Shown here: positions 1 through 64,000 of the stretch, piece by piece
Numbering within the stretch: position 1 is the stretch's first letter
How the letters are laid out: the number at the start of each line of letters is the position of its first letter
Assembly (NCBI RefSeq): GCF_040219335.1
Contig: NZ_JAVJSQ010000015.1
Location: forward strand, 62,001 to 126,000
DNA length: 64,000 bases
Direction of reading: 5' to 3'
Source of the DNA: Gimesia sp.
Lineage (GTDB): Bacteria > Planctomycetota > Planctomycetia > Planctomycetales > Planctomycetaceae
Notes under the pieces: generated by a model
The model's database searches: none
What the model saw: the letters and a program-made list of their open reading frames with translations, nothing else
What the model was told of the DNA's origin: nothing
Program-made: the position numbers and the translations under genes

Positions 1-1397
1 TTGAAAACAAGAGTACAAAGGGTTATCCCTCCGTACTGCTGCGGCACACGGGGGACTTTCGGTTTGAAGATCGGACCATTCCGGCGGGACTGGATCTGGC
101 GGCGTTCTACAGTAATGGTTGTGCTGTGGGCGATTATGACAACGATGGTTTTTCCGACCTGCTGGTGACCGGCTATGGTGGTTCGGTGCTCTGGAAGAAC
201 CTGGGAGACGGAACCTTTGAAGAGGTGTCAGTGGATGCAGGTGTGCGTGACTGTTTCATGGGAACGAGTGCCGGCTGGGGGGACCTGAATGGTGACGGTC
301 TGCTGGATCTCTATCTGACGCAGTACGCGGACTGGTCGTTCGAGAATCATCCCCCGTGTGAACTGACTCCGGGCGTACCCGATGTCTGTTCGCCTCATTC
401 TTTCACGGGAATGAAAGACAGGGTTTTTTACAGTAAAGGGGACGGTACCTTTTACGATGCGACAGAGGAAGCGGGCCTGGTCCCCGAGGGTAAAGGACTG
501 GGGGTGCTGCTGGCGGATCTGGATAATGATGCGGATCTGGATGTCTATGTGTGTAACGATACCGTCGAGAATTTCCTGTACCTGAATGACGGGAAAGGGA
601 AGCTGGAGGAGGTGGGCATTATCAATGGTGCCGCCGTCGATGATGGAGCCACGCCGAATGGAAGCATGGGAGTGGACATCATGGACTATAACCAGGACGG
701 TCTGCCTGATCTGTGGGTGGCGAATTATGAGAAAGAAGCGTTTGCTTTGTATCGCAATGACGGTGATGCCCAGTTTCTGCACGTAAGCAATGATACGGGA
801 GTGACTTCGATTGGGACCCTGTTTGTCGGTTTCGGGACTGCCTGTGCGGACTTCGATCTGGATGGGGATGAAGATGTAATGGTGGCCAACGGGCATGTCG
901 CGTACTACTCGACTCACTCACCATTTCGGCAGAAGCCACTCTACCTGGAAAATCGGGACGGACGATTTCAGCAACGGGAGTTCTCAGGCGACTCGTATCT
1001 GGGCCAGGCCCACACCGGCCGGGGACTGGCAGTTTCCGATTTAAATCAAGACGGGAAGCTGGATGTCGTGATCTCCAATTTTTATGATCCACCGGCAATT
1101 CTCAAAAATGAGACCGAAGAGGCAGGCTCCTGGGTTACTGTGCGTCTGATTGGTATACAGAGCAATCGAGACGCGGTTGGAGCACGGCTGGTGCTGCATA
1201 CTTCAGCCGGCGATCAGGTCAGACAGGTCAAGGGGGGGGGCAGTTATTTGTCTGCCAACGACCTGCTTGTACACTGGGGAGTGCCTGAGGGCGTAAGTGT
1301 AGACAGTTTAGCTATTTACTGGCCCTCTGGGGTTGAACAGACGCTGAAAACCGTGAATCAGCGCGAGGTTAACCTCATTCTTGAGCCGACTCCCTGA
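1..1397 (+). CDS. FG-GAP/VCBS repeat protein with C-terminal ASPIC/UnbV domain (5' end outside window)
   Basis: The frame is open to the left edge, so the true start lies outside the window; a GTG at 126 is only an internal candidate. Repeated calcium-binding-like blocks of the type D-x-D-N/G-D-G (for example DYDNDG, DLNGDG, DLDNDAD, DYNQDG, DLDGDED, DLNQDG) mark FG-GAP/VCBS beta-propeller repeats. The last 90 or so residues (WVTVRLIG, then GGGSYLSAND, then YWPSGVEQ) match the ASPIC and UnbV domain that usually closes such proteins in planctomycetes. They are exported, surface or extracellular proteins of unknown biochemical role. A run of nine G residues lies at 1232-1240 in the ASPIC part. 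The family assignment is firm; the function is not. Confidence 0.85.
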   Translation, partial: ENKSTKGYPSVLLRHTGDFRFEDRTIPAGLDLAAFYSNGCAVGDYDNDGFSDLLVTGYGGSVLWKNLGDGTFEEVSVDAGVRDCFMGTSAGWGDLNGDGLLDLYLTQYADWSFENHPPCELTPGVPDVCSPHSFTGMKDRVFYSKGDGTFYDATEEAGLVPEGKGLGVLLADLDNDADLDVYVCNDTVENFLYLNDGKGKLEEVGIINGAAVDDGATPNGSMGVDIMDYNQDGLPDLWVANYEKEAFALYRNDGDAQFLHVSNDTGVTSIGTLFVGFGTACADFDLDGDEDVMVANGHVAYYSTHSPFRQKPLYLENRDGRFQQREFSGDSYLGQAHTGRGLAVSDLNQDGKLDVVISNFYDPPAILKNETEEAGSWVTVRLIGIQSNRDAVGARLVLHTSAGDQVRQVKGGGSYLSANDLLVHWGVPEGVSVDSLAIYWPSGVEQTLKTVNQREVNLILEPTP

Positions 1398-1745
1398 TCA
1401 GTTAAATTGGTGCTGAATGTCCAGAATAGCTCGTGTCGGCTCGACTCTCCGCTGTCAGTAACAGGCTGGTACACACTGAACGGTGTGTACGTAAGTCAGA
1501 AATTTTAAATAAGTTAAGTAAATCAAACTTCGTACAAAAACAGCGTGTTTGGTCGATACATCAGTATGAAGAGATTGTTTTATATTGAAGAAAATATAGA
1601 ATAGATTATTGGGGAGGCCTTTAGCGCCCCCCGGACTTGATGTCCCTGGCACACCAGACCTCTGTCTTACGTCTGGATAGCTCATGTTGCCAGTTATTGT
1701 TTTTTAAAGTGCTCATTTTTTCTATTTTTCTGCAGGAGAGTGTCG
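1398..1745. other. 348-bp intergenic region, AT-rich leader of the DUF1559 gene
   Basis: No credible gene is seen. The right half is AT-rich and ends in a good ribosome binding site (AGGAG at 1734-1738) seven bases before the ATG at 1746. The promoter of the DUF1559 gene probably lies here, but I cannot name its boxes with confidence. Confidence 0.5.
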
Positions 1746-2750
1746 ATGAGAGTCTTCCAGAGAAGACGCGCATTCACGCTGATTGAGTTGCTCGTCGTGA
1801 TCGCTATTATTGCCATTTTAATTGCCTTGCTGCTTCCCGCGGTGCAGCAGGCGCGTGAGGCCGCCCGTCGGTCGCAGTGTAAGAACAACCTGAAACAGTT
1901 CGGGCTGGCTCTGCACAATTACCATGAAACCCATGGCTGTTTTGGTCAGCTGACCCTGGCTGCGTACCACGAAGGCAGTGGTGGGGCTATTCGACCCTGG
2001 ACCGGTTTCAGCCAGCAGGCGATGCTGCTCCCCTTCCTGGATCAGGCCAACATTTACAACCAGTTTGATTTCAGCCAGTCTTGTGAAGAGTCCCCCAATA
2101 CCAACAACCGCAATGCGGGAATTGGCGTTTTCCGTTGTCCTTCTGATCCAAGGTACATCAACTATGGTGAAGGGCATTTAAACTATTACATGTCGGCAGG
2201 TCCTTGTATGGGTTGGGATCCTGACCTGGGATATCAGGTAGGTTTTTCTCGCTACGAACTCATTACACGAGTTGCTGATATTCTGGATGGAACTTCGAAT
2301 GTGGTTGCGATGAGTGAACGGATAGTAGGTACTGCTAACAGCTCCACATTTAATATTAACGGCGATGTGGCAAGATCGGTTGGAACGAGCTTCAACTCAA
2401 GACAGACGACTTTCCCGACGAAGTCACAATTAGACACGCATGGAACTGCTTGTAGTAATCCTACTGCTTTCTATACACATCGTGGATCTCGCTGGATGCG
2501 GGCAGACGAGTGCTGGTTTAACACCTGGAACACGCCGAACTCGCCTAATCCGGACTGCAGTACCGGCAACGGTGGTCATGCAGGTGGTGATGCTCCTGCA
2601 GCACAGGCGGCCCGTAGCCGTCACACCGGTGGTGTGCATGCTCTGATGGCCGATGGCTCAGTACACTTTGTCTCTGAGAACATCGACTTACAGAAATGGC
2701 AGCAACTGGGCGCGATCGCTGATGGTGCCGCTGTCAGTATCAACGAGTAG
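1746..2750 (+). CDS. DUF1559 family protein with type IV pilin-like N-terminus
   Basis: The N-terminus ([20 protein letters not shown]) is a type IV prepilin cleavage/methylation motif followed by a hydrophobic helix, so the protein should be processed by a prepilin peptidase and held in the inner membrane or a pseudopilus. It continues with the DUF1559 hallmark [12 protein letters not shown] and the C-terminal [16 protein letters not shown] block. Planctomycete genomes carry many copies of this family; its role is unknown. I chose the ATG at 1746 over the GTG at 1740 because AGGAG at 1734-1738 is correctly spaced for it. The gene stands alone and is followed by a strong intrinsic terminator. 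Confidence 0.93.
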
Positions 2751-2786
2751 TCTGACTCACTGAAGTCGTATCGTGTTAACGAACAG

Positions 2787-2824
2787 AACAGCCCGGCAAT
2801 GTTTGTTGCCGGGCTGTTTTTTTT
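2787..2824 (+). terminator. Rho-independent terminator after the DUF1559 gene
   Basis: A 13-bp perfect stem (AACAGCCCGGCAA at 2787-2799, complement at 2806-2818) with a 6-base loop is followed by a T run. It lies 37 bp past the stop codon. Confidence 0.93.
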
Positions 2825-2851
2825 CAGTATAATCAGGCGTGACATGTCATT

Positions 2852-2895
2852 AGAAATTAATCATTTAGAGAAAAGAAATTAATCATTTAGAGAAA
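2852..2895 (+). repeat. Two perfect tandem copies of a 22-bp unit
   Basis: Positions 2852-2873 and 2874-2895 are identical 22-bp copies (AGAAATTAATCATTTAGAGA plus AA). The second copy ends just before the ATG at 2906 and supplies the GAGAAAGG purine tract that serves as ribosome binding site. Confidence 0.9.
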
Positions 2896-2905
2896 GGTAC
2901 TCACC

Positions 2906-3214
2906 ATGTCTAAGTTGGCGCCACTCTGTCTTGCGCTGAGTTTACTTTTTACGGGCTGTGGCGGAGGCGAGGGAACGGGGGAAACAACACCTGCCAATCA
3001 GGAAACGCCACCGACTCATGATCTGTCTGCAGTGAAATCGACTTTGAACGATATCGCGCAATCAGGTGAGATCAACAGCGCCTTTTATGGCATTCCGGAA
3101 AGTCTTAAAGAAGCGGGCAAACCGGAACTGGCAGAAGAAGCAGAGAAGCTGGGATCTCTGAAGAGTCCGAGCCAGATCAAAGCTGCTGCGAAAAAACTGG
3201 CAGACAAGCTTTAA
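2906..3214 (+). CDS. Small exported lipoprotein of unknown function
   Basis: This 102-residue protein starts with a short signal peptide ending in a lipobox (LFTGC), followed by a glycine-rich stretch and a T/P-rich linker. The mature part (about residues 35-102) is charged and helical, ending in a KAAAKKLADKL-like tail. It resembles no family I can name. The lipobox predicts attachment to a membrane on the periplasmic side. It sits alone between two terminators, and its start is supported by the purine-rich GAGAAAGG tract upstream. Confidence 0.75.
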   Translation: MSKLAPLCLALSLLFTGCGGGEGTGETTPANQETPPTHDLSAVKSTLNDIAQSGEINSAFYGIPESLKEAGKPELAEEAEKLGSLKSPSQIKAAAKKLADKL

Positions 3215-3243
3215 ACGCCGGTCGCTTCAGACCTAATACATAG

Positions 3244-3278
3244 AAAAACCTTCGGCTCAATGGGGCGAAGGTTTTTTT
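3244..3278 (+). terminator. Rho-independent terminator after the small lipoprotein gene
   Basis: An 11-bp stem (AAAAACCTTCG at 3244-3254 with CGAAGGTTTTT at 3266-3276) ends in a T run on the plus strand. Confidence 0.88.
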
Positions 3279-3306
3279 ACGTACGCAGTTTCTTGAAGCC
3301 GTCCAT

Positions 3307-3340
3307 AAAAAAAGGGAGTCGACAAGCTGTCGACTCCCCG
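3307..3340 (-). terminator. Rho-independent terminator of the Gfo/Idh/MocA gene
   Basis: Read on the minus strand, a 10-bp perfect stem (GGGAGTCGAC, 3329-3338 paired with 3314-3323) is followed by seven T (3307-3313). It lies just past the stop of the minus-strand oxidoreductase gene. Confidence 0.9.
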
Positions 3341-3366
3341 GGTATGAACTGTCTGACTAAATCAGA

Positions 3367-4653
3367 CTAAACTTTGGGTTCCCAACCGGGTTCGTATTCG
3401 CGTCCCCAGAAGGTCATGGCTTCTTTATCATCAACGATGTGCCCGTTGGTCGTATCGCACTGCAGGGTACGTCCGGTGCGGTGGGCGATGTTACCGAGAT
3501 GGCAGAGCAGGGTACTCTTGTTGCCGATTTCGATTTCAGCGTTGAGGTTCAGCGGCTCGTTATTGCGGATGGCATCCACAAAGTTCTGAGCATGTTCGCT
3601 CATGCCCTGGTTGCCGTCAACTTTCTTGACTTCCTTATCTTTGGCATCCAGAACCGTGTAACCACCGGAGGTACCGAGGATCAGGTTCCCTTTGCTGCCG
3701 AAGAAGATCACGAAATCATTCTTGTGACGGTTACAGCTGGTTCCCTGCCAGGTGATCTGCTTGCCGCCATCGAATTCAAAAGCGACGACATGCGTGTCGG
3801 GAGTCTGCTGATCGTCGCTGTAGAAGTAACGACCACCGCTGGAAACCACGCGGTTAGGAATTTCTGCACCCAGGCCCCAGCGACAGAGGTCGAGCGAGTG
3901 TACGCCGTTGTTCCCCAGTTCGCCGTTACCGTATTTCCAGAACCAGTGCCAGTTGTAGTGAATCAGGTTGTCCACGTACTTCTGACGGGGCGCTGGTCCC
4001 TGCCAGAGATCGTAGTTCAGTTCGGGAGGCACAGCCGCCGGTTTCCCTTTGCCGATGGAACCGCGGGCACTCCAGTAGTAGGCGCGGGCCAGGTGAACAT
4101 CGCCGATGATACCTTCTTTGAGCTGCTGAATCCCTTCCTGAATGGATTCACTGCTGCGACGCTGGCTTCCCATCTGGACGGCTCGTTTGTTTTTGCGAGC
4201 AGCCTCAACCATCATTTCCCCTTCTTTGGGGTTGTGGCAGCAGGGCTTTTCAACGTAGACGTGCTTGCCGGCTGAACAGCCGAGAATAGTACCGGGAGCA
4301 TGCCAGTGGTTGGGAGCAGCGACGATCAGAGCATCCACGTCTTTGTCGTCGAGGATTTTGCGGAAATCACCGATGGCCTGTGGCTTCTTTTTCGTGGCTT
4401 TTTCCACTGTCTGGGCTGCTTTGCCGGCACGGGTGTCATCCGTATCACAGACGTACTTGATTTCGACCCCATCCAGGGCACCGAAGGTTTTCGCCAGGGC
4501 CAGACCACGCTGCATCCCCATGATGCCGATGGTAACTTTCTCACTGGGGGCTTTGTTGGCGGCGGACAGAATCGCCGGGGCGGTGATGCCGGCAGCGGTG
4601 GCAGCTGCGGCAGTCTGTCCCAGGAAAGTACGACGATTGACGGAATCGGACAT
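3367..4653 (-). CDS. Tat-exported Gfo/Idh/MocA family oxidoreductase
   Basis: The 428-residue protein begins with a twin-arginine signal (NRRTFLGQTAAAATAAG), so it is probably exported folded with its cofactor. A Rossmann NAD(P)-binding start follows (VTIGIMGMQRG, about residues 40-50), and the family EKP motif is at 135-137 (HVYVEKPCCHN). The C-terminal half is the family's beta-sheet domain. Relatives oxidise or rearrange sugars or inositols; planctomycetes have dozens of copies and the substrate cannot be told here. The ATG is preceded on the minus strand by GGAG about ten bases upstream. It is monocistronic, with its own terminator. Confidence 0.92.
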   Translation of the reverse strand: MSDSVNRRTFLGQTAAAATAAGITAPAILSAANKAPSEKVTIGIMGMQRGLALAKTFGALDGVEIKYVCDTDDTRAGKAAQTVEKATKKKPQAIGDFRKILDDKDVDALIVAAPNHWHAPGTILGCSAGKHVYVEKPCCHNPKEGEMMVEAARKNKRAVQMGSQRRSSESIQEGIQQLKEGIIGDVHLARAYYWSARGSIGKGKPAAVPPELNYDLWQGPAPRQKYVDNLIHYNWHWFWKYGNGELGNNGVHSLDLCRWGLGAEIPNRVVSSGGRYFYSDDQQTPDTHVVAFEFDGGKQITWQGTSCNRHKNDFVIFFGSKGNLILGTSGGYTVLDAKDKEVKKVDGNQGMSEHAQNFVDAIRNNEPLNLNAEIEIGNKSTLLCHLGNIAHRTGRTLQCDTTNGHIVDDKEAMTFWGREYEPGWEPKV

Positions 4654-4840
4654 AATCTCTTTCTCCGTAGAATAGACTTAAAAGCGGTATGCTAAAGGCA
4701 GGATGTTAATATGACAAACTGTATTCTAGTCGCATTTCAGGCCAAATAACACAGTAAAAATCGCGCAGCGGCCTATTTCTTAAAAAAGCTAACAATCTCT
4801 TGTGCTGTCGCGGTTTACCGTCAGAGTGCGGTGGAACGCA

Positions 4841-6724
4841 TCAGGCTTTGCGAATGTAATGAGCGGCGTAACTGCGGACTTCCTGCCCGTTGAGGACATG
4901 GAACATACGAAGCTGCTGGATGGTTTCCTGGCTGAAGCGGCCCAAGGGGACGTGGATCAGTTTTTTCTGGTAGCGTTTGGCGAGGCGCTTCCAGCCGATG
5001 CCCGGCGGCGATTCGCTGAGCAGGGCAATATGCGATTCTTCACTGTAATGGCAGGCAGCGACGAGCAGTCGTTCTTCGAGGGTATCGACGAAGTCGAAAT
5101 TGACTTCATTCCAGATGTCATACACCGGTCGGGGTGGAAAGAGGAACATCGCGCCTCCGTAGGTGGAGACGCCGATTCCCGGGCCGACCATTTCCTGACG
5201 GTAGTCGGTAGCGAAGAAGGCCAGCGTCGATTCGTCCTGGTGTTCTGCATGCCAGGTGAGGCGATAGGGATAGTCGCGCGGGTCCGCAGGTGAGTCAAAG
5301 AGCATGATCACGCAATCGAGCCGGCCGCGGCTGGGGGGGAGCACTTTGACGTGGATCTCACCGGTGTGCCAGTTGCGGAGGGTTTCGCGGAGATCGAGAC
5401 CATCTTTCATACTGGTCGTGAATTTTTCGGTCCGGGCCAGATCGACGCCGAGCAGGTTCAAGGCGTGGTCTTTGACGCTGGTGCGGAACTTTTCGATGGC
5501 GACATCTTCCGGTGGCCAGCTGCACTGCTTATAGGGATTCCATTTCATTTCCCATTCGTTCTGCTGCGGTTTGGGAGGCCGGGGAACCAACTGACAGCTG
5601 CGCCAGGAGATGGGATTGCCGGGCAGGCGGTTGCTGAGTTCGACAGTGGTGCCGTCAGGGAGCTGGGCCTGTTCGATGCCGAAACGGAGTGTTTCGAACG
5701 GGAGTAAGTGTACGAACGGGTATTCGCGGGCTGTTTCTGCGATCTGGATCGCATACTGATCGCCGGCGACCTGCTGGGCGGCTTTGACCAGCGTATACAG
5801 GTCGGGAGTCATGCGACGTTCGATGAGCGAGAGATTCCGCACGTAGCGAAAATAGACCGAGAGCAGCTTGGGGGTAATCTTGCGTCCCCGGGATTTGAGT
5901 TCGACTTTGTAACGGTCCCGGGCGGTGAGTGCGAGTTCCTTGATGCCGTCGACCGAGAGGTTTTCATCATCTTCCAGTTCAGAACGGGCGGCTTCATAGA
6001 GTCCCGTGATGTAAGGGAGTTCTCCCAGCATGAACAGCAGCGTTTCGGTGTCGGCGGTATAAATGGATGTCTCGTTGACCTCTTCGTCCTCGACTTCGAG
6101 GGGCAGTTGATCGATGTAGGCGTCGTGAATCCAGGGCCAGTCAGACAGCGAGCAGACCAGCAGGATCGATTTGTATTTTTTCTCCAGTTCCCGCAGGCGG
6201 TGTGCCATCATTGTGCAGCGGTCGAGGGGTTGTCCTGCGGGCAGTTTGCTGAGCGCGGGCAGGACGGCGGCGGAAAACTTTTCGATGGGCACCTTCTTCA
6301 GTGCATAGGGATCCGGGAGGACGGCGGACATACTCTCGAAACGCTGCGTTTCCAGATCGATGAAGTGCCGGTCGATGTGTTCCATCATCGCGATGCGGAG
6401 TGCGGCGATGACCCCCTGGCAGGGATCAATGGGCACGTAGCTGTACATCTTCTGGTTGTCTTCGTCGTCCTCGTCCTGCTCCCAGGGTGGTGCTCCGGAG
6501 ATGGGGGGCTCTTCCTGCAGGACCGCGGTGATACTGGGGAGAAAGGTAATGGCCCGCTCGACATCTTCCTGAAACGAGGCGGGCAGCGGAACGGCGAGGC
6601 AGTCAAAATCGTTGTTGAGCATCACTCGACGGACTTCGATCGCGAAGTCGCCACTGCCGTGAATGAGGGGCAGCACGGAGATGCGTGGGCTGATTTTCAA
6701 AAAACTGGAATGAGGGGCTGTCAT
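4841..6724 (-). CDS. Large uncharacterised protein, possibly distantly related to DUF5682/TraB-like proteins
   Basis: The 627-residue protein is cytosolic by appearance, with no signal peptide or membrane segment. Its first 200 residues have a start of the form ISVLPLIHGSGDFA, then LAVPLP, then DPCQGVIAALRIA, FIDLETQRF and MMAHRLRELEKKY..ILLVCSLSDW. This order recalls TraB/DUF5682-type proteins (IRHHGP, then FIDLP, then MAxRLRE, then VCGAFH), but the key histidines are not conserved as I remember them. The C-terminal 250 residues (PPRPKPQQNEWEMKWNPYKQ onward) are unfamiliar. It lies 58 bp downstream of the hydroxyacid dehydrogenase gene on the same strand, so cotranscription is likely. Function unknown. 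Confidence 0.7.
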   Translation of the reverse strand: MTAPHSSFLKISPRISVLPLIHGSGDFAIEVRRVMLNNDFDCLAVPLPASFQEDVERAITFLPSITAVLQEEPPISGAPPWEQDEDDEDNQKMYSYVPIDPCQGVIAALRIAMMEHIDRHFIDLETQRFESMSAVLPDPYALKKVPIEKFSAAVLPALSKLPAGQPLDRCTMMAHRLRELEKKYKSILLVCSLSDWPWIHDAYIDQLPLEVEDEEVNETSIYTADTETLLFMLGELPYITGLYEAARSELEDDENLSVDGIKELALTARDRYKVELKSRGRKITPKLLSVYFRYVRNLSLIERRMTPDLYTLVKAAQQVAGDQYAIQIAETAREYPFVHLLPFETLRFGIEQAQLPDGTTVELSNRLPGNPISWRSCQLVPRPPKPQQNEWEMKWNPYKQCSWPPEDVAIEKFRTSVKDHALNLLGVDLARTEKFTTSMKDGLDLRETLRNWHTGEIHVKVLPPSRGRLDCVIMLFDSPADPRDYPYRLTWHAEHQDESTLAFFATDYRQEMVGPGIGVSTYGGAMFLFPPRPVYDIWNEVNFDFVDTLEERLLVAACHYSEESHIALLSESPPGIGWKRLAKRYQKKLIHVPLGRFSQETIQQLRMFHVLNGQEVRSYAAHYIRKA

Positions 6725-6782
6725 GTTGCAATCGTCCAGTTTCTCAAGGACCGGAGTCAGTTCGCTGGGATCTATGACGGGA

Positions 6783-7772
6783 TCAGCGAGTCCATTTCCA
6801 GTCGGGGGTCTGTTTCAGGTTGACCACACACTCTTCCGGCCACTCGCCCTGATACAGTTTCACAATGTTGTGAGCCGCCATCGCGTAAGCATCGCGGTGC
6901 GATTCCTGGTCCAGTCCGCCGATGTGACAGCTCAACAGTACATTGTCCAGCTTGATCAGGGGACTTTCAACAGGCAATGGTTCTTTTTTGAAGACATCGA
7001 GACCGGCGGCGCGGAGATGTCCCGACTGCAGGGCTTCAATGAGGGCGTCTTCGTCGACGAGGCCGCCGCGGGCAGTGTTGATGAGGACCGAGCCTTGTTT
7101 CATTTTGGCCAGCGAGTCCTTGTTGATCAGGTCGACAGTTTCGGGGGTGACGGGAAGGTGCAGCGTGACGTAGTCCGACTGGGCCAGCAGTTCGTCGATG
7201 CTGACCATGGTGACCGCGTGACTGTCAACAAACTGTTTGTTGGGGAATGGATCGTACGCAAGGACTTTCATGCCCATGCCGATCGCGCGGGTTGCGACTG
7301 CCTGACCGATGCGACCGAGGCCGACGATTCCGATGGTGCTGCCCCAGACGCGGGGAGTCAGAGCCCGTTCCCATTCACCGCGTCGGACAGCCTGGTCCTG
7401 GGAGCGGGTGAGTCGGGCGACGCCCATCAGCAGCGCGAAAGCCTGTTCGGCGACCGAGTGATGATTCACTCCCGGGGTGATGGTGACCGCGATGTCCAGA
7501 TCGTCAGCGGCTGCCAGATCGACGGCGTCGAAGCCGACTCCATAGCGGGAGACGATTCTCAGATCGGGCAGTTGTGCGAGCACTTCGCGGGAATAGATTT
7601 CTGCACCGGCCAGCACGGCATCGTAGCCCTGTACCTGTTCGACGACGCGATGGGGTTCTTTGCGGAGATCCACGTCAGTCGGGACGGTGTCCACCTCGAA
7701 TCCTGCAGCCTGAAGGATTTCAAAGTGCGGACCGAATTCACACATTTTAGCGGTACAGATGACGCGAGGCAT
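6783..7772 (-). CDS. D-2-hydroxyacid dehydrogenase (3-phosphoglycerate dehydrogenase-like)
   Basis: The 329-residue protein has the full family pattern: an NAD-binding GLGRIG (151-156), the catalytic Arg in INTARGGLVDE (Arg235), a Glu at about 264 in LDVFKKEP, and the catalytic His283 in SCHIGG. It reduces or oxidises 2-oxo/2-hydroxy acids with NAD(H). It lacks the C-terminal ACT domain of most SerA proteins, so the exact substrate (phosphoglycerate, glycerate or another acid) is uncertain. The first gene of a probable two-gene unit with the downstream unknown protein. Confidence 0.9.
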   Translation of the reverse strand: MPRVICTAKMCEFGPHFEILQAAGFEVDTVPTDVDLRKEPHRVVEQVQGYDAVLAGAEIYSREVLAQLPDLRIVSRYGVGFDAVDLAAADDLDIAVTITPGVNHHSVAEQAFALLMGVARLTRSQDQAVRRGEWERALTPRVWGSTIGIVGLGRIGQAVATRAIGMGMKVLAYDPFPNKQFVDSHAVTMVSIDELLAQSDYVTLHLPVTPETVDLINKDSLAKMKQGSVLINTARGGLVDEDALIEALQSGHLRAAGLDVFKKEPLPVESPLIKLDNVLLSCHIGGLDQESHRDAYAMAAHNIVKLYQGEWPEECVVNLKQTPDWKWTR

Positions 7773-7898
7773 GTTTCCGTTTCTTCTTCTAATACAGGTT
7801 TCGGGAATGAGTAACCGGTAGTGTTACTCTAGCGAATCCCGGGGTTGGCTGACAGTCAGCCGGAAGGAAAAAACGGAAGGCCCGCGAAGTGTCGGTAT

Positions 7899-9086
7899 TT
7901 AATAAAAGCGTTCGGCCCGTTTGACGAGTTGGGGGTCTCGATCGCGGATGAGAGTCAGGTATTTTCGGGCCCGGGCGGCGGTTGTGGCGTCGGGACCGCC
8001 GTCCGAGGGATCGGAATAGCGGGAGGCGACCAGCAGGTAGCGGATGATGGCCTGGCGGATGCCTTTGTAGTCGTAGCCTTTGGCGTCATAGAGGGAGACG
8101 AGTCGATCCATAACGGTCCAGTCCTGCCAGCGCGCGAGGTCGGCAATGACGAGGTCAGCCAGTTCCGGGCGATTGAGCAGCATCCGCATGGATTGTCGCA
8201 GGCGTTCGGGGGGAATCTGATAACGCCCCTTACCGTAAGTCCACATGAATGAGACCGCTTCGCGGGCGGCGAAGAGTTCATTGGGTGATGTATTCTTCTG
8301 CTGGAACTTGGATCGCTCCAGGTGGTCGAGTCCTTCGCTGCCGGTGAGCATCAGGTAGCCTGACATCAGGCCGCCGATGCCTGAGCGGAGCCCCTGTGCC
8401 TGGACGTTGATTTTATCTTCCATGAAGTCGATGTCATCTTCATTTCCGCAGAGTCCCAGCATGAGTCCGTATAAGCCGAGGCGGGGGGCGGGCGTGGATT
8501 TGCTGCTCAACCAGTAGTGCAGCTTTTCGCGGGGGAGTTGTGGGGTCAGCGGGGCGATGTCTTCAAAGGGGGCGTTAGCGAATTCCGCAAAGGCATCGTT
8601 GGCGATGATCATATCCTGGTGTTCGAGGAACTTCAGAAAGTACTGCAGCCTTTCGGTGGTCGGTTTCTGCAGCGAGGGCGCCTGCATGACATACGCATAG
8701 CTGGCAGGGGTGATGGCCGTCGGGTTTTCCCAGAGGGGCTTGGGGCCGTGAGTGCCGGTGAGCAGGAACGGGCCGCCGGGCTTGCTGAAGTGATAGTGGT
8801 TGACCGTGATCAGCGAACCTTTTTCGTACTGAGTGCCCTGCGACTGTTTAATGACCTTCAGCACTTTGAAGACCGTGTGTCCCGGCTTCTCGATGGTGCC
8901 GGTATCGCCTTCGACCCAGCGGACCAGACAGGCGGTGTGGGCGTGTGTGAGTTTTTCGGTCAACGGGACAGAAGCCCCGGGGCAGAACGGACAGGCTGCG
9001 AGTTTTGTGGACAGCAGTGTGATCAGCAGGCAGCAGAACAGCCCAGGCCATCCATGGCAGGGTCGGATTCGATTCCAGTCGGTCAT
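7899..9086 (-). CDS. Exported protein with ACPFC mature N-terminus (paralogue 1), NTR-like start and helical C-terminal part
   Basis: The 395-residue protein has a signal peptide ending near LAACPFCPG, so a cysteine lies at or near the mature N-terminus. The next 100 residues (LTEKL..ACLVRWVEG..HTVFKVLKVIK..G.LITV) resemble the beta-barrel start of netrin/TIMP-like (NTR) domains; this is an inference. From about residue 150 the protein is helical with HEAT-like character (FANAPFEDIAPL, GLYGLMLGLCG, RPELADLVIADLARW). It is clearly a paralogue of the gene directly upstream, from which it is separated by 92 bp. The ATG has AAGGA at good spacing. No known function. Confidence 0.8.
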   Translation of the reverse strand: MTDWNRIRPCHGWPGLFCCLLITLLSTKLAACPFCPGASVPLTEKLTHAHTACLVRWVEGDTGTIEKPGHTVFKVLKVIKQSQGTQYEKGSLITVNHYHFSKPGGPFLLTGTHGPKPLWENPTAITPASYAYVMQAPSLQKPTTERLQYFLKFLEHQDMIIANDAFAEFANAPFEDIAPLTPQLPREKLHYWLSSKSTPAPRLGLYGLMLGLCGNEDDIDFMEDKINVQAQGLRSGIGGLMSGYLMLTGSEGLDHLERSKFQQKNTSPNELFAAREAVSFMWTYGKGRYQIPPERLRQSMRMLLNRPELADLVIADLARWQDWTVMDRLVSLYDAKGYDYKGIRQAIIRYLLVASRYSDPSDGGPDATTAARARKYLTLIRDRDPQLVKRAERFY

Positions 9087-9178
9087 ACCAGTTCCTTCTG
9101 GTAAAAATGTCGGTTAGTCTCGGTCAGTTCCTGCTGTTGAGCGCGACTGCAGGAACGTCGTCAGCATATGAGTGCGAA

Positions 9179-10384
9179 CTACTTCAGGAAGAAGAAGCGT
9201 TCGGCACTTTTGACGGTCTTGGGATCTTCTTCGCGGAGTTTGGCGAGAAGTTCCCTGGCTTTTTCGGTCGTAGCGGCATCAGGGCCGCCACCTTTTTTGT
9301 TTTTCCCTTTGGAGGCGACGAGCAGGTACCGCACGATGGCCCGTTTGATGGAGGGGATGTTGTAGTCTTCGGCGCCGTACATTTCCATCAGGCGGTTCAT
9401 GACGCTCCAGTCATCCCAGCGAGCGAGGTCCGCGACGACAAGGTCGGTCAGTTCGGGACGCTCGAGGAGCAGTCGCATCGATTTCCGCAGACGTTCTTTA
9501 CTGATGCGTCCGTCGCCGTAGGTCCACATGAAACGCAGGGCCTGCATGGCAGCATAGGTTTCGCTGAAGGCGACATCCTTGGGGACAAACTTGGATTCAT
9601 CGATTTTGTCGAGTCCGTCCGACCCGGTGAGCAGCAGGTAGCCGGAGATGACGCCGTCGATCCCCAGGCGGAAGTCTTTGGTGGGTTCATTGATTTTCTT
9701 TTCCATGAACTCCACATCTTCACCCTGTCCGCAGAGTCCCATCAGCAGTCCGTAGAGACCGATGCGGGTGACGGGTGTTTCGGGATCGGAGAGCCACTTG
9801 CGGATTTTTTCGCGGGGCATGTCTTTGGACAGCGTGGCGATATCTTCGTAAGGGGCGTTGGCGAATTCGGCATAGGCGTCGTTCGAGATCATCTGGTCCG
9901 GGAATTCCAGGAACTTCAGGAAGTAACGCAGCCGCTTGGATGTTTTTTCTTCTGGCGGTGGTGCCTGGGAGACGTAGTGGTAGCTGGTTTCGGTGACTTC
10001 GATCGGGTCGCCCCAGTCGACTTCTGCGCCTTTGGTGCCCAGCAGCATGAACAGGTTGCCTTTTTTGCCGGGACGATGGCGATTGATGGTGATTTTATCG
10101 CCGACTTTGAGTTTGTCCTTGTCTGACTGGCGGATGATCTCTTTGACTTCGAAGACGGTTTTACCCGCTTTTTCGAGGTCCCCTTTCTCGGCTTCGATCC
10201 ATTGGACCAGCACGGCGACGTCCGACTGAGACAGTTGCTCGGTCAGGGTCAGCGAGGGAGCGGAGCAGAAGGGACAGGCCTGGGCCACAGGTACCTGGGC
10301 CAGCAGGATCAGTCCGCAGAGCAATCCCATGACGGTGCGTTGTTTCAGGATGCGATGTTGAAAGAAGTTTCTCAGACGATTCAT
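9179..10384 (-). CDS. Exported protein with ACPFC mature N-terminus (paralogue 2)
   Basis: This 401-residue protein has a signal peptide ending near AQACPFCSA, then the same layout as its downstream paralogue: LTEQLSQSDVAVLVQWIEA, TVFEVKEIIRQ, GDKITINRH, then a helical part with FANAPYEDIATL and RPELTDLVVADLARW. Long stretches align without gaps, for example IVRYLLVAS here with IIRYLLVAS in the other, so the pair arose by tandem duplication. GAGG lies eight bases before the ATG. It sits 64 bp downstream of a CCFG-motif lipoprotein on the same strand, so it is probably the third gene of a four-gene unit. Function unknown; exported. Confidence 0.82.
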   Translation of the reverse strand: MNRLRNFFQHRILKQRTVMGLLCGLILLAQVPVAQACPFCSAPSLTLTEQLSQSDVAVLVQWIEAEKGDLEKAGKTVFEVKEIIRQSDKDKLKVGDKITINRHRPGKKGNLFMLLGTKGAEVDWGDPIEVTETSYHYVSQAPPPEEKTSKRLRYFLKFLEFPDQMISNDAYAEFANAPYEDIATLSKDMPREKIRKWLSDPETPVTRIGLYGLLMGLCGQGEDVEFMEKKINEPTKDFRLGIDGVISGYLLLTGSDGLDKIDESKFVPKDVAFSETYAAMQALRFMWTYGDGRISKERLRKSMRLLLERPELTDLVVADLARWDDWSVMNRLMEMYGAEDYNIPSIKRAIVRYLLVASKGKNKKGGGPDAATTEKARELLAKLREEDPKTVKSAERFFFLK

Positions 10385-10448
10385 GAGCCAGACCTCGTGG
10401 CGTTAGTTAACAATTTTGTAAAACGTGTTTTGTTTCCGTAAGCATTTA

Positions 10449-11333
10449 TTATTGATCGATGACGATGGCGTCGTCAATCAAGTAGATCCGCTCCAGTTCT
10501 CCGTCGATGGTTTCAGCCTTGATGTGGAAGACGCCGACCACGTCGAAGGGGCGGTTCAGAATGTAGTCAGTTGTGACGCCGTCCTTGAGGAGCACGGGGA
10601 ACAGGTCGTAGATTTTCGGGTTCTTGCCGAAGCAACAGATCTGGTTATCCCGCGCGAGGAGGAAATACTCATTGCCGGTCTGCTGGAACGGGGGATACAT
10701 GAAACCGCGAATACGAATTCGTTTGCCGTTCAGATCCTTCAACCACTGAGGCATCAGCTCGGGGGCTTCGGGAGTGACGGGTTCCATATTCATGACTTTG
10801 AGCAGGTCGATGTCATCGTAGCTGACCTGCAGGGCATCATTGGGCGCGACGTGTCGGAATGATTTGTTTTTGACCAGAATCTTGACTTCCCGTGGTTCCT
10901 TTTTCGCCGTCTGCTGCTGTTCTTCTTCCGGAGTGAGTGCCCGGAGGCTCGGATCGGGACGCTGCGCGATCAGGGGGAGGAAGTCGTCGGTGGCATCGAC
11001 GGCGGCGGTGGTTTCCGTGGGGGCCGGTTTGGCTTTGGTCCCGTTCTCCAGCGGCATCGGTTCAGCCGATTTGACTGCGGAGGTCTGGGTGATGGTTTCC
11101 GGTTCGGGTTCTACCGGCTCCGATTGCTCTGGAACCGTTGCGGCGACCTGTTCCGGCTGCTTCACAGCCGCGTCTTTCTGCTCGGGCGATTTGGCATCAA
11201 TCTGTTCGCTGTACTGACGGTACTCGGTCTGGTCTGATGAATTGCAGCCGACTCCCCAGAAGGTGAGGCTGCAGAGGGTGAGGATTATCAGACTGACTGG
11301 TGAGTATCGGGTGGGATTGTGGTGGGCCTGCAC
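10449..11333 (-). CDS. Lipoprotein with proline/glutamate-rich linker and C-terminal CCFG (DUF3299-like) domain
   Basis: I place the start at GTG 11333 because AGGAG lies nine bases upstream; an in-frame ATG at 11369 would give 12 more residues and no good ribosome binding site. The protein has a lipobox (TFWGVGC), then about 120 residues rich in E, Q, P and T (a flexible linker), then a globular C-terminal domain: LNGKRIRIRGFMYPP, NQICCFG, FDVVGVF, and a final Ile/Val-rich strand. The arrangement resembles the OB-like fold of DUF3299 proteins (inference). The neighbouring gene encodes a second copy of this domain with QCCFG. Probably anchored in a membrane facing the periplasm, in the same unit as the ACPFC proteins. 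Confidence 0.75.
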   Translation of the reverse strand: MQAHHNPTRYSPVSLIILTLCSLTFWGVGCNSSDQTEYRQYSEQIDAKSPEQKDAAVKQPEQVAATVPEQSEPVEPEPETITQTSAVKSAEPMPLENGTKAKPAPTETTAAVDATDDFLPLIAQRPDPSLRALTPEEEQQQTAKKEPREVKILVKNKSFRHVAPNDALQVSYDDIDLLKVMNMEPVTPEAPELMPQWLKDLNGKRIRIRGFMYPPFQQTGNEYFLLARDNQICCFGKNPKIYDLFPVLLKDGVTTDYILNRPFDVVGVFHIKAETIDGELERIYLIDDAIVIDQ

Positions 11334-11503
11334 GTGATCAAACTCCTGATGATCGGGTGGTTGCACCAACTTCTGGATAAAGTTGATAATGGCTCAGACT
11401 GTGAATCAACCTGAGCCATTCAAATTCGTAACGTGGTAATGAACGCGTTGGTCTGGGTCTCCGGTGTTTTCAGGCGGGTGTCTCTGTGTGGTTGTCTGGT
11501 CGA

Positions 11504-12220
11504 TTATCTGTAGGAAGTACGAGCCTGTTCGAAGTGGGTCCCCTTCAGCTGGTAGACCGGACGTAATTCACCGGCCTGGGTCGGGGCTTCTGCGACGAAT
11601 TCACCGGCAACGGAAACGAGACCGGAATAGAAGTCGGCTCGATTCTTACCCTGCATTTCGACCAGGATCATATCTTTTACGTCGGGCTGGCCGCCGAAGC
11701 AGCACTGGCCGTTATCTTTAACCAGAATGAAAGACTGCAGGTCTTCGGTCTGGCGTGTGGGGTACATGTAGCCTTTGACGAAGACTTTCTGCTTGTCCAT
11801 TTTGAGTACGTCGGGATTGACGCTGGTCACGCCATCCTTCTGGACGAATTCTTTGGTTGAAATGTCGGTCGCGAAGTTGATGCGCTGGTAGCCTTCGGGA
11901 ACTTCGTGTGCATAGACGAAGGACTGATAGCTGATGCCGGTGACCAGGAAGAAGGTCGACAGCATGAGACCGGAACGGGCTACCATTTTGCCGCCCAGTT
12001 CACCGCCTGCCCGGCGGATATTGAACATACTGATCAGCGAGACCACGATACCGAACACGGCCACACCCAGTCCGATGATCCCGAACAGGGCGATAAAGGA
12101 GAGCAGTCCCAGTACCAGGCCCACGACAGCAGTCGGGGGAACCGGCTTGTAGGAAAACTCATCCTGACCTTCGAAGGAACTTTGCAGCGAGTGATTGGAG
12201 CCATCAAGAACTTGCGACAT
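11504..12220 (-). CDS. Membrane protein: DUF4190-like double helix plus CCFG (DUF3299-like) domain
   Basis: Residues 27-85 hold two membrane helices around GVAVFGIVVSLISMFNIRRAGG, as in DUF4190, and a third hydrophobic helix follows at about 83-100 (LMLSTFFLVTGISY). The remaining 130 residues are a periplasmic domain with KVFVKGYMYP, NGQCCFG and a strand-rich end, like the C-terminal domain of the neighbouring lipoprotein. AAGG lies nine bases before the ATG. It is followed by the lipoprotein gene after 170 bp. A role in metal handling next to the ABC transporter is inferred from context, not shown. Confidence 0.75.
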   Translation of the reverse strand: MSQVLDGSNHSLQSSFEGQDEFSYKPVPPTAVVGLVLGLLSFIALFGIIGLGVAVFGIVVSLISMFNIRRAGGELGGKMVARSGLMLSTFFLVTGISYQSFVYAHEVPEGYQRINFATDISTKEFVQKDGVTSVNPDVLKMDKQKVFVKGYMYPTRQTEDLQSFILVKDNGQCCFGGQPDVKDMILVEMQGKNRADFYSGLVSVAGEFVAEAPTQAGELRPVYQLKGTHFEQARTSYR

Positions 12221-12666
12221 CTTGCAAGGCCTTTCAAAATTCAGCAGAAATAAACAGGGAATACAGTTAATTATCGCAGAATCACAGGTTGCCCGGCCAG
12301 AACAACTGGCTGATGTTCAGAACGGGGTCTGGATTTTTTACTATCATATCAGGGAGGGGGGATGAGAACATCCCTGAAATCATCCAGAACCGGTCAGAAA
12401 ATTCTGAAGTTCCGGGTAAAGTGAGCCTGGCTCTTTAGATCCCTTGCTGAGCGACAGGCAGAATGCTCCCTGACACCAGTCCTTTATAATAGTATATACG
12501 GAATGGAATGGATTTCCGTTGAATTTTTATCAATCTTAATTTAAAGCGGGTCCCGTCAGGAAAACATGCATCGCAAGTGCCTATTTCAAAACGGTTTATG
12601 GCGAAACGCTTGTTGCTGTTCCCTTATCGTAAAACCACCGAATAGGAGACCGGTTCAAGCGGACGA
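12221..12666. other. 446-bp gene-free stretch between the permease and the CCFG membrane protein gene
   Basis: No gene is seen. The interval lies inside a run of minus-strand genes and should hold the promoter of the four-gene downstream set. I see no clear operator or terminator. It makes the ATPase-permease pair and the four downstream genes two transcription units in all likelihood. Confidence 0.45.
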
Positions 12667-14028
12667 TCAGGTATCACTCAAAGTGCTGGCGACGTCGGTG
12701 CGGTAGGCGGTCATCGCGGGGATGAAGCCGACCAGTGAGGCCAGGACGACCAATACCGGCAGCAGGATCAGTTCGACTGAGCTGAAAGCGAACGGATTGA
12801 TCAGCAGTCCGCTGCGGGCCTCGATGATCGGGGCGGCGGCGAAGACCAGGCCGTGTCCGAGCAGGATACCCAGGATGCCTCCCCCCAGGCAGAGCAGAAC
12901 GGACTCGCTGAGAATGATGGTGAAGACTGCGGTGCGGCCGGCACCCAGGGCCCGCATGATGGCGATCTCCCGTTTGCGGTCGGCCATTGAGTTGTAGATG
13001 CTGACAAAAATACTGACGCCGGAGACGACGATGATCAGGCTCGTCAGAATGATGAGCATCGTGCGTACGTTGCCTACGATGTTGATCATCAGCCAGCTGA
13101 TCTGCTGAATTGGATTGACAGCCTGGGCCTTGTTACCTTCTTTGAGTTCGGACTGCAGTTTGATGGTGGAAAAGCCGCGGAGGCGATCGCCTTTCATCTG
13201 GACCAGAATCGCAGTAACCTCTTTCTGCGCGTCGGGAACTTCGTGCCCGTGATCGTGTCCATGGTCATGACCGCTGTGATCATGATGATCGTGGCCGGCG
13301 TTTTCCTTGAGGATTTTCTGCAGTTCGGCTTCGTCGATTTTTTCACCGAAGAATTCGGCTTCGCGGCGGAGTGCTTCTTCCAGCGGTTTTTCGTGACCGG
13401 ATACCTGGTAGAACCCGCGCAGATTGACGAAGACGGTGCGGTCGTTCGGCGTGCCCGTTGGTGCGAGGATGCCGACGATCTTGAATTTTTCATCGTGGAC
13501 GTGACCACTCTCCGCGGAGCCGTGAATCAACTGGAATTCATCTCCCATTTTCCAGTTGTTTTGTTTCGCGACGGCAGAACCTATGACGGCATCCCAGGTG
13601 CCGGGCAGGAACTTGCCATCCTTATTAATGCGGAAGTGCCGCCCCGGGATGTACTCCAGAGCGAAGTAACGCGGTATGGTGCCGACAATTGGAAAGCCGC
13701 CTTCCTCGGTGACATCGCCGATCGCGAAGGGGATGGCTTCTTCGATACGGGGATCTTTTTTCAGTTCTTCGTAGTAGCGGTAGGGGAGATTCTCAATCGG
13801 GGCACCGACGCGGAAGACGGTATTCAACACCAGCTGCAGCGGGCTGCCCTTGGGGCCGATGATGAGGTCGTAGCCGCTGGCGGTCTGGTTGAACATCTTG
13901 TCGATGACGCCGTTGATGACCAGAACGGAGATCATCAGCGTCACACCCAGGGCCACGCTGAGGGCCGTCAGTGCAGAGGCGAGGCGACGTTGTTTGATGC
14001 TTTTCCAGGCGATGGTCAGTGTATTCAT
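12667..14028 (-). CDS. ABC transporter permease, FtsX/MacB type, with histidine-rich periplasmic loop
   Basis: The 453-residue protein has the MacB/LolE-type layout: one N-terminal membrane helix (about 18-40), a large periplasmic domain (about 45-310), and three C-terminal helices (about 315-345, 365-395, 415-440). The FtsX core shows RKREIAIMRALGA. Residues 245-262 (HDHHDHSGHDHGHDHGHE) form a histidine/aspartate-rich metal-binding-like stretch inside the periplasmic domain, unusual for this class. It is 64 bp downstream of its ATPase gene. The context with CCFG/DUF3299-like proteins suggests metal transport or metal-dependent cargo handling (inference). Confidence 0.88.
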   Translation of the reverse strand: MNTLTIAWKSIKQRRLASALTALSVALGVTLMISVLVINGVIDKMFNQTASGYDLIIGPKGSPLQLVLNTVFRVGAPIENLPYRYYEELKKDPRIEEAIPFAIGDVTEEGGFPIVGTIPRYFALEYIPGRHFRINKDGKFLPGTWDAVIGSAVAKQNNWKMGDEFQLIHGSAESGHVHDEKFKIVGILAPTGTPNDRTVFVNLRGFYQVSGHEKPLEEALRREAEFFGEKIDEAELQKILKENAGHDHHDHSGHDHGHDHGHEVPDAQKEVTAILVQMKGDRLRGFSTIKLQSELKEGNKAQAVNPIQQISWLMINIVGNVRTMLIILTSLIIVVSGVSIFVSIYNSMADRKREIAIMRALGAGRTAVFTIILSESVLLCLGGGILGILLGHGLVFAAAPIIEARSGLLINPFAFSSVELILLPVLVVLASLVGFIPAMTAYRTDVASTLSDT

Positions 14029-14092
14029 AATGAGAATCTACTTTGTAGTCGGTTCGCTGAGAAGAAAATAAGAAACGAAAAACCAGGACGAA

Positions 14093-14767
14093 TCAGACCT
14101 GTGCGTGGACCTTGTTGAAGTCGGTCAGCGTTTCAACCCGTTCAAACTGGCTGGCAACTTCCTGGGAGTGGGTGACCAGCAGCATGGCGATCTGGTGCTG
14201 AGTGCAGGCTTCGCGGAGCAGTTTGAGGATGGTTTCCTGGTTGGCGACATCGACGTTCGCCGTCGGTTCGTCGGCCAAAAGTAGTTTGGGTTGATTGGCC
14301 AGGGCCCGCGCGACGGCGACCCTTTGCTGTTCCCCGACGGACATCTGTTTGGGGCGGTGATGCAGGCGATGCTCGAGTCCCACGAGGGCCAGCAGTTCTT
14401 TCGCCCGGTCGCGGCTCGCTTTTTTTCGTGAGAAGCTCATGCCGAGCAGGACGTTTTCCAGGGCTGAGAACGCGGGGAGCAGATTAAAGGTCTGGAAGAC
14501 GAAGCCGATGCGTTCGGCGCGAAAGCGGTCACGAACGACTTCAGGCATGGAGGCGATTTCGGTTCCGGCGATGGTGACTTTTCCACTGTCGGCGGTGGTG
14601 ATGCCGGAAATGACGTTGAGCAGTGTCGATTTCCCCGAGCCACTCTCGCCGATGAGAACAACCTGTTCCTGTTCTTTGACTTCAAAGCGTTCGATATCCA
14701 GGATGGGGAGTGTCGAGCCATCCGGTTCACGGTAGCTCTTTTTGACATTTTCCAATAGCAGGGACAT
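14093..14767 (-). CDS. ABC transporter ATP-binding protein, LolD/MacB-N type
   Basis: I choose ATG 14767 (protein MSLLLENVKKS) with GAGG five bases upstream, rather than the 26-residue longer form. The 224-residue ATPase carries the Walker A (GESGSGKST), the Q loop (FVFQTFNLLPAFSALENV), the signature (SVGEQQRVAVARAL) and the Walker B (LLLADEPTANVD), then an H loop (LVTHS). It energises the FtsX-like permease encoded just downstream. LolD-class ATPases serve extraction or export from the outer leaflet rather than classic import. Confidence 0.93.
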   Translation of the reverse strand: MSLLLENVKKSYREPDGSTLPILDIERFEVKEQEQVVLIGESGSGKSTLLNVISGITTADSGKVTIAGTEIASMPEVVRDRFRAERIGFVFQTFNLLPAFSALENVLLGMSFSRKKASRDRAKELLALVGLEHRLHHRPKQMSVGEQQRVAVARALANQPKLLLADEPTANVDVANQETILKLLREACTQHQIAMLLVTHSQEVASQFERVETLTDFNKVHAQV

Positions 14768-15086
14768 GCTGACCTCGTCTGGTGGGAATCTGGCAACGCC
14801 GCAAACCGTGGTGCCGGCGTCAGGCCGTATTGTTTGTTTTTGCAAATGTTATGCAATTAGCCGGGTGTTGCCTAGGGTTGTTCTGTCAAATCTTCCTGAT
14901 TCCTGCGGAACACAGGGAACCGCGGGTCGGATCTTAAACAATTATTAATATATGACTTACGTCTCCCCGGTGGCAAGCCGGTTTTCACAGAATCGCCGTA
15001 GGCTTAATCTTGTGGATTTGCTATAGTCCCGACTCTCTGATTTTAACCGAAGCGTATCCGTATTGTGAATCAAGGATGATGGCAAG

Positions 15087-16355
15087 ATGCGAAGTCGTAA
15101 CCGGGGTCGATGGATTACTCCTTTTCGTTTCATCATGGTAACTGGACTGGGAATTCTGGGGGCGGTGGCCTGGAAAATGGATCTGCTGCCTTTCCAGGTG
15201 AGTAGTGCTCCCACAGGCGCGCTGCACGAACAGGAGACTGCAGGCAAGTCGTCCGGCAAGACGACTGCGCAGCCGGAAGAATACAAAGAGCCGGTCCTGG
15301 AAGAAGCCACGATTCTGGCACAGTCCGAACCGCCTGCGGAGGAACTCTCAGACGGAGATGACAACCAGCGTCTGTTCCGCAGAAGCGAAGTGGAGATGCC
15401 CCGGGTTTACACGCGTACGTTGAACGGGGCGATCGTGGAAGCGGAGACCTCCGTCGATCCGCTGTTCGCGGAAACCGAGCCTCCGGCCCAATTCAAAGGG
15501 GCCGCTCGTCCTGTTGAACCACTGCCCGAACCGACGGCTGCCATGCCTGAGCCCAACGCACCCGCGAAGCTGAATCCCCCCGAGGGGATCAAGCGGGCCA
15601 GCAATCCAGTGATCAAAACCGCCAAGCATGCCAGCTTTAAAGAAGAGATTGGTGGTGAAGCCGCCAAACAGGCCGTACCCGATCTGATTGCCATTGATGA
15701 ACTGATTTCACAACGGAAAATCATCGAGGCTCACAAGCGACTGTCCAAAATTTACTGGGATCAGCCTGAAGTCTATCCGGTCATTAAATCGCGTATTGAA
15801 GAGACGGCGCGGATGATCTATTTCGCACCGCAGCCGCATTTCATGAAGCCTTACGAGATCGAACCCGGCGACCAGCTGCGGAAAGTCGCGCAGCAGTACG
15901 GCATTACCTGGGAATACCTGGCGAAGCTGAACCAGATCGATCCCAAACGGATCCGTCCCGGTCAGAAGCTCAAGGTCATCAAAGGGCCCTTACATGTGTT
16001 CGTTGATTTGAGCGACTTCACACTCACGGTGCATTCGCACGGTTACTTCGTCAAACGCTATACGATTGGTACCGGCAAGGATCATTCGACGCCGACCGGC
16101 AAATTTGTCGTTAAGGACAAGCTGGTCGATCCGACGTATTACGGTCCGGATGGTGTGATTGCCAATGATGATCCGACCAATCCCCTGGGCGAACGCTGGA
16201 TTGATATCGGCGACAGCTATGGAATTCACGGCACGATCGATCCGTCTTCGATTGGCAAAGCGGAGTCCAAAGGTTGCGTGCGGATGCAGAATGACGATGT
16301 GGCCGAGGTCTACGATCTGCTGGGTGTTGGCTCGGAAGTCGTGATTCGCCCCTGA
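15087..16355 (+). CDS. L,D-transpeptidase (YkuD) with LysM domain and long linker
   Basis: The 422-residue protein has one N-terminal membrane helix (about 13-30), then about 160 residues of P/E/A-rich linker, a helical segment, a LysM peptidoglycan-binding domain (about 254-298, IEPGDQLRKVAQQYGITWEY) and a YkuD domain with His381 (GIHGT) and the active-site Cys397 in SKGCVRM. Such enzymes make 3-3 cross-links in peptidoglycan or attach proteins to it, in the periplasm. This fits the evidence that planctomycetes do have peptidoglycan. AAGGATG is well spaced before the ATG. Confidence 0.93.
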   Translation: MRSRNRGRWITPFRFIMVTGLGILGAVAWKMDLLPFQVSSAPTGALHEQETAGKSSGKTTAQPEEYKEPVLEEATILAQSEPPAEELSDGDDNQRLFRRSEVEMPRVYTRTLNGAIVEAETSVDPLFAETEPPAQFKGAARPVEPLPEPTAAMPEPNAPAKLNPPEGIKRASNPVIKTAKHASFKEEIGGEAAKQAVPDLIAIDELISQRKIIEAHKRLSKIYWDQPEVYPVIKSRIEETARMIYFAPQPHFMKPYEIEPGDQLRKVAQQYGITWEYLAKLNQIDPKRIRPGQKLKVIKGPLHVFVDLSDFTLTVHSHGYFVKRYTIGTGKDHSTPTGKFVVKDKLVDPTYYGPDGVIANDDPTNPLGERWIDIGDSYGIHGTIDPSSIGKAESKGCVRMQNDDVAEVYDLLGVGSEVVIRP

Positions 16356-16543
16356 TTGCAGAGAGATTCGCGTCAGCTGGGAATTCTTTGCCTGCAGTCC
16401 GTTTGAATGTTCAATTCGACCCTGTAGAATACGTGTGTTTGAGCCGGTCCGCGGTGTTTTTATTAAACATTGTTTATGCGAACGGACCGTGGCGGCTCCT
16501 GATTTGAGCACATCACACATTCAGGGTAGAGAAGAGAGCATTC

Positions 16544-17104
16544 ATGTTTGATCGCGAAAAGCTGATCGAGTTGTTTCGGGAGCGGGCGTTAAAATTCGGC
16601 GATTTCACGCTGGCTTCAGGTAAGAAGAGCACCTATTACCTCGACGGAAAACAGGTGGTCCTGCATTCACACGGTCTGCGTCTGGTGAGTGCCGGCCTGC
16701 TGGAAATGCTGGAAGATGTCGAATTCGACGCGATCGGCGGCATGTCGATCGGTGCTGACCCGATTGTCGCGGGTGTGCTCGCGGTTGCTGCAGAGCAGGG
16801 CCGAGCGCTGAACGGGTTTATGGTCCGCAAAGAACCCAAGGGGCACGGCACCAATAAATATGTCGAAGGCCCCGTGCAGCCTGGCGACAAAGTGGTGATC
16901 GTGGATGACGTCATCACGACTGCCGGCAGTGCACTGCTGTCCGTCGACCGGGCCGAAGAGTTTGGTTGCAAGGTTGTGCAGGCCCTGGGAGTCGTCGATC
17001 GTCTGCAGGGGGGCGCAGCCAACTTTGAGAAGCGCAACATCCCCTTCAAAGCGCTGCTCTCGATTCGGGACTTCGGTATCGAGCCGCCTGCGGAAGATCA
17101 GTGA
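16544..17104 (+). CDS. pyrE: Orotate phosphoribosyltransferase
   Basis: The 186-residue protein has the family's N-terminal FTLASGKKSTYYLD (21-34), a lysine-rich loop (VRKEPKGHG, 94-102) and the PRPP-binding VVIVDDVITTAGSA (117-130). It converts orotate and PRPP to orotidine 5'-phosphate in pyrimidine synthesis, in the cytosol. A purine-rich GAGAAGAGAG precedes the ATG. It is followed after 43 bp by pgi, so the two are likely cotranscribed. Confidence 0.95.
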   Translation: MFDREKLIELFRERALKFGDFTLASGKKSTYYLDGKQVVLHSHGLRLVSAGLLEMLEDVEFDAIGGMSIGADPIVAGVLAVAAEQGRALNGFMVRKEPKGHGTNKYVEGPVQPGDKVVIVDDVITTAGSALLSVDRAEEFGCKVVQALGVVDRLQGGAANFEKRNIPFKALLSIRDFGIEPPAEDQ

Positions 17105-17147
17105 TCTCCCTCTCAATTTATCCACTCTGACGAAAGCGTGATCTCAC

Positions 17148-18557
17148 ATGACAAACTCCATTCGCTACGACGATTCCGCCGCCCGCAAGCTCATTGATGA
17201 GAAGTGGTATGAAGAACTGCAGCCGGCCCTGATGGCGGCCCGGGAAGAAATGTTGAAAGACATTGAACTGCTGGGCAGCGATGCGATCCCTGCGGACAAG
17301 CAGCCTCTGGATGCGGGTTTTCAGAACCTGCCTCAACAGTTGCTGGACGAATACGAGTCCCAGGGAAGCGGGAGCCTGCTGGGACGCATCGAAGCGAAAG
17401 CCCAGGAACTACGTGAGCAGTCGGACCGGTTTGTCGTGCTGGGGATCGGCGGTTCTTACATGGGGATGCGGGCGCTGTTCGAAGCGTTGTGCCATCCGCT
17501 GCACAATGAACTGACCCGCGAGCAGCGAGGAGGCGTGCCGCGCCTGTATTTTGAAGGGAACAATGTCGACAACGATTCGATTACGGCATTGCAGGAACTG
17601 TTGAAGACGAGTTGCCAGGATCCTAAGGATGTGCTGCAGCGGTGGAGTATGACCGTCATCAGTAAATCCGGGGGAACGCTGGAAACCGCCCTCGGCTTCC
17701 GCCTGTTCCGCGAATCACTGGAAGAGTATTACGGAGCCGATTCCGAAGAGAGCCGATCACTGGTGGTGCCGATCACCGGGCTGGAAGGAAAGCTGCGGAA
17801 CTTCTCCAATCATAAAGGGTATCCGGAAGTCTTTCCGATTCCCGACAATGTGGGCGGCCGGTTTTCGGTCTTCACGTCGGTCGGTCTGTTCCCGGCTGCC
17901 GTGCTGGGCGTCGATCTGAAAGCATTGCTGCAGGGGGCCGCGGACATGACGCGCCTGTTCAACACACAGCCGATGGGGGACAACCCGGTGCTGGATTACA
18001 CGGCGACCTGTCACCTGTTTGAGCGGGAGAAGAACGTATCGATGCGGATTCTTTCGACCTGGGGCAAGCGTCTGGAAGCGCTGGGGCTGTGGTACGATCA
18101 GCTGCTGGCGGAAAGTCTCGGTAAAGAAGAAAAGGGTGCGACGCCGCTGACCGTGGTCAACACTCGCGACCTGCACAGCCGGGGACAGCAGCACCAGGAA
18201 GGTGTGCGTGACAAGCTGATCACCAACGTGATTGTCGAACGTCCGGACAGCGAGCCAATCTCCGTGCCTGTCGTACCTGAAGAAGAAAATCAGGATCAGC
18301 TGAATAAGTTGAAAGGCAAAACGGTTCCCGACGTGCTCTCTGCGGCAATCGAAGGGACCAACCAGGCTTATGCCGACGTGCATCGTCCGACGGCGGATCT
18401 GATCCTGCCGAATCTGGATGCCTATACGGTCGGCCAGACCCTGCAGATGCTGATGCTGGCGACGGTGCTCGAAGGCCGGTTGATCAATATCAATCCCTAC
18501 GGGCAGCCGGGTGTGGAAGCCTATAAGAAGAACATGCAGGACGTGTTGAGCCGCTAA
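17148..18557 (+). CDS. pgi: Glucose-6-phosphate isomerase
   Basis: The 469-residue protein shows the PGI sugar-phosphate motifs: VLGIGGSYMGMRA (near 96-108), VISKSGGTLETALGFR (near 166-181), and near the end GTNQAYADVHRPTADL. It interconverts glucose 6-phosphate and fructose 6-phosphate. Length fits the shorter bacterial form. It ends before a strong terminator. The other sugar-phosphate enzyme in the window is the phosphofructokinase at 58.3 kb. Confidence 0.94.
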   Translation: MTNSIRYDDSAARKLIDEKWYEELQPALMAAREEMLKDIELLGSDAIPADKQPLDAGFQNLPQQLLDEYESQGSGSLLGRIEAKAQELREQSDRFVVLGIGGSYMGMRALFEALCHPLHNELTREQRGGVPRLYFEGNNVDNDSITALQELLKTSCQDPKDVLQRWSMTVISKSGGTLETALGFRLFRESLEEYYGADSEESRSLVVPITGLEGKLRNFSNHKGYPEVFPIPDNVGGRFSVFTSVGLFPAAVLGVDLKALLQGAADMTRLFNTQPMGDNPVLDYTATCHLFEREKNVSMRILSTWGKRLEALGLWYDQLLAESLGKEEKGATPLTVVNTRDLHSRGQQHQEGVRDKLITNVIVERPDSEPISVPVVPEEENQDQLNKLKGKTVPDVLSAAIEGTNQAYADVHRPTADLILPNLDAYTVGQTLQMLMLATVLEGRLININPYGQPGVEAYKKNMQDVLSR

Positions 18558-18590
18558 GGCGACATTCCGAGCAGTTAGTAATATAGAGAA

Positions 18591-18628
18591 CGCCCCGGAT
18601 CAGTCAGATGCTGATCCGGGGCGTTTTT
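18591..18628 (+). terminator. Rho-independent terminator after pgi
   Basis: A 13-bp perfect stem (CGCCCCGGATCAG 18591-18603 with 18611-18623) and a 7-base loop are followed by five T. Confidence 0.93.
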
Positions 18629-18653
18629 GTTCAATTTCGATTTCAGGGGCAGC

Positions 18654-19157
18654 TTAGCTGGGGACTTCCTGATTCTTGTCGATGGGGACGCCAATCATCT
18701 GTCCGCTGAAGACCATACTGTTGTTGACGAGTCCCTGGAAGTTGAATTCCGCCCGTTTGCCGGCGCGGATGCGGGCCAGCTGAGCCATAATCACCAGTCG
18801 CTGATTGGGGAAGACGGGGCTGCGGAAGCGAACGTCGTTCATGCCGCCGAAGCCGAGGAAGTCTCCTCCCAGTAATTTGAACTTGCGGGCATAGAAGCCG
18901 GCCAGTTGAGCGGAACATTCACAGAGGATGACGCCGGGCATCAGGGGGAAGTCGGGCATGTGGCCACGAACCCAGAATTCGTCTTCGGTGACATCCTTGA
19001 AGCCGACGATGCCATGCTTTTCATTATCAACATGGACAATCCCCGTCAGCTGCTCCATTTCAAATCGCTGAGGATTGATTTCTCTGATCTCTTCGATTCC
19101 AAAAATCGGGTTTTCAAAATCGAAGTCAATTCCTTCATAAAGCAATTTGGGAGGCAT
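18654..19157 (-). CDS. 3-hydroxyacyl-ACP dehydratase-like hot-dog protein (FabZ family)
   Basis: The 167-residue hot-dog protein has the FabA/FabZ active-site block GHMPDFPLMPGVILCE (65-80), with the catalytic His66 and Glu80. It probably dehydrates 3-hydroxyacyl-ACP in fatty acid or related acyl chain synthesis. It is somewhat longer at the N-terminus than typical FabZ (DFENPIFGIEEIREIN). GGAGAAG precedes the ATG at good spacing. It could serve a specialised lipid pathway, since no other fab gene is nearby. Confidence 0.88.
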   Translation of the reverse strand: MPPKLLYEGIDFDFENPIFGIEEIREINPQRFEMEQLTGIVHVDNEKHGIVGFKDVTEDEFWVRGHMPDFPLMPGVILCECSAQLAGFYARKFKLLGGDFLGFGGMNDVRFRSPVFPNQRLVIMAQLARIRAGKRAEFNFQGLVNNSMVFSGQMIGVPIDKNQEVPS

Positions 19158-19342
19158 GGTCTCTCTTCTCCAATAAGGGCATCAATATCTGAGGTATGAC
19201 CCTGGTTCCCTTTCAGGGCCATCAGGTGCAGGAAATGTATATAGTCAATGGGTTTAGGTATCAGATGGGTTAGTTCATCCAAGTGGAAATGCGAGTCCGA
19301 TATCTGATAAGGCAGAAATATTAGCAGAATCGGCGGAATATG

Positions 19343-20299
19343 TTAATCGAGGATTTCCGCTATTTGGCTCAAATTAGTGATCAACCTGTCAGGTTTGGTA
19401 TCAGGGCTTCTGACTTCTGCTTTACTGGCGTGAATGCTGAGAGAATCGCCGGCAAACAGGGCGGTTTTCATCCCGAAACTCCGGGCGATCGCCAGATCAT
19501 CGGGGATGCGGGAGCCGACGTGCAGAATTTCCTCGGGGGGAATGTCCAGTTGATCGAAGCGCCCCAAGAGTGTCTCGTACAGACTGGCCGAGGGTTTGCG
19601 GACTGTTTTGCGATAAGAGAAACAGAAACATTCCTGTGTGAACAGCTCGGACAGGGGCGGAAGTGTTCCCTGAGTGCCTAATGCCCGCAGGAGCTGAACC
19701 AGAGTGAACGGCTGAGCATCCGCAAACAAAGCGACTTTTTTACCGTACTGACTGAGCTGGCAGAGTGACTCCAGGGCGTCGGGCATGGGAGCGATTCCCT
19801 GCAGGCTGGAGTGGAAGAAGTAGGCGACTTTCAGGCTGAAGTCGTCGAGGTTGCCGTAAAAGGATTCATCGAACGTGTATTCGTTTTTCTGCAGGCGTTC
19901 GATGAGCAGTTTCCAGAGGTCGGCGGAGTTGATTTCCGGCTTTTCCCCTTTGGCGACCTTTCCGCCGAGTTGCTGGTCTTCGAGCAGCGAGCGGTATTGG
20001 GAGAGCATGTATTCCCAGGGGGCCCCCGGTTTGCGGGACATGCTGTTCCACATATTGAACTCTTTGATTGTCTTATCGAGGGCGATCTGCATGCGGAGCT
20101 GCTGCTGATGGTCGAACAGAAGTTCGCCGTCGGTGATGTGCAGCAGGGTGCCATAGATACTGAAGGTGATCGCGGAAATGCGTTTCAGCGGTTTGAGAAA
20201 GGGCGTCGCCTTGGGCGTTTCCAGCGCGGGAGCCGTGGGCCAGATCAGATCATCCCGGTTGGATAACCAGTCAGCGTATTCTTGAAGAGTCTGCGGCAT
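19343..20299 (-). CDS. HAD-superfamily protein lacking the nucleophilic aspartate
   Basis: The 318-residue protein has a HAD-like layout, with ITFSIYGTLL (44-53) at motif I, VALFADAQPFT at motif II, a basic KTVRKPS segment, and ILHVGSRIPDDLAIARSFGMKTALFAGD at motif IV. In motif I the first aspartate of D-x-D/Y-G-T-L is serine (codon AGT read directly on the minus strand), and in motif IV the usual G-D is G-S. It therefore keeps the fold signatures but should not act as a normal HAD phosphatase. No good ribosome binding site is seen before the ATG. The start sits 185 bp upstream of the FabZ-like gene. Confidence 0.75.
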   Translation of the reverse strand: MPQTLQEYADWLSNRDDLIWPTAPALETPKATPFLKPLKRISAITFSIYGTLLHITDGELLFDHQQQLRMQIALDKTIKEFNMWNSMSRKPGAPWEYMLSQYRSLLEDQQLGGKVAKGEKPEINSADLWKLLIERLQKNEYTFDESFYGNLDDFSLKVAYFFHSSLQGIAPMPDALESLCQLSQYGKKVALFADAQPFTLVQLLRALGTQGTLPPLSELFTQECFCFSYRKTVRKPSASLYETLLGRFDQLDIPPEEILHVGSRIPDDLAIARSFGMKTALFAGDSLSIHASKAEVRSPDTKPDRLITNLSQIAEILD

Positions 20300-21292
20300 A
20301 AGGGTTGTATTTCAGATCGTATATCGTGTCAGCTGTCGCTGGAAGCAGCTGACATTCAGAAACCAGAACGGGTCTGTCGGGAATGTGATGAACGATTCGG
20401 TGAATGCGGTTGTAAACTCTGCCTGAGAGATGAATTTTGACAGACAGACAACCGGAATTCAATGTGATCTTAGACGGGTGGATATGGACAGGGCAAGCGC
20501 AAAGGCAAAAATCGAATGGCTTCTCTGGTGAACAGGTAATAAGGCCACAGGAATAAAAGAACCAACACGGATCGCTATATCCGTCGTAATAGAGACGACA
20601 GTTCCAATACATTGAACCAGAGACGGGTTGCTGTTGTCATAACGGTTATCCGCTCGGAGCAGGCTTACCCCGGGGAAAATCAGCGGAACCTGATACGAAA
20701 ACTCAAGTCACCTCAGAAATAAGGTTCACATCTTAAGCATTTCCCCGAGCCGTATTAAGTGCCTGTTTTACAGGGCATTAGAGCATGATATCCCTCACAG
20801 CTGATTCTTCCGTACCAGCTATTCCGAGTGTCTCTGTCACTACTGCACTCTCTCTTGTCAAAGAACTTAAAGTCCTCACGGCAGTTTCGTCGATGCAATT
20901 AGGGCAGACGGTTGAAACCGGAAAGACGTAAAAACCACGTCGAGCCAGTCAACACCAGTTGAATGGTTCAATCCGATCAACAGTCTGTAAGGGGGGAGAG
21001 GACAAGACGGATCTAGTCTGACGAACTGATCTGAATGGTATTGCGATTGTCATTCAGTCCGACCCCAAAAGTATTACGTACCAGATCCCAAATTTCCTTA
21101 AAATTAAAGATTGGCATTTTGAAACAGTTTCTGGAGATGCTGTCTCCAGAGACAAACCCCGACCCAAGACTACACAGGTTACAACGTGAACTGACTGGCC
21201 AGGATAGCCGCAAACTGTAGTAGGGGTTAAAGCAGAAGAAAAGTAACCTTTCTTCGACGAGATTTGCCAAGCATGTGATTGGAGAGCCCGCA
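20300..21292. other. 993-bp stretch almost free of genes, leader of the HTH-receiver gene
   Basis: Only one short open frame (20785-20931) has a plausible ribosome binding site. A small hairpin (CTGGAGA 21131-21137 with TCTCCAG 21143-21149) lies 144 bp before the regulator start. No tRNA cloverleaf, terminator or repeat is recognised. It probably contains the divergent promoters for the HAD gene and the HTH-receiver gene, possibly with a long 5' leader. Confidence 0.45.
20785..20931 (+). CDS. Possible small protein of 48 residues
   Basis: ATG 20785 with AGGG nine bases upstream opens a 48-codon frame ending in TAA. The peptide is S/T/V-rich (MISLTADSSVPAIPSVSV at the start) with no recognised domain, signal or membrane helix. 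It could be chance, as no conservation evidence is available here. Confidence 0.2.
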   Translation: MISLTADSSVPAIPSVSVTTALSLVKELKVLTAVSSMQLGQTVETGKT

Positions 21293-21865
21293 ATGAAAAC
21301 GATCTTCACTACTGGCCAAGTAGCAAAGATCTGTAAGGTTGCACCCCGCACGGTTAGTAAGTGGTTCGACTCTGGACGCCTGAGAGGATACCGAATTCCC
21401 GGTTCTCAGGACCGCCGAATCCCACGTGAGCACCTTATTCGATTTCTTAAAGAACACGGCATGCCATTAGGCGAACTGGAAGACGAAGCGATGGGCAAAC
21501 TGCTGCTCGTCGGTGCCGATACCCAGGTTCGAGCCAGCCTTGACGATCTGATGGCAACAGAAGACTTCAAAATTGAATACGCCGTGAGCGGTTTTGAAGC
21601 CGGTATCCAGGCAGAATCACTGCACCCCGACTGCGTAATCGTTGATTTCGCCATGGGTCGCAACGAAGCTCTGATGATCGCACAAAACCTGCGACGCAAC
21701 AAAGACTACACCGACTCTGTTCTGATTGCCCTGCTGAGCGATGAAGACAACGCCAGCGGTTTCGACAGAACACTGTTTAACGAAACTTTCCGGAAACCAT
21801 TTGACGCTGCATTGCTGGCCGAACGGATTCGGACCTTGGTTGGACGTAAAAAGCAGATCGCCTAA
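21293..21865 (+). CDS. Excisionase/MerR-like HTH fused to a C-terminal receiver domain
   Basis: I choose ATG 21293, with GGAGAG six to seven bases upstream, over a GTG at 21275. Residues 1-60 form an excisionase/MerR-type winged helix (FTTGQVAKICKVAPRTVSKW, then GYRIPGSQDRRIPREHLIRF). Residues 70-185 are a CheY-like receiver: LLLVGAD at the acidic pocket (GAD where DDD is usual), Asp in CVIVDFAMG as phospho-acceptor, and the lysine in ETFRKPFD. The DNA-binding domain precedes the receiver, opposite to most response regulators. No histidine kinase is adjacent. A regulator, targets unknown; the protein looks highly conserved in planctomycetes as I recall. Confidence 0.9.
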   Translation: MKTIFTTGQVAKICKVAPRTVSKWFDSGRLRGYRIPGSQDRRIPREHLIRFLKEHGMPLGELEDEAMGKLLLVGADTQVRASLDDLMATEDFKIEYAVSGFEAGIQAESLHPDCVIVDFAMGRNEALMIAQNLRRNKDYTDSVLIALLSDEDNASGFDRTLFNETFRKPFDAALLAERIRTLVGRKKQIA

Positions 21866-22001
21866 TAGACCGGGCAGGAATGCCTTAAGGTGAGATTGCC
21901 AGGGACGTGTAGTTCTCGATATTATGGACGGTGTCGAGAGAACGGCCCGCTGGCCAACCAGAACAATCGCAAAGGGATTTGCTGGTTTGCGTGAACGACT
22001 A

Positions 22002-22040
22002 AACCCGGCCAAGAGGTAACACTCTTGGTCGGGTTTTTTT
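22002..22040 (+). terminator. Rho-independent terminator after the HTH-receiver gene
   Basis: A stem of about 15 bp (AAACCCGGCCAAGAG with CTCTTGGTCGGGTTT, one G-T pair) and a 6-base loop end in a T run. Coordinates may be off by one base. Confidence 0.9.
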
Positions 22041-22065
22041 ATTGCGCCCCGGAAGTAATGTCACC

Positions 22066-23733
22066 ATGAATCAATCCACAACACAAGCGCCGCTGAATGC
22101 CCGCGAGAAACTGAAGCCCGCCGCCTGGTATGCGCTGCTGGCCTGCCTGGCCTTTCTGCTGGTGGCGGCCCGCCTGGACTGTGCCCGGGATCTGTCACTC
22201 ACCGGACCGGGACCCGGGATGACGGTCGACGAACCGTTTAACGTGGGGCAGGGGGTGTTCCTGGTGCGTGCGATTCGCGTGTATGGGCTGGGTATCATTG
22301 CCCCGGAGAGCCTGCGGGAGATCTTTGAGCATGAGAACTATCTGCCCGATCATCCGCCGCTGGGGCGTCTGCTGATTGGCATCGCCCATGAAACAGTGGC
22401 AGGGTTAGCGGGAGAGGGAGAGCGACCGTTCGTCGTAACCTATGGTCGCTACGCGTCGGCACTCTGTTTCGCCTGCCTGGTGTTTGTGGTGGGCTGGTTT
22501 ACCTCTCAACGGTCCGGTCATTTCGCGGGCGTAGTGGCTGCTGTCGCGTTGATTGCATTGCCCCGTGTGTTCGGACATGCGCATCTGGCGGCACTGGAGA
22601 CGGTGACGGCACTCTTCTATGTGACCGCGGTGCTCGCGGTGATCCGGTTCTGGGATACTACGGAACCGCCGACCACGAAGCGGGCCTGCCTGACCGGTAT
22701 GCTGCTCGGACTGGCGCTGCTGACCAAGATTCAGGCGGTACTGATTCCGATTCCCGTGATCATCTGGGCGCTGTGGAAGTGGCGTCTCAAGGCGATCAAG
22801 CCACTCCTCTGCTGGGGAGGCGTGGGAGTGCTCGTCTTCTTTGCGGGCTGGCCGTGGCTCTGGTTTGATCCGGTCGGGCATCTCAGTGAATATCTGGGAC
22901 GAACCACGGGCCGGGCTGCCATCTATCTCGATTACTTTGGAACGAAATACGCCGACCGCGATGTTCCCTGGCATTATCCCTGGGTGATGTTGCTGGTGAC
23001 GATCCCGCTCGGCCTGCTGGTACTGGCGTTGATTGGTGGCTGGAAGACGGGCCGCCGTTCAGAGGCAGAGCGTGAGCAGCGATCCAGCGGTGGCGTGCTG
23101 CTGATCGGTTCGCTGCTCTGGCCACTCATGCTGTTTTCCTGGCCGGGGATTACGGTCTACGACGGCGTGCGGTTATTTTTGATGGTCTTTCCCATGGCGG
23201 CGATTCTGATCGGCGTGGGGGCAGCACAGAGCTGTGAGTGGCTGCAGCAGCGATTTTCCATGCGAGTGGCGCGTACCGCGGTAGGACTGCTGATCCTGAC
23301 GCAGGCGTATGCTGCATTCGCTTTCAGTCCCTGCTGGCTCAGTTATTACAGCCTGCTGACCGGGGGACTGCAGGGAGCGAACGCACTGGGGATGGAAGTC
23401 ACGTACTGGGGCGATTCCATCACGGCGGAAATGCTGCACGATGTAGTCGAGCGGGTGCCCGAGAATTCGTATCTCCAGCTGGCACCGATTCTGCATCCGG
23501 CTTACATACAGATGTTGCAGGAGACGCCGGAAGTGAAACGGAAGGGGATCAAGCTGATCCCCTTCGATTCCGAACGTCAGGGCGTTTCTGAATACGTGTT
23601 GTACTTCCAGCGGAAGCCTTACCTGCCGGAAGAACTGCAGCCACGTGAGTCAGCTGCGTGGCAGACCGAGATTGCCGTCGTGCGGAAGCAGGTGCCTTTA
23701 GCACGACTGGTGCGACTCAATCCGCCCCGCTGA
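22066..23733 (+). CDS. Membrane glycosyltransferase, GT39/PMT-like
   Basis: The start is ATG 22066 with GGAAG upstream; an earlier TTG at 22042 would sit in the T run of the terminator. The 555-residue protein has about ten membrane helices. The first periplasmic loop has an acidic TVDEPFN motif, followed by DHPPLGRLLIG, the pattern of the dolichyl-/undecaprenyl-phosphate-sugar-dependent GT-C transferases. It probably transfers a sugar from a lipid carrier at the outer face of the cytoplasmic membrane; the acceptor is unknown. It converges with the SMP-30 gene with a gap of four bases. Confidence 0.85.
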   Translation: MNQSTTQAPLNAREKLKPAAWYALLACLAFLLVAARLDCARDLSLTGPGPGMTVDEPFNVGQGVFLVRAIRVYGLGIIAPESLREIFEHENYLPDHPPLGRLLIGIAHETVAGLAGEGERPFVVTYGRYASALCFACLVFVVGWFTSQRSGHFAGVVAAVALIALPRVFGHAHLAALETVTALFYVTAVLAVIRFWDTTEPPTTKRACLTGMLLGLALLTKIQAVLIPIPVIIWALWKWRLKAIKPLLCWGGVGVLVFFAGWPWLWFDPVGHLSEYLGRTTGRAAIYLDYFGTKYADRDVPWHYPWVMLLVTIPLGLLVLALIGGWKTGRRSEAEREQRSSGGVLLIGSLLWPLMLFSWPGITVYDGVRLFLMVFPMAAILIGVGAAQSCEWLQQRFSMRVARTAVGLLILTQAYAAFAFSPCWLSYYSLLTGGLQGANALGMEVTYWGDSITAEMLHDVVERVPENSYLQLAPILHPAYIQMLQETPEVKRKGIKLIPFDSERQGVSEYVLYFQRKPYLPEELQPRESAAWQTEIAVVRKQVPLARLVRLNPPR

Positions 23734-23737
23734 GGTC

Positions 23738-24769
23738 TTATTGATCCAGGGGCAGTGAAGGGTGGAAGCCCGGGATCTTACAGGGGATGCGATACAGACC
23801 GCTGCCGGCGGTGATGTAGAGCGTCGATGCATCCTTGCCGATGCCGAACGTGCAGTTAGTGGGCAGTTCCGGCGTGGGGATGTAGGCCAGTTCTTTGCCT
23901 TCAGGAGAGAAGACCACGATGCCATACCGGCTCTCGGCGCGAAAGGCAGCGTAGATATTTCCTTTCTGATCGACAGTCATGCCGTCAATGCCGGTCTCTT
24001 TCGAACCGAAGTCGGCCAGGACTTTTTTCTTACCCAGTGAACCGTCGGCCTTGATCGGGAAGGCGTTGAGGGTCATCCGTTTCTTCGGATTTTTCGGAGG
24101 ATCTTTCTCCAGTCCGGAGAGACCGTTGTTGGTTTCCGCGACGTAGAGGGTTTTGCCATCGGGGGAGACGACGACGCCGTTCGGTTTGGTGATGTCGGTT
24201 GTGGCCCGGTGGACGGTTTTCTTTTTCGGGTCATAACGGAAGACGCTCATGTGATCGAGTTCGAGTGGTTCGAATCCGACGTAGCGGGGATCGGTGAAAT
24301 AGACCCAGCCTTTGGGGTGGATTACCAGGTCGTTCGGTGCGTTGAATTTCTTGCCTTCGAATTTGTCGACCAGGCACACGGGTTTGCCTGATTTGGAAAT
24401 CCGCGCCAGGCACTGTTTGCCGTTATTGGCACCACAGGCTGCCAGCAGTCGTCCTTTCTGGTCAATCATGAGCCCGTTGCTCTGACCGCTGTCCGCACTG
24501 AAGACGCTGGTCTTGCCGGTTGCGGGATCGAAGGTCATGATTTTGCCCTTACCGCCGGCGAAATTGATATCGCTGAAGTAGATCAGCCCGTCAACATCGA
24601 CGCAGGCCCCTTCGGTGAAGCCTTTATCGACCCAGAGGGTTTCGACTTTGGCATCCGGGGAGACGATCGACGCGTCGCCGCTGGGGGCGGCGGTTTCAGC
24701 AGAAACTCGGGAGCCGGTCAGTCCGGAGATGACGATTCCCAGTACAAGAACGTGTTGCCAGTGAACCAT
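23738..24769 (-). CDS. SMP-30/gluconolactonase-like exported beta-propeller protein
   Basis: A signal peptide (residues 1-24, ending near SRVSAETA) precedes a six-bladed propeller with FTEGACVDVDGLIYFSD, APNDLVIHPKGWVYFTDPR and TKPNGVVVSPDGKTLYVAET, matching the metal- and substrate-binding blocks of SMP-30/gluconolactonase. It may hydrolyse a sugar lactone in the periplasm. AGGA lies before the ATG. It is the last of three minus-strand genes (PhyH, aquaporin, SMP-30), 69 bp after the aquaporin gene. Confidence 0.9.
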   Translation of the reverse strand: MVHWQHVLVLGIVISGLTGSRVSAETAAPSGDASIVSPDAKVETLWVDKGFTEGACVDVDGLIYFSDINFAGGKGKIMTFDPATGKTSVFSADSGQSNGLMIDQKGRLLAACGANNGKQCLARISKSGKPVCLVDKFEGKKFNAPNDLVIHPKGWVYFTDPRYVGFEPLELDHMSVFRYDPKKKTVHRATTDITKPNGVVVSPDGKTLYVAETNNGLSGLEKDPPKNPKKRMTLNAFPIKADGSLGKKKVLADFGSKETGIDGMTVDQKGNIYAAFRAESRYGIVVFSPEGKELAYIPTPELPTNCTFGIGKDASTLYITAGSGLYRIPCKIPGFHPSLPLDQ

Positions 24770-24838
24770 GGTTTGTTCCTCTTCTGTTGCTGTGAATGCA
24801 AAACGAGCGATTTAAGATATCTCAAGGTGCGAGCGCCA

Positions 24839-25540
24839 TCAGGATGCCTCCGCGGGTTCGATTTCGGCATCAAATTCAGTATCAGTTTCGGTCTCATGTG
24901 TATTGTTGCGGACCAGCCAGAGCGAAGGCACCGCGAGGACAGCACCAGCGGTCGGGCCGATGAGATAGAGCCAGAGTGATTCCAGATGGCCGCTGACCAG
25001 GGCCGGAGCCAGGGAGCGGGCCGGGTTCATGGAGGCGCCGCAGATCGGTCCGGCGAACATTGCTTCCAAAGCGATCACGGCGCCAATGGCGACACCGGCG
25101 AGGATGCCGGTCTCTTTCGCGCCGGTACTCACGCATAAGACGACGAACATCAGAATCCAGGTGAGGACCGCTTCCAGTATCAGCGACTGGATCTCCGTGC
25201 CTGCAGGCAGGGTCATGCCGTAGTTGGTCAGGCCCGGGAACGTGATTTTCAACAGCAGGCAGGCGGCGAGGGCGCCGATGACCTGGCAGATGATATAGGG
25301 GAGCACCTGGTTGCCCGGGAAGCGTTTACCGACCCAGAAGGCAATCGTCACAGCGGGGTTAATATGTGCGCCGGAGATTTCGCCGATGGCGTAAATAATC
25401 GCGGTGACAACCAGGCCGAAGACCAGGGCGATGCCGACGTGCGTCACGGTTCCCTCGGAAACCTGGTTAGTGACAATGGCGCCGGCGCCGCAGAACAGCA
25501 GAATAAAAGTACCGAAGATCTCCGCGTAGTATTTTTGCAT
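24839..25540 (-). CDS. Aquaporin / glycerol facilitator (MIP family)
   Basis: The protein has six membrane helices and the two NPA boxes: GAHINPAVTIAF (about 57-68) and GASMNPARSLAP (about 168-179). I take ATG 25540 (protein MQKYYAEIFGTF) with GGGAAG upstream; an in-frame TTG at 25570 would add ten residues. It conducts water or small neutral solutes through the cytoplasmic membrane. The short AqpZ-like form suggests a water channel, but the selectivity filter was not modelled. An acidic tail follows the last helix. Confidence 0.93.
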   Translation of the reverse strand: MQKYYAEIFGTFILLFCGAGAIVTNQVSEGTVTHVGIALVFGLVVTAIIYAIGEISGAHINPAVTIAFWVGKRFPGNQVLPYIICQVIGALAACLLLKITFPGLTNYGMTLPAGTEIQSLILEAVLTWILMFVVLCVSTGAKETGILAGVAIGAVIALEAMFAGPICGASMNPARSLAPALVSGHLESLWLYLIGPTAGAVLAVPSLWLVRNNTHETETDTEFDAEIEPAEAS

Positions 25541-25585
25541 CTCTGATGACTTCCCGAGCATGAAACTCAAATGGAGGTTGGGAGT

Positions 25586-26422
25586 TTAATCGTTTTCCGG
25601 TCGAGGTGGATTGAGCCAGTGTCCGGAAGGATCGGAACCGGCGACAATCACACCTTTGGCATTCCAGTCCATCCCGGCGCGGACGTCTGCGGCACAGTAG
25701 CGGAGAGTGAGTCCACAGCGGCGGCGGTCGGACTGGTTGGCTTCGGAACCGTGCAGGAGCAGGTCGGAGTGAATCGAAATCTCGCCGGCATTCAGAGTAT
25801 CGTCAACGGGAGTGCCGTACTGTTCGGGATTGTCGATGGTCTGATTGAGTACGTTGTCTTCATGGGAACCGCTGGGGCGGTAGGTCATGTGTCCGTAGTG
25901 ATGACTGCCGGCGATGAACCGCATGTTGGCGTTTTCCGGGTCGGCGTCATCGATGGCCAGCCAGACCGTGACCGCCTTGGAGGGGGACAGGGGCCAGTAA
26001 CTGGCGTCCTGATGCCAGGAGACGGCCTTCCCGTCATGGGGCATTTTGCAGAAGAAATGCGATCCCCAGGCAATCACATTTTCGCCGAGCAGGTCTTTCA
26101 CATGAGCGACGATCCTGGGATGGGTGAGCAGGTCGTAGACTGTGCCGTACTTCATGTGGGCGGTACTGATCGAGTAGCTGTTACCACCCGCGGCGATGAC
26201 CTGTTCCAGCAGTCGATCAAAGTATTCGCGGTTGGCGATGACTTCCCGATCGTCAAAGATGCGAATGCCGCGGAGGAAGCCGTCTCGGTTGAAGTCTTCG
26301 ATCTGTGCGACCGTCAGCAGTTGTGGATCAGCGGTTGTGGAAGGATAAAACTTGAGATCGCGCTGTAATTGGGACAGTTCTTCTTCGAGGGGGACTGCCT
26401 TAAATTCTTTGGAGTCAGCCAT
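25586..26422 (-). CDS. Phytanoyl-CoA dioxygenase family protein (PhyH)
   Basis: The 278-residue protein has the Fe(II)/2-oxoglutarate dioxygenase triad: H137 and D139 in SWHQDASYW, H224 in LLLHGSEAN, and the 2-oxoglutarate-binding arginine at 233-235 (DRRRCG). Related planctomycete proteins hydroxylate small molecules; the substrate is unknown. It is the first gene of a minus-strand group with the aquaporin (45 bp) and SMP-30 genes. Confidence 0.9.
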   Translation of the reverse strand: MADSKEFKAVPLEEELSQLQRDLKFYPSTTADPQLLTVAQIEDFNRDGFLRGIRIFDDREVIANREYFDRLLEQVIAAGGNSYSISTAHMKYGTVYDLLTHPRIVAHVKDLLGENVIAWGSHFFCKMPHDGKAVSWHQDASYWPLSPSKAVTVWLAIDDADPENANMRFIAGSHHYGHMTYRPSGSHEDNVLNQTIDNPEQYGTPVDDTLNAGEISIHSDLLLHGSEANQSDRRRCGLTLRYCAADVRAGMDWNAKGVIVAGSDPSGHWLNPPRPEND

Positions 26423-26600
26423 ACCGGTTCTCGTCGTGTTTCAAGAGAATGAATGAGTCGCTGTTTCAGCCGGCGGAAGTGCCGGTTCTCCCACGGGAGA
26501 GATCAGAATTCATTGTAAATCGGAACAGGTCGGGGAACAACTTAGAAGTGGAAGTTCGCGAGGATCGAGACGATGCGGGGACGAATGGGCTTGCGTTGCC

Positions 26601-26780
26601 GGGTGGGCTCGAATGGAATTCGAGGTTGTCGGAGACAACTGGAGGTTGCGGTGTACGCGTTCTGCTGGGTGGAGTGCACCTCATCCCAGGGATGCAGGTT
26701 GGCGGATTTCCTCTGAAGTGATCGATTTTTCTGAGACCTCCAGCTCGCTGCGCTCGGCTCGGATGATATCCGAGCCCACC
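26601..26780 (+). repeat. Family A dispersed repeat, copy A1, with terminal inverted repeats
   Basis: A 180-bp unit starts GGGTGGGCTCG and ends CGAGCCCACCC, a perfect 11-bp terminal inverted repeat. Internal parts (GTTGTC/GACAAC and AGGAGG-like/CCTCC segments) also pair, so the whole element could fold into a long hairpin. It carries no gene. It lies between the stop of the ExbB-like gene and the PhyH gene. Three other long copies and partial copies occur at 32.8-39.0 kb. Confidence 0.85.
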
Positions 26781-26846
26781 CATTCTACTGGAGGCCTTAC
26801 GTGGAAAAGAGGGAGTTTCTGAATAAGACTCCATCTCTGCAAGTGC

Positions 26847-27803
26847 TTACGACTTACTGGCTGCTTTATCCGTTTTGGCTTTGGCCGTCGTGGTGGTTGT
26901 GGTCGCTTTGCGGCTGGCGGCACTGGCGGCGAGCCCCTCGGCGGAGATCAGGTGCACGAGATCCTGGGCGTTCTGGTCCATTTCCATCACGAGTCCATCC
27001 ACGCGGCCGGCCAGGTACATGTACATGATCAGCGAGGGGATGGCGATGCCCAGACCGAAGGCGGTGGTGAGCAGGGCCATGGCGATGCCGACGGCCAGTT
27101 CTTCCGCTTTACCCATCGCGCTGCTGTTGGCGATTTCGTTGAAGGCCTGGATCATGCCGATCACGGTTCCCAGCAGACCCATCAGGGGGGCGACCGTGGC
27201 GACGCCGTTGATCACGCGGAGGTGTTTACGAAGTTGTGACAGCTGACGTTCGCCGCCATCGATAATGGCCTGTTCGACTTCGACACTGGGCTTGCCCCAT
27301 TTCCGAACGCCGTGCGCGAAGACTGAAGCGATCGGGCTCGGGTTTTCCTCACACAGTTTCAGGGCGGAACGCGCGTTGAGTTTGCCGTCCCGCAGTAGCT
27401 TGAGAAAGCGGCTGACGAAGTGCCGGGGAATGACGCGACCGGAGCGGAGAATCACCAGGCGTTCGATGATGAACCACATGGAGATGATGGAAGCGATCAC
27501 GAAGGGGAGCAGGAAGTAGCCCATCTCTTCGATGATGTCTTCGGGCGTGGAAGGGATCACCTGCCGTTGTTTGACGGCGGCCACCGATTCGGGCAGGGGC
27601 CCGTCGGGATCCGCTGCTTCCACGAGTTTGTCGCCCTGCTGTTCGACGACTTTGGGCAGTCGCTCCTGTGCGGAGGCGAACGGGGGTAAGAGGACCAGCG
27701 TCACCAGGAGTGTCATGACCAGACTGACCAGTCGTCGAGAGGGACTCTGGACCGCGAGATCGGGAGTAGAGAAATCCTGTGGACTGTGGAAGAGTTTGAT
27801 CAT
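26847..27803 (-). CDS. MotA/TolQ/ExbB-family proton channel
   Basis: The 318-residue protein has a signal-like N-terminus (about 25-46), a second helix (about 94-115), and the family's two closely spaced helices in the ExbB core: [13 protein letters not shown] (about 208-220) and [19 protein letters not shown]. The C-terminus is A/T/K-rich. Such channels use proton flow to drive TonB- or Tol-type work in the envelope. It follows the 1026-residue TPR gene by 223 bp. No exbD/tolR-type or tonB-type gene is next to it. Confidence 0.9.
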
Positions 27804-28026
27804 GAACCAGGGGTATCGCTGTGTAATGACTAATAAACCGGCCCGGAGCTTAGCCGGATCAACCGGAAGAGAGGCGCGGGATTGGAAGAACCTGACTTAC
27901 CCGGATGGGGAATTCAGGTCGTGCTCTAGTTTACGCGAGATGGAATATGACGTCGAGTCTGGATTGGGATTTCCCGCAGTTGGATTTCCTGATGCATGAT
28001 CTTTGGGAACAGGCAGACAGTGTCCG

Positions 28027-31000
28027 TCAGGTGCCGGCCCGGGGCTGGACCTGCTGGATGCGTTCTTTGACGCGAGCGGCCAGTTCATGTTCCGGGAAAC
28101 GCTTCAAAAAGTCCTGATATGTTTTCAACGCCTGTTTCCATTCCTTCAAAGCTTCATGGCACATGCCGGCCTGAAACAGGGCTGGGGCCTGCCATTCGGG
28201 GAATTTATATTGAATGTCGACCTGCAGATAGGCGAGCAGGGCTTCCTTGAATTTCTCCTGGATCATCAGGGTTTCAGCGAGCAGGAACTGGCACTTGGCC
28301 GCGGTTTCGGTGCGACGGCTGTTTTCCGAGTCGATGATCTTCTGGAAGACTTTGCGGGCCTCGTCGAATTTGGCCTGATTCTTCAGGCTGCGTCCCAGGA
28401 CCTCTTCCGCCTGGTAAAGAAAGGGGCTTTCCTCATCCCATTCGCGGAACTGGTCGACGGTTTTCTGAACTTCGGCATATTTTTTCTGCCGGAAGTAAGT
28501 CTCAGCGAGCAACACCCAGACCCGCGGATACCAGGGACGGTCGCCCAGCTGTTCGGTCTGTTCTTTGGTTGTCAGGGTCAGCAGTTCTTTCTGAGCTGCT
28601 TTGACCTGGTTCAGATACAGGGCGGCTTCCGCCTGATGGAAACGGGCGAAGGCCGCGTATTCATTCTGGGGGAACCGCTTGAGCAGATCCTGGCTGAATT
28701 TCTCGACCTCTTTCCATTTCTGCTGTTCCAGATTGATTTCGATCAACCGGTAGAGGGAGACTTCCTGCACCTTCTGATCGGATTTCTCGGAAGCCTGCAG
28801 AGCTTCGAATTCTTTTGCGGCGGCATCGAGTTTGCCGGCGATGAGATCGCTTTCGGCAAGGCTCAGGCGGGCATTGTCAGCCAGGTCGCTGTCCGGGGTC
28901 TCTTTGACAAGTCGGCGGAAGATCGCGTCTGACTCATCGAACATTTCCGCTTCGTAATTGATGAGTGCCCATTCATCGAGGATCTTATCCAGGTTGTCGG
29001 GCTTGGGGAATTTCGTCAGCAGGGCTTCGTAGGCCTTGTTGACTTCATCGATTTTCTTCAGCTGGAACAGCGTGCGGGCGGCCTGCAGTCCCGAGAGCAT
29101 CGCGTAGCGTGAGGGGGCGAACTGCTTGAGGGTCTGCTGATAAACGTCGACCGCGGGTTGGAGCTTCTGGTCACTTTCCAGGCTGCGGCCCTGCATGTAG
29201 GAGGCTTCCGCGGCCAGCGGGTTCTTGGGGAACTCTTTGGTGAACTGTTCAAAGTGCATTGCCGCCGCGGGGAATTCATTCAGCTGAAACTCACTCCAGG
29301 CGAGGCCCGACAGGCCGGCCGGGAATTCGGGGGACGTCGCACCGCGCTCGACGATTTCAGCGAAGAACTTCTTCGCACGGCTCCACTGCTGGTTTTCGTA
29401 ATTGCGTTCGGCCAGTTGTCGATAGGTCTGGATCAGCAGATCGAGATTCGGTTTGCGTTTTTCCAGTTCGGCCAGGTACTGATCGACTTCCTCGGGCTTG
29501 TCGTTTTTGGAAGTCAGGATAATCAGGTTCGCGAGGATCTGGTCGTAGCGAGGTTCATTGGGAAACTGCTTAAGATACGTTTTGGCCAGCGATTCCGCTT
29601 CCGGGAATTTCTGCAGCGAGTTGAAGTTGTTGCTCTGCAGGATCAGGGCGTCCGCGTATTCGCTGGTGGTTTTGTCGGTGTTCGCGTCATCGAGGTACGG
29701 CTTCAGAACGTCGATCGACTTCTGGTATTCTTTCAGCTTCTGATAAGTCCGCGCGAGGTACAGTCGGGCCAGCAGTTGTGTATTCTCGAGCTTGCTCTGG
29801 TCGAGTACGTTTTGAAAGTGTTTGACGGCGGCCTGCAGATCTTCGGGCTTGCCCTGGGCATCGCTGATGCGTCCTTTGAGCAGTTCCTGGTGCAGGCGGA
29901 GTCCACTTTGGGGATACTCTTTTTCAAACCGGGCAGCGAGTTGAGCGGCTTCTTCGAGTTGGTCGCTGAGCAGGGCGGCTTCGATGGCGAAGTGCAGGCT
30001 GTCGTCAGCGAGCTCACTCTGAGGCGACTGCTTGACCAGGTCCAGGAACAGGGTTTTGGCCTGAGCCTGTTTACCGCTGCGGAGCAGGGCGTCAGCCAGT
30101 TGGTAGTTTATCAAGGGCTGCTGAGCGGACGAAGGTTTGGCTTTCTGGGCCTCTTCCAGCGCGGTGATGGCTTCCGAGAGCTGACCTGCGGCTTTGAGGC
30201 TGACCCCTTTCCAGTAGAGGGCATTGGCGGCCTGCACGGGATCTTTGGCGACGATGTCGAACTGTTCCACGGCCTTGTCGTACTGTTTCAGATCGTAAAA
30301 AGCATAGCCGGCATTCAGGCGGGCCGTGATGCCCAGGGGACTTTCGGGGAATTTGGTGGGGAGTGCCAGAAAGGCATCCGCGGCCTGCTGGAATTGTCCC
30401 CGATCAAAGAGTGATGTGGCCAGTGCCATCTGGGCGTCGCTGGCCCGGGAATGGGTTTTCTGACTGGCGATCTGCAGGAAGCGTTTCTCTGCTTCCTCGG
30501 GCTCCTTGTTTTGCAGGTAAGCGGACGCGAGACCGAACTGGGCGTCCTGCGACATGGCGCCTTCCGGGTGCCGATCGAGGGAACGCTGGAAACTCTTGAT
30601 CGCCAGGTCGGCTTTCCCCTGTCGGAGCAGTGCATCCCCGAAATAGGCATAGGCCCATTCTTCGAGGGCGTGATTGGGGTAGCGTTTGAGGAAGTCGGTG
30701 AACTCGGACTCGGCTGCTTTCAGATCATCGAGCAGGTAACTGCACTCGGCGACGCGATACAGGGCGTCGGGGAGATTTTTATTCTGGGGATACTGCTTCA
30801 CGAATTCCCGCAGAATGTCGCGGGCCTCTTTATACTTCTGCTGATTGACGAGCGTGAGCCCCAGGTAGAATTTTGCCAGCGGCACGTTTTCGTGGTTGGG
30901 GTACTCCTTGAGGTACTTCTGAAACGTCTCGGTCGCCAGTTCCCAGCGGTTCTGCTTGTAGAGGCCGATGGCCAGCTGAAATTCATCACTGGCTTTGTCG

Positions 31001-31107
31001 GCCCGGACCAGGGTGGTCGGGAGCAGGCAGAGACAGAGTAAAATCAGGGCGAACCTGCGGAGGGAAGAGGCATCAAAGGAAGGGAGCCGGAAACGTTGAT
31101 TCATCAT
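28027..31107 (-). CDS. Exported tetratricopeptide-repeat protein, 1026 residues
   Basis: After a signal peptide (about 15-37) the whole protein consists of TPR/YbgF-like repeats (for example FQLAIGLYKQNRWELATETF, LAKFYLGLTLVNQQKYKEA), with the typical A-x3-Y/F-x3-Y and P patterns at about 34-37-residue steps. It is a periplasmic protein-protein scaffold. The start is ATG ATG, and no strong ribosome binding site is visible. With the ExbB-like gene it forms a two-gene cluster; in other planctomycetes such TPR genes sit beside ExbB/ExbD sets. Confidence 0.88.
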   Translation of the reverse strand: MMNQRFRLPSFDASSLRRFALILLCLCLLPTTLVRADKASDEFQLAIGLYKQNRWELATETFQKYLKEYPNHENVPLAKFYLGLTLVNQQKYKEARDILREFVKQYPQNKNLPDALYRVAECSYLLDDLKAAESEFTDFLKRYPNHALEEWAYAYFGDALLRQGKADLAIKSFQRSLDRHPEGAMSQDAQFGLASAYLQNKEPEEAEKRFLQIASQKTHSRASDAQMALATSLFDRGQFQQAADAFLALPTKFPESPLGITARLNAGYAFYDLKQYDKAVEQFDIVAKDPVQAANALYWKGVSLKAAGQLSEAITALEEAQKAKPSSAQQPLINYQLADALLRSGKQAQAKTLFLDLVKQSPQSELADDSLHFAIEAALLSDQLEEAAQLAARFEKEYPQSGLRLHQELLKGRISDAQGKPEDLQAAVKHFQNVLDQSKLENTQLLARLYLARTYQKLKEYQKSIDVLKPYLDDANTDKTTSEYADALILQSNNFNSLQKFPEAESLAKTYLKQFPNEPRYDQILANLIILTSKNDKPEEVDQYLAELEKRKPNLDLLIQTYRQLAERNYENQQWSRAKKFFAEIVERGATSPEFPAGLSGLAWSEFQLNEFPAAAMHFEQFTKEFPKNPLAAEASYMQGRSLESDQKLQPAVDVYQQTLKQFAPSRYAMLSGLQAARTLFQLKKIDEVNKAYEALLTKFPKPDNLDKILDEWALINYEAEMFDESDAIFRRLVKETPDSDLADNARLSLAESDLIAGKLDAAAKEFEALQASEKSDQKVQEVSLYRLIEINLEQQKWKEVEKFSQDLLKRFPQNEYAAFARFHQAEAALYLNQVKAAQKELLTLTTKEQTEQLGDRPWYPRVWVLLAETYFRQKKYAEVQKTVDQFREWDEESPFLYQAEEVLGRSLKNQAKFDEARKVFQKIIDSENSRRTETAAKCQFLLAETLMIQEKFKEALLAYLQVDIQYKFPEWQAPALFQAGMCHEALKEWKQALKTYQDFLKRFPEHELAARVKERIQQVQPRAGT

Positions 31108-31335
31108 ATTGAAATCGTCTGATCGGTCTTAATTAAGGAATCGTGAACACGCTCCCATCTTATCGTGGGAGTTCAGGCAGAGGCAAGCGGGCATCGCGAA
31201 AACTGCTTGTTCCCCGACGAAAACCCGCTCTTGAGGCTGTATTCTGCGCAGAAAAGTCCCCGTAACCCAACTGTCGATCGTTGGTTATCGACTGGTGTTC
31301 AGACTACGGGGAATCGGCGGGCGGATGAACCGAGA

Positions 31336-32613
31336 TCAGCTGCCCTGGAAATGCTGGTCGGCGAAGTTGAGGTACTGTTCCCAGTCGAAGTCGGTCACAT
31401 CGTGTTTGCCGGTGCGGATGTGGTAACCCATCTGCTTCTGCACGGGTTCGTTGATGCCGGGCATCTTGTCTGCACCGAAGCCGGAGGTGCCAAGCAGCTT
31501 GTAGACGGGCTCCGCATATTTGACCGAGAGGAATTCTCCCTTGGGATCGGCCCAGCGGTCTTCGACGGCACTCGCGACGTAGACGGGGCGGGGGGCGATC
31601 AGTGAGATCAGCATGTGTTGATCGACGGGGAGATCATTTTCCTTGTCGATGTACTTATTGAAGTTGTCACAGAACCAGTGGGGGAACGCGTTGTTGATGA
31701 CGTGCAGGGTTTCGCCAAAGCGACGACGGCTGAGAGCGGCACCGCCACATCCGGAGTCGTTGGAGATGACGAGGGCGAACCGTGGATCCTGTGCGCCGGC
31801 CCAGAGGGAGGTTTTCCCGAGACGGGAGTGTCCCATGACGGCGACTTTGTTTGCGTCGATCTGCTTGTCGGTTTCGAGGTAATCCAGGGCGCGGCTGAGT
31901 CCCCAGGCCCAGGCAGCGATCGTGCCCCATTCATCGGGCGCGGGTTTCTGTTTGGAATTATAGAGGGCGTGAACGCCGTTCTTGAAGCCGTCGTCATAGT
32001 CGGGATCGATGTCGCCACAGTAGATGGCGACGAGCCCATAGCCACGATCGATGATCTTTTCGATGGGCCAGCGGGACGATGATTTGCCTCGAGAGGCTTC
32101 GGTCGCTTTATGATCGACGATGCCTTTGTCTTTGTTGGCCCGCATCCAGTGATCGTTGAGTTTGACGTCTGTCTCATCGGTGATGGTGTGATTGCCGTAA
32201 AAGTTGAGACCCATGAAGACAGGGACCGGCTTGGTCGCTTTCGCGGGGAGATAGATCAGCAGATCCATCCGCGGTTCTTCTTTTTTACCCGAGAAGTAGA
32301 CCGAGACTTCCTTGCGGATGGCCTTGCCGCCGAGGGCGTCGTTCTTGACGGAGGTGACCTCGAACAGCATGTCTTGGGGGGCTGCGGGGCTTTTGCCGTA
32401 GACTTCGTTTTCGAAGAGTTCCAGAATTTCAGGGCGGCGAACCTGCTGCCATGCTTTAGCTGAATCGACCTTTTTCCCTTTATTGGTGACGAGCGGGTCG
32501 GGGAGTTTGAATTCCGGGACCTGGCTTTCATCGTAATTGGGTTTGGGACGCTGGGCGTGGGCGGTGGGAGTCAGCAGCAGCGTAAGGCTGAGCAGGAACA
32601 GCAGATGTTTCAT
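31336..32613 (-). CDS. CE15-like glucuronoyl esterase / acetyl xylan esterase, exported
   Basis: I place the start at ATG 32613 (MKHLLFLLSLTLLLTPTAHA signal peptide). The alpha/beta hydrolase core has the nucleophile elbow GHSRLGK (261-267, Ser263), the CE15 variant of G-C-S-R-x-G, then SNDSGCGGAALSRRR. A late HIRTGKHDVTDFDW block likely supplies the catalytic histidine. It would cleave ester bonds between lignin and glucuronoxylan or related esters outside the cytoplasm, fitting the carbohydrate-degrading habit of planctomycetes. Substrate not testable by eye. Confidence 0.85.
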   Translation of the reverse strand: MKHLLFLLSLTLLLTPTAHAQRPKPNYDESQVPEFKLPDPLVTNKGKKVDSAKAWQQVRRPEILELFENEVYGKSPAAPQDMLFEVTSVKNDALGGKAIRKEVSVYFSGKKEEPRMDLLIYLPAKATKPVPVFMGLNFYGNHTITDETDVKLNDHWMRANKDKGIVDHKATEASRGKSSSRWPIEKIIDRGYGLVAIYCGDIDPDYDDGFKNGVHALYNSKQKPAPDEWGTIAAWAWGLSRALDYLETDKQIDANKVAVMGHSRLGKTSLWAGAQDPRFALVISNDSGCGGAALSRRRFGETLHVINNAFPHWFCDNFNKYIDKENDLPVDQHMLISLIAPRPVYVASAVEDRWADPKGEFLSVKYAEPVYKLLGTSGFGADKMPGINEPVQKQMGYHIRTGKHDVTDFDWEQYLNFADQHFQGS

Positions 32614-33126
32614 GGTGAGGCGGCCTTTATATTCTGGTGGGTCATCAATTGTGAGTTCTGAGGTAACTATTCTCAATCGTGCCGGTTTCCGCAAGGATTG
32701 GCAATATGAAATCGGCGGTGGACCGCGAAAGATACGAAATTTTATGAACCATGGTCGTAATGGAAATTTTTATGAACCACGAAATGCACGAAAGACACGA
32801 AAATTTTGTCAGGTGACTGAAAAGGTTTTTGACGGTTTTGTTACGATTCGGGTGGCCTCGGATGTAATCCGAGGTTGTCGTGAGACAACAGGAGGTTGCG
32901 GAGTTCGTGTTCTGTGGTGGTTGAACGAACCTCATTGTTTAGGGCTTTGCTCAGAACGGATCAATTTTACTGCGACCTCTTGTTCGCTGCGCTCACCCCG
33001 GATTGCATCCGGGGTCACCCTTTTTCTTTACTGCGAAAAGCACGAAAATATCTCGTGTCAGTACTGTTTCACAAAAAGTGAACATTGCTCTTTGCAAGCG
33101 TGATCAATTTCGCCACGATTGGCAAT
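32614..33126. repeat. Repeat cluster of families A and B, flanked by 19-bp direct repeats
   Basis: Within 513 bp lie family A copy A2 (32850-33020), three family B units (near 32722, 32774 and 33029), and two identical 19-bp copies (ATTGGCAATATGAAATCGG) at 32697-32715 and 33118-33136. The second of these contains the start codon of the next gene, so the cluster is bracketed by a duplication of that gene's start region. No gene of its own is credible here. Confidence 0.8.
32850..33020 (+). repeat. Family A dispersed repeat, copy A2
   Basis: The 171-bp unit begins GGGTGGCCTCGG and ends CCGGGGTCACCC (imperfect inverted termini). It contains the conserved GTTGTCGTGAGACAAC hairpin and the later TGCGACCTCTTGTTCGCTGC block. 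It is oriented like the other copies. Confidence 0.85.
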
Positions 33127-33552
33127 ATGAAATCGGAATCGGAGTGGAAAAGCTGGTTGTTTCTTTATCCGCTGCTGCAGGGGCTGGGCGGAGTGGGGTG
33201 GTGGTGTCTGTTGCTGGCGGTGCCGGAGAGTCGTGCGCTGTTTCTGTCTGAGACACTGTCGGAGCGGGTGCTGCTGGCGTTCTGGCTGCCGGACGGGGTG
33301 GTGTTTGTGGGCGGTTCTTTTGTACTGGCCTATGGTCTCTGGCGGCAACGCTGCTGGGCGGGGCCGGTGTTGTATTTTCTGACGGGCGGCATTGCTTACG
33401 TGAGCCTGTACTGTCTGTCGCTGAGCCTGGCGACGCAGGGGGGTTGGCTGGGAACCTGTCTGATGCTGGTGTGTCTGGGACTGATGCTGCTGGTTGGTTT
33501 GATTCATGCGGGCCGATGTTGCGGTCAGTTAAAAAGGTGTCAGGAACCTTAA
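33127..33552 (+). CDS. Small integral membrane protein of unknown function
   Basis: The start is ATG 33127, within the 19-bp direct repeat. The 141-residue protein has about four membrane helices (WLFLYPLLQGLGGVGWW, FWLPDGVVFVGGSFVLAYG, VLYFLTGGIAYVSLYCL, GTCLMLVCLGLMLLVGLI). Its last codons (KRCQEP and stop) are made by a palindrome that extends into the intergenic region, so the original C-terminus may have been altered. It is 42 bp before an isoprenylcysteine methyltransferase-like gene. Confidence 0.7.
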   Translation: MKSESEWKSWLFLYPLLQGLGGVGWWCLLLAVPESRALFLSETLSERVLLAFWLPDGVVFVGGSFVLAYGLWRQRCWAGPVLYFLTGGIAYVSLYCLSLSLATQGGWLGTCLMLVCLGLMLLVGLIHAGRCCGQLKRCQEP

Positions 33553-33576
33553 TTATAAGGTTCCTGACACCTTTTT
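33531..33576. repeat. Perfect palindrome (20-bp arms) overlapping the 3' end of a gene
   Basis: The arm AAAAAGGTGTCAGGAACCTT (33531-33550) is the exact reverse complement of 33557-33576, with AATTAT between. The left arm encodes the last residues of the upstream membrane protein and part of the stop. On either strand the hairpin ends in T5, so it could also work as a bidirectional terminator. The core GGTGTCAGGAACC recalls a REP-type sequence known from several bacterial genomes. Confidence 0.9.
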
Positions 33577-33594
33577 AATGAGGGGAAGCTGAGG

Positions 33595-34143
33595 ATGTTC
33601 AAGATCACGTTTCGACCGACGCGGGCTGAGACGCCACTGTGGTGGCTGCTGCTGAAGATTGTGCTGCAGACGGTCGTGTTCTGGACGCTGTTTCTGCTGG
33701 TGCTCCCGGCGGGGCTGATCTGGCTGGAAGGTATACTCGGCTGGCCGGCGTTTCGGTTCGACGGGCAGCGGGTGCTGGGAGTGATTCTGTTTGTGCTGGG
33801 GGGAAGCCTGGGGCTGACCAGCGGGGCGACGATGGGCATTTATGGTCGCGGGACGCCGGTCCCTTTCGATACGGCGCGGCAGCTGGTGGTGGCGGGACCG
33901 TATCGGTTTGTACGGAATCCAATGGCGATTGCGGGGCTGGTGCAGGGGGCCGCCGTGGGGTTGTATTTCGGTAGCGGGCTGGTGCTGGCGTACGTAGTAG
34001 TGGGCATGGTGCTGTGGAATATTTGTGTGCGGCCGGTGGAGGAGCAGGACCTGGAGACGCGATTCGGGGAGGCGTTTGTAGAATATCGCAGGGAGGTGTG
34101 GTGCTGGGTGCCGCGATGGAAGGGGTATCGAGTGGTGGAGTGA
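33595..34143 (+). CDS. Isoprenylcysteine carboxyl methyltransferase (ICMT)-like membrane protein
   Basis: The 182-residue protein has about four membrane helices, then the family end: GPYRFVRNPMAIAGL, and RPVEEQDLETRFGEAFVEYR (C-terminal methyltransferase motif). ICMT/PEMT-like proteins are SAM-dependent membrane methyltransferases; the bacterial substrate is unknown. AGGGG lies ahead of the ATG. Likely cotranscribed with the upstream membrane protein, if the palindrome does not stop transcription. Confidence 0.85.
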   Translation: MFKITFRPTRAETPLWWLLLKIVLQTVVFWTLFLLVLPAGLIWLEGILGWPAFRFDGQRVLGVILFVLGGSLGLTSGATMGIYGRGTPVPFDTARQLVVAGPYRFVRNPMAIAGLVQGAAVGLYFGSGLVLAYVVVGMVLWNICVRPVEEQDLETRFGEAFVEYRREVWCWVPRWKGYRVVE

Positions 34144-34265
34144 TTCGGGAGACTCGAGTGATCTGATTTAAGAACCACAAAACACAAAAAAATCTGTTTG
34201 CAGTGAATCAAAAGGGGTATAAACAGTGCTCAACTGGATTGAGGCAGGTTCAAAAGTCCTGTTGG

Positions 34266-35051
34266 TTAGTCTTCATTATCTGTCTCTTCGAACTCGTTGG
34301 AGTCCTCTTGCAAACGTTTTTTCATGAGTTCTTCGAGGCTTGTGATTCCCATAAAAGCGGGCATCGCGCCCATTGATTTGTCGGTAGGAATGAATACGAC
34401 AGAAGACTTCCCCTCGAGGCAGATCTCGTAGAGCATGTTCATAGATCGCAGTTGAAGGGCAATGGGATTGTCTGCGTATTTTTTGGAAGCAGCGATAATG
34501 GCATCGGCAGCCAGTTGTTCCGCATCAGCCAGGATCACACGTGCGCGTTTTTCGCGTTCCGCAGCCGCTTCGCGCGCAATGGCATCTTCCAGCTCTTTGG
34601 CAACAATGACGTCCTTGATTTCTACAGAAATCACGGTCACTCCCCATTTGGAAACGAATCCATCAATGTGCTCTTTCAGCCGCTTTCCGATTTTGTCCCG
34701 TTCGGCGAGGAGCTCGTCAAGATTGGATTTCCCTACCATGTCCCGGATCGAGGATCGCGCGCTAAGCTGTGTGGCTTTATGGTAGTTATCGACGTTCAAA
34801 ACGCACGCCTTGGGATCCATCACCTGGTAGAAGAGGATCGCATCCACTTCTACCGGAATGTTGTCTTTCGTCAGCCCTACCTGCATGGGGACCGTGTAGG
34901 TGATAATTCGCAAGTCGATCCGGTAGAGAACACGCGTGACGAAGGGGATGTAAAAGTATAAACCGGGCTCAACCATTCGGTAAAACTTCCCGAGGAAAAA
35001 CAGGGCGTGACGCTCCCATTCTTTCACTGTACCAAAGAAAAACATGTGCAT
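34266..35051 (-). CDS. SPFH/Band-7 (stomatin-like) protein without an N-terminal membrane anchor
   Basis: The 261-residue protein matches slipin/stomatin: GLYFYIPFVTRVLYRIDLR, then TKDNIPVEVDAILFYQV, then DELLAERDKI, WGVTVISVEIKDV, AREAAAEREKRARVILADAEQ, and a C-terminal FMGITSLEEL region. The family normally begins with a membrane helix or hairpin; here only about 25 residues precede the band-7 domain and they are not strongly hydrophobic. Possible substitutes are palmitoylation or oligomer binding. Start at ATG 35051 or the ATG two codons later. Confidence 0.88.
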   Translation of the reverse strand: MHMFFFGTVKEWERHALFFLGKFYRMVEPGLYFYIPFVTRVLYRIDLRIITYTVPMQVGLTKDNIPVEVDAILFYQVMDPKACVLNVDNYHKATQLSARSSIRDMVGKSNLDELLAERDKIGKRLKEHIDGFVSKWGVTVISVEIKDVIVAKELEDAIAREAAAEREKRARVILADAEQLAADAIIAASKKYADNPIALQLRSMNMLYEICLEGKSSVVFIPTDKSMGAMPAFMGITSLEELMKKRLQEDSNEFEETDNED

Positions 35052-35438
35052 TGTCCTGGATGGAGGAAGCCGACATGGAGCCAGTTATTAAAGTGCGCCA
35101 CATGAAAAGCGGCAGGTCTCAAAGGTGCTGTTCCTTTTATCATCTCTGAGGTCTGATGACTTAACAACTGCTTTTTAACAGATTAACAATTTTCCACGCA
35201 GTGGTTAAGTATTTTTCTGTAATACCGTTGAATGACGGTTTTGTGGAACCACGGAAGGCATGAAAAGTTGTGGGCGGAATGGCGTTCGCCACCGGTTCTG
35301 GGATCGGCGTCAACCTTTTCTACCGGTGGCCAGGTAGCGTTTCTTATTTCGGATGGTCTATACCAAAGTCGTTTCAACCGGGGCTAATGCCCTGCGACTC
35401 ATTTTCTGAGAGCATTTGCTGAGGTTTATTCAATTGTC

Positions 35439-35626
35439 GGGTGGCCTCGGATGTAATCCGAGGTTGTCATGAGACAACAGGAGGTTGCGGAGCACGCGTT
35501 CTGTTATAGGGAAACGTACCTCATTAATTTGGAATGGAAAAGGTTGGTGCCTTTGTTCTGCAGGGGGCGATTTCTCTGGGACCTCCTGCTCGCTGCGCTC
35601 GGCTCGGATTTTATCCGAGCCCACCC
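35439..35626 (+). repeat. Family A dispersed repeat, copy A3
   Basis: The 188-bp unit begins GGGTGGCCTCGG and ends CCGAGCCCACCC (one mismatch in the inverted termini). Its conserved parts match A1 and A2, while the middle differs in length. Confidence 0.87.
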
Positions 35627-35750
35627 ATCAATCTTTTTACCGGCGGCTGGCACCTTGCCGCTCGGAGTTGGTGGGGGGACTGTGATTCCCCTTGGGCGTT
35701 GATGCTAGTGGCATGTCGCCAGGCGGGCGAACACATGGGTTCGCCCCTAC
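35627..35750 (+). repeat. Family C dispersed repeat, copy C1
   Basis: About 124 bp from a CTTTTTACCGGCGGCTGG start to CGCCCCTAC, matching C2 at 38739-38859 almost throughout. The right part folds as GGGCGAAC/GTTCGCCC (35725-35732 with 35739-35746). Confidence 0.85.
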
Positions 35751-35785
35751 ATTTTATTTTGCCTGGGTGAATCAGGGGGGGATTC

Positions 35786-36940
35786 TTACTCGCCGAAGTG
35801 TTGTTTGAGGAAGGCGAGGCTTTTGTTGTTGGACCAGCGGTGGCCGCCTGCGAAGAAGTCGGCGTCGATGTTTTCTTGGGCTCCTAAAACCTGGTAGACC
35901 TGTTGCAGTTTTTTGTAGCCCTGGCGGGCGGCGTCGATGGGGAAGATTTTGTCTTCGATGCCGTTGATGAGCAGGACCGGGCGGGGGGCGTGCAGGGCGA
36001 CGACGTCGGACATTTCGCCGAACCGCATCATCTCGGGCATACACTGGCACAAGCAGTGCGGCATGGCGTAGTAGGAGGCGCGGTAGGTTGAGAAGGCGCC
36101 GGCAATCATGGTGAGTTTGACGCGCTCGTCGAGGACGGGGAGGTACATGGCGGTGGCTCCGCCGCCCGAGAGGCCGGCGGCAGCGATGCGGTCCGGATCG
36201 ACCTCATCCTGTGTCTGCAGGAAGTCGATGACGCGCATGGCGTCCCAGCTGCGCTGGCCCTGGGGAGTACTGCCGATAAGGAGGGCGTTCATGGTCATCT
36301 GCAGGCAACTGCGTTTGGTGTGTGAGACGCCGCGATCCTGGTCGCCGGCGGTTTCGTTCCAGCCCCGCATGACGATGGCGGCGGTAACGTAGCCGTGTTT
36401 CGCGAAGTAGACGGCGTAGTCGAGTTCGCTCTGGCGGGTCTTTTCTTTGTCGGCTTTGGTTTTGCCTTCATCGATGTAGGGGATGATGCCGCTGTGTCCG
36501 TGCAGGCAGACAATCGCGGGCACTTTTTTCTTTAAGTTATGCGGGACGAAGTAATAGACGGGAGCCCAATAGGCGGCTTCGGTGCGGATAAAGACTTTGT
36601 GACGGGTGAAGGTGTCGAACTCTTTCTTTTCGGCCCACTTGACTTCCAGGGGGACGCGCTCGGGCATTTTACCCAGGATGCGGGTGACGGTCGGATGAAA
36701 CTGTTTCCGCCAGGCTGCGTGCTCGGCTTTGTTCGTGGCCTGCCAGGCCTGCAGCGGTTCCATGGCATCGGCGAGTTGCTGGTAGCTTTCGGTGACGGTG
36801 AATGGTTTCTCGGCGGGATCGCGTTCTGCTGCGGTCGTTGGGGTGATCAGCAGGCTGGTCAGGATGGTGACGAGCAGGCTGCGGGTGAGTGTTTGTTGGT
36901 GGGAGGTATTGAAACTGGAAACAGGGGCTGGCAGGTGCAT
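35786..36940 (-). CDS. Exported alpha/beta hydrolase (dienelactone hydrolase/acetyl xylan esterase type)
   Basis: The 384-residue protein has a signal peptide (about 20-39), the oxyanion HGHSG (147-151), the nucleophile elbow GLSGGG (256-261, Ser258), an aspartate in LLINGIEDKIFP (Asp330) and a late FFAGGHRW histidine. It resembles planctomycete abhydrolases annotated as acetylxylan esterase or DUF-type. The middle insertion with LCQCMPEMM holds two cysteines. Probably an esterase for polysaccharide side chains, outside the cytoplasm. The ATG has no strong ribosome binding site. Confidence 0.82.
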   Translation of the reverse strand: MHLPAPVSSFNTSHQQTLTRSLLVTILTSLLITPTTAAERDPAEKPFTVTESYQQLADAMEPLQAWQATNKAEHAAWRKQFHPTVTRILGKMPERVPLEVKWAEKKEFDTFTRHKVFIRTEAAYWAPVYYFVPHNLKKKVPAIVCLHGHSGIIPYIDEGKTKADKEKTRQSELDYAVYFAKHGYVTAAIVMRGWNETAGDQDRGVSHTKRSCLQMTMNALLIGSTPQGQRSWDAMRVIDFLQTQDEVDPDRIAAAGLSGGGATAMYLPVLDERVKLTMIAGAFSTYRASYYAMPHCLCQCMPEMMRFGEMSDVVALHAPRPVLLINGIEDKIFPIDAARQGYKKLQQVYQVLGAQENIDADFFAGGHRWSNNKSLAFLKQHFGE

Positions 36941-37000
36941 GTTAATTTACCATCAATCAGAACAGGGGATGTTTGGGTTGGTTCGGGAGTCGCACTGTCA

Positions 37001-37046
37001 GTTTCCTGCTCGCTGCGCTCGGCCCGAATTGCATTCGGGCTCACCC
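37001..37046 (+). repeat. Family A right-end fragment (A5)
   Basis: Only the right terminal 46 bp of family A (CCTGCTCGCTGCGCTCGG then an inverted GAATTGCATTC core and CTCACCC) are present. Confidence 0.75.
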
Positions 37047-37213
37047 GTGAAATCTTGTTTCATTCTATTACAGGGGAACGCTGGGGGAAGGTCAAGGGGG
37101 AGAATAGGGGCGGGGCTCGATCTGGGGTTTTCTGAACCACGAAATACACGAAATGTTGTGAGTGGAAAGGAACCGGGGCTAAAAGTCTGACCGCATTTAT
37201 TGAGGGATCTCCC

Positions 37214-37361
37214 GTTGTCGTGAGACAACAGGAGGTTGTGGAGCACGCGTGCTGTTATAGTTCAACGAACCTCAGCTTATCGGGGCTTTGTTCTGCAGGG
37301 GGCGATTTCTCTGCGACCTCCTGTTCGCTGCGCTCACCCCGAATTGCATTCGGGGTTACCC
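37214..37361 (+). repeat. Family A dispersed repeat, copy A4 (left terminus lost)
   Basis: The 148-bp copy starts at GTTGTCGTGAGACAAC and continues to CGGGGTTACCC. The outer left inverted terminus is missing, so this copy is a decayed member. Confidence 0.83.
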
Positions 37362-37370
37362 ATTTTTCTT

Positions 37371-37440
37371 TGCCGCGAAAGATACGAAATTTTTATGCGA
37401 GGTCAGCACAGTCGGGCGAGCCGACTGTGGCCCCCGTCGT
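37371..37440 (+). repeat. Family B dispersed repeat, copy B6, with hairpin
   Basis: Family B (CGCGAAAGATACGAAAT) is followed by CACAGTCGG/CCGACTGTG, a 9-bp stem at 37407-37415 and 37421-37429. The same combination recurs at 38965-39035. Confidence 0.8.
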
Positions 37441-37637
37441 TTGCCGGGGTGGTGAAAGGGGGGCTGGAAGGTTTCCCTGTCCGTTTCCTGCTCGATGCGC
37501 TTGAATCGATGGTTCATTATGCACGTCATAAAAACTTCTGTACGCGATTAGTGTGACAGGGTAAGATCAGCGGGTATGTACGGGGATTGAACAGACTGCT
37601 TTCATGTTTTTAATGTTGCACCCAGGAAAGAAGCCGA

Positions 37638-38048
37638 ATGAAGGACGAACAGACGATTGACTGTTTAACCTTTGAGGCGTGTCTACCGGATGATTCCGTG
37701 TGGAGCCAGGATGGGGATCTGATGGTGCCGGGAGGCAGGGCGATTGCTGCGGTTCTGATTGAACTGTTCAAAGAAGCCGGAGTGAATGTCGAGCCTGCTG
37801 AGCAACAGGAGTACTATGCCTGGCTGATCCCGGTGGAGTCGGACGGTTTGCGTCTAGAGTTTTATCTGCACGACTTACATCCGTGGCTGCTGATCTGTGA
37901 ATCACAGGGACGCTGGTATCAATTGCAGAAGAAGCGGCAGAAGCTGAAGGTACTCTATGAACGTGTTCTGACGGAGCTTAAGGAACGACTTCAATCCGAT
38001 TCGCGGTTTTCTGATGTTCGGGCAGGATCGAGAGAGACACTGCTTTGA
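37638..38048 (+). CDS. Uncharacterised small protein
   Basis: The 136-residue protein is acidic and soluble by appearance, with alternating strands and a last K/R-rich helix (QKKRQKLKVLYERV). It has no signal peptide or membrane segment and matches no family I can name. AGGAAAG is well placed before the ATG, so it is probably a real gene. It lies in the repeat-rich island. Confidence 0.55.
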   Translation: MKDEQTIDCLTFEACLPDDSVWSQDGDLMVPGGRAIAAVLIELFKEAGVNVEPAEQQEYYAWLIPVESDGLRLEFYLHDLHPWLLICESQGRWYQLQKKRQKLKVLYERVLTELKERLQSDSRFSDVRAGSRETLL

Positions 38049-38216
38049 AAAACTGTGATATTGCAGGGGATTGGGGCCAGATGAAGAATTCAGGATTTTA
38101 AGGGACCACGAAAGGCACGAAAATTTTGTGCATCGTTGATCGCAGGGAATAAGATGGAGGGGTTGACCTTCTCTGTTTTCAAAAATTGATTCTGTGTCAG
38201 GAACAGGTAACCGAAA

Positions 38217-38636
38217 ATGGCATCTTCCGACAAGAGCGCGCAGCCCAGGGAAAAGGTTTTCACTCTCGGGAATACCATTGTGATGCTGCTGTTTCTGGGG
38301 GTGATCTATTTTCTTTTTTTCCATGGTTTCGTGTTTGCGAATGCGGCGAATGCGGAGTTGCTGGCGATCTATGAGGTTGCTGAAGTGGGGGGCTCTTTGC
38401 GTGAACTGGATGAACAAGTTGCGAAGCTGCCTCAAACGTGGATCACTGCTTCTTCGCATGAGGATTTGCGAATCTTTTCCACCCCGCTCCAATTTGGTGC
38501 TTCAGAATGGTACCTGAGAATCGAGGCAGAAGAAGGGCTGATTACGTGTGTCCGGATTCATACGGCGGACTCGATTCGCTTTCACCCCGAGGCGGCGCCG
38601 CCTGATAAGGGAGAGTGCTCATTCGAGACATACTGA
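38217..38636 (+). CDS. Small membrane-anchored protein of unknown function
   Basis: The 139-residue protein has one membrane helix near the N-terminus (LGNTIVMLLFLGVIYFLFF, about 17-35) and a soluble remainder, so it likely faces the periplasm. No family is recognised. A G-rich AGG precedes the ATG. It sits 168 bp after the preceding small gene, with a family B copy between them. Confidence 0.5.
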   Translation: MASSDKSAQPREKVFTLGNTIVMLLFLGVIYFLFFHGFVFANAANAELLAIYEVAEVGGSLRELDEQVAKLPQTWITASSHEDLRIFSTPLQFGASEWYLRIEAEEGLITCVRIHTADSIRFHPEAAPPDKGECSFETY

Positions 38637-38738
38637 TGTGAGTGTCTGGTGTGCATCTCGCGTGAAGGGGGCGGATGTGTAGAATGAGGCAGGTTTGCGT
38701 TATGAGCGGAATTGCGTTCGGCATTGACTCTCGATCAG

Positions 38739-38859
38739 CATCAACCTTTTTACCGGCGGCTGGTGCCTTGCCGCTCACGGTTGGTGGGCTGTGATTCCCT
38801 TTGGATGTTGATACCGGTGGTATGTCGTCAGGCGGGCGAACACATGGGTGCGCCCCTAC
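38739..38859 (+). repeat. Family C dispersed repeat, copy C2
   Basis: About 121 bp, near identical to C1 at 35627-35750, including a TGTGATTCCCTTTGG core and the GGGCGAACACATGG right part. Upstream sequence (38704-38738) also resembles the partial copy at 35274. Confidence 0.82.
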
Positions 38860-38910
38860 GACAGACAGGGGATTGGTTTCTCTGTTGTGGATTGTGAGAT
38901 TGCTCTGACC

Positions 38911-38956
38911 GTTTCCTGTTCGCTGCGCTCACCCCGAATTGCATTCGGGGTTACCC
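38911..38956 (+). repeat. Family A right-end fragment (A6)
   Basis: TTTCCTGTTCGCTGCGCTC and the GAATTGCATTCGGGG core ending in TTACCC match the right terminus of family A. Confidence 0.75.
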
Positions 38957-38964
38957 GTTTTCTT

Positions 38965-39035
38965 TACCGCGAAAGGCACGAAAATATTTTGTGCGAGGTC
39001 AGCACAGTCGGGCGAGCCGACTGTGGCACCCGTTG
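38965..39035 (+). repeat. Family B dispersed repeat, copy B8, with hairpin
   Basis: CGCGAAAGGCACGAAAAT is followed by CACAGTCGG (39003-39011) and CCGACTGTG (39017-39025), as in copy B6. Confidence 0.8.
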
Positions 39036-39108
39036 TGTAATTGGTTTTTTGAGAGGTTGTCATGTTGAGAACGAAATTCGTGAACGGAGACAGGGAGGCC
39101 AGGACAGA

Positions 39109-39193
39109 ATTTTGTCCCGATGTGGCCGGATTTTGTCCTGGTGTGTCCCGGTTTTTGTCCCTGTGTGACCGGAGTCTGTCCTGGTTTGCCCTG
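39109..39193 (+). repeat. Four degenerate tandem units of about 21 bp
   Basis: Units at 39109-39129, 39130-39151, 39152-39172 and 39173-39193 share a TTTGTCC core with GTGTGxCCxG after it. They may be a variable-number tract. Confidence 0.7.
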
Positions 39194-39561
39194 AACAATA
39201 TGTGGGAAACATTTCGCATGAGTTCTGTTTGCTCCAGTGAAAACCTGTTGAAAAGCGGTGTGGATTCAGGTGCTGTTGCGTCAGTGGTGTCTGGTGTTCC
39301 GGTGCACGCTGACCTGCCTCGCGCGCGAGCCAGAGGGGAACAGCATACGATTCGGGAGGGGCGGATCAAGAGGAGTTTGTGCAGTAAATACGGGGAAAAT
39401 GAGCACCTGATTACGGGGCGCGTGTCAGGGGAAACGACAAATAAGTTCCTCAATCTCGTATTTCTGGTATATAATGGCTAAGATAATCGCTTCGAACCAA
39501 GAACTGTCTGAATCTTCACAACTGACATACATCGGCACTATGGGGTGCCTGGATCTGATTT

Positions 39562-40008
39562 ATGAAACATCTGTCTCAAGCAGAAGAAATTGAGGAAATC
39601 CGCCAGCTGGTGCGGAAGAGCGGCCTGCGGAGTACGGCGGCCCGGATTACCGTGATCCAGTTTTTACGAAAGGCGAAGTCTCCGCTGACGCACGCGGAGA
39701 TTGCAGAAGATCTGACCCCCATGGGCTTTGATAAAGCGACCGTGTATCGCAACCTGATTGACCTGGCGGATGCAGGTCTGGTGAAACGGACCGAGCTGGG
39801 CGATCATGCCTGGCGGTTCGAATTACGGAACCCGGATGAGCCGGAAGATGCAGAGCATCCGCACTTTGTCTGTACCGAATGCGGCAGTGTTTCCTGTCTG
39901 CACGATGTGGAATTCAAGACTCCCAAGAACAAGCAGTGGGCGGCGGTCGGTAAAGTGACCGAGATCCTGCTCAAGGGAATCTGCAGCGAGTGTGAAGAGG
40001 AAGAGTGA
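39562..40008 (+). CDS. Fur-family transcriptional regulator
   Basis: The 148-residue protein is a typical ferric/zinc/peroxide regulator: a winged helix with DKATVYRNLIDLADAGLV (57-74), a metal site with HPHFVCTECG (99-108), and a second CSEC (141-144) that, with C104 and C107, forms the structural zinc site. It is convergent with a ZIP metal transporter gene, seven bases apart, so Zur is a reasonable guess; Fur or PerR cannot be excluded. The ribosome binding site is weak. Confidence 0.9.
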   Translation: MKHLSQAEEIEEIRQLVRKSGLRSTAARITVIQFLRKAKSPLTHAEIAEDLTPMGFDKATVYRNLIDLADAGLVKRTELGDHAWRFELRNPDEPEDAEHPHFVCTECGSVSCLHDVEFKTPKNKQWAAVGKVTEILLKGICSECEEEE

Positions 40009-40015
40009 GCGCTGG

Positions 40016-41173
40016 TCAGTGGTCGTGCTTGTGCTCGTGCGAATGACCGTCGTCTGATTCTTCCGCGTGCGAACCGTGGTTGTGAACGTGTTCGGGTTCG
40101 AGAAAGCCGATGCCATACGCGAGGGCGATGCCGAGCAGGAGTACGAACGAGAGTCGGAAGCGGTTATGCGAATGGAATTCCATTTCCGGCAGCAGGTCGC
40201 CCAGTGAGATACAGATGAAGACGCCCGCGGCGAAGGCCAGGGCACAGCCGATGATGATGTGCTGGTTATCGGAAAACTGCTGCACGCCCAGGAAGAAGAG
40301 CAGGGCACCGAGGGGGCACATCAACGCGAAGCCGATGTTGACGGCGTTTCTCCAGCCGGCGGACCAGCCACCCGCGGCCATCAGTGATGTGATCGAAACG
40401 GCATCTAGTGGTTTGTGTAGTGCGATCGCCAGAAAAGTTCCGAGGCCGAACAAAGAGAGAAAGACTTCGTGGTGTTGCTCGGCTATGATACTGGCGCCGA
40501 GAGCGAGCCCGTCAATCAGTGTGTGCAGGGCCAGACCCAGGGCGATGCCGACCCAGCTCAAATGATGCGAGTGGGCATGCGTGTGCGAATGGACCGGCGC
40601 GTGCGCGTGATGCTGATCGCAGTCGTGATCGTGGTCATGGTCATGGTCATGGTCGTGGGGGTGTCCTTCTTCTTCGAGTTCCACGGTACCGTGCTGGTGA
40701 AAGTGGAAGGTTCTCAGCAGGAAGAAGAGCGTGATGATGCCGGTCATCATCCACCAGACGGCGCGGTCAATCGATCCCATTTCGGCGACCGCGTGTGGCA
40801 GAAGATGAAAGACGCCGATGCCCAGCATGAGTCCGCCGACAAAACTGATGAGCGTTTCCATGCGGGTGTGTGTCAGTTTGACAAACGAGGGGAGCCAGCC
40901 TCCCATTAAGGACGAGAAGACAATCAACGCGCAATAAATGCCGAGCAGCGTGTATGACCAGCCGGTGTTGTTTTCGGAGGCCGGTTCTGTCGTGGATTCC
41001 TCAGTGGCGGTGCTGGTTGTTTTTTCCGGGTGCGGGTGAGTGTGTTCGGCAGCCGCGGCCTGGGTGGGGCGCGAGGTGAAAAAGCCGGGCGCTACCAGGA
41101 AGGTGACCAGGGGAATCGTGAGCAGCAGAAAGGTCAACCGCACGTCGTTTTTGAGGTGTGACAGGGGTTTCAT
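40016..41173 (-). CDS. ZIP-family metal transporter with long histidine-rich loop
   Basis: The 385-residue protein has about eight membrane helices. The family motifs are LALHTLIDGLALG (helix IV) and AIALHKPLDAVS (helix V; Asp where HxxxE usually has Glu). The loop after helix III (about 171-204) is a run of HD/H residues (HPHDHDHDHD and HAHAPVHSHTHAHSHH), and the N-terminus and C-terminus are also histidine-rich (for example HGSHAEESDDGHSHEHKHDH). It imports or exports zinc or iron-like metals through the inner membrane. In DNA, the histidine tract appears as a tandem GTCATG repeat near 40630-40660. Confidence 0.92.
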   Translation of the reverse strand: MKPLSHLKNDVRLTFLLLTIPLVTFLVAPGFFTSRPTQAAAAEHTHPHPEKTTSTATEESTTEPASENNTGWSYTLLGIYCALIVFSSLMGGWLPSFVKLTHTRMETLISFVGGLMLGIGVFHLLPHAVAEMGSIDRAVWWMMTGIITLFFLLRTFHFHQHGTVELEEEGHPHDHDHDHDHDHDCDQHHAHAPVHSHTHAHSHHLSWVGIALGLALHTLIDGLALGASIIAEQHHEVFLSLFGLGTFLAIALHKPLDAVSITSLMAAGGWSAGWRNAVNIGFALMCPLGALLFFLGVQQFSDNQHIIIGCALAFAAGVFICISLGDLLPEMEFHSHNRFRLSFVLLLGIALAYGIGFLEPEHVHNHGSHAEESDDGHSHEHKHDH

Positions 41174-41725
41174 GGGATCAGAACAATCAGCAGTGAGCGT
41201 GAACTTGAAGCGGACTTAGCGGGAATGGAATTCTCTATCGGCGTTCAAGTATTGTAATAGCAAATAAATTGCGATTGAATTTAGCTTTTACGATGAATCA
41301 AGACAAGAGCCGTCCCGTGTTGATTGGGGAAGTTTCTGAACTTCTGCACCGCGGTTGGGGCGTTGGGGAGGCGATTCAGCCCCGATCTGGCTGTGTGGAG
41401 GGTATTACCCCGGTTTGAGACACTGTTTGCCGGCTCAAAGCAGCGCTTCTTTAAGAGGGTTTATTAAAGGGATGTTTGTCTCCACTAAAGATAAGTGCAG
41501 TTATTGACTCACTTTACCCTGTTAAACTCTTCCGGTTAGGGGTTCTGTTCGGAGTGTTCCTAAGGTGCGGGCGATTGTGAAGCGTCTTAACCGTATCTTA
41601 ATATTTGCTTCAAAAAAGATCCGCCGATAAGCGAATACAGGATCTCGTTGTTTTTGCAGGCATGTGGAAATACGGATTAATTAGTAAAACCGCCTGGTAA
41701 GGAAACCGGGCCATGAACATCAGGG
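41174..41725. other. 552-bp divergent intergenic region
   Basis: No gene is seen. It holds the promoters of the zip gene and the porin gene. An AT-rich run with partial dyad symmetry (GCAA-TTGC near 41260) might be a metal-regulator site, but I cannot match it to a known box. Confidence 0.4.
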
Positions 41726-43327
41726 ATGAAGATGCGCACATTCATTAAGACTGCAGGTTTCCTGCTCTTACTGGGGACACTGTTTCGTACAACCAGTGTC
41801 ATTGCGGAAGATGCTCGAATCGATTCTGCTCAACTGGAGCGCCTGCTGGACCGTTTAGAAGCAGCAGAACAACGGATCCAGGAGCTGGAGCAGAAGAAAG
41901 AGGAGCCAAAGCAGCAGACTCCTCCTCCGGCCCCGGCTTCGCGGATGGCGCCGCCCCCTCAGCTGGAAAAAGCGAGTGGGGGACTGGACGACTCCGAGCA
42001 GCTGTTGATCAACAACTTCTACGATGAAGCGGGAGACAACGCTCTGGAGAGCCGCCTGTCGACCCTGGAAGAGGACTGGAAAAAGTTCTCCGAATCAGAG
42101 CAGGCCAAGAAAGCCGAAGATGCTGCCAAGCCGACCACATTGAAAGTCTTTGGTCGTATTCACCTGGACGGCTGGAACTTCTCTAACAGCACTCCGGGGA
42201 TCGAGTCCTTTAATGATCCAACCGATCCAACCGATCCGCAGAACCGTGTTGGGTTCCGTCGCGTTCGTATCGGCGTGTCTGGTAAAATCAAAGACAACAT
42301 GCTCTACAAATTCGAGTATGACTTCGCCGATCCTGGTGACCCCGCGTTCAAAGACGTTTACATGGGGTGGAACGATCTGCCTGTCTTTCAGACGCTGTTA
42401 ATTGGTAACCAGAAGCGTCCGCTGGGTATGGATCACCTTAACAGTAGTCGTTACAACTGGTTCATGGAACGTCCGCTGGTGATCGAAGCGTTCAACCAGG
42501 ATGCACGTCGTTTGGGTATTTGTGCCTACGGCGTTTCGGATGATGAGACCTGGAACTGGCGTTACGGTATCTTCAACCTGGAAGATGTCTCGAAAGACGG
42601 GGCGTACATTGGCGATGCGGGTCAGTATTCGCTCAATGGTCGTTTTGCCGGGACCCCCTGGTACGATGAAACCTCGGGTGGTCGCGGTTACCTGCACCTG
42701 GCTGTCGCCGACATGTGGGCCAAGCCGGATGGCGATCCGAGTGCGACCGCTTCCAATGATAACGAAGCCCGTTTCCGGACCCGTCCTGAAGCCCGTACCA
42801 GCAGCCGCTGGATTGACACCGGCGCGATTGCAGGAGCCGAATGGTTCAACACACTGGGTTTCGAAGCGATGTTGAACATTGGATCTTTCGGGGTCGTCAG
42901 CGAATACCAGGTGACTCATGTGGGCCGTGGTTCGCAGGGATCTCAGCTGACGTTTGAAGGTGCTTATGTCGAGGCTGGTTACTTCCTGACTGGCGAATAT
43001 CAGCCGATCGACCGCAAGTCCGGAACCATTGGCCGCGTCAAGCCGCTGGAGAACTTCTTCCTGGTTCGTACTTGTGACGACGAAATCGGTGGTGGCTGGG
43101 GTGCGTGGCAGGTTGTGGCCCGTTACTCCTACCTGGACCTGTCTAACGGAAATATCACCGGTGGTGATGAGACCAACTTCACCTTTGGTATGAACTGGTG
43201 GTGGAATTCTCACTCGCGTGTGCAGTTCAACTACATCCATGCTCAGATTGATGACCGTGGTCCGATCAACGGATATACCGGTGGTCGATCCGACATCTTC
43301 GGTGCCCGGTTTATGGTGGACTTCTAA
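41726..43327 (+). CDS. Phosphate-selective porin O/P-like outer membrane protein
   Basis: The 533-residue protein has a signal peptide (ending near SVIAEDA), a coiled-coil N-terminal region (LERLLDRLEAAEQRIQELEQ), a proline-rich linker, then a beta-barrel of the OprO/OprP type (FGRIHLDGWNFSNSTPG, then FRRVRIGVSGKIKDNMLYKFEYDF, ending in GARFMVDF with a final Phe). It is an outer membrane channel, possibly for phosphate. The start is ATG 41726 or, with better AGGG spacing, ATG 41732. A small cysteine-rich protein gene follows after 61 bp. Confidence 0.88.
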   Translation: MKMRTFIKTAGFLLLLGTLFRTTSVIAEDARIDSAQLERLLDRLEAAEQRIQELEQKKEEPKQQTPPPAPASRMAPPPQLEKASGGLDDSEQLLINNFYDEAGDNALESRLSTLEEDWKKFSESEQAKKAEDAAKPTTLKVFGRIHLDGWNFSNSTPGIESFNDPTDPTDPQNRVGFRRVRIGVSGKIKDNMLYKFEYDFADPGDPAFKDVYMGWNDLPVFQTLLIGNQKRPLGMDHLNSSRYNWFMERPLVIEAFNQDARRLGICAYGVSDDETWNWRYGIFNLEDVSKDGAYIGDAGQYSLNGRFAGTPWYDETSGGRGYLHLAVADMWAKPDGDPSATASNDNEARFRTRPEARTSSRWIDTGAIAGAEWFNTLGFEAMLNIGSFGVVSEYQVTHVGRGSQGSQLTFEGAYVEAGYFLTGEYQPIDRKSGTIGRVKPLENFFLVRTCDDEIGGGWGAWQVVARYSYLDLSNGNITGGDETNFTFGMNWWWNSHSRVQFNYIHAQIDDRGPINGYTGGRSDIFGARFMVDF

Positions 43328-43388
43328 GCCAGGTTCCAACTCAGCGACTATCAATATTTGAAATTTAAAATCTCAGGAAGTGAGAATT

Positions 43389-43844
43389 ATGAAATACTTA
43401 GCAATCGTTGTGCTGGCAGTCACGGTCAGCCTGTCGGGGGGAACTCAGAGCTCAGCCGGAAACGGCACCCCCTGTTGCGACAAAGCAAACGGTGCGTGCG
43501 GCAGCTGCAACAGTTGTTCTCAGGGTTGTAAGACCTGCCGGCTGTATGTCGAGAATCTGAAAGTAAAGAAGCATTGTTTCTTTACTGAATGCAAAGACAT
43601 CTGTATTCCTCCCGTGCGGTTTCCCTGGCAGAAGTGCTGCGACCTGAAGTGTGGGAAGGTCAAGACTGTGCGTGTGCTGAAAAAGCACGAATACAAGTGT
43701 GATAAATGTGGATACAAGTGGACGGTGGAAGATCTCTGCGGGAACTGCAACAGTGGTGCCTGCGAGGCCATGCCTCCCGCTCCTGCGAAGTCAGCCCAGG
43801 CGCAGCCTCCGCTGGCACCAGCGACTTCAATCAGAAAAAAGTAA
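43389..43844 (+). CDS. Small exported cysteine-rich protein
   Basis: I choose ATG 43389 (AGGAAG eight bases before) over a GTG at 43380. After a signal peptide (MKYLAIVVLAVTVSLSGG) come 18 cysteines in the mature 125 or so residues, many as CxxC or CC (GTPCCDKANGACGSCNSC, KCDKCGYKW, CGNCNSGAC). This predicts a metal-binding or heavily disulfide-linked exported protein. No family is recognised. It follows the porin gene, so it may be functionally linked to that outer membrane protein. Confidence 0.78.
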   Translation: MKYLAIVVLAVTVSLSGGTQSSAGNGTPCCDKANGACGSCNSCSQGCKTCRLYVENLKVKKHCFFTECKDICIPPVRFPWQKCCDLKCGKVKTVRVLKKHEYKCDKCGYKWTVEDLCGNCNSGACEAMPPAPAKSAQAQPPLAPATSIRKK

Positions 43845-43877
43845 TCTGACGTTTCAGAATCACTCTGAATGAGCTCT

Positions 43878-43920
43878 GCCGGTAATCTGTGCTGCCTGAA
43901 AACAGCGACCGATTACCGGC
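43878..43920. terminator. Long hairpin between convergent genes, possible terminator
   Basis: GCCGGTAATC (43878-43887) pairs with GATTACCGGC (43911-43920); an inner GCTG/CAGC pair extends the fold. There is no clear T run on either strand, so the terminator role is a guess. Confidence 0.35.
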
Positions 43921-43926
43921 TTCGTT

Positions 43927-46900
43927 TCACGAAGAGGCTTTCGCCTGCGGGCGGTGAACCAGCGAGTAGACACAGGGGATCAGGACAAGCGTCAGGAGTG
44001 TGGAGACAACCATTCCCCCCAAGAGTGCCCGTGCGAGTGGAATCATGGCCTCGTTTCCGGGTGAGAGCTGGAACGACAGCGGCAGCATGGAAGCGACCAG
44101 GGTCAGGGAGGTCATCAAAATGGGTCTGAGGCGCACCTGGGCAGCGGAGAGTGCTGCCTCGCGTGGTGTCAGACCTTCCCTGCGGCGCTGGTTGGCGAAT
44201 TCAACGAGCAGAATGGAGTTGTTGACGACGACGCCGATCATCATCAGGGTGCCCATCAGCGACTGAATATTGATGTAGGTGTCGGTCAGGTACAGAATCA
44301 GGAGGACGCCTCCCAGTCCGAGGGGAACCGCCAGCATGATGATCAGCGGATCGACGAAGGAGCGGAACTGGGCCATTAAAACGAGGTAGACCAGAGTGCC
44401 GGCGACGATGAGTCCGGTTCCCAGCAGGCTCATGCCGGTCTGCATGGTTTCTACGGGGCCGCGAATTGTCGTCGAGACGCCGTTTTCAAATTCGAGTTGT
44501 TTGAGTGTGTTTCTGATATCCTGGGCGACCGAGCCGACATCCCGGCCGGCGACATTCACGTAGACGTCATTGACGCGTGAAATATTGTAATGCGCGATCT
44601 CGCCGGGGATGGTAACCCGCTTGACGGTGGCGATGTTCGACAGGGGGATCGTGACTGGCCCGGTGGGAGTGCTGAGCGAAAGAGGGATGTTGCGAACTTC
44701 GTCCAGCGTCTGGAACTCATTCGATTTGTATTGCACGCCCATGAAGAAGTCGACGCCGGACTTGGGATCGATCCAGATGGTGGGCGAATAGCCGACGCTC
44801 GATCCCAGGGCGGTCAGGACGGTCTGGGCGACTTCTTCCTGGTCGACCCCCAGGTACTTGGCGCGGGTGCGATCCACCTGAATATCGAATTGTGGATAGT
44901 CCAGCGACTGCGCGATCTGGACGTCCTCGGTTCCGGGGATCTGCTGGACTGCGGCGACGACTTTTTCGGCAGCGTTGCGACACTGGTCGAGAGTACCTGC
45001 GGCGACTTGCACGTTAATCGGGGTAGGGACGCCTTCATTCAATGCCAGGTTGACAATGCCGCCGGAGACGAACAGGAACTGTTCCAGAGGATACTTCTCA
45101 GCAAGCTTCTGACGCAGTTGCTGAATATAGATTTTTGTACTCGTGGACCGATTGTCCTGTTTCAGATTGACGATCAGGTAGGCAGTGTCGGGTCCGGAAT
45201 TGGAGCTGAGGACAGTGGAGAAGCCGGCACCTTTTCCGACGGGCAGGCCGATGTTGGCGATGAGCGTGTCAATTTCTTCAGGCGGCACAATCTCTTTGAC
45301 GGTCTCTTCGATGCTGGCGACCAGTTTTTCGGTTTCTTTCAGCTCGGTGCCGGGAAGTGTTTTGATTCGGATTTCAAAGGTGCCCGCATCGACGTCGGGA
45401 AAGAGTTCAGTCCCGAGTCGGGGCCAGAGCAGGAAGCTGGTTCCGACGGCGACGATGATCAGCAGTCCGCTGAGTGCGGGGGCTTTCAAGATATCATTCA
45501 GAAATCGTCCATAAATGCCGTGCGGCTGGGAGTCATTCTGGGTAGATGATTCCAGTGAGTTATCTGCAGAGGTTTGTTTCTGAACGCGTTCCCGAACGAA
45601 GGTGGCACAGAACGCGGGGACGACAGTCAGGGCCAGGATGTATGAAGCGCCGATGGTGAACGTGGCTGCCAGCGAGAGCGGTTCAAACAGGTATTTAATC
45701 ATGCCGGTCAGAAAGACCGCGGGGAGAAATACGGCCAGCGTGGTGATGGTACCCGCCAGGATGGCCCCCGAGACTTCCATCGTCCCTTCCCGGGCCGCTT
45801 CGAGTGCCGATTTTCCCATCCGCTGGTGACGTATGATATTTTCGACCACCACAATGCCGGCGTCTACGACGGTGCCGATCGCCAGGGCAATCCCGCCGAG
45901 CGTCATGACGTTAATCGTCTGTCCGGTAAAAGCAAATCCCAGACCACCGATCAGAATGGATAACACGATCATAGAGACAATAATCAGTGTCGGCAGGAAG
46001 CGGCGGAGAAACACAAACACAACCGCGGCGACCAGGAGCGCGCCCAGGCCGACCTGACTGTAGAGGTTGCTCATGGCTTTGCGGATGTAATGCGACTGGT
46101 CCGAGACGAGCGTGACTTCGGTCGCTTCCGGGATGTCCCCCCGTTCTTTCATCTTGGGGATTTCGGTGGAGATCCCCTCGTAGATCCGGTCGACAACCGC
46201 GATCGTGTTCTCGCCCGGCTCCCGCAGCAGCGGACAGTAGACGCTTCGTTTGCCATTCACGCGTACGATGTTGTATTGCAGGGCCGCATCGTCTTTCACT
46301 TCGCCCAGATCGCGGATGAAAATCGGTCGGCCATCACGCACGGCGACCGGGATCGCTTCGATTTCCTCTGTCGTGGGTAATGTGTTTTTGGGATGGATCT
46401 GGTAATCGGTGCCACCGACCCGCGCCGTTCCTGCTGCCAGCACCAGGTTGGATTTTTTGAGTGCGTCGACCACATCGGTCGTACTGACATGATGTGCCTG
46501 CAGCTTGGCTGGATCGACATAGACCATCATCTGGCGGAACTTTCCGCCGAACGGGTGGGGAATCTGTACCCCTTTCAATCCGCCCATTTTATTACGGACC
46601 GCGTAGTAGCCAATGCTGTAGAGTTCCGATTCGCTCAAGCCTTCCCCAGAAATCGCAGCGAGGACTACGGGCAGATTCGAGGGTTCACTGCGGAGTGTAA
46701 ACGGCCATTCGATTCCGGGAGGCAGGTGAAACATGTCACTGGCTTCCAGGTTGACGATATCGTTCATTGCAGAACTGGGATCAGCGCCGGCCTGGAAGAA
46801 GATCTTGATGACGGCGGCACCGGGGACCGTGCGGGATTCCTGGTGCTCAATCTTGCCTGCCAGGGTCAGGGCGCGCTCGACGCGTGAGGTGACCGACTTC

Positions 46901-47079
46901 TCCATGTCGAGTGTGGGCAGTCCGGGATAAGAGAAGAAGCTGACCACGACTGGTTTTTTGAAGTCGGGCAGAATATCGACCGTGATCCCGGGGATGACGG
47001 CGGCTCCCAGCAGGCAGAGCGCGACAGCTCCCGCGAGAACAGCGTAGCGATTCTTGAGTGAAAAGTTGATGAGTCCCAT
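43927..47079 (-). CDS. RND efflux pump permease with single-aspartate TM4 motif
   Basis: The 1050-residue protein has the RND architecture: an N-terminal helix, a large periplasmic porter loop, helices II-VI with IALAIGTVVDAGIVVVENI in helix IV, a second periplasmic loop, and C-terminal helices with MMIGVVVNNSILLVEFANQRRREGL. In HAE1-type drug pumps helix IV usually has a DD pair; here it is DA, as in heavy-metal (CusA/CzcA-type) pumps. Substrate (metal or drug) is therefore open. It is downstream of its membrane-fusion partner gene, and the TolC-like gene is divergent. Confidence 0.9.
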   Translation of the reverse strand: MGLINFSLKNRYAVLAGAVALCLLGAAVIPGITVDILPDFKKPVVVSFFSYPGLPTLDMEKSVTSRVERALTLAGKIEHQESRTVPGAAVIKIFFQAGADPSSAMNDIVNLEASDMFHLPPGIEWPFTLRSEPSNLPVVLAAISGEGLSESELYSIGYYAVRNKMGGLKGVQIPHPFGGKFRQMMVYVDPAKLQAHHVSTTDVVDALKKSNLVLAAGTARVGGTDYQIHPKNTLPTTEEIEAIPVAVRDGRPIFIRDLGEVKDDAALQYNIVRVNGKRSVYCPLLREPGENTIAVVDRIYEGISTEIPKMKERGDIPEATEVTLVSDQSHYIRKAMSNLYSQVGLGALLVAAVVFVFLRRFLPTLIIVSMIVLSILIGGLGFAFTGQTINVMTLGGIALAIGTVVDAGIVVVENIIRHQRMGKSALEAAREGTMEVSGAILAGTITTLAVFLPAVFLTGMIKYLFEPLSLAATFTIGASYILALTVVPAFCATFVRERVQKQTSADNSLESSTQNDSQPHGIYGRFLNDILKAPALSGLLIIVAVGTSFLLWPRLGTELFPDVDAGTFEIRIKTLPGTELKETEKLVASIEETVKEIVPPEEIDTLIANIGLPVGKGAGFSTVLSSNSGPDTAYLIVNLKQDNRSTSTKIYIQQLRQKLAEKYPLEQFLFVSGGIVNLALNEGVPTPINVQVAAGTLDQCRNAAEKVVAAVQQIPGTEDVQIAQSLDYPQFDIQVDRTRAKYLGVDQEEVAQTVLTALGSSVGYSPTIWIDPKSGVDFFMGVQYKSNEFQTLDEVRNIPLSLSTPTGPVTIPLSNIATVKRVTIPGEIAHYNISRVNDVYVNVAGRDVGSVAQDIRNTLKQLEFENGVSTTIRGPVETMQTGMSLLGTGLIVAGTLVYLVLMAQFRSFVDPLIIMLAVPLGLGGVLLILYLTDTYINIQSLMGTLMMIGVVVNNSILLVEFANQRRREGLTPREAALSAAQVRLRPILMTSLTLVASMLPLSFQLSPGNEAMIPLARALLGGMVVSTLLTLVLIPCVYSLVHRPQAKASS

Positions 47080-47148
47080 GACGCCCGTACTTTCCTGTTC
47101 GTCTCTAAATCAATGAATGTTCGGTGATGAATTCCGGAGTCAGTTCGC

Positions 47149-48480
47149 TCAGCGCTGGAGTGGTGCGACCTTGTCGCCCGACTGGAATCGCTTGAGATGG
47201 GCGTCAATGACCTTCTGGCCTGGAACGATGCCCGCCAGGATTTCAATCGACTGGCCATTGTCGATGCCCGTCGAGACCTGGACGATGGAGACGACGTCAT
47301 CATCGTTGACGGCATAGACGTAGGCCTGTCCCGAGGATTCATAGCGAATGGCCCGGGAAGGCAATGTGCTGGCCGTAATTTGTGCCGAGAGAGTAATCGT
47401 CGCCTGGCCGAACATGCCGGGGAGCAGTTTGCGGTCGGGGTTGGGAACGTCCGCTTCGACCAGCATCGTTCGGGTATGCGGATCGAGGGCGCCTGTAAAG
47501 CGGGACACTTTTGCTTTCAGTTCTGCTTCGCCTGCAAACGAGGGGAATCGCAGTGTGACCAGGTCGCCCCGGTTCACCAGAGCCGCTTCTGCTTCCGGGA
47601 CCGGGATCTGAATGCGGACCTGTTCGATCTGATCAATTACGAACAGGGGTTCTCCTTTACCGACCTCATTTGCTTCACGCACCAGGTCGCCGGGATCAAT
47701 CGAGCGGGCGGTGATCATGCCGGCGAACGGAGCTTTGATTTGAGAGTACGCCAGCAGTACTTCCAGTTCTTCCAACTGACGTCGTGCGATGGAGGTCTGG
47801 GCCTGGGCTGCCTGCAGATCGGCCTGGGCTGATTTCTGTTTCGCTTTAGCAACGACGACCTCCGCCATTGCGGAATTGATTGCCGAGTTCACACTCTGCT
47901 GACTGGCGAGTTCGGAATCTCGTTTTTTGCGAACTTCATCCAGAACCCTGCTCTCTAGCGACCTTCGTTTCACCAGGTCACTGGTTCTGGCGAATTCCGC
48001 TTCCGCTGCTGCGACGACTGCTTTGACGCGGTTCAATTCCGATTTCGACTGGGCCAGCCTGGCTTCGGCAGACTGAACATTGGCCTGGCTGAGTTCGATT
48101 CCCGCTTCGGCCCGTTTTTCTTCTGATTCATACCGGGTAACCTGCGCCTGAAGCACGAGACGCTGCTTCTGCAGTTCTGGTACATCGATGGTGGCCAGTA
48201 CCGTTCCCTGTTTGACGTAATCGCCGATATCGGCTTTGACCTCGCTCACATAACCGCTCACCTTGGCCCGCAGTTCAGCCTTGTAGTAGGGCAGGATGGT
48301 CGCCGGCTGTGTGGTGGTCCGCGTTACCTGTTCCTGTGTCACGGAGATCATTTTTACGGGAACGGGCGGGGTCTTTTTTTTCTGCAGTGTGATTTCTGTT
48401 TCTTGAGAGCAGCCTGATAAGGCGGCTGCCAGGCAGAGCGCGCTGATGCAGCGCGTCACCAGAGGCGGGTAAGACATCAT
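47149..48480 (-). CDS. RND membrane fusion protein (periplasmic adaptor) lipoprotein
   Basis: The start is taken at ATG 48480 with AAGG upstream (protein begins MMSYPPLVTRCISALC and a lipobox LSGC). The barrel-sandwich/lipoyl part (ILPYYKAELRAKVSGYVSEV), a long coiled-coil hairpin (residues about 90-240) and the SxIKAPFAGMITA segment are typical of the HlyD/AcrA family. It connects the RND pump to the outer membrane channel. The gene precedes the pump gene by about 69 bp in the same direction. Confidence 0.9.
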   Translation of the reverse strand: MMSYPPLVTRCISALCLAAALSGCSQETEITLQKKKTPPVPVKMISVTQEQVTRTTTQPATILPYYKAELRAKVSGYVSEVKADIGDYVKQGTVLATIDVPELQKQRLVLQAQVTRYESEEKRAEAGIELSQANVQSAEARLAQSKSELNRVKAVVAAAEAEFARTSDLVKRRSLESRVLDEVRKKRDSELASQQSVNSAINSAMAEVVVAKAKQKSAQADLQAAQAQTSIARRQLEELEVLLAYSQIKAPFAGMITARSIDPGDLVREANEVGKGEPLFVIDQIEQVRIQIPVPEAEAALVNRGDLVTLRFPSFAGEAELKAKVSRFTGALDPHTRTMLVEADVPNPDRKLLPGMFGQATITLSAQITASTLPSRAIRYESSGQAYVYAVNDDDVVSIVQVSTGIDNGQSIEILAGIVPGQKVIDAHLKRFQSGDKVAPLQR

Positions 48481-48767
48481 GAGCAGTGGACCTTCATTTA
48501 TGACAAAATGGGAATGTATTGAAAATCTACCATTGAAAAAGGGGAGATTGTAGATGGACGACACTGAATTGCAGATTTTTTGCTGCATTTTTTAACCGGG
48601 AATACCTGCATAGGCCGCAAACTCAACCGGATCGGAGCAACTGTCTCAAGGCTTGCAATTCGAATCTGAAACCCGTCGGATCAGCGCGGTTAGTGGGGTG
48701 ATTCTGCCGATACTTTCGAGACAGGAAGTGTAAATAGCATAAGCGCCAAAACACGGAAGGTTTTACA

Positions 48768-50621
48768 ATGCGTCGACGAGAAGGCAGGTTATGGATGGGA
48801 TTAGGCCTGGTCTGTCTGAGCGGGTGTTCAACGGTGCAGACCGCATTCCACGGTACTGCTCAGGACAGACCGGAAGTTCCTGACCGCGCCCGCATGATCG
48901 CAGAGCAGGATCTGGATGACATCCTGCTGAAGAAGCCCTCCTGTAATACCCGCTATCTGACGAAGAAAAAAGCGAGTCTGGTCAGTTTGCGGCCTCCTGT
49001 TCGCTCGGGCGATCATTCCGTAGCCACCACCGAAACGGAAGTCCCCGTGTTCTCAACGCAGAAGGTTCAGTCGGTCAGTCATGAAGACAAACCGCTGGTG
49101 CCGGCCGTGGAACAGAAAACAGCCACGTTGATGATTGATGGGAAGGCCTATCGCGTTCAACTGCTGGAAGAAGCCACGGAGCCCGAGCCGAACAGCGCCA
49201 TCACCACCGCCTCAGCAAATGTCCCTCCCGCACCGGCCGTGCTACCCATTTCGGAATTTGATCAATCCGAACTGAGTCAGTCCCCCATTCCTGCAGAGGA
49301 TTCTCTACGACTCAATTTACCAACGGCGTTGTCCATGATCGGCGGCGAGCATCCTGCCGTCGGGCTGGCACAATGGAAGGTTCAGGAAGCCTATGCTCGA
49401 CTGGATCAGGCGAATGTTCTCTGGCTGCCTTCGATTCAGCCCGGGTTCAGCTTTGACCGGCATGATGGAAATCTGCAGCCCAGCGATGGCTCGATCGTGG
49501 ATGTGAATCGGAACTCATTCCAGTACGGTCTGGGAGCGGGAGCCACGGGGGCCGGCACAACTCCGGTTCCGGGCATCGTCGCTCGATTTCATATGGCTGA
49601 TGCCATCTTCCAGCCTGAAATTGCCGAGAAAACCGCCTGGGCTCAAAGTCATGCCGTCGATGGTGTACTCAACGAACAGTTGTTTAAAGTTGCCGATGCG
49701 TACCTGGAATTGCTGGAAGCAGAACAGGATATTCGCATTCTGGAAGAGACCCGCAAACATACCGCCGGTCTGGCCAAGCTGACTCACGACTTCGCAGCAA
49801 CCGGACAGGGGCTGCAGGCAGACGCTGACCGGATGAAAACGGAACTCGCGCTGGATGACAACCGGGTTGTCAGTGGACGGGAACGAGTCGAGATCGCTTC
49901 GGCACGTCTGTCAGAAGCGCTCAGCGTCGACAGTGGTCAGCGGATTGTTCCCCTGGATGTGACAGTCGTTCCCCTGGATCTGGTTTCTCCCGATCTGGAC
50001 AAAGGCACGCTGATCAGCACCGGCCTGGCCAGCCGACCCGAATTGAAGGAAGCGCAAACTCTCGTCGCCGTTGCCTGTGAGCAGTATAAACGTCAACGCT
50101 ATGCCCCGTTTATTCCCAGCGTATTACTGGGATTCAGTAATGGTGGTTTCGGGGGCGGTCTCAGTGACAGCCTCAATAATGTGGGCGAGCGTTACGATTT
50201 TGATGCCATCGTTACCTGGGAAATTCGCAATCTCGGCTTTGGAGAAGGTGCCGCCCGCAGGGAGACACAGGCGCAAATCGAGCAGGCCCGGTTCCAGCAG
50301 ATCAAGGTCCTGGATCAGGTGGCGCGTGAGATCTCAGAAGCGCATGCCCAGGTTGTGCATCGCGCACAAAATATCAGGATCACAAAAGCAGGGATCAAGT
50401 CTGCTGAGGAATCTTATGAAAGAAACCTGGGACGGATCCGGGATGGTCAGGGGTTACCCATCGAGGTTCTGCAGTCCGTCCGCGCATTGGAAGCTGCTCA
50501 GCGGGCTTACCTGACAGCGGTGATTCAATACAATCAGGCACAGTTCCGTCTGCAATGGGCACTGGGCTGGCCCGTGTTCGCACCAGACGCATCTGCTGAG
50601 GATGAATTGAGCATCAGGTAA
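48768..50621 (+). CDS. TolC-like outer membrane efflux protein, lipoprotein
   Basis: The 617-residue protein has a lipobox (LVCLSGCSTV) and a low-complexity region of about 150 residues. From about residue 180 it follows the OEP/TolC pattern: LNLPTALSMIGGEHPAV, long helical hairpins (VDGVLNEQLFKVADAYLELLEAEQD), and a second repeat (VLDQVAREISEAHAQVVHRAQN). It is divergent from the MFP gene and likely completes the tripartite pump. AAGG precedes the ATG. Confidence 0.9.
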   Translation: MRRREGRLWMGLGLVCLSGCSTVQTAFHGTAQDRPEVPDRARMIAEQDLDDILLKKPSCNTRYLTKKKASLVSLRPPVRSGDHSVATTETEVPVFSTQKVQSVSHEDKPLVPAVEQKTATLMIDGKAYRVQLLEEATEPEPNSAITTASANVPPAPAVLPISEFDQSELSQSPIPAEDSLRLNLPTALSMIGGEHPAVGLAQWKVQEAYARLDQANVLWLPSIQPGFSFDRHDGNLQPSDGSIVDVNRNSFQYGLGAGATGAGTTPVPGIVARFHMADAIFQPEIAEKTAWAQSHAVDGVLNEQLFKVADAYLELLEAEQDIRILEETRKHTAGLAKLTHDFAATGQGLQADADRMKTELALDDNRVVSGRERVEIASARLSEALSVDSGQRIVPLDVTVVPLDLVSPDLDKGTLISTGLASRPELKEAQTLVAVACEQYKRQRYAPFIPSVLLGFSNGGFGGGLSDSLNNVGERYDFDAIVTWEIRNLGFGEGAARRETQAQIEQARFQQIKVLDQVAREISEAHAQVVHRAQNIRITKAGIKSAEESYERNLGRIRDGQGLPIEVLQSVRALEAAQRAYLTAVIQYNQAQFRLQWALGWPVFAPDASAEDELSIR

Positions 50622-50773
50622 CCTTCGTCTGGCTGTCATTACTCTGCGAATGGCGTATTTCTCAGGCCAGACACGAATAATCCTTTCAAACAGGTTCAGA
50701 TCTGGCATAATTAAAGAGCTTCAGCCTGGTACCCCTCTGTCGTTCTTTCCCTTCCTGATTATTGTGTGACAGC

Positions 50774-52240
50774 ATGATCTGTATTTCTGTAACTCCCGAA
50801 TCCCGTAACTTTGCCAAGGTCGATATCCTGAACGCAGCCGCGCAGTGCGACCTCGTGGAACTCTGCCTGGACCGGTTGATCAAGACACCCGATATTGGCG
50901 ATCTGATCTCAGGTTTCGAAGTGCCGATTCTGGTTTCCTGTCGGCACCCCGAAGAAGGGGGGCAGTTCAAAGGCACGGAAGCGGAGCGGGTCCAACTGCT
51001 CAAGCAGGCGATCATCGCGGAGCCGGAATACATTGAGCTGGACCTGGAAACGGCGCGACAGATTCCCCGCTTCGGCAAGACCAAACGGGTCATCACTTAC
51101 ACGAGTCTGAAAAAGCCGCTGTCACAGGTCGATGATATTTTCGACGAAATGGAAGACGCGAAAGCGGACGTGATCAAGTTTACCTGGCCGACTCCCACGC
51201 TGCAGACCGCGTGGCCTTTACTGGCGGCAATCAGTCAGAAGCGGGAGATTCCCGTCGTCGGGCTGGGACTGGGCGCAGCGGGGATTACGTTTTCTCTGCT
51301 GGGGACGAAATACGGTTCACCCTGGATTTACGCGGCCCTGGAAAAGGGGATGGAAGTTTTCGAGGGGCAGCCGACGGTCGCGGAGCTCAACGAAGTGTTT
51401 CACTGTCAGCGTATCACGGCCAAGACCCGTTTCATTGGTGTGGCAGGGCTGGGGGTGACAGAACGGCGGACAGTTGAGGTCATCAATAAAGCCTCTGAGA
51501 GACTGGGGCTGGATTATGTCTGTCTGCCGCTGGTGATCAACGACTTCAAACAGGTGCATAAGATGCTGGGGATTCTCAAAATCCGTTCGCTGGTAGTCAG
51601 TCCGCGGATGGGGGAATTCATCCTGCCTTTGGCCGAACATCTGGAAGAGTCTTCACAGAAGACCGGCTATGGCGATCTGCAGCTGAATCAGGCGGATGGC
51701 TGGCATGCTTACGATACCGTTCGACGGAGTGCGATCCGGAGCCTGGAGACAACGCTCGGGGCAGGCACTGATGGAGACAGTTCTGTCTTTCAGCGGAAGA
51801 ACATTCTGGTGCTGGGACAGGGTGGGCTGACGAAGGCCATCGTCTACAGTCTGACCCAACTCGGCGCTGTCGTGAGTGTCACTTCACCCAACGATCGTGC
51901 GGCGCAGGGAATCGCGAAGACGTTTGATGTGCGATATGTGCCGTTTGCAACGATCTATGACACGCTGAGTGACATCGTGATTCAGACCGATCCTGAATTG
52001 CAGCTGGGACCCGGCAAGTTGAATTTCAATCCCTCCTATCTTCGTGAGACCATGACGGTGATGGATATCAGCCATCTGCCCGAAGAGACGGAGTTGATCC
52101 GTGAGGCGGAGAACCGGGGCTGTGAAGTGGTGTCGGTGGATGAAGTCTATCGTCGGCAGTTGAATCAGATTTTCAAGGCGATTACCGGCCAGGAAATCCC
52201 GGACGAGATTTTCACCAGCCGGAGCGAATACACGCGGTGA
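50774..52240 (+). CDS. AroD-AroE-like fusion with missing catalytic residues
   Basis: The protein (start ATG 50774; a TTG at 50762 is in frame) has a type I dehydroquinate dehydratase-like half (1-205) and a shikimate dehydrogenase-like half (215-488) with a GxGGxxxA nucleotide-binding motif (LGQGGLTKA, 347-355). The dehydratase half keeps a lysine (K135 in DVIKFTW) for the Schiff base and Q199, but the expected catalytic histidine of a SYHDF-type block is Thr110 (VITYTSL), and the arginine of the G-R-I-S-R block is absent. In the dehydrogenase half the N-V-T-x-P-x-K and N-T-D blocks are not recognisable. It may be a non-standard enzyme. Confidence 0.8.
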   Translation: MICISVTPESRNFAKVDILNAAAQCDLVELCLDRLIKTPDIGDLISGFEVPILVSCRHPEEGGQFKGTEAERVQLLKQAIIAEPEYIELDLETARQIPRFGKTKRVITYTSLKKPLSQVDDIFDEMEDAKADVIKFTWPTPTLQTAWPLLAAISQKREIPVVGLGLGAAGITFSLLGTKYGSPWIYAALEKGMEVFEGQPTVAELNEVFHCQRITAKTRFIGVAGLGVTERRTVEVINKASERLGLDYVCLPLVINDFKQVHKMLGILKIRSLVVSPRMGEFILPLAEHLEESSQKTGYGDLQLNQADGWHAYDTVRRSAIRSLETTLGAGTDGDSSVFQRKNILVLGQGGLTKAIVYSLTQLGAVVSVTSPNDRAAQGIAKTFDVRYVPFATIYDTLSDIVIQTDPELQLGPGKLNFNPSYLRETMTVMDISHLPEETELIREAENRGCEVVSVDEVYRRQLNQIFKAITGQEIPDEIFTSRSEYTR

Positions 52241-52259
52241 GGCGGGGTGCCTCGTCGCG

Positions 52260-54470
52260 TTAGTTTGCCTGGTTGCGGTTGGCAGCTGGGAGCTTGAGCA
52301 GGCGCAGGCCGTTGAAAATGACGAGCAGGGAAGCACCCATGTCGGCAGCGATCGCAGCCCAGAGGGAAGCGTGATTGACGGCCATCAGGATCACGAACAG
52401 AACTTTGATGCTCAACGCAAAGATGATGTTCTGACGGATGATCTTCAGCGTGCGGCGTGAATGATGAATCAGCCAGGGAATCTTGGTCAGGTCGTCGGTC
52501 ATCAGCGCGATATCAGCCGATTCAATGGCGACGTCACTGCCCGCGGCGCCCATGGCGATGCCCAGGCTCGAACGTCCCATCGCAGGTGCATCGTTAACGC
52601 CGTCTCCGACCATGGCGACATGCTCATATTCATTGACCAGGGACTCAATAACCGTGAGCTTTTCTGCGGGAAGCAGCTCTGCATGCACCTGATCCAGGCC
52701 GATCTCCCGGGCGACGGCTTGCGCGGTGCCCTGGTTGTCTCCCGTCAGCATGACCAGTTGCTCGATCCCCGTGGCGTGCAGCTCACGAATGACAGTTGCG
52801 GAGGTGTCGCGCACGCGGTCTGCCAGCGCGATGAAGCCACAGACGTGTGTGTCATTACCCACGACGACGACGGTCTGTCCGCTGGCAGAGAGTTCCTCCA
52901 GCTGCTGATGCACTTCGGCCGTTTCTTCTTTTCGTTCTTCCAGGTAACGGTGCGAGCCGAGCCAGAAATTTCTGCCGTTCAACGTAGCGGTAGCCCCTTT
53001 TCCCTGGATGATCTGATAGTCGTCCGCGGGCTGATAAGTGACGTTCCGCTCGGTAGCTGCTTCCAGGATAGCCAGTGCGAGGGGATGGTTGCTGTGTGCT
53101 TCCAGGGCAGCGGCGCGTTCGAGCAGTTCGGCTTCGGTGTGTCCATTGAGGGGCACGATTTTCGTGACGACCGGCTTCCCCTGCGTGAGCGTTCCCGTTT
53201 TATCCAGGGCCAGGGCGCGGAGGCGGGAAGGGGTTTCCACGAACACGCCCCCTTTGATGAGCACGCCGTTACGGGCAGCGGCAGCGAGCGCCGCAACGAT
53301 ACTGACGGGCGTCGAGATAACCAGAGCACAAGGGCAGGCGATGACCAGCAGGACCAGGGCACGATACATGGCATTGTGCCAGCTGACCTGCAGCAGCAGA
53401 GGCAGGCTCACCAGCACCAACAGTGCGAGGACCATGACGATGGGGGTATAGATCCGGGCGAATTTCTCGACCCAGAGTTCGGAGGGAGACCGCTTCGACT
53501 GGGCTTCTCCCACCATGCGGATGATCTGGGCGAGGACGGTGTCTTCAGCCGGCTTCGTACATTTCGCTTCCAGCAGCCCATCGCCGTTGATCGTACCGGC
53601 GTAGATTTCATCGTCCGCCTGTTTGCCGACAGGCACCGATTCACCGGTGATCGGCGCCTGGTTAACGTCACTGATCCCCTTGATGACGGTGCCGTCCAGC
53701 GGAATCTTTTCGCCGGGACGAATCAGAAACACGGTGCCGACCGAAACGGATTCTGCGGCAACTGTGATTTCATTCCCTTCCGCATCGCGGATGCGGGCGA
53801 TGGGGGCGGACAGGTCCATCAAAGCAGCAACCGCTTTGCGGGCGCGACCCACGCTCCAGGCTTCGAGCAGTTGTGAGAACGAAAACAGAAAGGCAACCGC
53901 GGCGGCTTCGAACCATTCATCGATGAACAAGGCTCCCAGTACCGCGACGCACATCAACAGGTTCATGTCGGGGCGCAGACGTTTCAGGGCAAACCAGGCT
54001 TTGGGTAATACGAACCAGATGCCGCTCAGCATGGCTGCCAGGTATTGGATGCGCACAGGCAACGGCATGAAACCTCCCATGGCTTCTTCCGCACCGAGGG
54101 CCGCAGCGAAGCTGCCCGCCAGGATGACGTGGGTCACGAAAGCGGAGACCAGCATGATGCCACTCACGCTGGTCAGCAGGGTTCTGCCGTGACGCTTCCA
54201 GAAGGATGCCGAAGCCTTTTTTTTGTCAGGCTCCCAGGGTTCTGCCTGCATACCGGTCTCACGGACGGCGGCAATGATGGCTTCGCCAGTAACGGGTTCC
54301 GCATTGAGGGTGACCGTCATCCTGCGATTGAGGATATCGAAAAACAAGTGATCTTCGCCTCCCACCAGGGGAGAGAGTTCCCGCTTGAGGATCGTGACTT
54401 CCTCGGCGCAATCCATATCCTGTATCTTAAAGATGAGCTCGGTTGATTCCTGTTTCATGCAGCGGGACAT
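52260..54470 (-). CDS. Zn/Cd/Pb-type P1B ATPase (ZntA-like)
   Basis: The 736-residue protein has an HMA-like domain with MDCAEE in place of the CxxC loop, the helix-6 CPC (379-381), TGES (275-278), DKTGT (423-427), HP (462-463) and GDGVNDAPA. The C-terminal membrane helix has AAIAADMGASLLVIFNGL, and its aspartate matches the Zn2+/Cd2+/Pb2+ class of ZntA rather than copper pumps. It exports divalent metals across the inner membrane. It is convergent with the AroDE-like gene (19 bp). Start ATG 54470 or ATG 54458. Confidence 0.93.
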   Translation of the reverse strand: MSRCMKQESTELIFKIQDMDCAEEVTILKRELSPLVGGEDHLFFDILNRRMTVTLNAEPVTGEAIIAAVRETGMQAEPWEPDKKKASASFWKRHGRTLLTSVSGIMLVSAFVTHVILAGSFAAALGAEEAMGGFMPLPVRIQYLAAMLSGIWFVLPKAWFALKRLRPDMNLLMCVAVLGALFIDEWFEAAAVAFLFSFSQLLEAWSVGRARKAVAALMDLSAPIARIRDAEGNEITVAAESVSVGTVFLIRPGEKIPLDGTVIKGISDVNQAPITGESVPVGKQADDEIYAGTINGDGLLEAKCTKPAEDTVLAQIIRMVGEAQSKRSPSELWVEKFARIYTPIVMVLALLVLVSLPLLLQVSWHNAMYRALVLLVIACPCALVISTPVSIVAALAAAARNGVLIKGGVFVETPSRLRALALDKTGTLTQGKPVVTKIVPLNGHTEAELLERAAALEAHSNHPLALAILEAATERNVTYQPADDYQIIQGKGATATLNGRNFWLGSHRYLEERKEETAEVHQQLEELSASGQTVVVVGNDTHVCGFIALADRVRDTSATVIRELHATGIEQLVMLTGDNQGTAQAVAREIGLDQVHAELLPAEKLTVIESLVNEYEHVAMVGDGVNDAPAMGRSSLGIAMGAAGSDVAIESADIALMTDDLTKIPWLIHHSRRTLKIIRQNIIFALSIKVLFVILMAVNHASLWAAIAADMGASLLVIFNGLRLLKLPAANRNQAN

Positions 54471-54649
54471 TCAGAATGAAGGGATGTGGGAAGATCTAAA
54501 TCTGTTGTTTCAATCATAGCACTTGAGGAATGCAAACAAAAACTTCGGTATTTTTTCTTCGCAAAATTCCTGAAAAGGGATAAGATCCTGCTCAGATATA
54601 AGGAATAACAGGAACCCGATTCAATCAGCGGCTGAATGGAAGGACAACG

Positions 54650-55747
54650 ATGAGCAAAGACTACCTGGGTGCCAGGCGGAAAAAACTGATATCACAGATC
54701 AAACGGATCGGGGCCGAGGCCTTGCTGGTAACCAGTGAAACGAATGTTACGTATTTAACCGGTTTCAGCGGTGATTCCAGTTATCTGCTGATTGGCAAAG
54801 ACCAGACCGTCCTGATCAGTGATGGACGATATACCACGCAGCTGGAAGAGGAATGCCCGGGACTGGATGTCCACATTCGCAAGCCGACCGAATCGATGAT
54901 CGTGGCCCTGGAGCAGGTGCTGAAAAAGGCGCATCTCACTAAAGTGGGACTGGAAAGCCATGTTGTGACCTGCGATCTGCTGGACTCGTTAACCGGAATT
55001 ACACCTGCTATCCAGTGGAACCCGGTTTCGAGTGTGGTGGAAGAACTGCGGATGGTCAAAGATGCGTCTGAGATTCAGGAGATCCGCGAAGCCGTCGATC
55101 AGGCGCAGCGCGGCTTCGAAGTCTTTCGTGCACTGCTGACAAACGAGATGACCGAACTGCAGGGAGCGCATGAACTGGAGCACGCGATGCGGCGGTTTGG
55201 TGCGCGACAGGCGGCCTTCGATCCCATTGTAGCAGTGGGGGAGCGATCAGCTCTGCCGCATGCGATCCCCACGGAAAAGCTGATTGGCGAATCTCCGTTT
55301 CTGCTGGTGGACTGGGGGGCGATGACACAGAAAGGGTATCGCAGCGATCTGACCCGGATGATTATCCGTGATCGGGCTCCCTCGAAACTGAAGAAGGTCT
55401 ACAACACGGTGCTGCAGGCACAGCTTGCCGCGATTAAAGCGATAAAACCCGGGGTACTCTGCAAAGACGTCGATCAGGTCGCGCGGAAAGTCATCAACAA
55501 GGCGGGCTTCGGCAAACAATTTACCCACAGCCTGGGGCATGGCATCGGCCTGGACATTCATGAAGGCCCTCGACTGGGGGGCAATGTCGAGACCGAACTG
55601 AAGCCGGGGATGATTGTCACGGTGGAACCGGGCATCTATCTGCCGGGCTGGGGGGGCGTCCGCATTGAGGATGATGTGCTGGTGACCCGGAGCGGACATG
55701 AAGTCCTGACCAGCGTTCCCAAGGATTATGAGTCGGCGCTGGTTTGA
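54650..55747 (+). CDS. Xaa-Pro aminopeptidase/dipeptidase-like M24 peptidase
   Basis: The 365-residue protein has the creatinase-type N-terminal domain and the pita-bread M24 domain with all metal ligands: Asp221 (LLVDWGAM), Asp233 (RSDLTRM), His297 (GHGIGLDIHEGP), Glu326 (TVEPGIYLPGWGG) and Glu340 (RIEDDVLVT). It removes N-terminal residues before proline or cleaves X-Pro dipeptides in the cytosol. GGAAGG precedes the ATG at correct spacing. Confidence 0.94.
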   Translation: MSKDYLGARRKKLISQIKRIGAEALLVTSETNVTYLTGFSGDSSYLLIGKDQTVLISDGRYTTQLEEECPGLDVHIRKPTESMIVALEQVLKKAHLTKVGLESHVVTCDLLDSLTGITPAIQWNPVSSVVEELRMVKDASEIQEIREAVDQAQRGFEVFRALLTNEMTELQGAHELEHAMRRFGARQAAFDPIVAVGERSALPHAIPTEKLIGESPFLLVDWGAMTQKGYRSDLTRMIIRDRAPSKLKKVYNTVLQAQLAAIKAIKPGVLCKDVDQVARKVINKAGFGKQFTHSLGHGIGLDIHEGPRLGGNVETELKPGMIVTVEPGIYLPGWGGVRIEDDVLVTRSGHEVLTSVPKDYESALV

Positions 55748-56136
55748 TTTCGCGAGAAGCCTATTACAATGTACATGGGCAGGCAGGCCTGCGCTCCATT
55801 TTCGAGTGACGTTAGAAGTTCTCTGATCGTAATAAGTAAGAAAAACTGACGTAAGTCTCTTATTTAAAAGGGTTATAGATGTTGAGGCTCTGCCTGATTT
55901 TATTGCAGAAACTTCCCGGTTGCGCTTGGTATTCTCGGGGGTTTTGGCTTAGAATCTCTCCCAACACAAGTCAGACAGGGTAGATAGTGCGCGCAATCAG
56001 TGAATGCGATCCTTTCCCGGCATCAATTTGATTCTTCAAGAAACCGGAACGCACCGCTGGCAGCAGTGAGCGTTGAATGCCCTCATTACAGCAGGCAAAG
56101 CACGTGTAGCTTGAGAATATGAAATAAGGTAGGTCA
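55748..56136. other. 389-bp intergenic region before accB
   Basis: No gene is recognised and only short open frames occur. The accB promoter probably lies here. I see no clear regulatory motif. Confidence 0.4.
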
Positions 56137-56640
56137 ATGGCAAAGAACGAGGTGCCGAAAGGCGAGCCTTTCGATTTGGAAAAACTTCAGACACTGTTTG
56201 AAATGATGGAAAAGCACGGATTGACGGAAGTCAATCTGAAGCGGGGCGAAGAAACCTGGAAGCTGCGTCGCGGTCCCCAGGAAACCGTTTCCATGGTTCC
56301 CGCTGCTCATGCTGTTCCTCAAGCGGTTCCGCAACCCGTTGCAGCGGCTCCTGCCGCTCCGGCGCCGGCACCTCAGGAAGCAGCGCCTGCTGCCGATTCG
56401 GGGCCTGCCATCAAGAGCCCGACCGTGGGGACATTTTATTCCTCACCCAGCCCCGATGATCCGCCGTTCGTCAGTGTAGGATCCAAAGTCAGCGCTGATA
56501 CGATTGTCTGTATCGTCGAGGCGATGAAGGTCTTCAATCAGATCCCTGCCGAGCTCAACGGTACCATCAGCGAGGTTCTGGTCAAGGATGGTGAAGCGGT
56601 CGAATTCGGCCAGCCGCTGTTCAGAATCAGCCAGGGCTGA
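56137..56640 (+). CDS. accB: Acetyl-CoA carboxylase biotin carboxyl carrier protein
   Basis: The 167-residue protein has an N-terminal helical part, a proline/alanine-rich hinge (about 55-88), and a biotinyl domain with the EAMK motif (Lys131; here EAMKV where EAMKM is usual). It carries CO2 between biotin carboxylase and the transferase in fatty acid synthesis. AAGGTAGG precedes the ATG. The gene for biotin carboxylase follows after 75 bp. Confidence 0.95.
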
Positions 56641-56715
56641 GGCCTGTTGTCGTAGCATGGTCGCCGTTCGCGATCGGAATGTCAGATGTAGGATCCTTTT
56701 ACCAAGTCAAAACAT

Positions 56716-58053
56716 ATGTTTCAGAGAATACTGGTTGCCAACCGAGGAGAAATCGCACTGCGGGTGATTCGTGCCTGTCGTGAAATGGGCATTGAGACAG
56801 TCGCGGTCTTCAGTGAAGCAGATCGTGGCGCTCACTACCTCTCACTGGCTGACGAAGCCTACTGTATCGGTCCTGCTGCAGCGACCGACAGTTACCTGAT
56901 GATCAACCGGATTATCAGTGCTGCTGAAATCGGTAACGTGCAGGCGATTCACCCCGGCTACGGGTTCCTGGCAGAAAACGCGCATTTTGCGGAAGTCTGT
57001 CGGAGCTGTAATATCGAATTCATCGGACCTCCCCACGAAGCGATGGCACAGCTGGGAGATAAAGTCTCGGCCCGTGAAATTGCCAAGAATGCCAACGTAC
57101 CTGTTTCACCGGGTACCGAAGGTCTGGTCACCGACGAAGCTGAAGCCCTGCGGGTGGCCCAGGAGATTGGTTATCCCGTTTTGATCAAGGCTACCGCCGG
57201 CGGTGGTGGTAAAGGGATGCGAGTCGCCCGGAATGACATTTCGCTGAAAGCCGGTCTGAAAGCAGCCGCTGCCGAAGCGGAAGCCGCATTCAAAAATTCT
57301 GGCGTCTATATTGAGAAATACATCGAGAATCCACGGCACGTGGAAGTCCAGATCCTCGCGGACAATCATGGCACGGTACTCCACCTCTGGGAGCGGGACT
57401 GCAGTCTGCAACGTCGTCACCAGAAGCTGGTGGAAGAGAGCCCGGCTCCGAACCTGCCTCAGTCGGTTCGTGAAGACATCTGTAAAGCGGCCTGTCGCCT
57501 GATCGAAGAAGCCGGTTATACCAATGCCGGTACGGTCGAGTTCCTGGTAGGGCCGGATAACCAGTTCTACTTCATCGAAGTCAATGCCCGAATTCAGGTG
57601 GAACATCCTGTCAGCGAAGAGGTGACGGGGCTCGACCTGATCAAGCAGCAGATCCGTGTTGCGGCAGGCGAGAAACTGGAACTGAAGCAGAAGAACGTTC
57701 CCTGCAATGGCTCCGCAATTGAACTGCGGATCAATGCTGAAGACCCCGACAACGATTTCCGGGGTTCGCCGGGTAAGATCACCAAACTGCGCGTTCCCTC
57801 GGGGCCCGGGGTGCGGTTTGATTCGCATATCTATGAGGGCTATACCGTCGGCCCTTATTATGACTCCCTGATTGGCAAGCTGATCGTGCATCGGCCGACA
57901 CGCGAGGAGTCACTGGCGTGTATGCGTCGATGTCTGGATGAGTTCGTCATTGAAGGGATTAAAACGACAATTCCTCTGGCGAAGAAGATCTTCAATCATT
58001 CGGCCTTTATTGAAGGTAAAGTCGATACCACGTTCATCGAACGTACCTGGTAA
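56716..58053 (+). CDS. accC: Acetyl-CoA carboxylase, biotin carboxylase subunit
   Basis: The 445-residue protein has the ATP-grasp core with AGGGGKGM (about 161-168) and the catalytic [17 protein letters not shown], plus the N-terminal [16 protein letters not shown]. It carboxylates biotin on AccB using ATP and bicarbonate. Full-length for the family. It is 75 bp after accB. Confidence 0.96.
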
Positions 58054-58270
58054 TCGCCGGTCGGTTGAAGTTGATGATCACGGATGGTTCTGTATTGTGA
58101 CAGGCTCGTGGAGACTGCGTTCGCGGTTCCGCAGAGAGAGTCCCCTGGTGTCAGAACGAATCTGGAGATCAGACCGAAGTTCGCTCATCTCTAGTTGTGG
58201 TATGGTACATTTTTGAGCCTCAGTCGCTGACCGGAGGCCTTACTTTTACGAACAGATAACAGGAAGAATA

Positions 58271-59305
58271 ATGAGAGTTGGTATTTTAACTGGTGGTGGT
58301 GACTGTCCTGGTTTGAACCCGGTAATCCGCGGTGCCGTCCGCGTGATCTGCAATGCTGGTGGCGAAGTTTACGGCCTGCTGGAAGGCTGGCGGGGTGCCA
58401 TCGAAGGCAACTACATCGAACTGAATTCGGAAAACACTGACGACATCATTTTCAAAGGGGGAACCATCCTCGGTTCTTCCCGTACGAACCCTTACAAAAA
58501 CGAAGCAGAAGATGTTCCCAAGGTTCGAGAAACTTTCGAGCGTCTGGGCCTCGACTGCCTGATCGCCATCGGCGGTGATGACACCCTCGGTGTCGCGAAC
58601 AAACTGTGGAACGATTACAAGCTGCCCGTCATCGGTTGTCCCAAAACAATCGACAACGACCTGAGTTCCACCGACGTGACCTTCGGTTTTGACACTTCCA
58701 TCAACATCGTGATGGAAGCCGTTGACCGTCTGCGGACTACAGCCGAATCACACCGCCGGATCATGGTTGTCGAAACCATGGGTCGTCATGCAGGCTGGAT
58801 CGCGCTGTTCTCTGGACTGGCAACTGCCGCCGATTACACGCTGGTTCCCGAAGTGCCCATCGAAATGGATCGCATGGTCGACGTTCTGAAAAGACGTCGC
58901 GCTAACGGTAAGATGTACGGCATCATCATCGTCAGCGAAGGTGCCCAGTTCAGTGAAGATGAAGGTGTTGTCACCCAGGATGGCGAAGTCGACGACTTCG
59001 GTCACGTCAAGCTGGGCGGCATTGGTGAAACCGTTGCTAAGATGATCGAAGACCGGACCGGTTTCGAAACCCGTCACGTGACCCTCGGTCACCTGCAGCG
59101 TGGTGGTTCTCCCAGTGCAGCAGACCGCGTACTCGGAACCCGTTGCGGCGTACACGCCGGCTGGCTCGCACTGAAGCATCACTTCGGTTACATGGTGGCT
59201 CTGCGGGGTACTTCCATCGTTCCCGTTGCTCTGGCTGACGCTGTGGGCGAGATGCGGGCACTCGAGAAGAACTTCCTCGAAGAAGCAGAAGTCTTCCTGC
59301 AGTAG
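58271..59305 (+). CDS. 6-phosphofructokinase with pyrophosphate-type signatures
   Basis: The 344-residue protein is a PFK with [16 protein letters not shown] at the N-terminus. Residues 101-105 are GGDDT, where ATP-dependent enzymes have GGDGS, and 124-130 are PKTIDND, where ATP enzymes have PGTIDND. Asp104 and the lysine at about 125 are the marks of the PPi-dependent type. So the donor is probably pyrophosphate, making the step reversible. AGGAAG precedes the ATG. It stands alone, with its own terminator. Confidence 0.93.
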
Positions 59306-59337
59306 TCGATCCGTTTGATCGAAGTCATAAGAGTCAC

Positions 59338-59362
59338 GGCGCTGGCAACAGCGCCTTTTTTT
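59338..59362 (+). terminator. Rho-independent terminator after the phosphofructokinase gene
   Basis: GGCGCTG (59338-59344) with CAGCGCC (59349-59355), a four-base loop and seven T follow the stop codon. Confidence 0.92.
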
Positions 59363-59585
59363 ATGCGCGGACAGTGAGTTGTCTAACCCACTGCACAGAC
59401 TACTGTCATAGAGCGAATTACTTAACAATCTTATCTATTGGCTATTCCGGTCTTTCACGCTAGCTTCCCATCCCCCCGGCTGTTTAAGATAGAAAGATAA
59501 TTTCATACCGGCTGTTTCAGCTGCGCCTGCCAACATCACAATCCACGGCACATAACGACTTCGAATCATCTTCCCGGAGGGACAA

Positions 59586-61196
59586 ATGACGTCACAGCGC
59601 TTGTTTCGTATTCACACCTCACTCTTCTGCTCTCTGATTTGTCTGATACTGGCAACGCCCCAGTTGCTCCAGGCGGAGGACAAAGGGTTTCAACCAATCT
59701 TTGATGGCAAGACTTTGAAGAACTGGGATGGCGATCCCCGTTTCTGGTCTGTTAAAGATGGGGCGATCACGGGAATCACCACAAAGGACAATCCGACACA
59801 GGGGAATACCTTCATCATCTGGCGTGGAGGCGAGCCTGGCGATTTCGAACTGAAACTGCAGTACAAAATTATCGGACATAATTCAGGAATCCAGTATCGC
59901 AGCTTCCCCATTAAAGGCGCAGACAAGTGGCGGATCGGCGGTTACCAGGCCGACATGGAAGCCGGCGATAAATATTCGGGAATCCTCTACGGCGAAAAGT
60001 TTCGCGGCATTCTCGCGCTGCGGGGCGAAAAGACCGTGATCGGCAAGAACCACAAACCCAAGGTGGTCGGTTCCGTCGGCGATACCGATGAGATTCAGAA
60101 GCACATCAAAAAAGAAGACTGGAACGACTATCACATTATCGCCCGCGGTAATCATTTCATTCACAAGATCAATGGCATTACCACGGTCGACGTGACCGAC
60201 AATGATGTCGACATGCGACGCGACAAAGGGCTGATTGCACTACAGTTACACGCCGGCCCTCCGATGGAAGTTCAGTTCCGCGATATTCAACTCAAAGAGC
60301 TGCCGGCCTCTAAGGAGACATCATCCGCTGACGGCGCTAAAAAAAAAGTCGTCCTGATCGCCGGTAAAAAAAGTCACGGTTACGGGGCCCACGAACATCG
60401 TGCCGGCTGCATGCTGCTGGCTGAGGCATTGAATAACAGTGGTTTGAATATCGAAGCCACCGTGGTCACCGAAGGCTGGCCGAAAGACGCTTCGATTCTG
60501 GAAGACGCCGATTCCATTGTCATTTACTGCGATGGGGGTGGCCGCCATCCTTACAACGAGCACCTGGACGAACTCGACGAACTGGCAAAGCAGGGCGTGG
60601 GGATGGTCAACATTCACTATGGTGTGGAAGTTCCTAAAGGGAAATCCGGGGATGCCTTCCTGCGGTGGATCGGCGGCTATTTTGAAGAGTGGTGGTCGGT
60701 CAATCCACACTGGACCGCCGACTATAAAAGTCTGCCCTCACATCCAATCGCGAATGGCGTCAAACCATTTTCCATCAACGACGAATGGTACTACCACATG
60801 CGGTTTCAGCCGGAGATGAAAAACGTCGATCCGATCCTGACCGCGGTGCCTCCCAAAGAAACACTCAAACGCCCCGATGGAGCTCACAGCGGGAACCCGG
60901 CTGTGCGGAAAACCGTCGGACAACCTCAGCACATGGCCTGGGCTTATGAGCGTCCGGACGGCGGTCGCGGTTTTGGTTTTACCGGCGGTCACTTTCACTG
61001 GAACTGGGGCAACGATGATTTCCGCAAACTGGTGCTGAATGCCATCGCCTGGTCTGCCCAGGCGGAGGTGCCAGCCGATGGGGTGGCTTCTACTCCGGTA
61101 ACCCTGGAACAGCTGGAAGCCAACCAGGATTATCCGCAGCCGGATAACTTTAACCCGGCACGCATCAAAGCCCTGCTCGCTCAGTGGAATCAATAG
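59586..61196 (+). CDS. DUF1080 (3-keto-disaccharide hydrolase-like) fused to ThuA domain, exported
   Basis: A signal peptide (about 13-30) is followed by DUF1080 (GFQPIFDGKTLKNWDGDP..FWSVKDGAI..GDFELKLQYKI, about 34-240) and then a ThuA-like domain (KKVVLIAGKKSHGYGAHEH to GGHFHWNWGNDDFRKLVLNAIAW, about 255-505). DUF1080 and ThuA proteins are carbohydrate-related; some DUF1080 members hydrolyse 3-keto-glycosides. The fusion suggests successive steps on one sugar substrate (inference). GGAGGGACAA precedes the ATG. Confidence 0.9.
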   Translation: MTSQRLFRIHTSLFCSLICLILATPQLLQAEDKGFQPIFDGKTLKNWDGDPRFWSVKDGAITGITTKDNPTQGNTFIIWRGGEPGDFELKLQYKIIGHNSGIQYRSFPIKGADKWRIGGYQADMEAGDKYSGILYGEKFRGILALRGEKTVIGKNHKPKVVGSVGDTDEIQKHIKKEDWNDYHIIARGNHFIHKINGITTVDVTDNDVDMRRDKGLIALQLHAGPPMEVQFRDIQLKELPASKETSSADGAKKKVVLIAGKKSHGYGAHEHRAGCMLLAEALNNSGLNIEATVVTEGWPKDASILEDADSIVIYCDGGGRHPYNEHLDELDELAKQGVGMVNIHYGVEVPKGKSGDAFLRWIGGYFEEWWSVNPHWTADYKSLPSHPIANGVKPFSINDEWYYHMRFQPEMKNVDPILTAVPPKETLKRPDGAHSGNPAVRKTVGQPQHMAWAYERPDGGRGFGFTGGHFHWNWGNDDFRKLVLNAIAWSAQAEVPADGVASTPVTLEQLEANQDYPQPDNFNPARIKALLAQWNQ

Positions 61197-61264
61197 GCGA
61201 GTTTTTCCTGCAACAGAACACCGATTTGAGACAGCTACTGAAATAACATAAGGAAACTGACTCC

Positions 61265-64000
61265 ATGAACTACCGTTGGCTTGCCATTATTCCGGCTCTG
61301 TTTTTATCAACCTCTCTGACAGGCTCCTCACTGTTCGCGCAGTCGGAGCACGACGCCGACCAGGCCGTACCCAATTTGACCGTGGCACCGGGGCTGCAGG
61401 CGACACTGTTTTCCTCCGAACCCCACATTAGCAGTCCTTCAAGCATGGACGTCGATGCACAGGGCCGCGTCTGGATCTGTGAAGTCGTCAATTACCGTGC
61501 CGGGATCCGCAACATCCCCACCCGCGAAGCCGGGGACCGGATTGTCATTCTCGAAGATACGAATGGCGACGGCAAAGCCGATGAGTCGAAAGTATTCTAC
61601 CAGGGAAATGACATCAACGGTTCACAGGGAATCTGTGTGCTGGGGAATAAAGTCATCGTGGCTGCCTCTCCCAATGTCTTCCTGTTCACCGATGAAGACA
61701 ACGACGGCAAGGCCGACAAAAAAGAGCTGCTCTTCAAAGTGGCGGGGGGCGAACATGATCACTCAGCGCATGCGTCAGTCTTCGGTCCGGATGGTCGACT
61801 TTACTGGAACTTCGGGAACGCGGGGAAGCAGGTCTTCGATGCGGCAGGCAAACCGATACTGGAACGCGATGGTCGCCCCGTGCTGGATAACGGTAAACCA
61901 TACTGGGGCGGGATGGTCTTTCGCTGTAACCTGGACGGCAGCGATTTCGAAGTACTCGCCCATAACTTCCGTAATAACTACGAAGTGACCGTCGATTCTT
62001 TCGGCACCCTCTGGCAGTCAGACAATGACGACGATGGTAACCGTGGTGTTCGGATTAATTATGTGATGGAATTCGGTAACTACGGCTATCTCGATCAGTT
62101 GACCGGGGCTCGCTGGAAAACGCCGCGAACTGGCATGCACGAAGAAATTCCTCTACGTCACTGGCATCTCCGTGATCCGGGTGTCGTTCCCAACCTGCTG
62201 CAGACCGGTGCGGGATCCCCGACCGGGATCTGCGTCTATGAAGGTGCCCTGCTGCCGGAAAAATACCGGAATGAAATCATTCACTCTGACGCCGGTCCGA
62301 ATGTGGTCCGCGCGTATCCAGTGAAAAAAGAAGGCGCTGGATATGAAGCTGAGATCGCCAATATTATTACCAGCGAAAAGGACAAATGGTTCCGTCCCTC
62401 CGATGTGTGTATCGCCCCCGATGGTTCTCTGTTTGTCGCAGACTGGTATGATCCGGGCGTCGGCGGACACCGGATTGGCGATCAGGAACGCGGCCGGATC
62501 TTCCGGATTGCCCCTGCGGACGCAAAATACCAGTTTCAAAAACTGGACCTGAGTACCATCGAAGGCGCGATTGCCGGCATCAAGAGTCCCAATGTCGCGA
62601 CTCGCTATCTTGCCTGGAACAAGCTGCACGAACTGCAGGCTGAAGCCCAGCCACAACTGGAAGAACTCTATCAGTCTGACAACCAGAGGTTCCGCGCTCG
62701 GGCCCTCTGGCTGTTGGCTGGCATTGAGGGGAAAGCCGGAGACTATGTTTCTCTGGCGATCAAAGATAAAAATCCCGATATCCGCATCACCGGATTGCGG
62801 GCGGCACGTCGTTACAAGCTGGATGTGATTCCCTTCGTGAAACAGCTGGCTCACGATGACTCGCCTCAGGTACGCCGCGAATGTGCGATTGCCCTGCATC
62901 ACAGTAAATCGCCCGCAGCACCGGAACTCTGGGCGACGCTCGTTGATCAGTACGACGGGAAAGATCGCTGGTATCTGGAAGCACTCGGGATCGGCATGGA
63001 CGGGCAGGAAAAGAAGTTCATGACTGCCTGGCTCAAGCAGGCGGGTGAAAACTGGAATACCCCGGTCGGCCGAGATCTGCTCTGGCGATCCAAAATCCCG
63101 CTGGCGATTCCCTACCTGGTAAAAATCATTGAGGATCCCCAGACGCAGCAGGCAGCACTGCCGCGTTACTTCCGTGCCCTGGACTTCATCCCGGGTAAAG
63201 AAAAGAACGAAGCTGTCGCCGAACTGTCTCTGTTCAAGGAAGACGGGAATCAAAAACGGGAAACCTACATCATCGCGGAAGCATTGTCGCGAATGTCAGC
63301 GAAAGTTGTCACCGGTGATAAAAAATACCAGCAGGCACTGAACCAGGTGATCGACAGCAGCCGGGGGACTCCCGAGTTCATCAAGCTGGTCGAAAAGTTC
63401 AAAGCGAAGGAATACTATCCCGAACTGGTAAAACTGGGCAGCCATTCCGGCAAGTCACAGACTGCGGTCGACGCGATACGTGCGGCTCTGTCTCTGAAGC
63501 AGAATGCACTGATTCAGAAAGCGCTGAACAGCAAGCGGGATAATGAAAAAGAACAGAATCAGAAACTGGACCTGATCTGGGCACTGGGAAATGCCGCCCA
63601 TAATGGTGCCAATAAAATTCTGCTCGGCATTATCCAGGATCCCGAGGAACCACTGGTCGATCGACGCGAAGCCGTGAGGGCGGTTGCGAAATCCCGCCCG
63701 GGAGCGCACGCGTTACTGGATCTGGCTGAGAAGGGCAAAGTGGATCCCCAGCTGGAACAGACGGCTGCCGCTGCCATGTCTACAACCATCATGAAGGACG
63801 TCAAGGAACGGGCCGCGAAGCTGTTCCCCGCACCTCCCACGCGGAATAACAAGCCTTTGCCACCGATCAATGTGCTGGCGGGCATGAAGGGGGATGTCGT
63901 CGATGGTCGAGTGATGTTCAACACCAAGGGAACCTGTGCCAAGTGTCACGTGGTGAATGGCATGGGGAAAGAAGTCGGCCCGGATCTCTCCGAGATCGGA
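61265..64000 (+). CDS. PVC-type membrane-bound dehydrogenase/heme-binding protein (3' end outside window)
   Basis: ATG 61265 with AAGGAAA eight bases upstream opens a frame that remains open at the right edge (912 codons seen). After a signal peptide (about 1-26, ending near LFAQSE) a beta-propeller-like dehydrogenase domain (about 38-415, SSPSSMDVDAQGRVWICEVVNYR) is followed by HEAT-type repeats and then a c-type heme motif CAKCH (residues 891-895). This is the planctomycete/verrucomicrobial family of very large cytochrome-dehydrogenase proteins. Probable partner of the DUF1080-ThuA protein, 68 bp upstream. Confidence 0.92.
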   Translation, partial: MNYRWLAIIPALFLSTSLTGSSLFAQSEHDADQAVPNLTVAPGLQATLFSSEPHISSPSSMDVDAQGRVWICEVVNYRAGIRNIPTREAGDRIVILEDTNGDGKADESKVFYQGNDINGSQGICVLGNKVIVAASPNVFLFTDEDNDGKADKKELLFKVAGGEHDHSAHASVFGPDGRLYWNFGNAGKQVFDAAGKPILERDGRPVLDNGKPYWGGMVFRCNLDGSDFEVLAHNFRNNYEVTVDSFGTLWQSDNDDDGNRGVRINYVMEFGNYGYLDQLTGARWKTPRTGMHEEIPLRHWHLRDPGVVPNLLQTGAGSPTGICVYEGALLPEKYRNEIIHSDAGPNVVRAYPVKKEGAGYEAEIANIITSEKDKWFRPSDVCIAPDGSLFVADWYDPGVGGHRIGDQERGRIFRIAPADAKYQFQKLDLSTIEGAIAGIKSPNVATRYLAWNKLHELQAEAQPQLEELYQSDNQRFRARALWLLAGIEGKAGDYVSLAIKDKNPDIRITGLRAARRYKLDVIPFVKQLAHDDSPQVRRECAIALHHSKSPAAPELWATLVDQYDGKDRWYLEALGIGMDGQEKKFMTAWLKQAGENWNTPVGRDLLWRSKIPLAIPYLVKIIEDPQTQQAALPRYFRALDFIPGKEKNEAVAELSLFKEDGNQKRETYIIAEALSRMSAKVVTGDKKYQQALNQVIDSSRGTPEFIKLVEKFKAKEYYPELVKLGSHSGKSQTAVDAIRAALSLKQNALIQKALNSKRDNEKEQNQKLDLIWALGNAAHNGANKILLGIIQDPEEPLVDRREAVRAVAKSRPGAHALLDLAEKGKVDPQLEQTAAAAMSTTIMKDVKERAAKLFPAPPTRNNKPLPPINVLAGMKGDVVDGRVMFNTKGTCAKCHVVNGMGKEVGPDLSEIG

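Follow-up and report, generated by a model that had tools for sequence, protein, structure and literature searches.

The window, a 64,000-nucleotide stretch of a Gimesia-type genome, carries six minus-strand open reading frames between positions 7,899 and 14,767 (Table 1). A first-pass annotation of this DNA had reported the six frames, and all are present at the positions it gave; they are taken to be real genes because their relatives are conserved in many genera. From the ATPase gene to the gene of ACPFC protein A, the intergenic gaps measure 64, 446, 134, 64 and 92 bp. The P0003 frame is predicted to begin at a TTG codon, and an alternative start is possible.

Table 1. Genes and other features of the locus, with positions counted in the window.
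Feature	Position	Strand	Remark
P0006, ABC ATPase (LolD/MacB/FtsE class), 224 aa	14093..14767	-	PF00005, 123.4 bits
P0005, FtsX/MacB-type permease, relative of the Zrg permease, 453 aa	12667..14028	-	PF02687 and PF12704 above cut-off
P0004, CCFG membrane protein; three predicted helices and an OB-fold DUF3299-like domain; CCFG at 11693-11704	11504..12220	-	
P0003, CCFG exported protein related to DUF3299, probably lipid-anchored; CCFG at 10626-10637	10449..11369	-	
P0002, ACPFC exported protein B; N-terminal CPFC, beta domain (perhaps NTR-like), HEAT-like solenoid	9179..10384	-	
P0001, ACPFC exported protein A, paralogue of P0002	7899..9086	-	51% identity to P0002
His-rich loop of P0005, residues 246-263, 9 His	13240..13293	-	
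Stretch of P0005 with invariant H169, H178, D196 and H212; candidate metal site	13393..13524	-	89/89 permeases
Inverted repeat TTGCA-N7-TGCAA, 5′ of the ATPase gene; possible operator	14840..14856	.	Conserved in Gimesia upstream stretches

The genes had also been described as one run. Position and strand agree with that description, but a single operon is not implied, since the gap between the permease gene and the gene of the CCFG membrane protein is variable and can hold other genes. In the 16 Gimesia genomes with both genes on the same contig, this gap is 0.45-0.6 kb in eight and 2.2-5.4 kb in eight, and at L058 and L097 (a named locus) it contains DUF5690, PhyH and HD-type genes.

The ABC pair and the histidines of its permease

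Among NCBIfam models, LolD scores highest for the ATPase P0006, at 205.8 bits against a cut-off of 307.75. P0005 matches MacB_PCD over residues 18-208 and FtsX over residues 327-444; the LolC/E equivalog test gave 45.1 bits (cut-off 362.45) and the MacB equivalog 35.3 bits (cut-off 966). A Zrg permease from a P. aeruginosa plasmid (locus L179), searched against the genome, returned P0005 first at 104.7 bits, with the next place at 35.2 bits. The DUF3299 protein of the same plasmid locus is identical to PA4066 (structure 4hsp) over the stretch compared. Plasmid relatives of P0005 adjoin a DUF3299 gene in L177-L180 and L221, and DUF2796 is present in three of these five; they come from 115 plasmid records in which the permease has a match, about half of them from Phaeobacter, of which 12 were opened and two (L216, L223) proved to be unannotated. 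The reciprocal permease search, and the fact that zrg loci are reached through the permease, uphold the proposal that this ABC pair corresponds in planctomycetes to the ABC genes of zrg loci. By this permease-based test P0005 is, as judged from sequence, a Zrg-type permease. The ATPase gene lies adjacent to and upstream of the permease gene in 70 of the 73 named loci with room upstream, a locus set that comprises the best 80 of 492 picked by similarity, so that its conservation counts are not independent; ATPase and permease matches below 300 bits were left out when frames were collected in the named loci. A Pfam scan found no adaptor gene among the six genes of the locus.

The His-rich stretch to which the first-pass annotation drew attention is real, with nine of the 15 histidines of P0005 falling within 18 residues. 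Lying between the MacB_PCD and FtsX matches, the loop is probably periplasmic by analogy with the family. Its histidines number at least four in 60 of 81 relatives and none or one in 17; because of the latter, the loop is rejected as a working metal site in the sense of a conserved feature, and it appears from sequence to be dispensable in relatives. The invariant histidines are located elsewhere in the periplasmic part. H169, H178, D196 and H212 are invariant in an alignment of 89 permeases, and H169, H178 and D196 are kept in all eight further relatives. All five paralogous FtsX permeases examined in the same or related genomes retain D196 and H212 and lack H169 and H178, which indicates that these two histidines are not a general need of the fold. 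Together the four residues form a candidate metal site.

With regard to zinc, a search for ZrgA (PF10986, DUF2796) gave no match above cut-off in 58 genomes and weak matches in five, none in the genome studied here; the idea that a diverged DUF2796 protein lies inside the locus found no support in this search. The genome has three Fur-family matches. A Zur consensus gave no match at up to three mismatches 5′ of the ATPase gene and, far 5′ of the CCFG gene, a single match with three mismatches; Zur regulation was considered and appears doubtful. An alignment of the upstream regions of Gimesia, 14 stretches with some genomes represented twice, shows the inverted repeat 5′ of the ATPase gene to be conserved, and it is conserved in named loci as well. 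It occurs once in the window, where 0.09 matches are expected, and at six places in the 7.9-Mb genome, where a reversed-pattern control gives two and about 7.5 are estimated for equal bases. The repeat is possibly an operator, and zinc is the presumed cargo metal.

The CCFG and ACPFC proteins

The CCFG pair had been regarded as accessory proteins different from those of zrg loci, a view that is not supported, as both proteins are DUF3299 relatives. P0004 scores 20.6 bits against PF11736 (DUF3299), below the cut-off of 22; P0003 has no PF11736 match at E 1, and only weak matches to DUF1980_C and TIGR03943; and a DUF3299 search of the Gimesia genome studied gives nothing at E 0.001. A DUF3299 match above cut-off is found in 8 of 17 Gimesia genomes, and 19 of 21 and 10 of 18 members of the two CCFG families match DUF3299 at E 0.5 or better. 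The family profiles match the PA4066 structure 4hsp at 7.1e-6 and at 7.2e-4, the second value being that of profile A3 of the P0003 family. A Foldseek search with the predicted model of P0004 (pLDDT 80.1) places 4hsp at rank 1 (E=3.1e-5, TM 0.51 by target length), in agreement with an OB fold. Profile-profile comparison of CCFG with the DUF3299 proteins of zrg loci gives 96.2%; the ACPFC profile, used as a control, gives 0.2%. P0004 as a query recovers the P0003 gene at E=4e-9, a value preferred to the profile cross-scores between the two CCFG families; the latter are possibly inflated, since the profiles were built from matches that can include both. Three of 24 frames were left out of the CCFG membrane alignment (A6). 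P0004 has no match in plasmid records at E 0.1 even though DUF3299 genes occur there, so the link to plasmid DUF3299 is carried by the profiles and the fold. Because the fold is that of DUF3299 and the curated score is missed, the label "related to DUF3299" is used. By profile, fold or profile-profile comparison, the CCFG pair are relatives of DUF3299 (the ZrgE/PA4066 family) that have diverged and been duplicated; wholly new families are rejected because profiles and fold match 4hsp.

P0003 had been called a lipoprotein, and a hydrophobic stretch in it is indeed followed by a conserved Gly-Cys, but the lipobox is not of the textbook kind. A CCFG-membrane-like paralogue at G000:C28 (L094) was considered as a further lead to zinc and rejected, the neighbours tested there being ordinary enzymes.

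The novelty of the ACPFC pair is confirmed in that the P0002/P0001 family has no significant Pfam, NCBIfam or PDB match besides a weak match to HEAT_2. The predicted model of P0002 (pLDDT 89.6) retrieves HEAT/ARM repeats in Foldseek, and its beta domain weakly matches the NTR domain 1uap at rank 16 (E=6.6e-3, prob 1.00, TM 0.52 by target length, rmsd 8.1); neither Pfam nor sequence comparison gave an NTR/TIMP match in the ACPFC proteins. On the predicted model, these proteins are a new exported family in which a HEAT-like solenoid comes after a beta domain that is perhaps NTR-like, and the mature N-terminus may lie at or near the Cys-x-x-Cys. The protein set numbers 66, with some genomes represented twice; seven proteins lacking CxxC and named-locus matches of 150 bits or less were dropped, and three of 31 frames (L101 and two of L102) were left out of the ACPFC alignment (A5). 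A relationship between the CPFC of these proteins and that of a phosphatase-linked protein was rejected; the profile comparison gave 32.7% over just 13 columns, so the shared CPFC is treated as convergence. Of 14 loci examined in which ACPFC genes lie away from the ABC pair, one (L072) adjoins another ABC pair, which is accompanied by ZnuA; 13 have no match to ABC, ZnuA, CCFG or M24 reference sequences. An M24 peptidase gene lies near ACPFC or CCFG genes in 12 loci, among which four contigs are each represented twice; this is perhaps plain gene order.

Neighbourhood conservation and competing interpretations

The first-pass annotation had staked the idea of a shared system on CCFG and ACPFC genes being found consistently next to the ABC pair in other genomes, and the outcome is divided. 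In 35 of the 37 genomes having the permease and both proteins, ACPFC and CCFG are no more than 10 kb apart, which supports the association of those two. All three gene types fall within 10 kb in only 26 of 43 genomes, representing 10 of 26 genera and two gene orders (families f1 and f5); contig breaks may explain some of the 17 genomes where they do not. CCFG matches weaker than about 1e-20 were excluded from this count, and two genomes with weaker matches (G021, G045) were counted as lacking CCFG. ACPFC occurs without a permease orthologue in 9 of 59 genomes searched.

The reading favoured here, with a probability of about 0.55, is that the locus is a planctomycete Zrg-type system in which a MacB/Lol-class ATPase moves a metal or metal complex in the periplasm. 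By analogy with other transporters of this class, the substrate would not be carried through the inner membrane. Cytoplasmic ATP hydrolysis would instead move the periplasmic part of the permease, where H169, H178, D196 and H212 would bind either a metal complex or a transition metal, zinc being the likeliest; the His-rich loop would be an optional reservoir of low affinity. By its stroke the permease would exchange cargo, in one direction or the other, with the two OB-fold CCFG proteins, of which one sits in the inner membrane and the other is probably held by a lipid anchor, and with the exported ACPFC proteins, which may occupy the place of the proteobacterial ZrgA. This reading is weakened by the absence of ZrgA/DUF2796 and of a Zur box 5′ of the ATPase gene, by the genomes in which the genes are not closely grouped or ACPFC lacks a permease, and by the failure of P0004 and P0003 to reach the DUF3299 cut-off, in a genome with no DUF3299 match of its own.

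A serious but unlikely alternative is that two independent units are chance neighbours in Gimesia: an ABC pair of the Zrg type, and a CCFG-CCFG-ACPFC cluster that serves the envelope in a separate function. The ACPFC genes without a permease orthologue are consistent with it, as are nine genomes in which the CCFG-ACPFC block is intact and the permease is more than 10 kb off or on another contig, the absence of CCFG or ACPFC downstream in 46 of the 65 named loci for which 3 kb or more of downstream sequence is available, and the long permease-CCFG gap of half the Gimesia genomes, with unrelated genes inside where it was read. However, two unlinked genes in a 7-Mb genome would fall within 10 kb of each other about 0.3% of the time on a rough estimate, which is hard to reconcile with the grouping of all three types in ten genera and two gene orders, and a DUF3299 gene also stands beside the same permease class in Proteobacteria.

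The LolD match of the ATPase, the MacB_PCD and FtsX domains of the permease and an HlyD-like adaptor gene upstream in a Rhodobacteraceae relative (L178) would fit an exporter of the Lol or MacB kind that has a lipoprotein, a peptide or a metallophore as its substrate and for which metal is secondary. Published roles of the Zrg/PA4063-PA4066 class conflict: zinc regulation and zinc phenotypes are described for zrg operons in three papers (PMC9820375, PMC9817125, PMC11481552), with zinc import the role given in Vibrio, whereas PMC11481552 argues that PA4063-PA4066, including PA4064/PA4065, serve pyochelin-cobalt export, not zinc uptake. The latter view weakens the zinc reading and favours an exporter. 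Yet the LolD and LolC/E cut-offs are missed by far, the six genes include no adaptor, and H169 and H178 are lacking in the five paralogous FtsX permeases examined, so that an exporter appears distinctly improbable.

A broader proposal that extends the Zrg-type reading is speculative and, as a whole, improbable. It holds that one ancient core, consisting of the ATPase, an OB-fold partner that bears Cys and a permease whose periplasmic His site is invariant, is common to Planctomycetota, Proteobacteria and Deinococcota and moves or loads periplasmic transition metals by mechanical coupling. Branches would differ in the outer partner alone, with ZrgA filling that place in zrg loci and an alkaline phosphatase in another branch. 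The planctomycete partner would be ACPFC, a new secreted metal carrier whose TIMP-like domain displays Cys-Pro-Phe-Cys at its N-terminus. Bacterial machines of this zinc-linked kind are poorly understood, and the planctomycete form could clarify what they do. A branch without ZrgA tells the exchangeable from the fixed parts of the Zrg/PA4063-PA4066 class and singles out four permease residues and the OB-fold partner as a candidate core in free-living non-pathogens, and a new secreted family with a HEAT-like solenoid is given its first genomic context.

Comparison with known systems

LolCDE and MacB share with the Gimesia proteins the fold class of ATPase and permease, but their equivalog cut-offs lie far above the scores obtained here, and the Gimesia locus is without an adaptor gene; MacB, moreover, joins ATPase and permease in one chain, whereas in Gimesia they are separate genes. 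The beta domain of P0002 resembles NTR/TIMP-type domains through its weak match to 1uap, and differs from them in being followed by a HEAT-like solenoid. The TIMP motif is CxC, in place of which ACPFC proteins have CxxC.

A phosphatase-linked ABC pair in Deinococcus, Shinella, Paracoccus, Allomeiothermus and Azospirillum (L217-L220, L222) has a related permease with H169, H178 and D196. It is accompanied by a small CPFC protein, and profile comparison aligns this protein with CCFG at 96.1%. These loci differ in adjoining an alkaline phosphatase gene (PF00245 tested in L218) and in having a single CPFC protein, and neither ACPFC nor DUF2796 is annotated there. With zrgABCDE of Vibrio and PA4063-PA4066 of P. 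aeruginosa, the Gimesia locus shares an ABC ATPase, a MacB/FtsX-type permease with H169, H178, D196 and H212 conserved, and a DUF3299 OB-fold protein. ZrgA/DUF2796 is apparently missing in Gimesia. Unlike in the Zrg systems, the DUF3299-like protein is duplicated in Gimesia, with CCFG replacing ACIH, one copy fused to membrane helices and the other lipoprotein-like, and the ACPFC proteins are added.

The ABC pair and its conserved residues

Checked reading frames bear out the six minus-strand genes of the first-pass annotation, which run in the order ATPase (P0006), permease (P0005), CCFG membrane protein (P0004), CCFG lipoprotein-like protein (P0003), ACPFC-B (P0002) and ACPFC-A (P0001). The locus is real and conserved; it is of the Zrg kind, lacks ZrgA, and has a previously undescribed secreted family in its neighbourhood. 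The genome comprises 7.93 Mb in 45 contigs. Among the best 80 of 492 loci, the closest named relative is that of a Gimesia MAG (L097) with a permease 92% identical, and the window therefore comes from Gimesia or a close genus.

Pfam assigns P0006 to the ABC ATPases and P0005 to the FtsX/MacB_PCD permeases, and the NCBIfam LolD, LolCE, MacB and ADOP models gave only matches far under cut-off. On sequence grounds, the ABC pair is tied to the Zrg system by three lines of evidence: plasmid neighbourhoods, a permease search and common conserved residues. Plasmid-borne relatives of P0005 (27-30% identity) adjoin DUF3299 genes in five loci (Catenovulum, a Rhodobacteraceae strain, a Pseudomonas aeruginosa plasmid, Phaeobacter and Sulfitobacter), three of which also carry DUF2796. 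The DUF3299 protein of the P. aeruginosa plasmid locus (L179) equals 4hsp (PA4066) letter for letter over the compared stretch, which identifies L179 as PA4063-PA4066 or a closely similar locus. Searched against the Gimesia sp. genome, the L179 permease matched P0005 best (104.7 bits, with a second piece at 57.1; next place 35.2), which upholds the proposal that the pair is the planctomycete counterpart of the zrg ABC genes.

The permease alignment held 85 planctomycete sequences (the window's, 80 from named loci and four from families f2, f5 and f7) and four from proteobacteria. With at most three gaps allowed, these 89 permeases share 11 invariant positions between residues 45 and 300, including H169, H178, D196 and H212, a count to be read in light of the 80 being close relatives picked by similarity (the best 80 of 492). 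Eight more relatives, drawn from Proteobacteria and Deinococcota, all keep H169, H178 and D196; H212 is aligned in two, and the remaining six have a His two residues earlier. Paralogous FtsX-type permeases (n=5) keep D196 and H212 and lack H169 and H178. The four residues may jointly bind metal as a candidate site. The His-rich loop singled out in the first-pass annotation holds at least four His in 60 of 81 planctomycete permeases and 0-1 in 17; it is thus common but optional, whereas the conserved site is not. In the text covered by a literature search (DUF3299, zrg with MacB, planctomycete zinc; most subscription journals outside coverage), neither a planctomycete Zrg locus nor the invariant permease His site was reported.

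CCFG and ACPFC proteins

Profiles of the two CCFG families matched a single PDB entry under E 0.001, namely 4hsp (PA4066, according to the accessible text of PMC8561739), at 7.1e-6 (membrane) and 7.2e-4 (lipoprotein-like), contrary to the earlier view of the pair as different accessory proteins. The predicted structure of P0004 (pLDDT 80.1) has 4hsp as its best Foldseek match (E 3.1e-5), with other OB folds after it. When CCFG was compared profile to profile with the DUF3299 proteins of zrg loci, the result was 96.2% (0.2% for the ACPFC profile as control), and in a search of the genome P0004 matched the P0003 gene at E 4e-9. By these profile and fold matches, the locus encodes two DUF3299-related proteins, P0004 with predicted anchoring by DUF4190-like helices and P0003 probably anchored by lipid. 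In Pfam and NCBIfam searches, P0004 reached 20.6 bits against DUF3299 (cut-off 22), whereas P0003 did not match it and hit only DUF1980_C (E 0.04) and TIGR03943 (19.9 of 88.8 bits), both weakly; a DUF3299 search of the genome at E 0.001 found no match. DUF3299 was over cut-off in 16 of 40 genomes searched, eight of them Gimesia, where it falls within the CCFG membrane gene. At E 0.5 or better it matched 19/21 CCFG membrane and 10/18 lipoprotein-like proteins, and 4/18 of the latter also matched DUF1980_C. A second, diverged CCFG-membrane-like paralogue in the genome (L094) matches DUF4190 and not DUF3299, and is surrounded by unrelated enzymes. Fusions of DUF3299 behind TPR repeats (L074, L075) belong to another planctomycete family.

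Except for weak HEAT_2 matches (10 of 30 members), ACPFC sequences gave nothing significant against Pfam, NCBIfam and the PDB, in agreement with the claim that the pair is a new family; minor matches were a sub-threshold zinc-finger in two members and scattered single-member matches. Besides a signal helix, the confident P0002 model (pLDDT 89.6) shows a beta domain and an alpha solenoid, and Foldseek ranks HEAT/ARM-type repeats highest (E 2.4e-4). At rank 16 it lists the PCOLCE1 NTR domain (1uap; E 6.6e-3, probability 1.00, TM 0.52 by target length, rmsd 8.1), so an NTR-like beta domain is a lead, not a result. Near the signal-peptide end, Cys-x-x-Cys is present in 59 of 66 ACPFC proteins, of which 48 have CPFC. 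Residues fit signal peptidase I in 46 and a lipobox in 19 of these 59, with overlap between the classes, so the N-terminal Cys could be either free or lipidated. The TIMP N-terminus is metal-binding; a TIMP-like metal-binding N-terminus in ACPFC is no more than an idea. On Rhizobium plasmids, 12 records contain distant ACPFC relatives with about 21-25% identity, and the three examined (L213-L215) all bear CxxC, as CAIC/CVLC. Their neighbours include a rotamase gene (L213, L215) and HupE/UreJ genes (L214, L215).

Gene neighbourhood and zinc-related genes

In a scripted count over 59 genomes (17 Gimesia; 10-kb distance), 43 genomes from 26 genera had a clear permease orthologue. The expected neighbourhood held in part: of the 37 permease genomes with both CCFG and ACPFC, 35 have them no more than 10 kb apart (18/20 genera), but all three types are that close in only 26/43 genomes (10/26 genera). 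Five permease genomes are without a strong CCFG membrane match and two without ACPFC, and nine of the 59 have ACPFC without a permease orthologue; some separations may be contig ends (e.g. G006, G028). Among named loci (from the best 80 of 492), the ATPase gene comes before that of the permease in 70 of the 73 testable cases; where the downstream sequence reaches 3 kb or more (65 loci), 19 have CCFG and 18 all three types. Family f5 has the order ATPase, permease, ACPFC, CCFG, CCFG. In 149 genomes sampled from the whole phylum, the ACPFC profile matched 10 at 1e-15, all with a permease match. The permease matched 40 genomes at 1e-50: 11 of these exceed 290 bits and 29 do not pass 212 bits, and many of the latter matches cover just the first 215 positions. 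The permease-CCFG gap is only 446 bp in the window, and in other Gimesia it holds DUF5690, PhyH and HD genes (identified by Pfam in L058). An M24/prolidase-like metallopeptidase gene recurs in the vicinity of ACPFC and CCFG, in 12 loci (L059, L061, L063, L065, L107, L109, L118, L121, L124, L134, L149, L085; Pfam in L059 and L085), including four pairs that are each one contig counted twice.

The stretch before the ATPase gene contains no Zur-box-like sequence. Far ahead of the CCFG membrane gene there is one, with three mismatches, and the whole window has six. Upstream stretches from Gimesia share a conserved, perfect inverted repeat, TTGCA-N7-TGCAA; it is exact in L097, L098, L099 and L101, has one mismatch in L100 and 0-1 mismatches in L142, L173 and L175, and is absent from the remaining loci compared. 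The expectation is 0.09 occurrences per window, and the genome has 6 places versus 2 for a reversed-pattern control. The genome has three Fur-family matches; the Fur-family gene in the window is convergent with a ZIP transporter gene. One ZnuA-type gene (L191) shares the contig with the locus, ~263 kb away; another lies in L190, beside a second MacB/FtsX-type ABC pair with overlapping genes. L072 has a like arrangement with two ACPFC genes beside it. In both, a gene upstream encodes about 600-660 aa and the permease lacks H169 and H178; L195 looks alike.

Coordinates of features in the window and in compared loci
Feature	Sequence	Positions	Strand	Detail
Six-gene locus	window	7899-14767	-	
Inverted repeat	window	14840-14856		
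Fur-family regulator	window	39562-40008	+	PF01475, 58.5 bits; 25 kb from locus
ZIP-family zinc transporter	window	40016-41173	-	PF02535, 106.7 bits; own His-rich loop
Second ABC pair with ZnuA-type gene	L190 (G000:C40:112000-122000)	1891-6687		PF01297
ABC pair with ZnuA-type gene	L072	6033-10666		
CCFG-membrane-like paralogue	L094 (G000:C28)	4928-5608		
TPR-DUF3299 fusion	L074	3945-5489		24.5 bits (cut-off 22)
TPR-DUF3299 fusion	L075	4658-6067		35.6 bits (cut-off 22)
DUF5690, PhyH, HD genes	L058	7242-9981		
DUF5690, PhyH, HD genes	L097	11552-14291		

Comparison with phosphatase-linked and Zrg systems

Five loci (L217-L220, L222) on Deinococcus radiodurans, Shinella, Paracoccus, Allomeiothermus and Azospirillum plasmids (Deinococcota and Alphaproteobacteria) encode an alkaline phosphatase (by annotation; PF00245 tested in L218), a CPFC protein of about 140-160 aa, and an ATPase and permease of the same ABC class as the window's pair. 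A literature search with most subscription journals outside its coverage found no report of such phosphatase-linked pairs. The small CPFC protein has no Pfam match to DUF3299; comparing its profile with others gave 96.1% for CCFG lipoprotein (106 columns), 74.0% for zrg DUF3299 and 32.7% for ACPFC (13 columns only). Since a small CPFC protein or DUF3299 stands beside the pair in 11 of 12 plasmid loci examined (L223 by Pfam), an OB-fold Cys partner seems to accompany this permease class in each branch; neither was found in the frame list of the unannotated locus L216.

In the accessible text of PMC9820375 and PMC9817125, Zur controls zrg operons, a Vibrio znuA mutant needs ZrgA to grow without zinc, and single knockouts of zrgD and zrgE leave growth unaffected. 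In that of PMC11481552 and PMC13083405, PA4064/PA4065 are modelled as a MacB-type transporter and pyochelin-cobalt export is proposed. For the Gimesia locus, we treat the metal site, zinc as cargo and either direction of movement as inferences. The Sulfitobacter zrg locus likewise has two DUF3299 genes.
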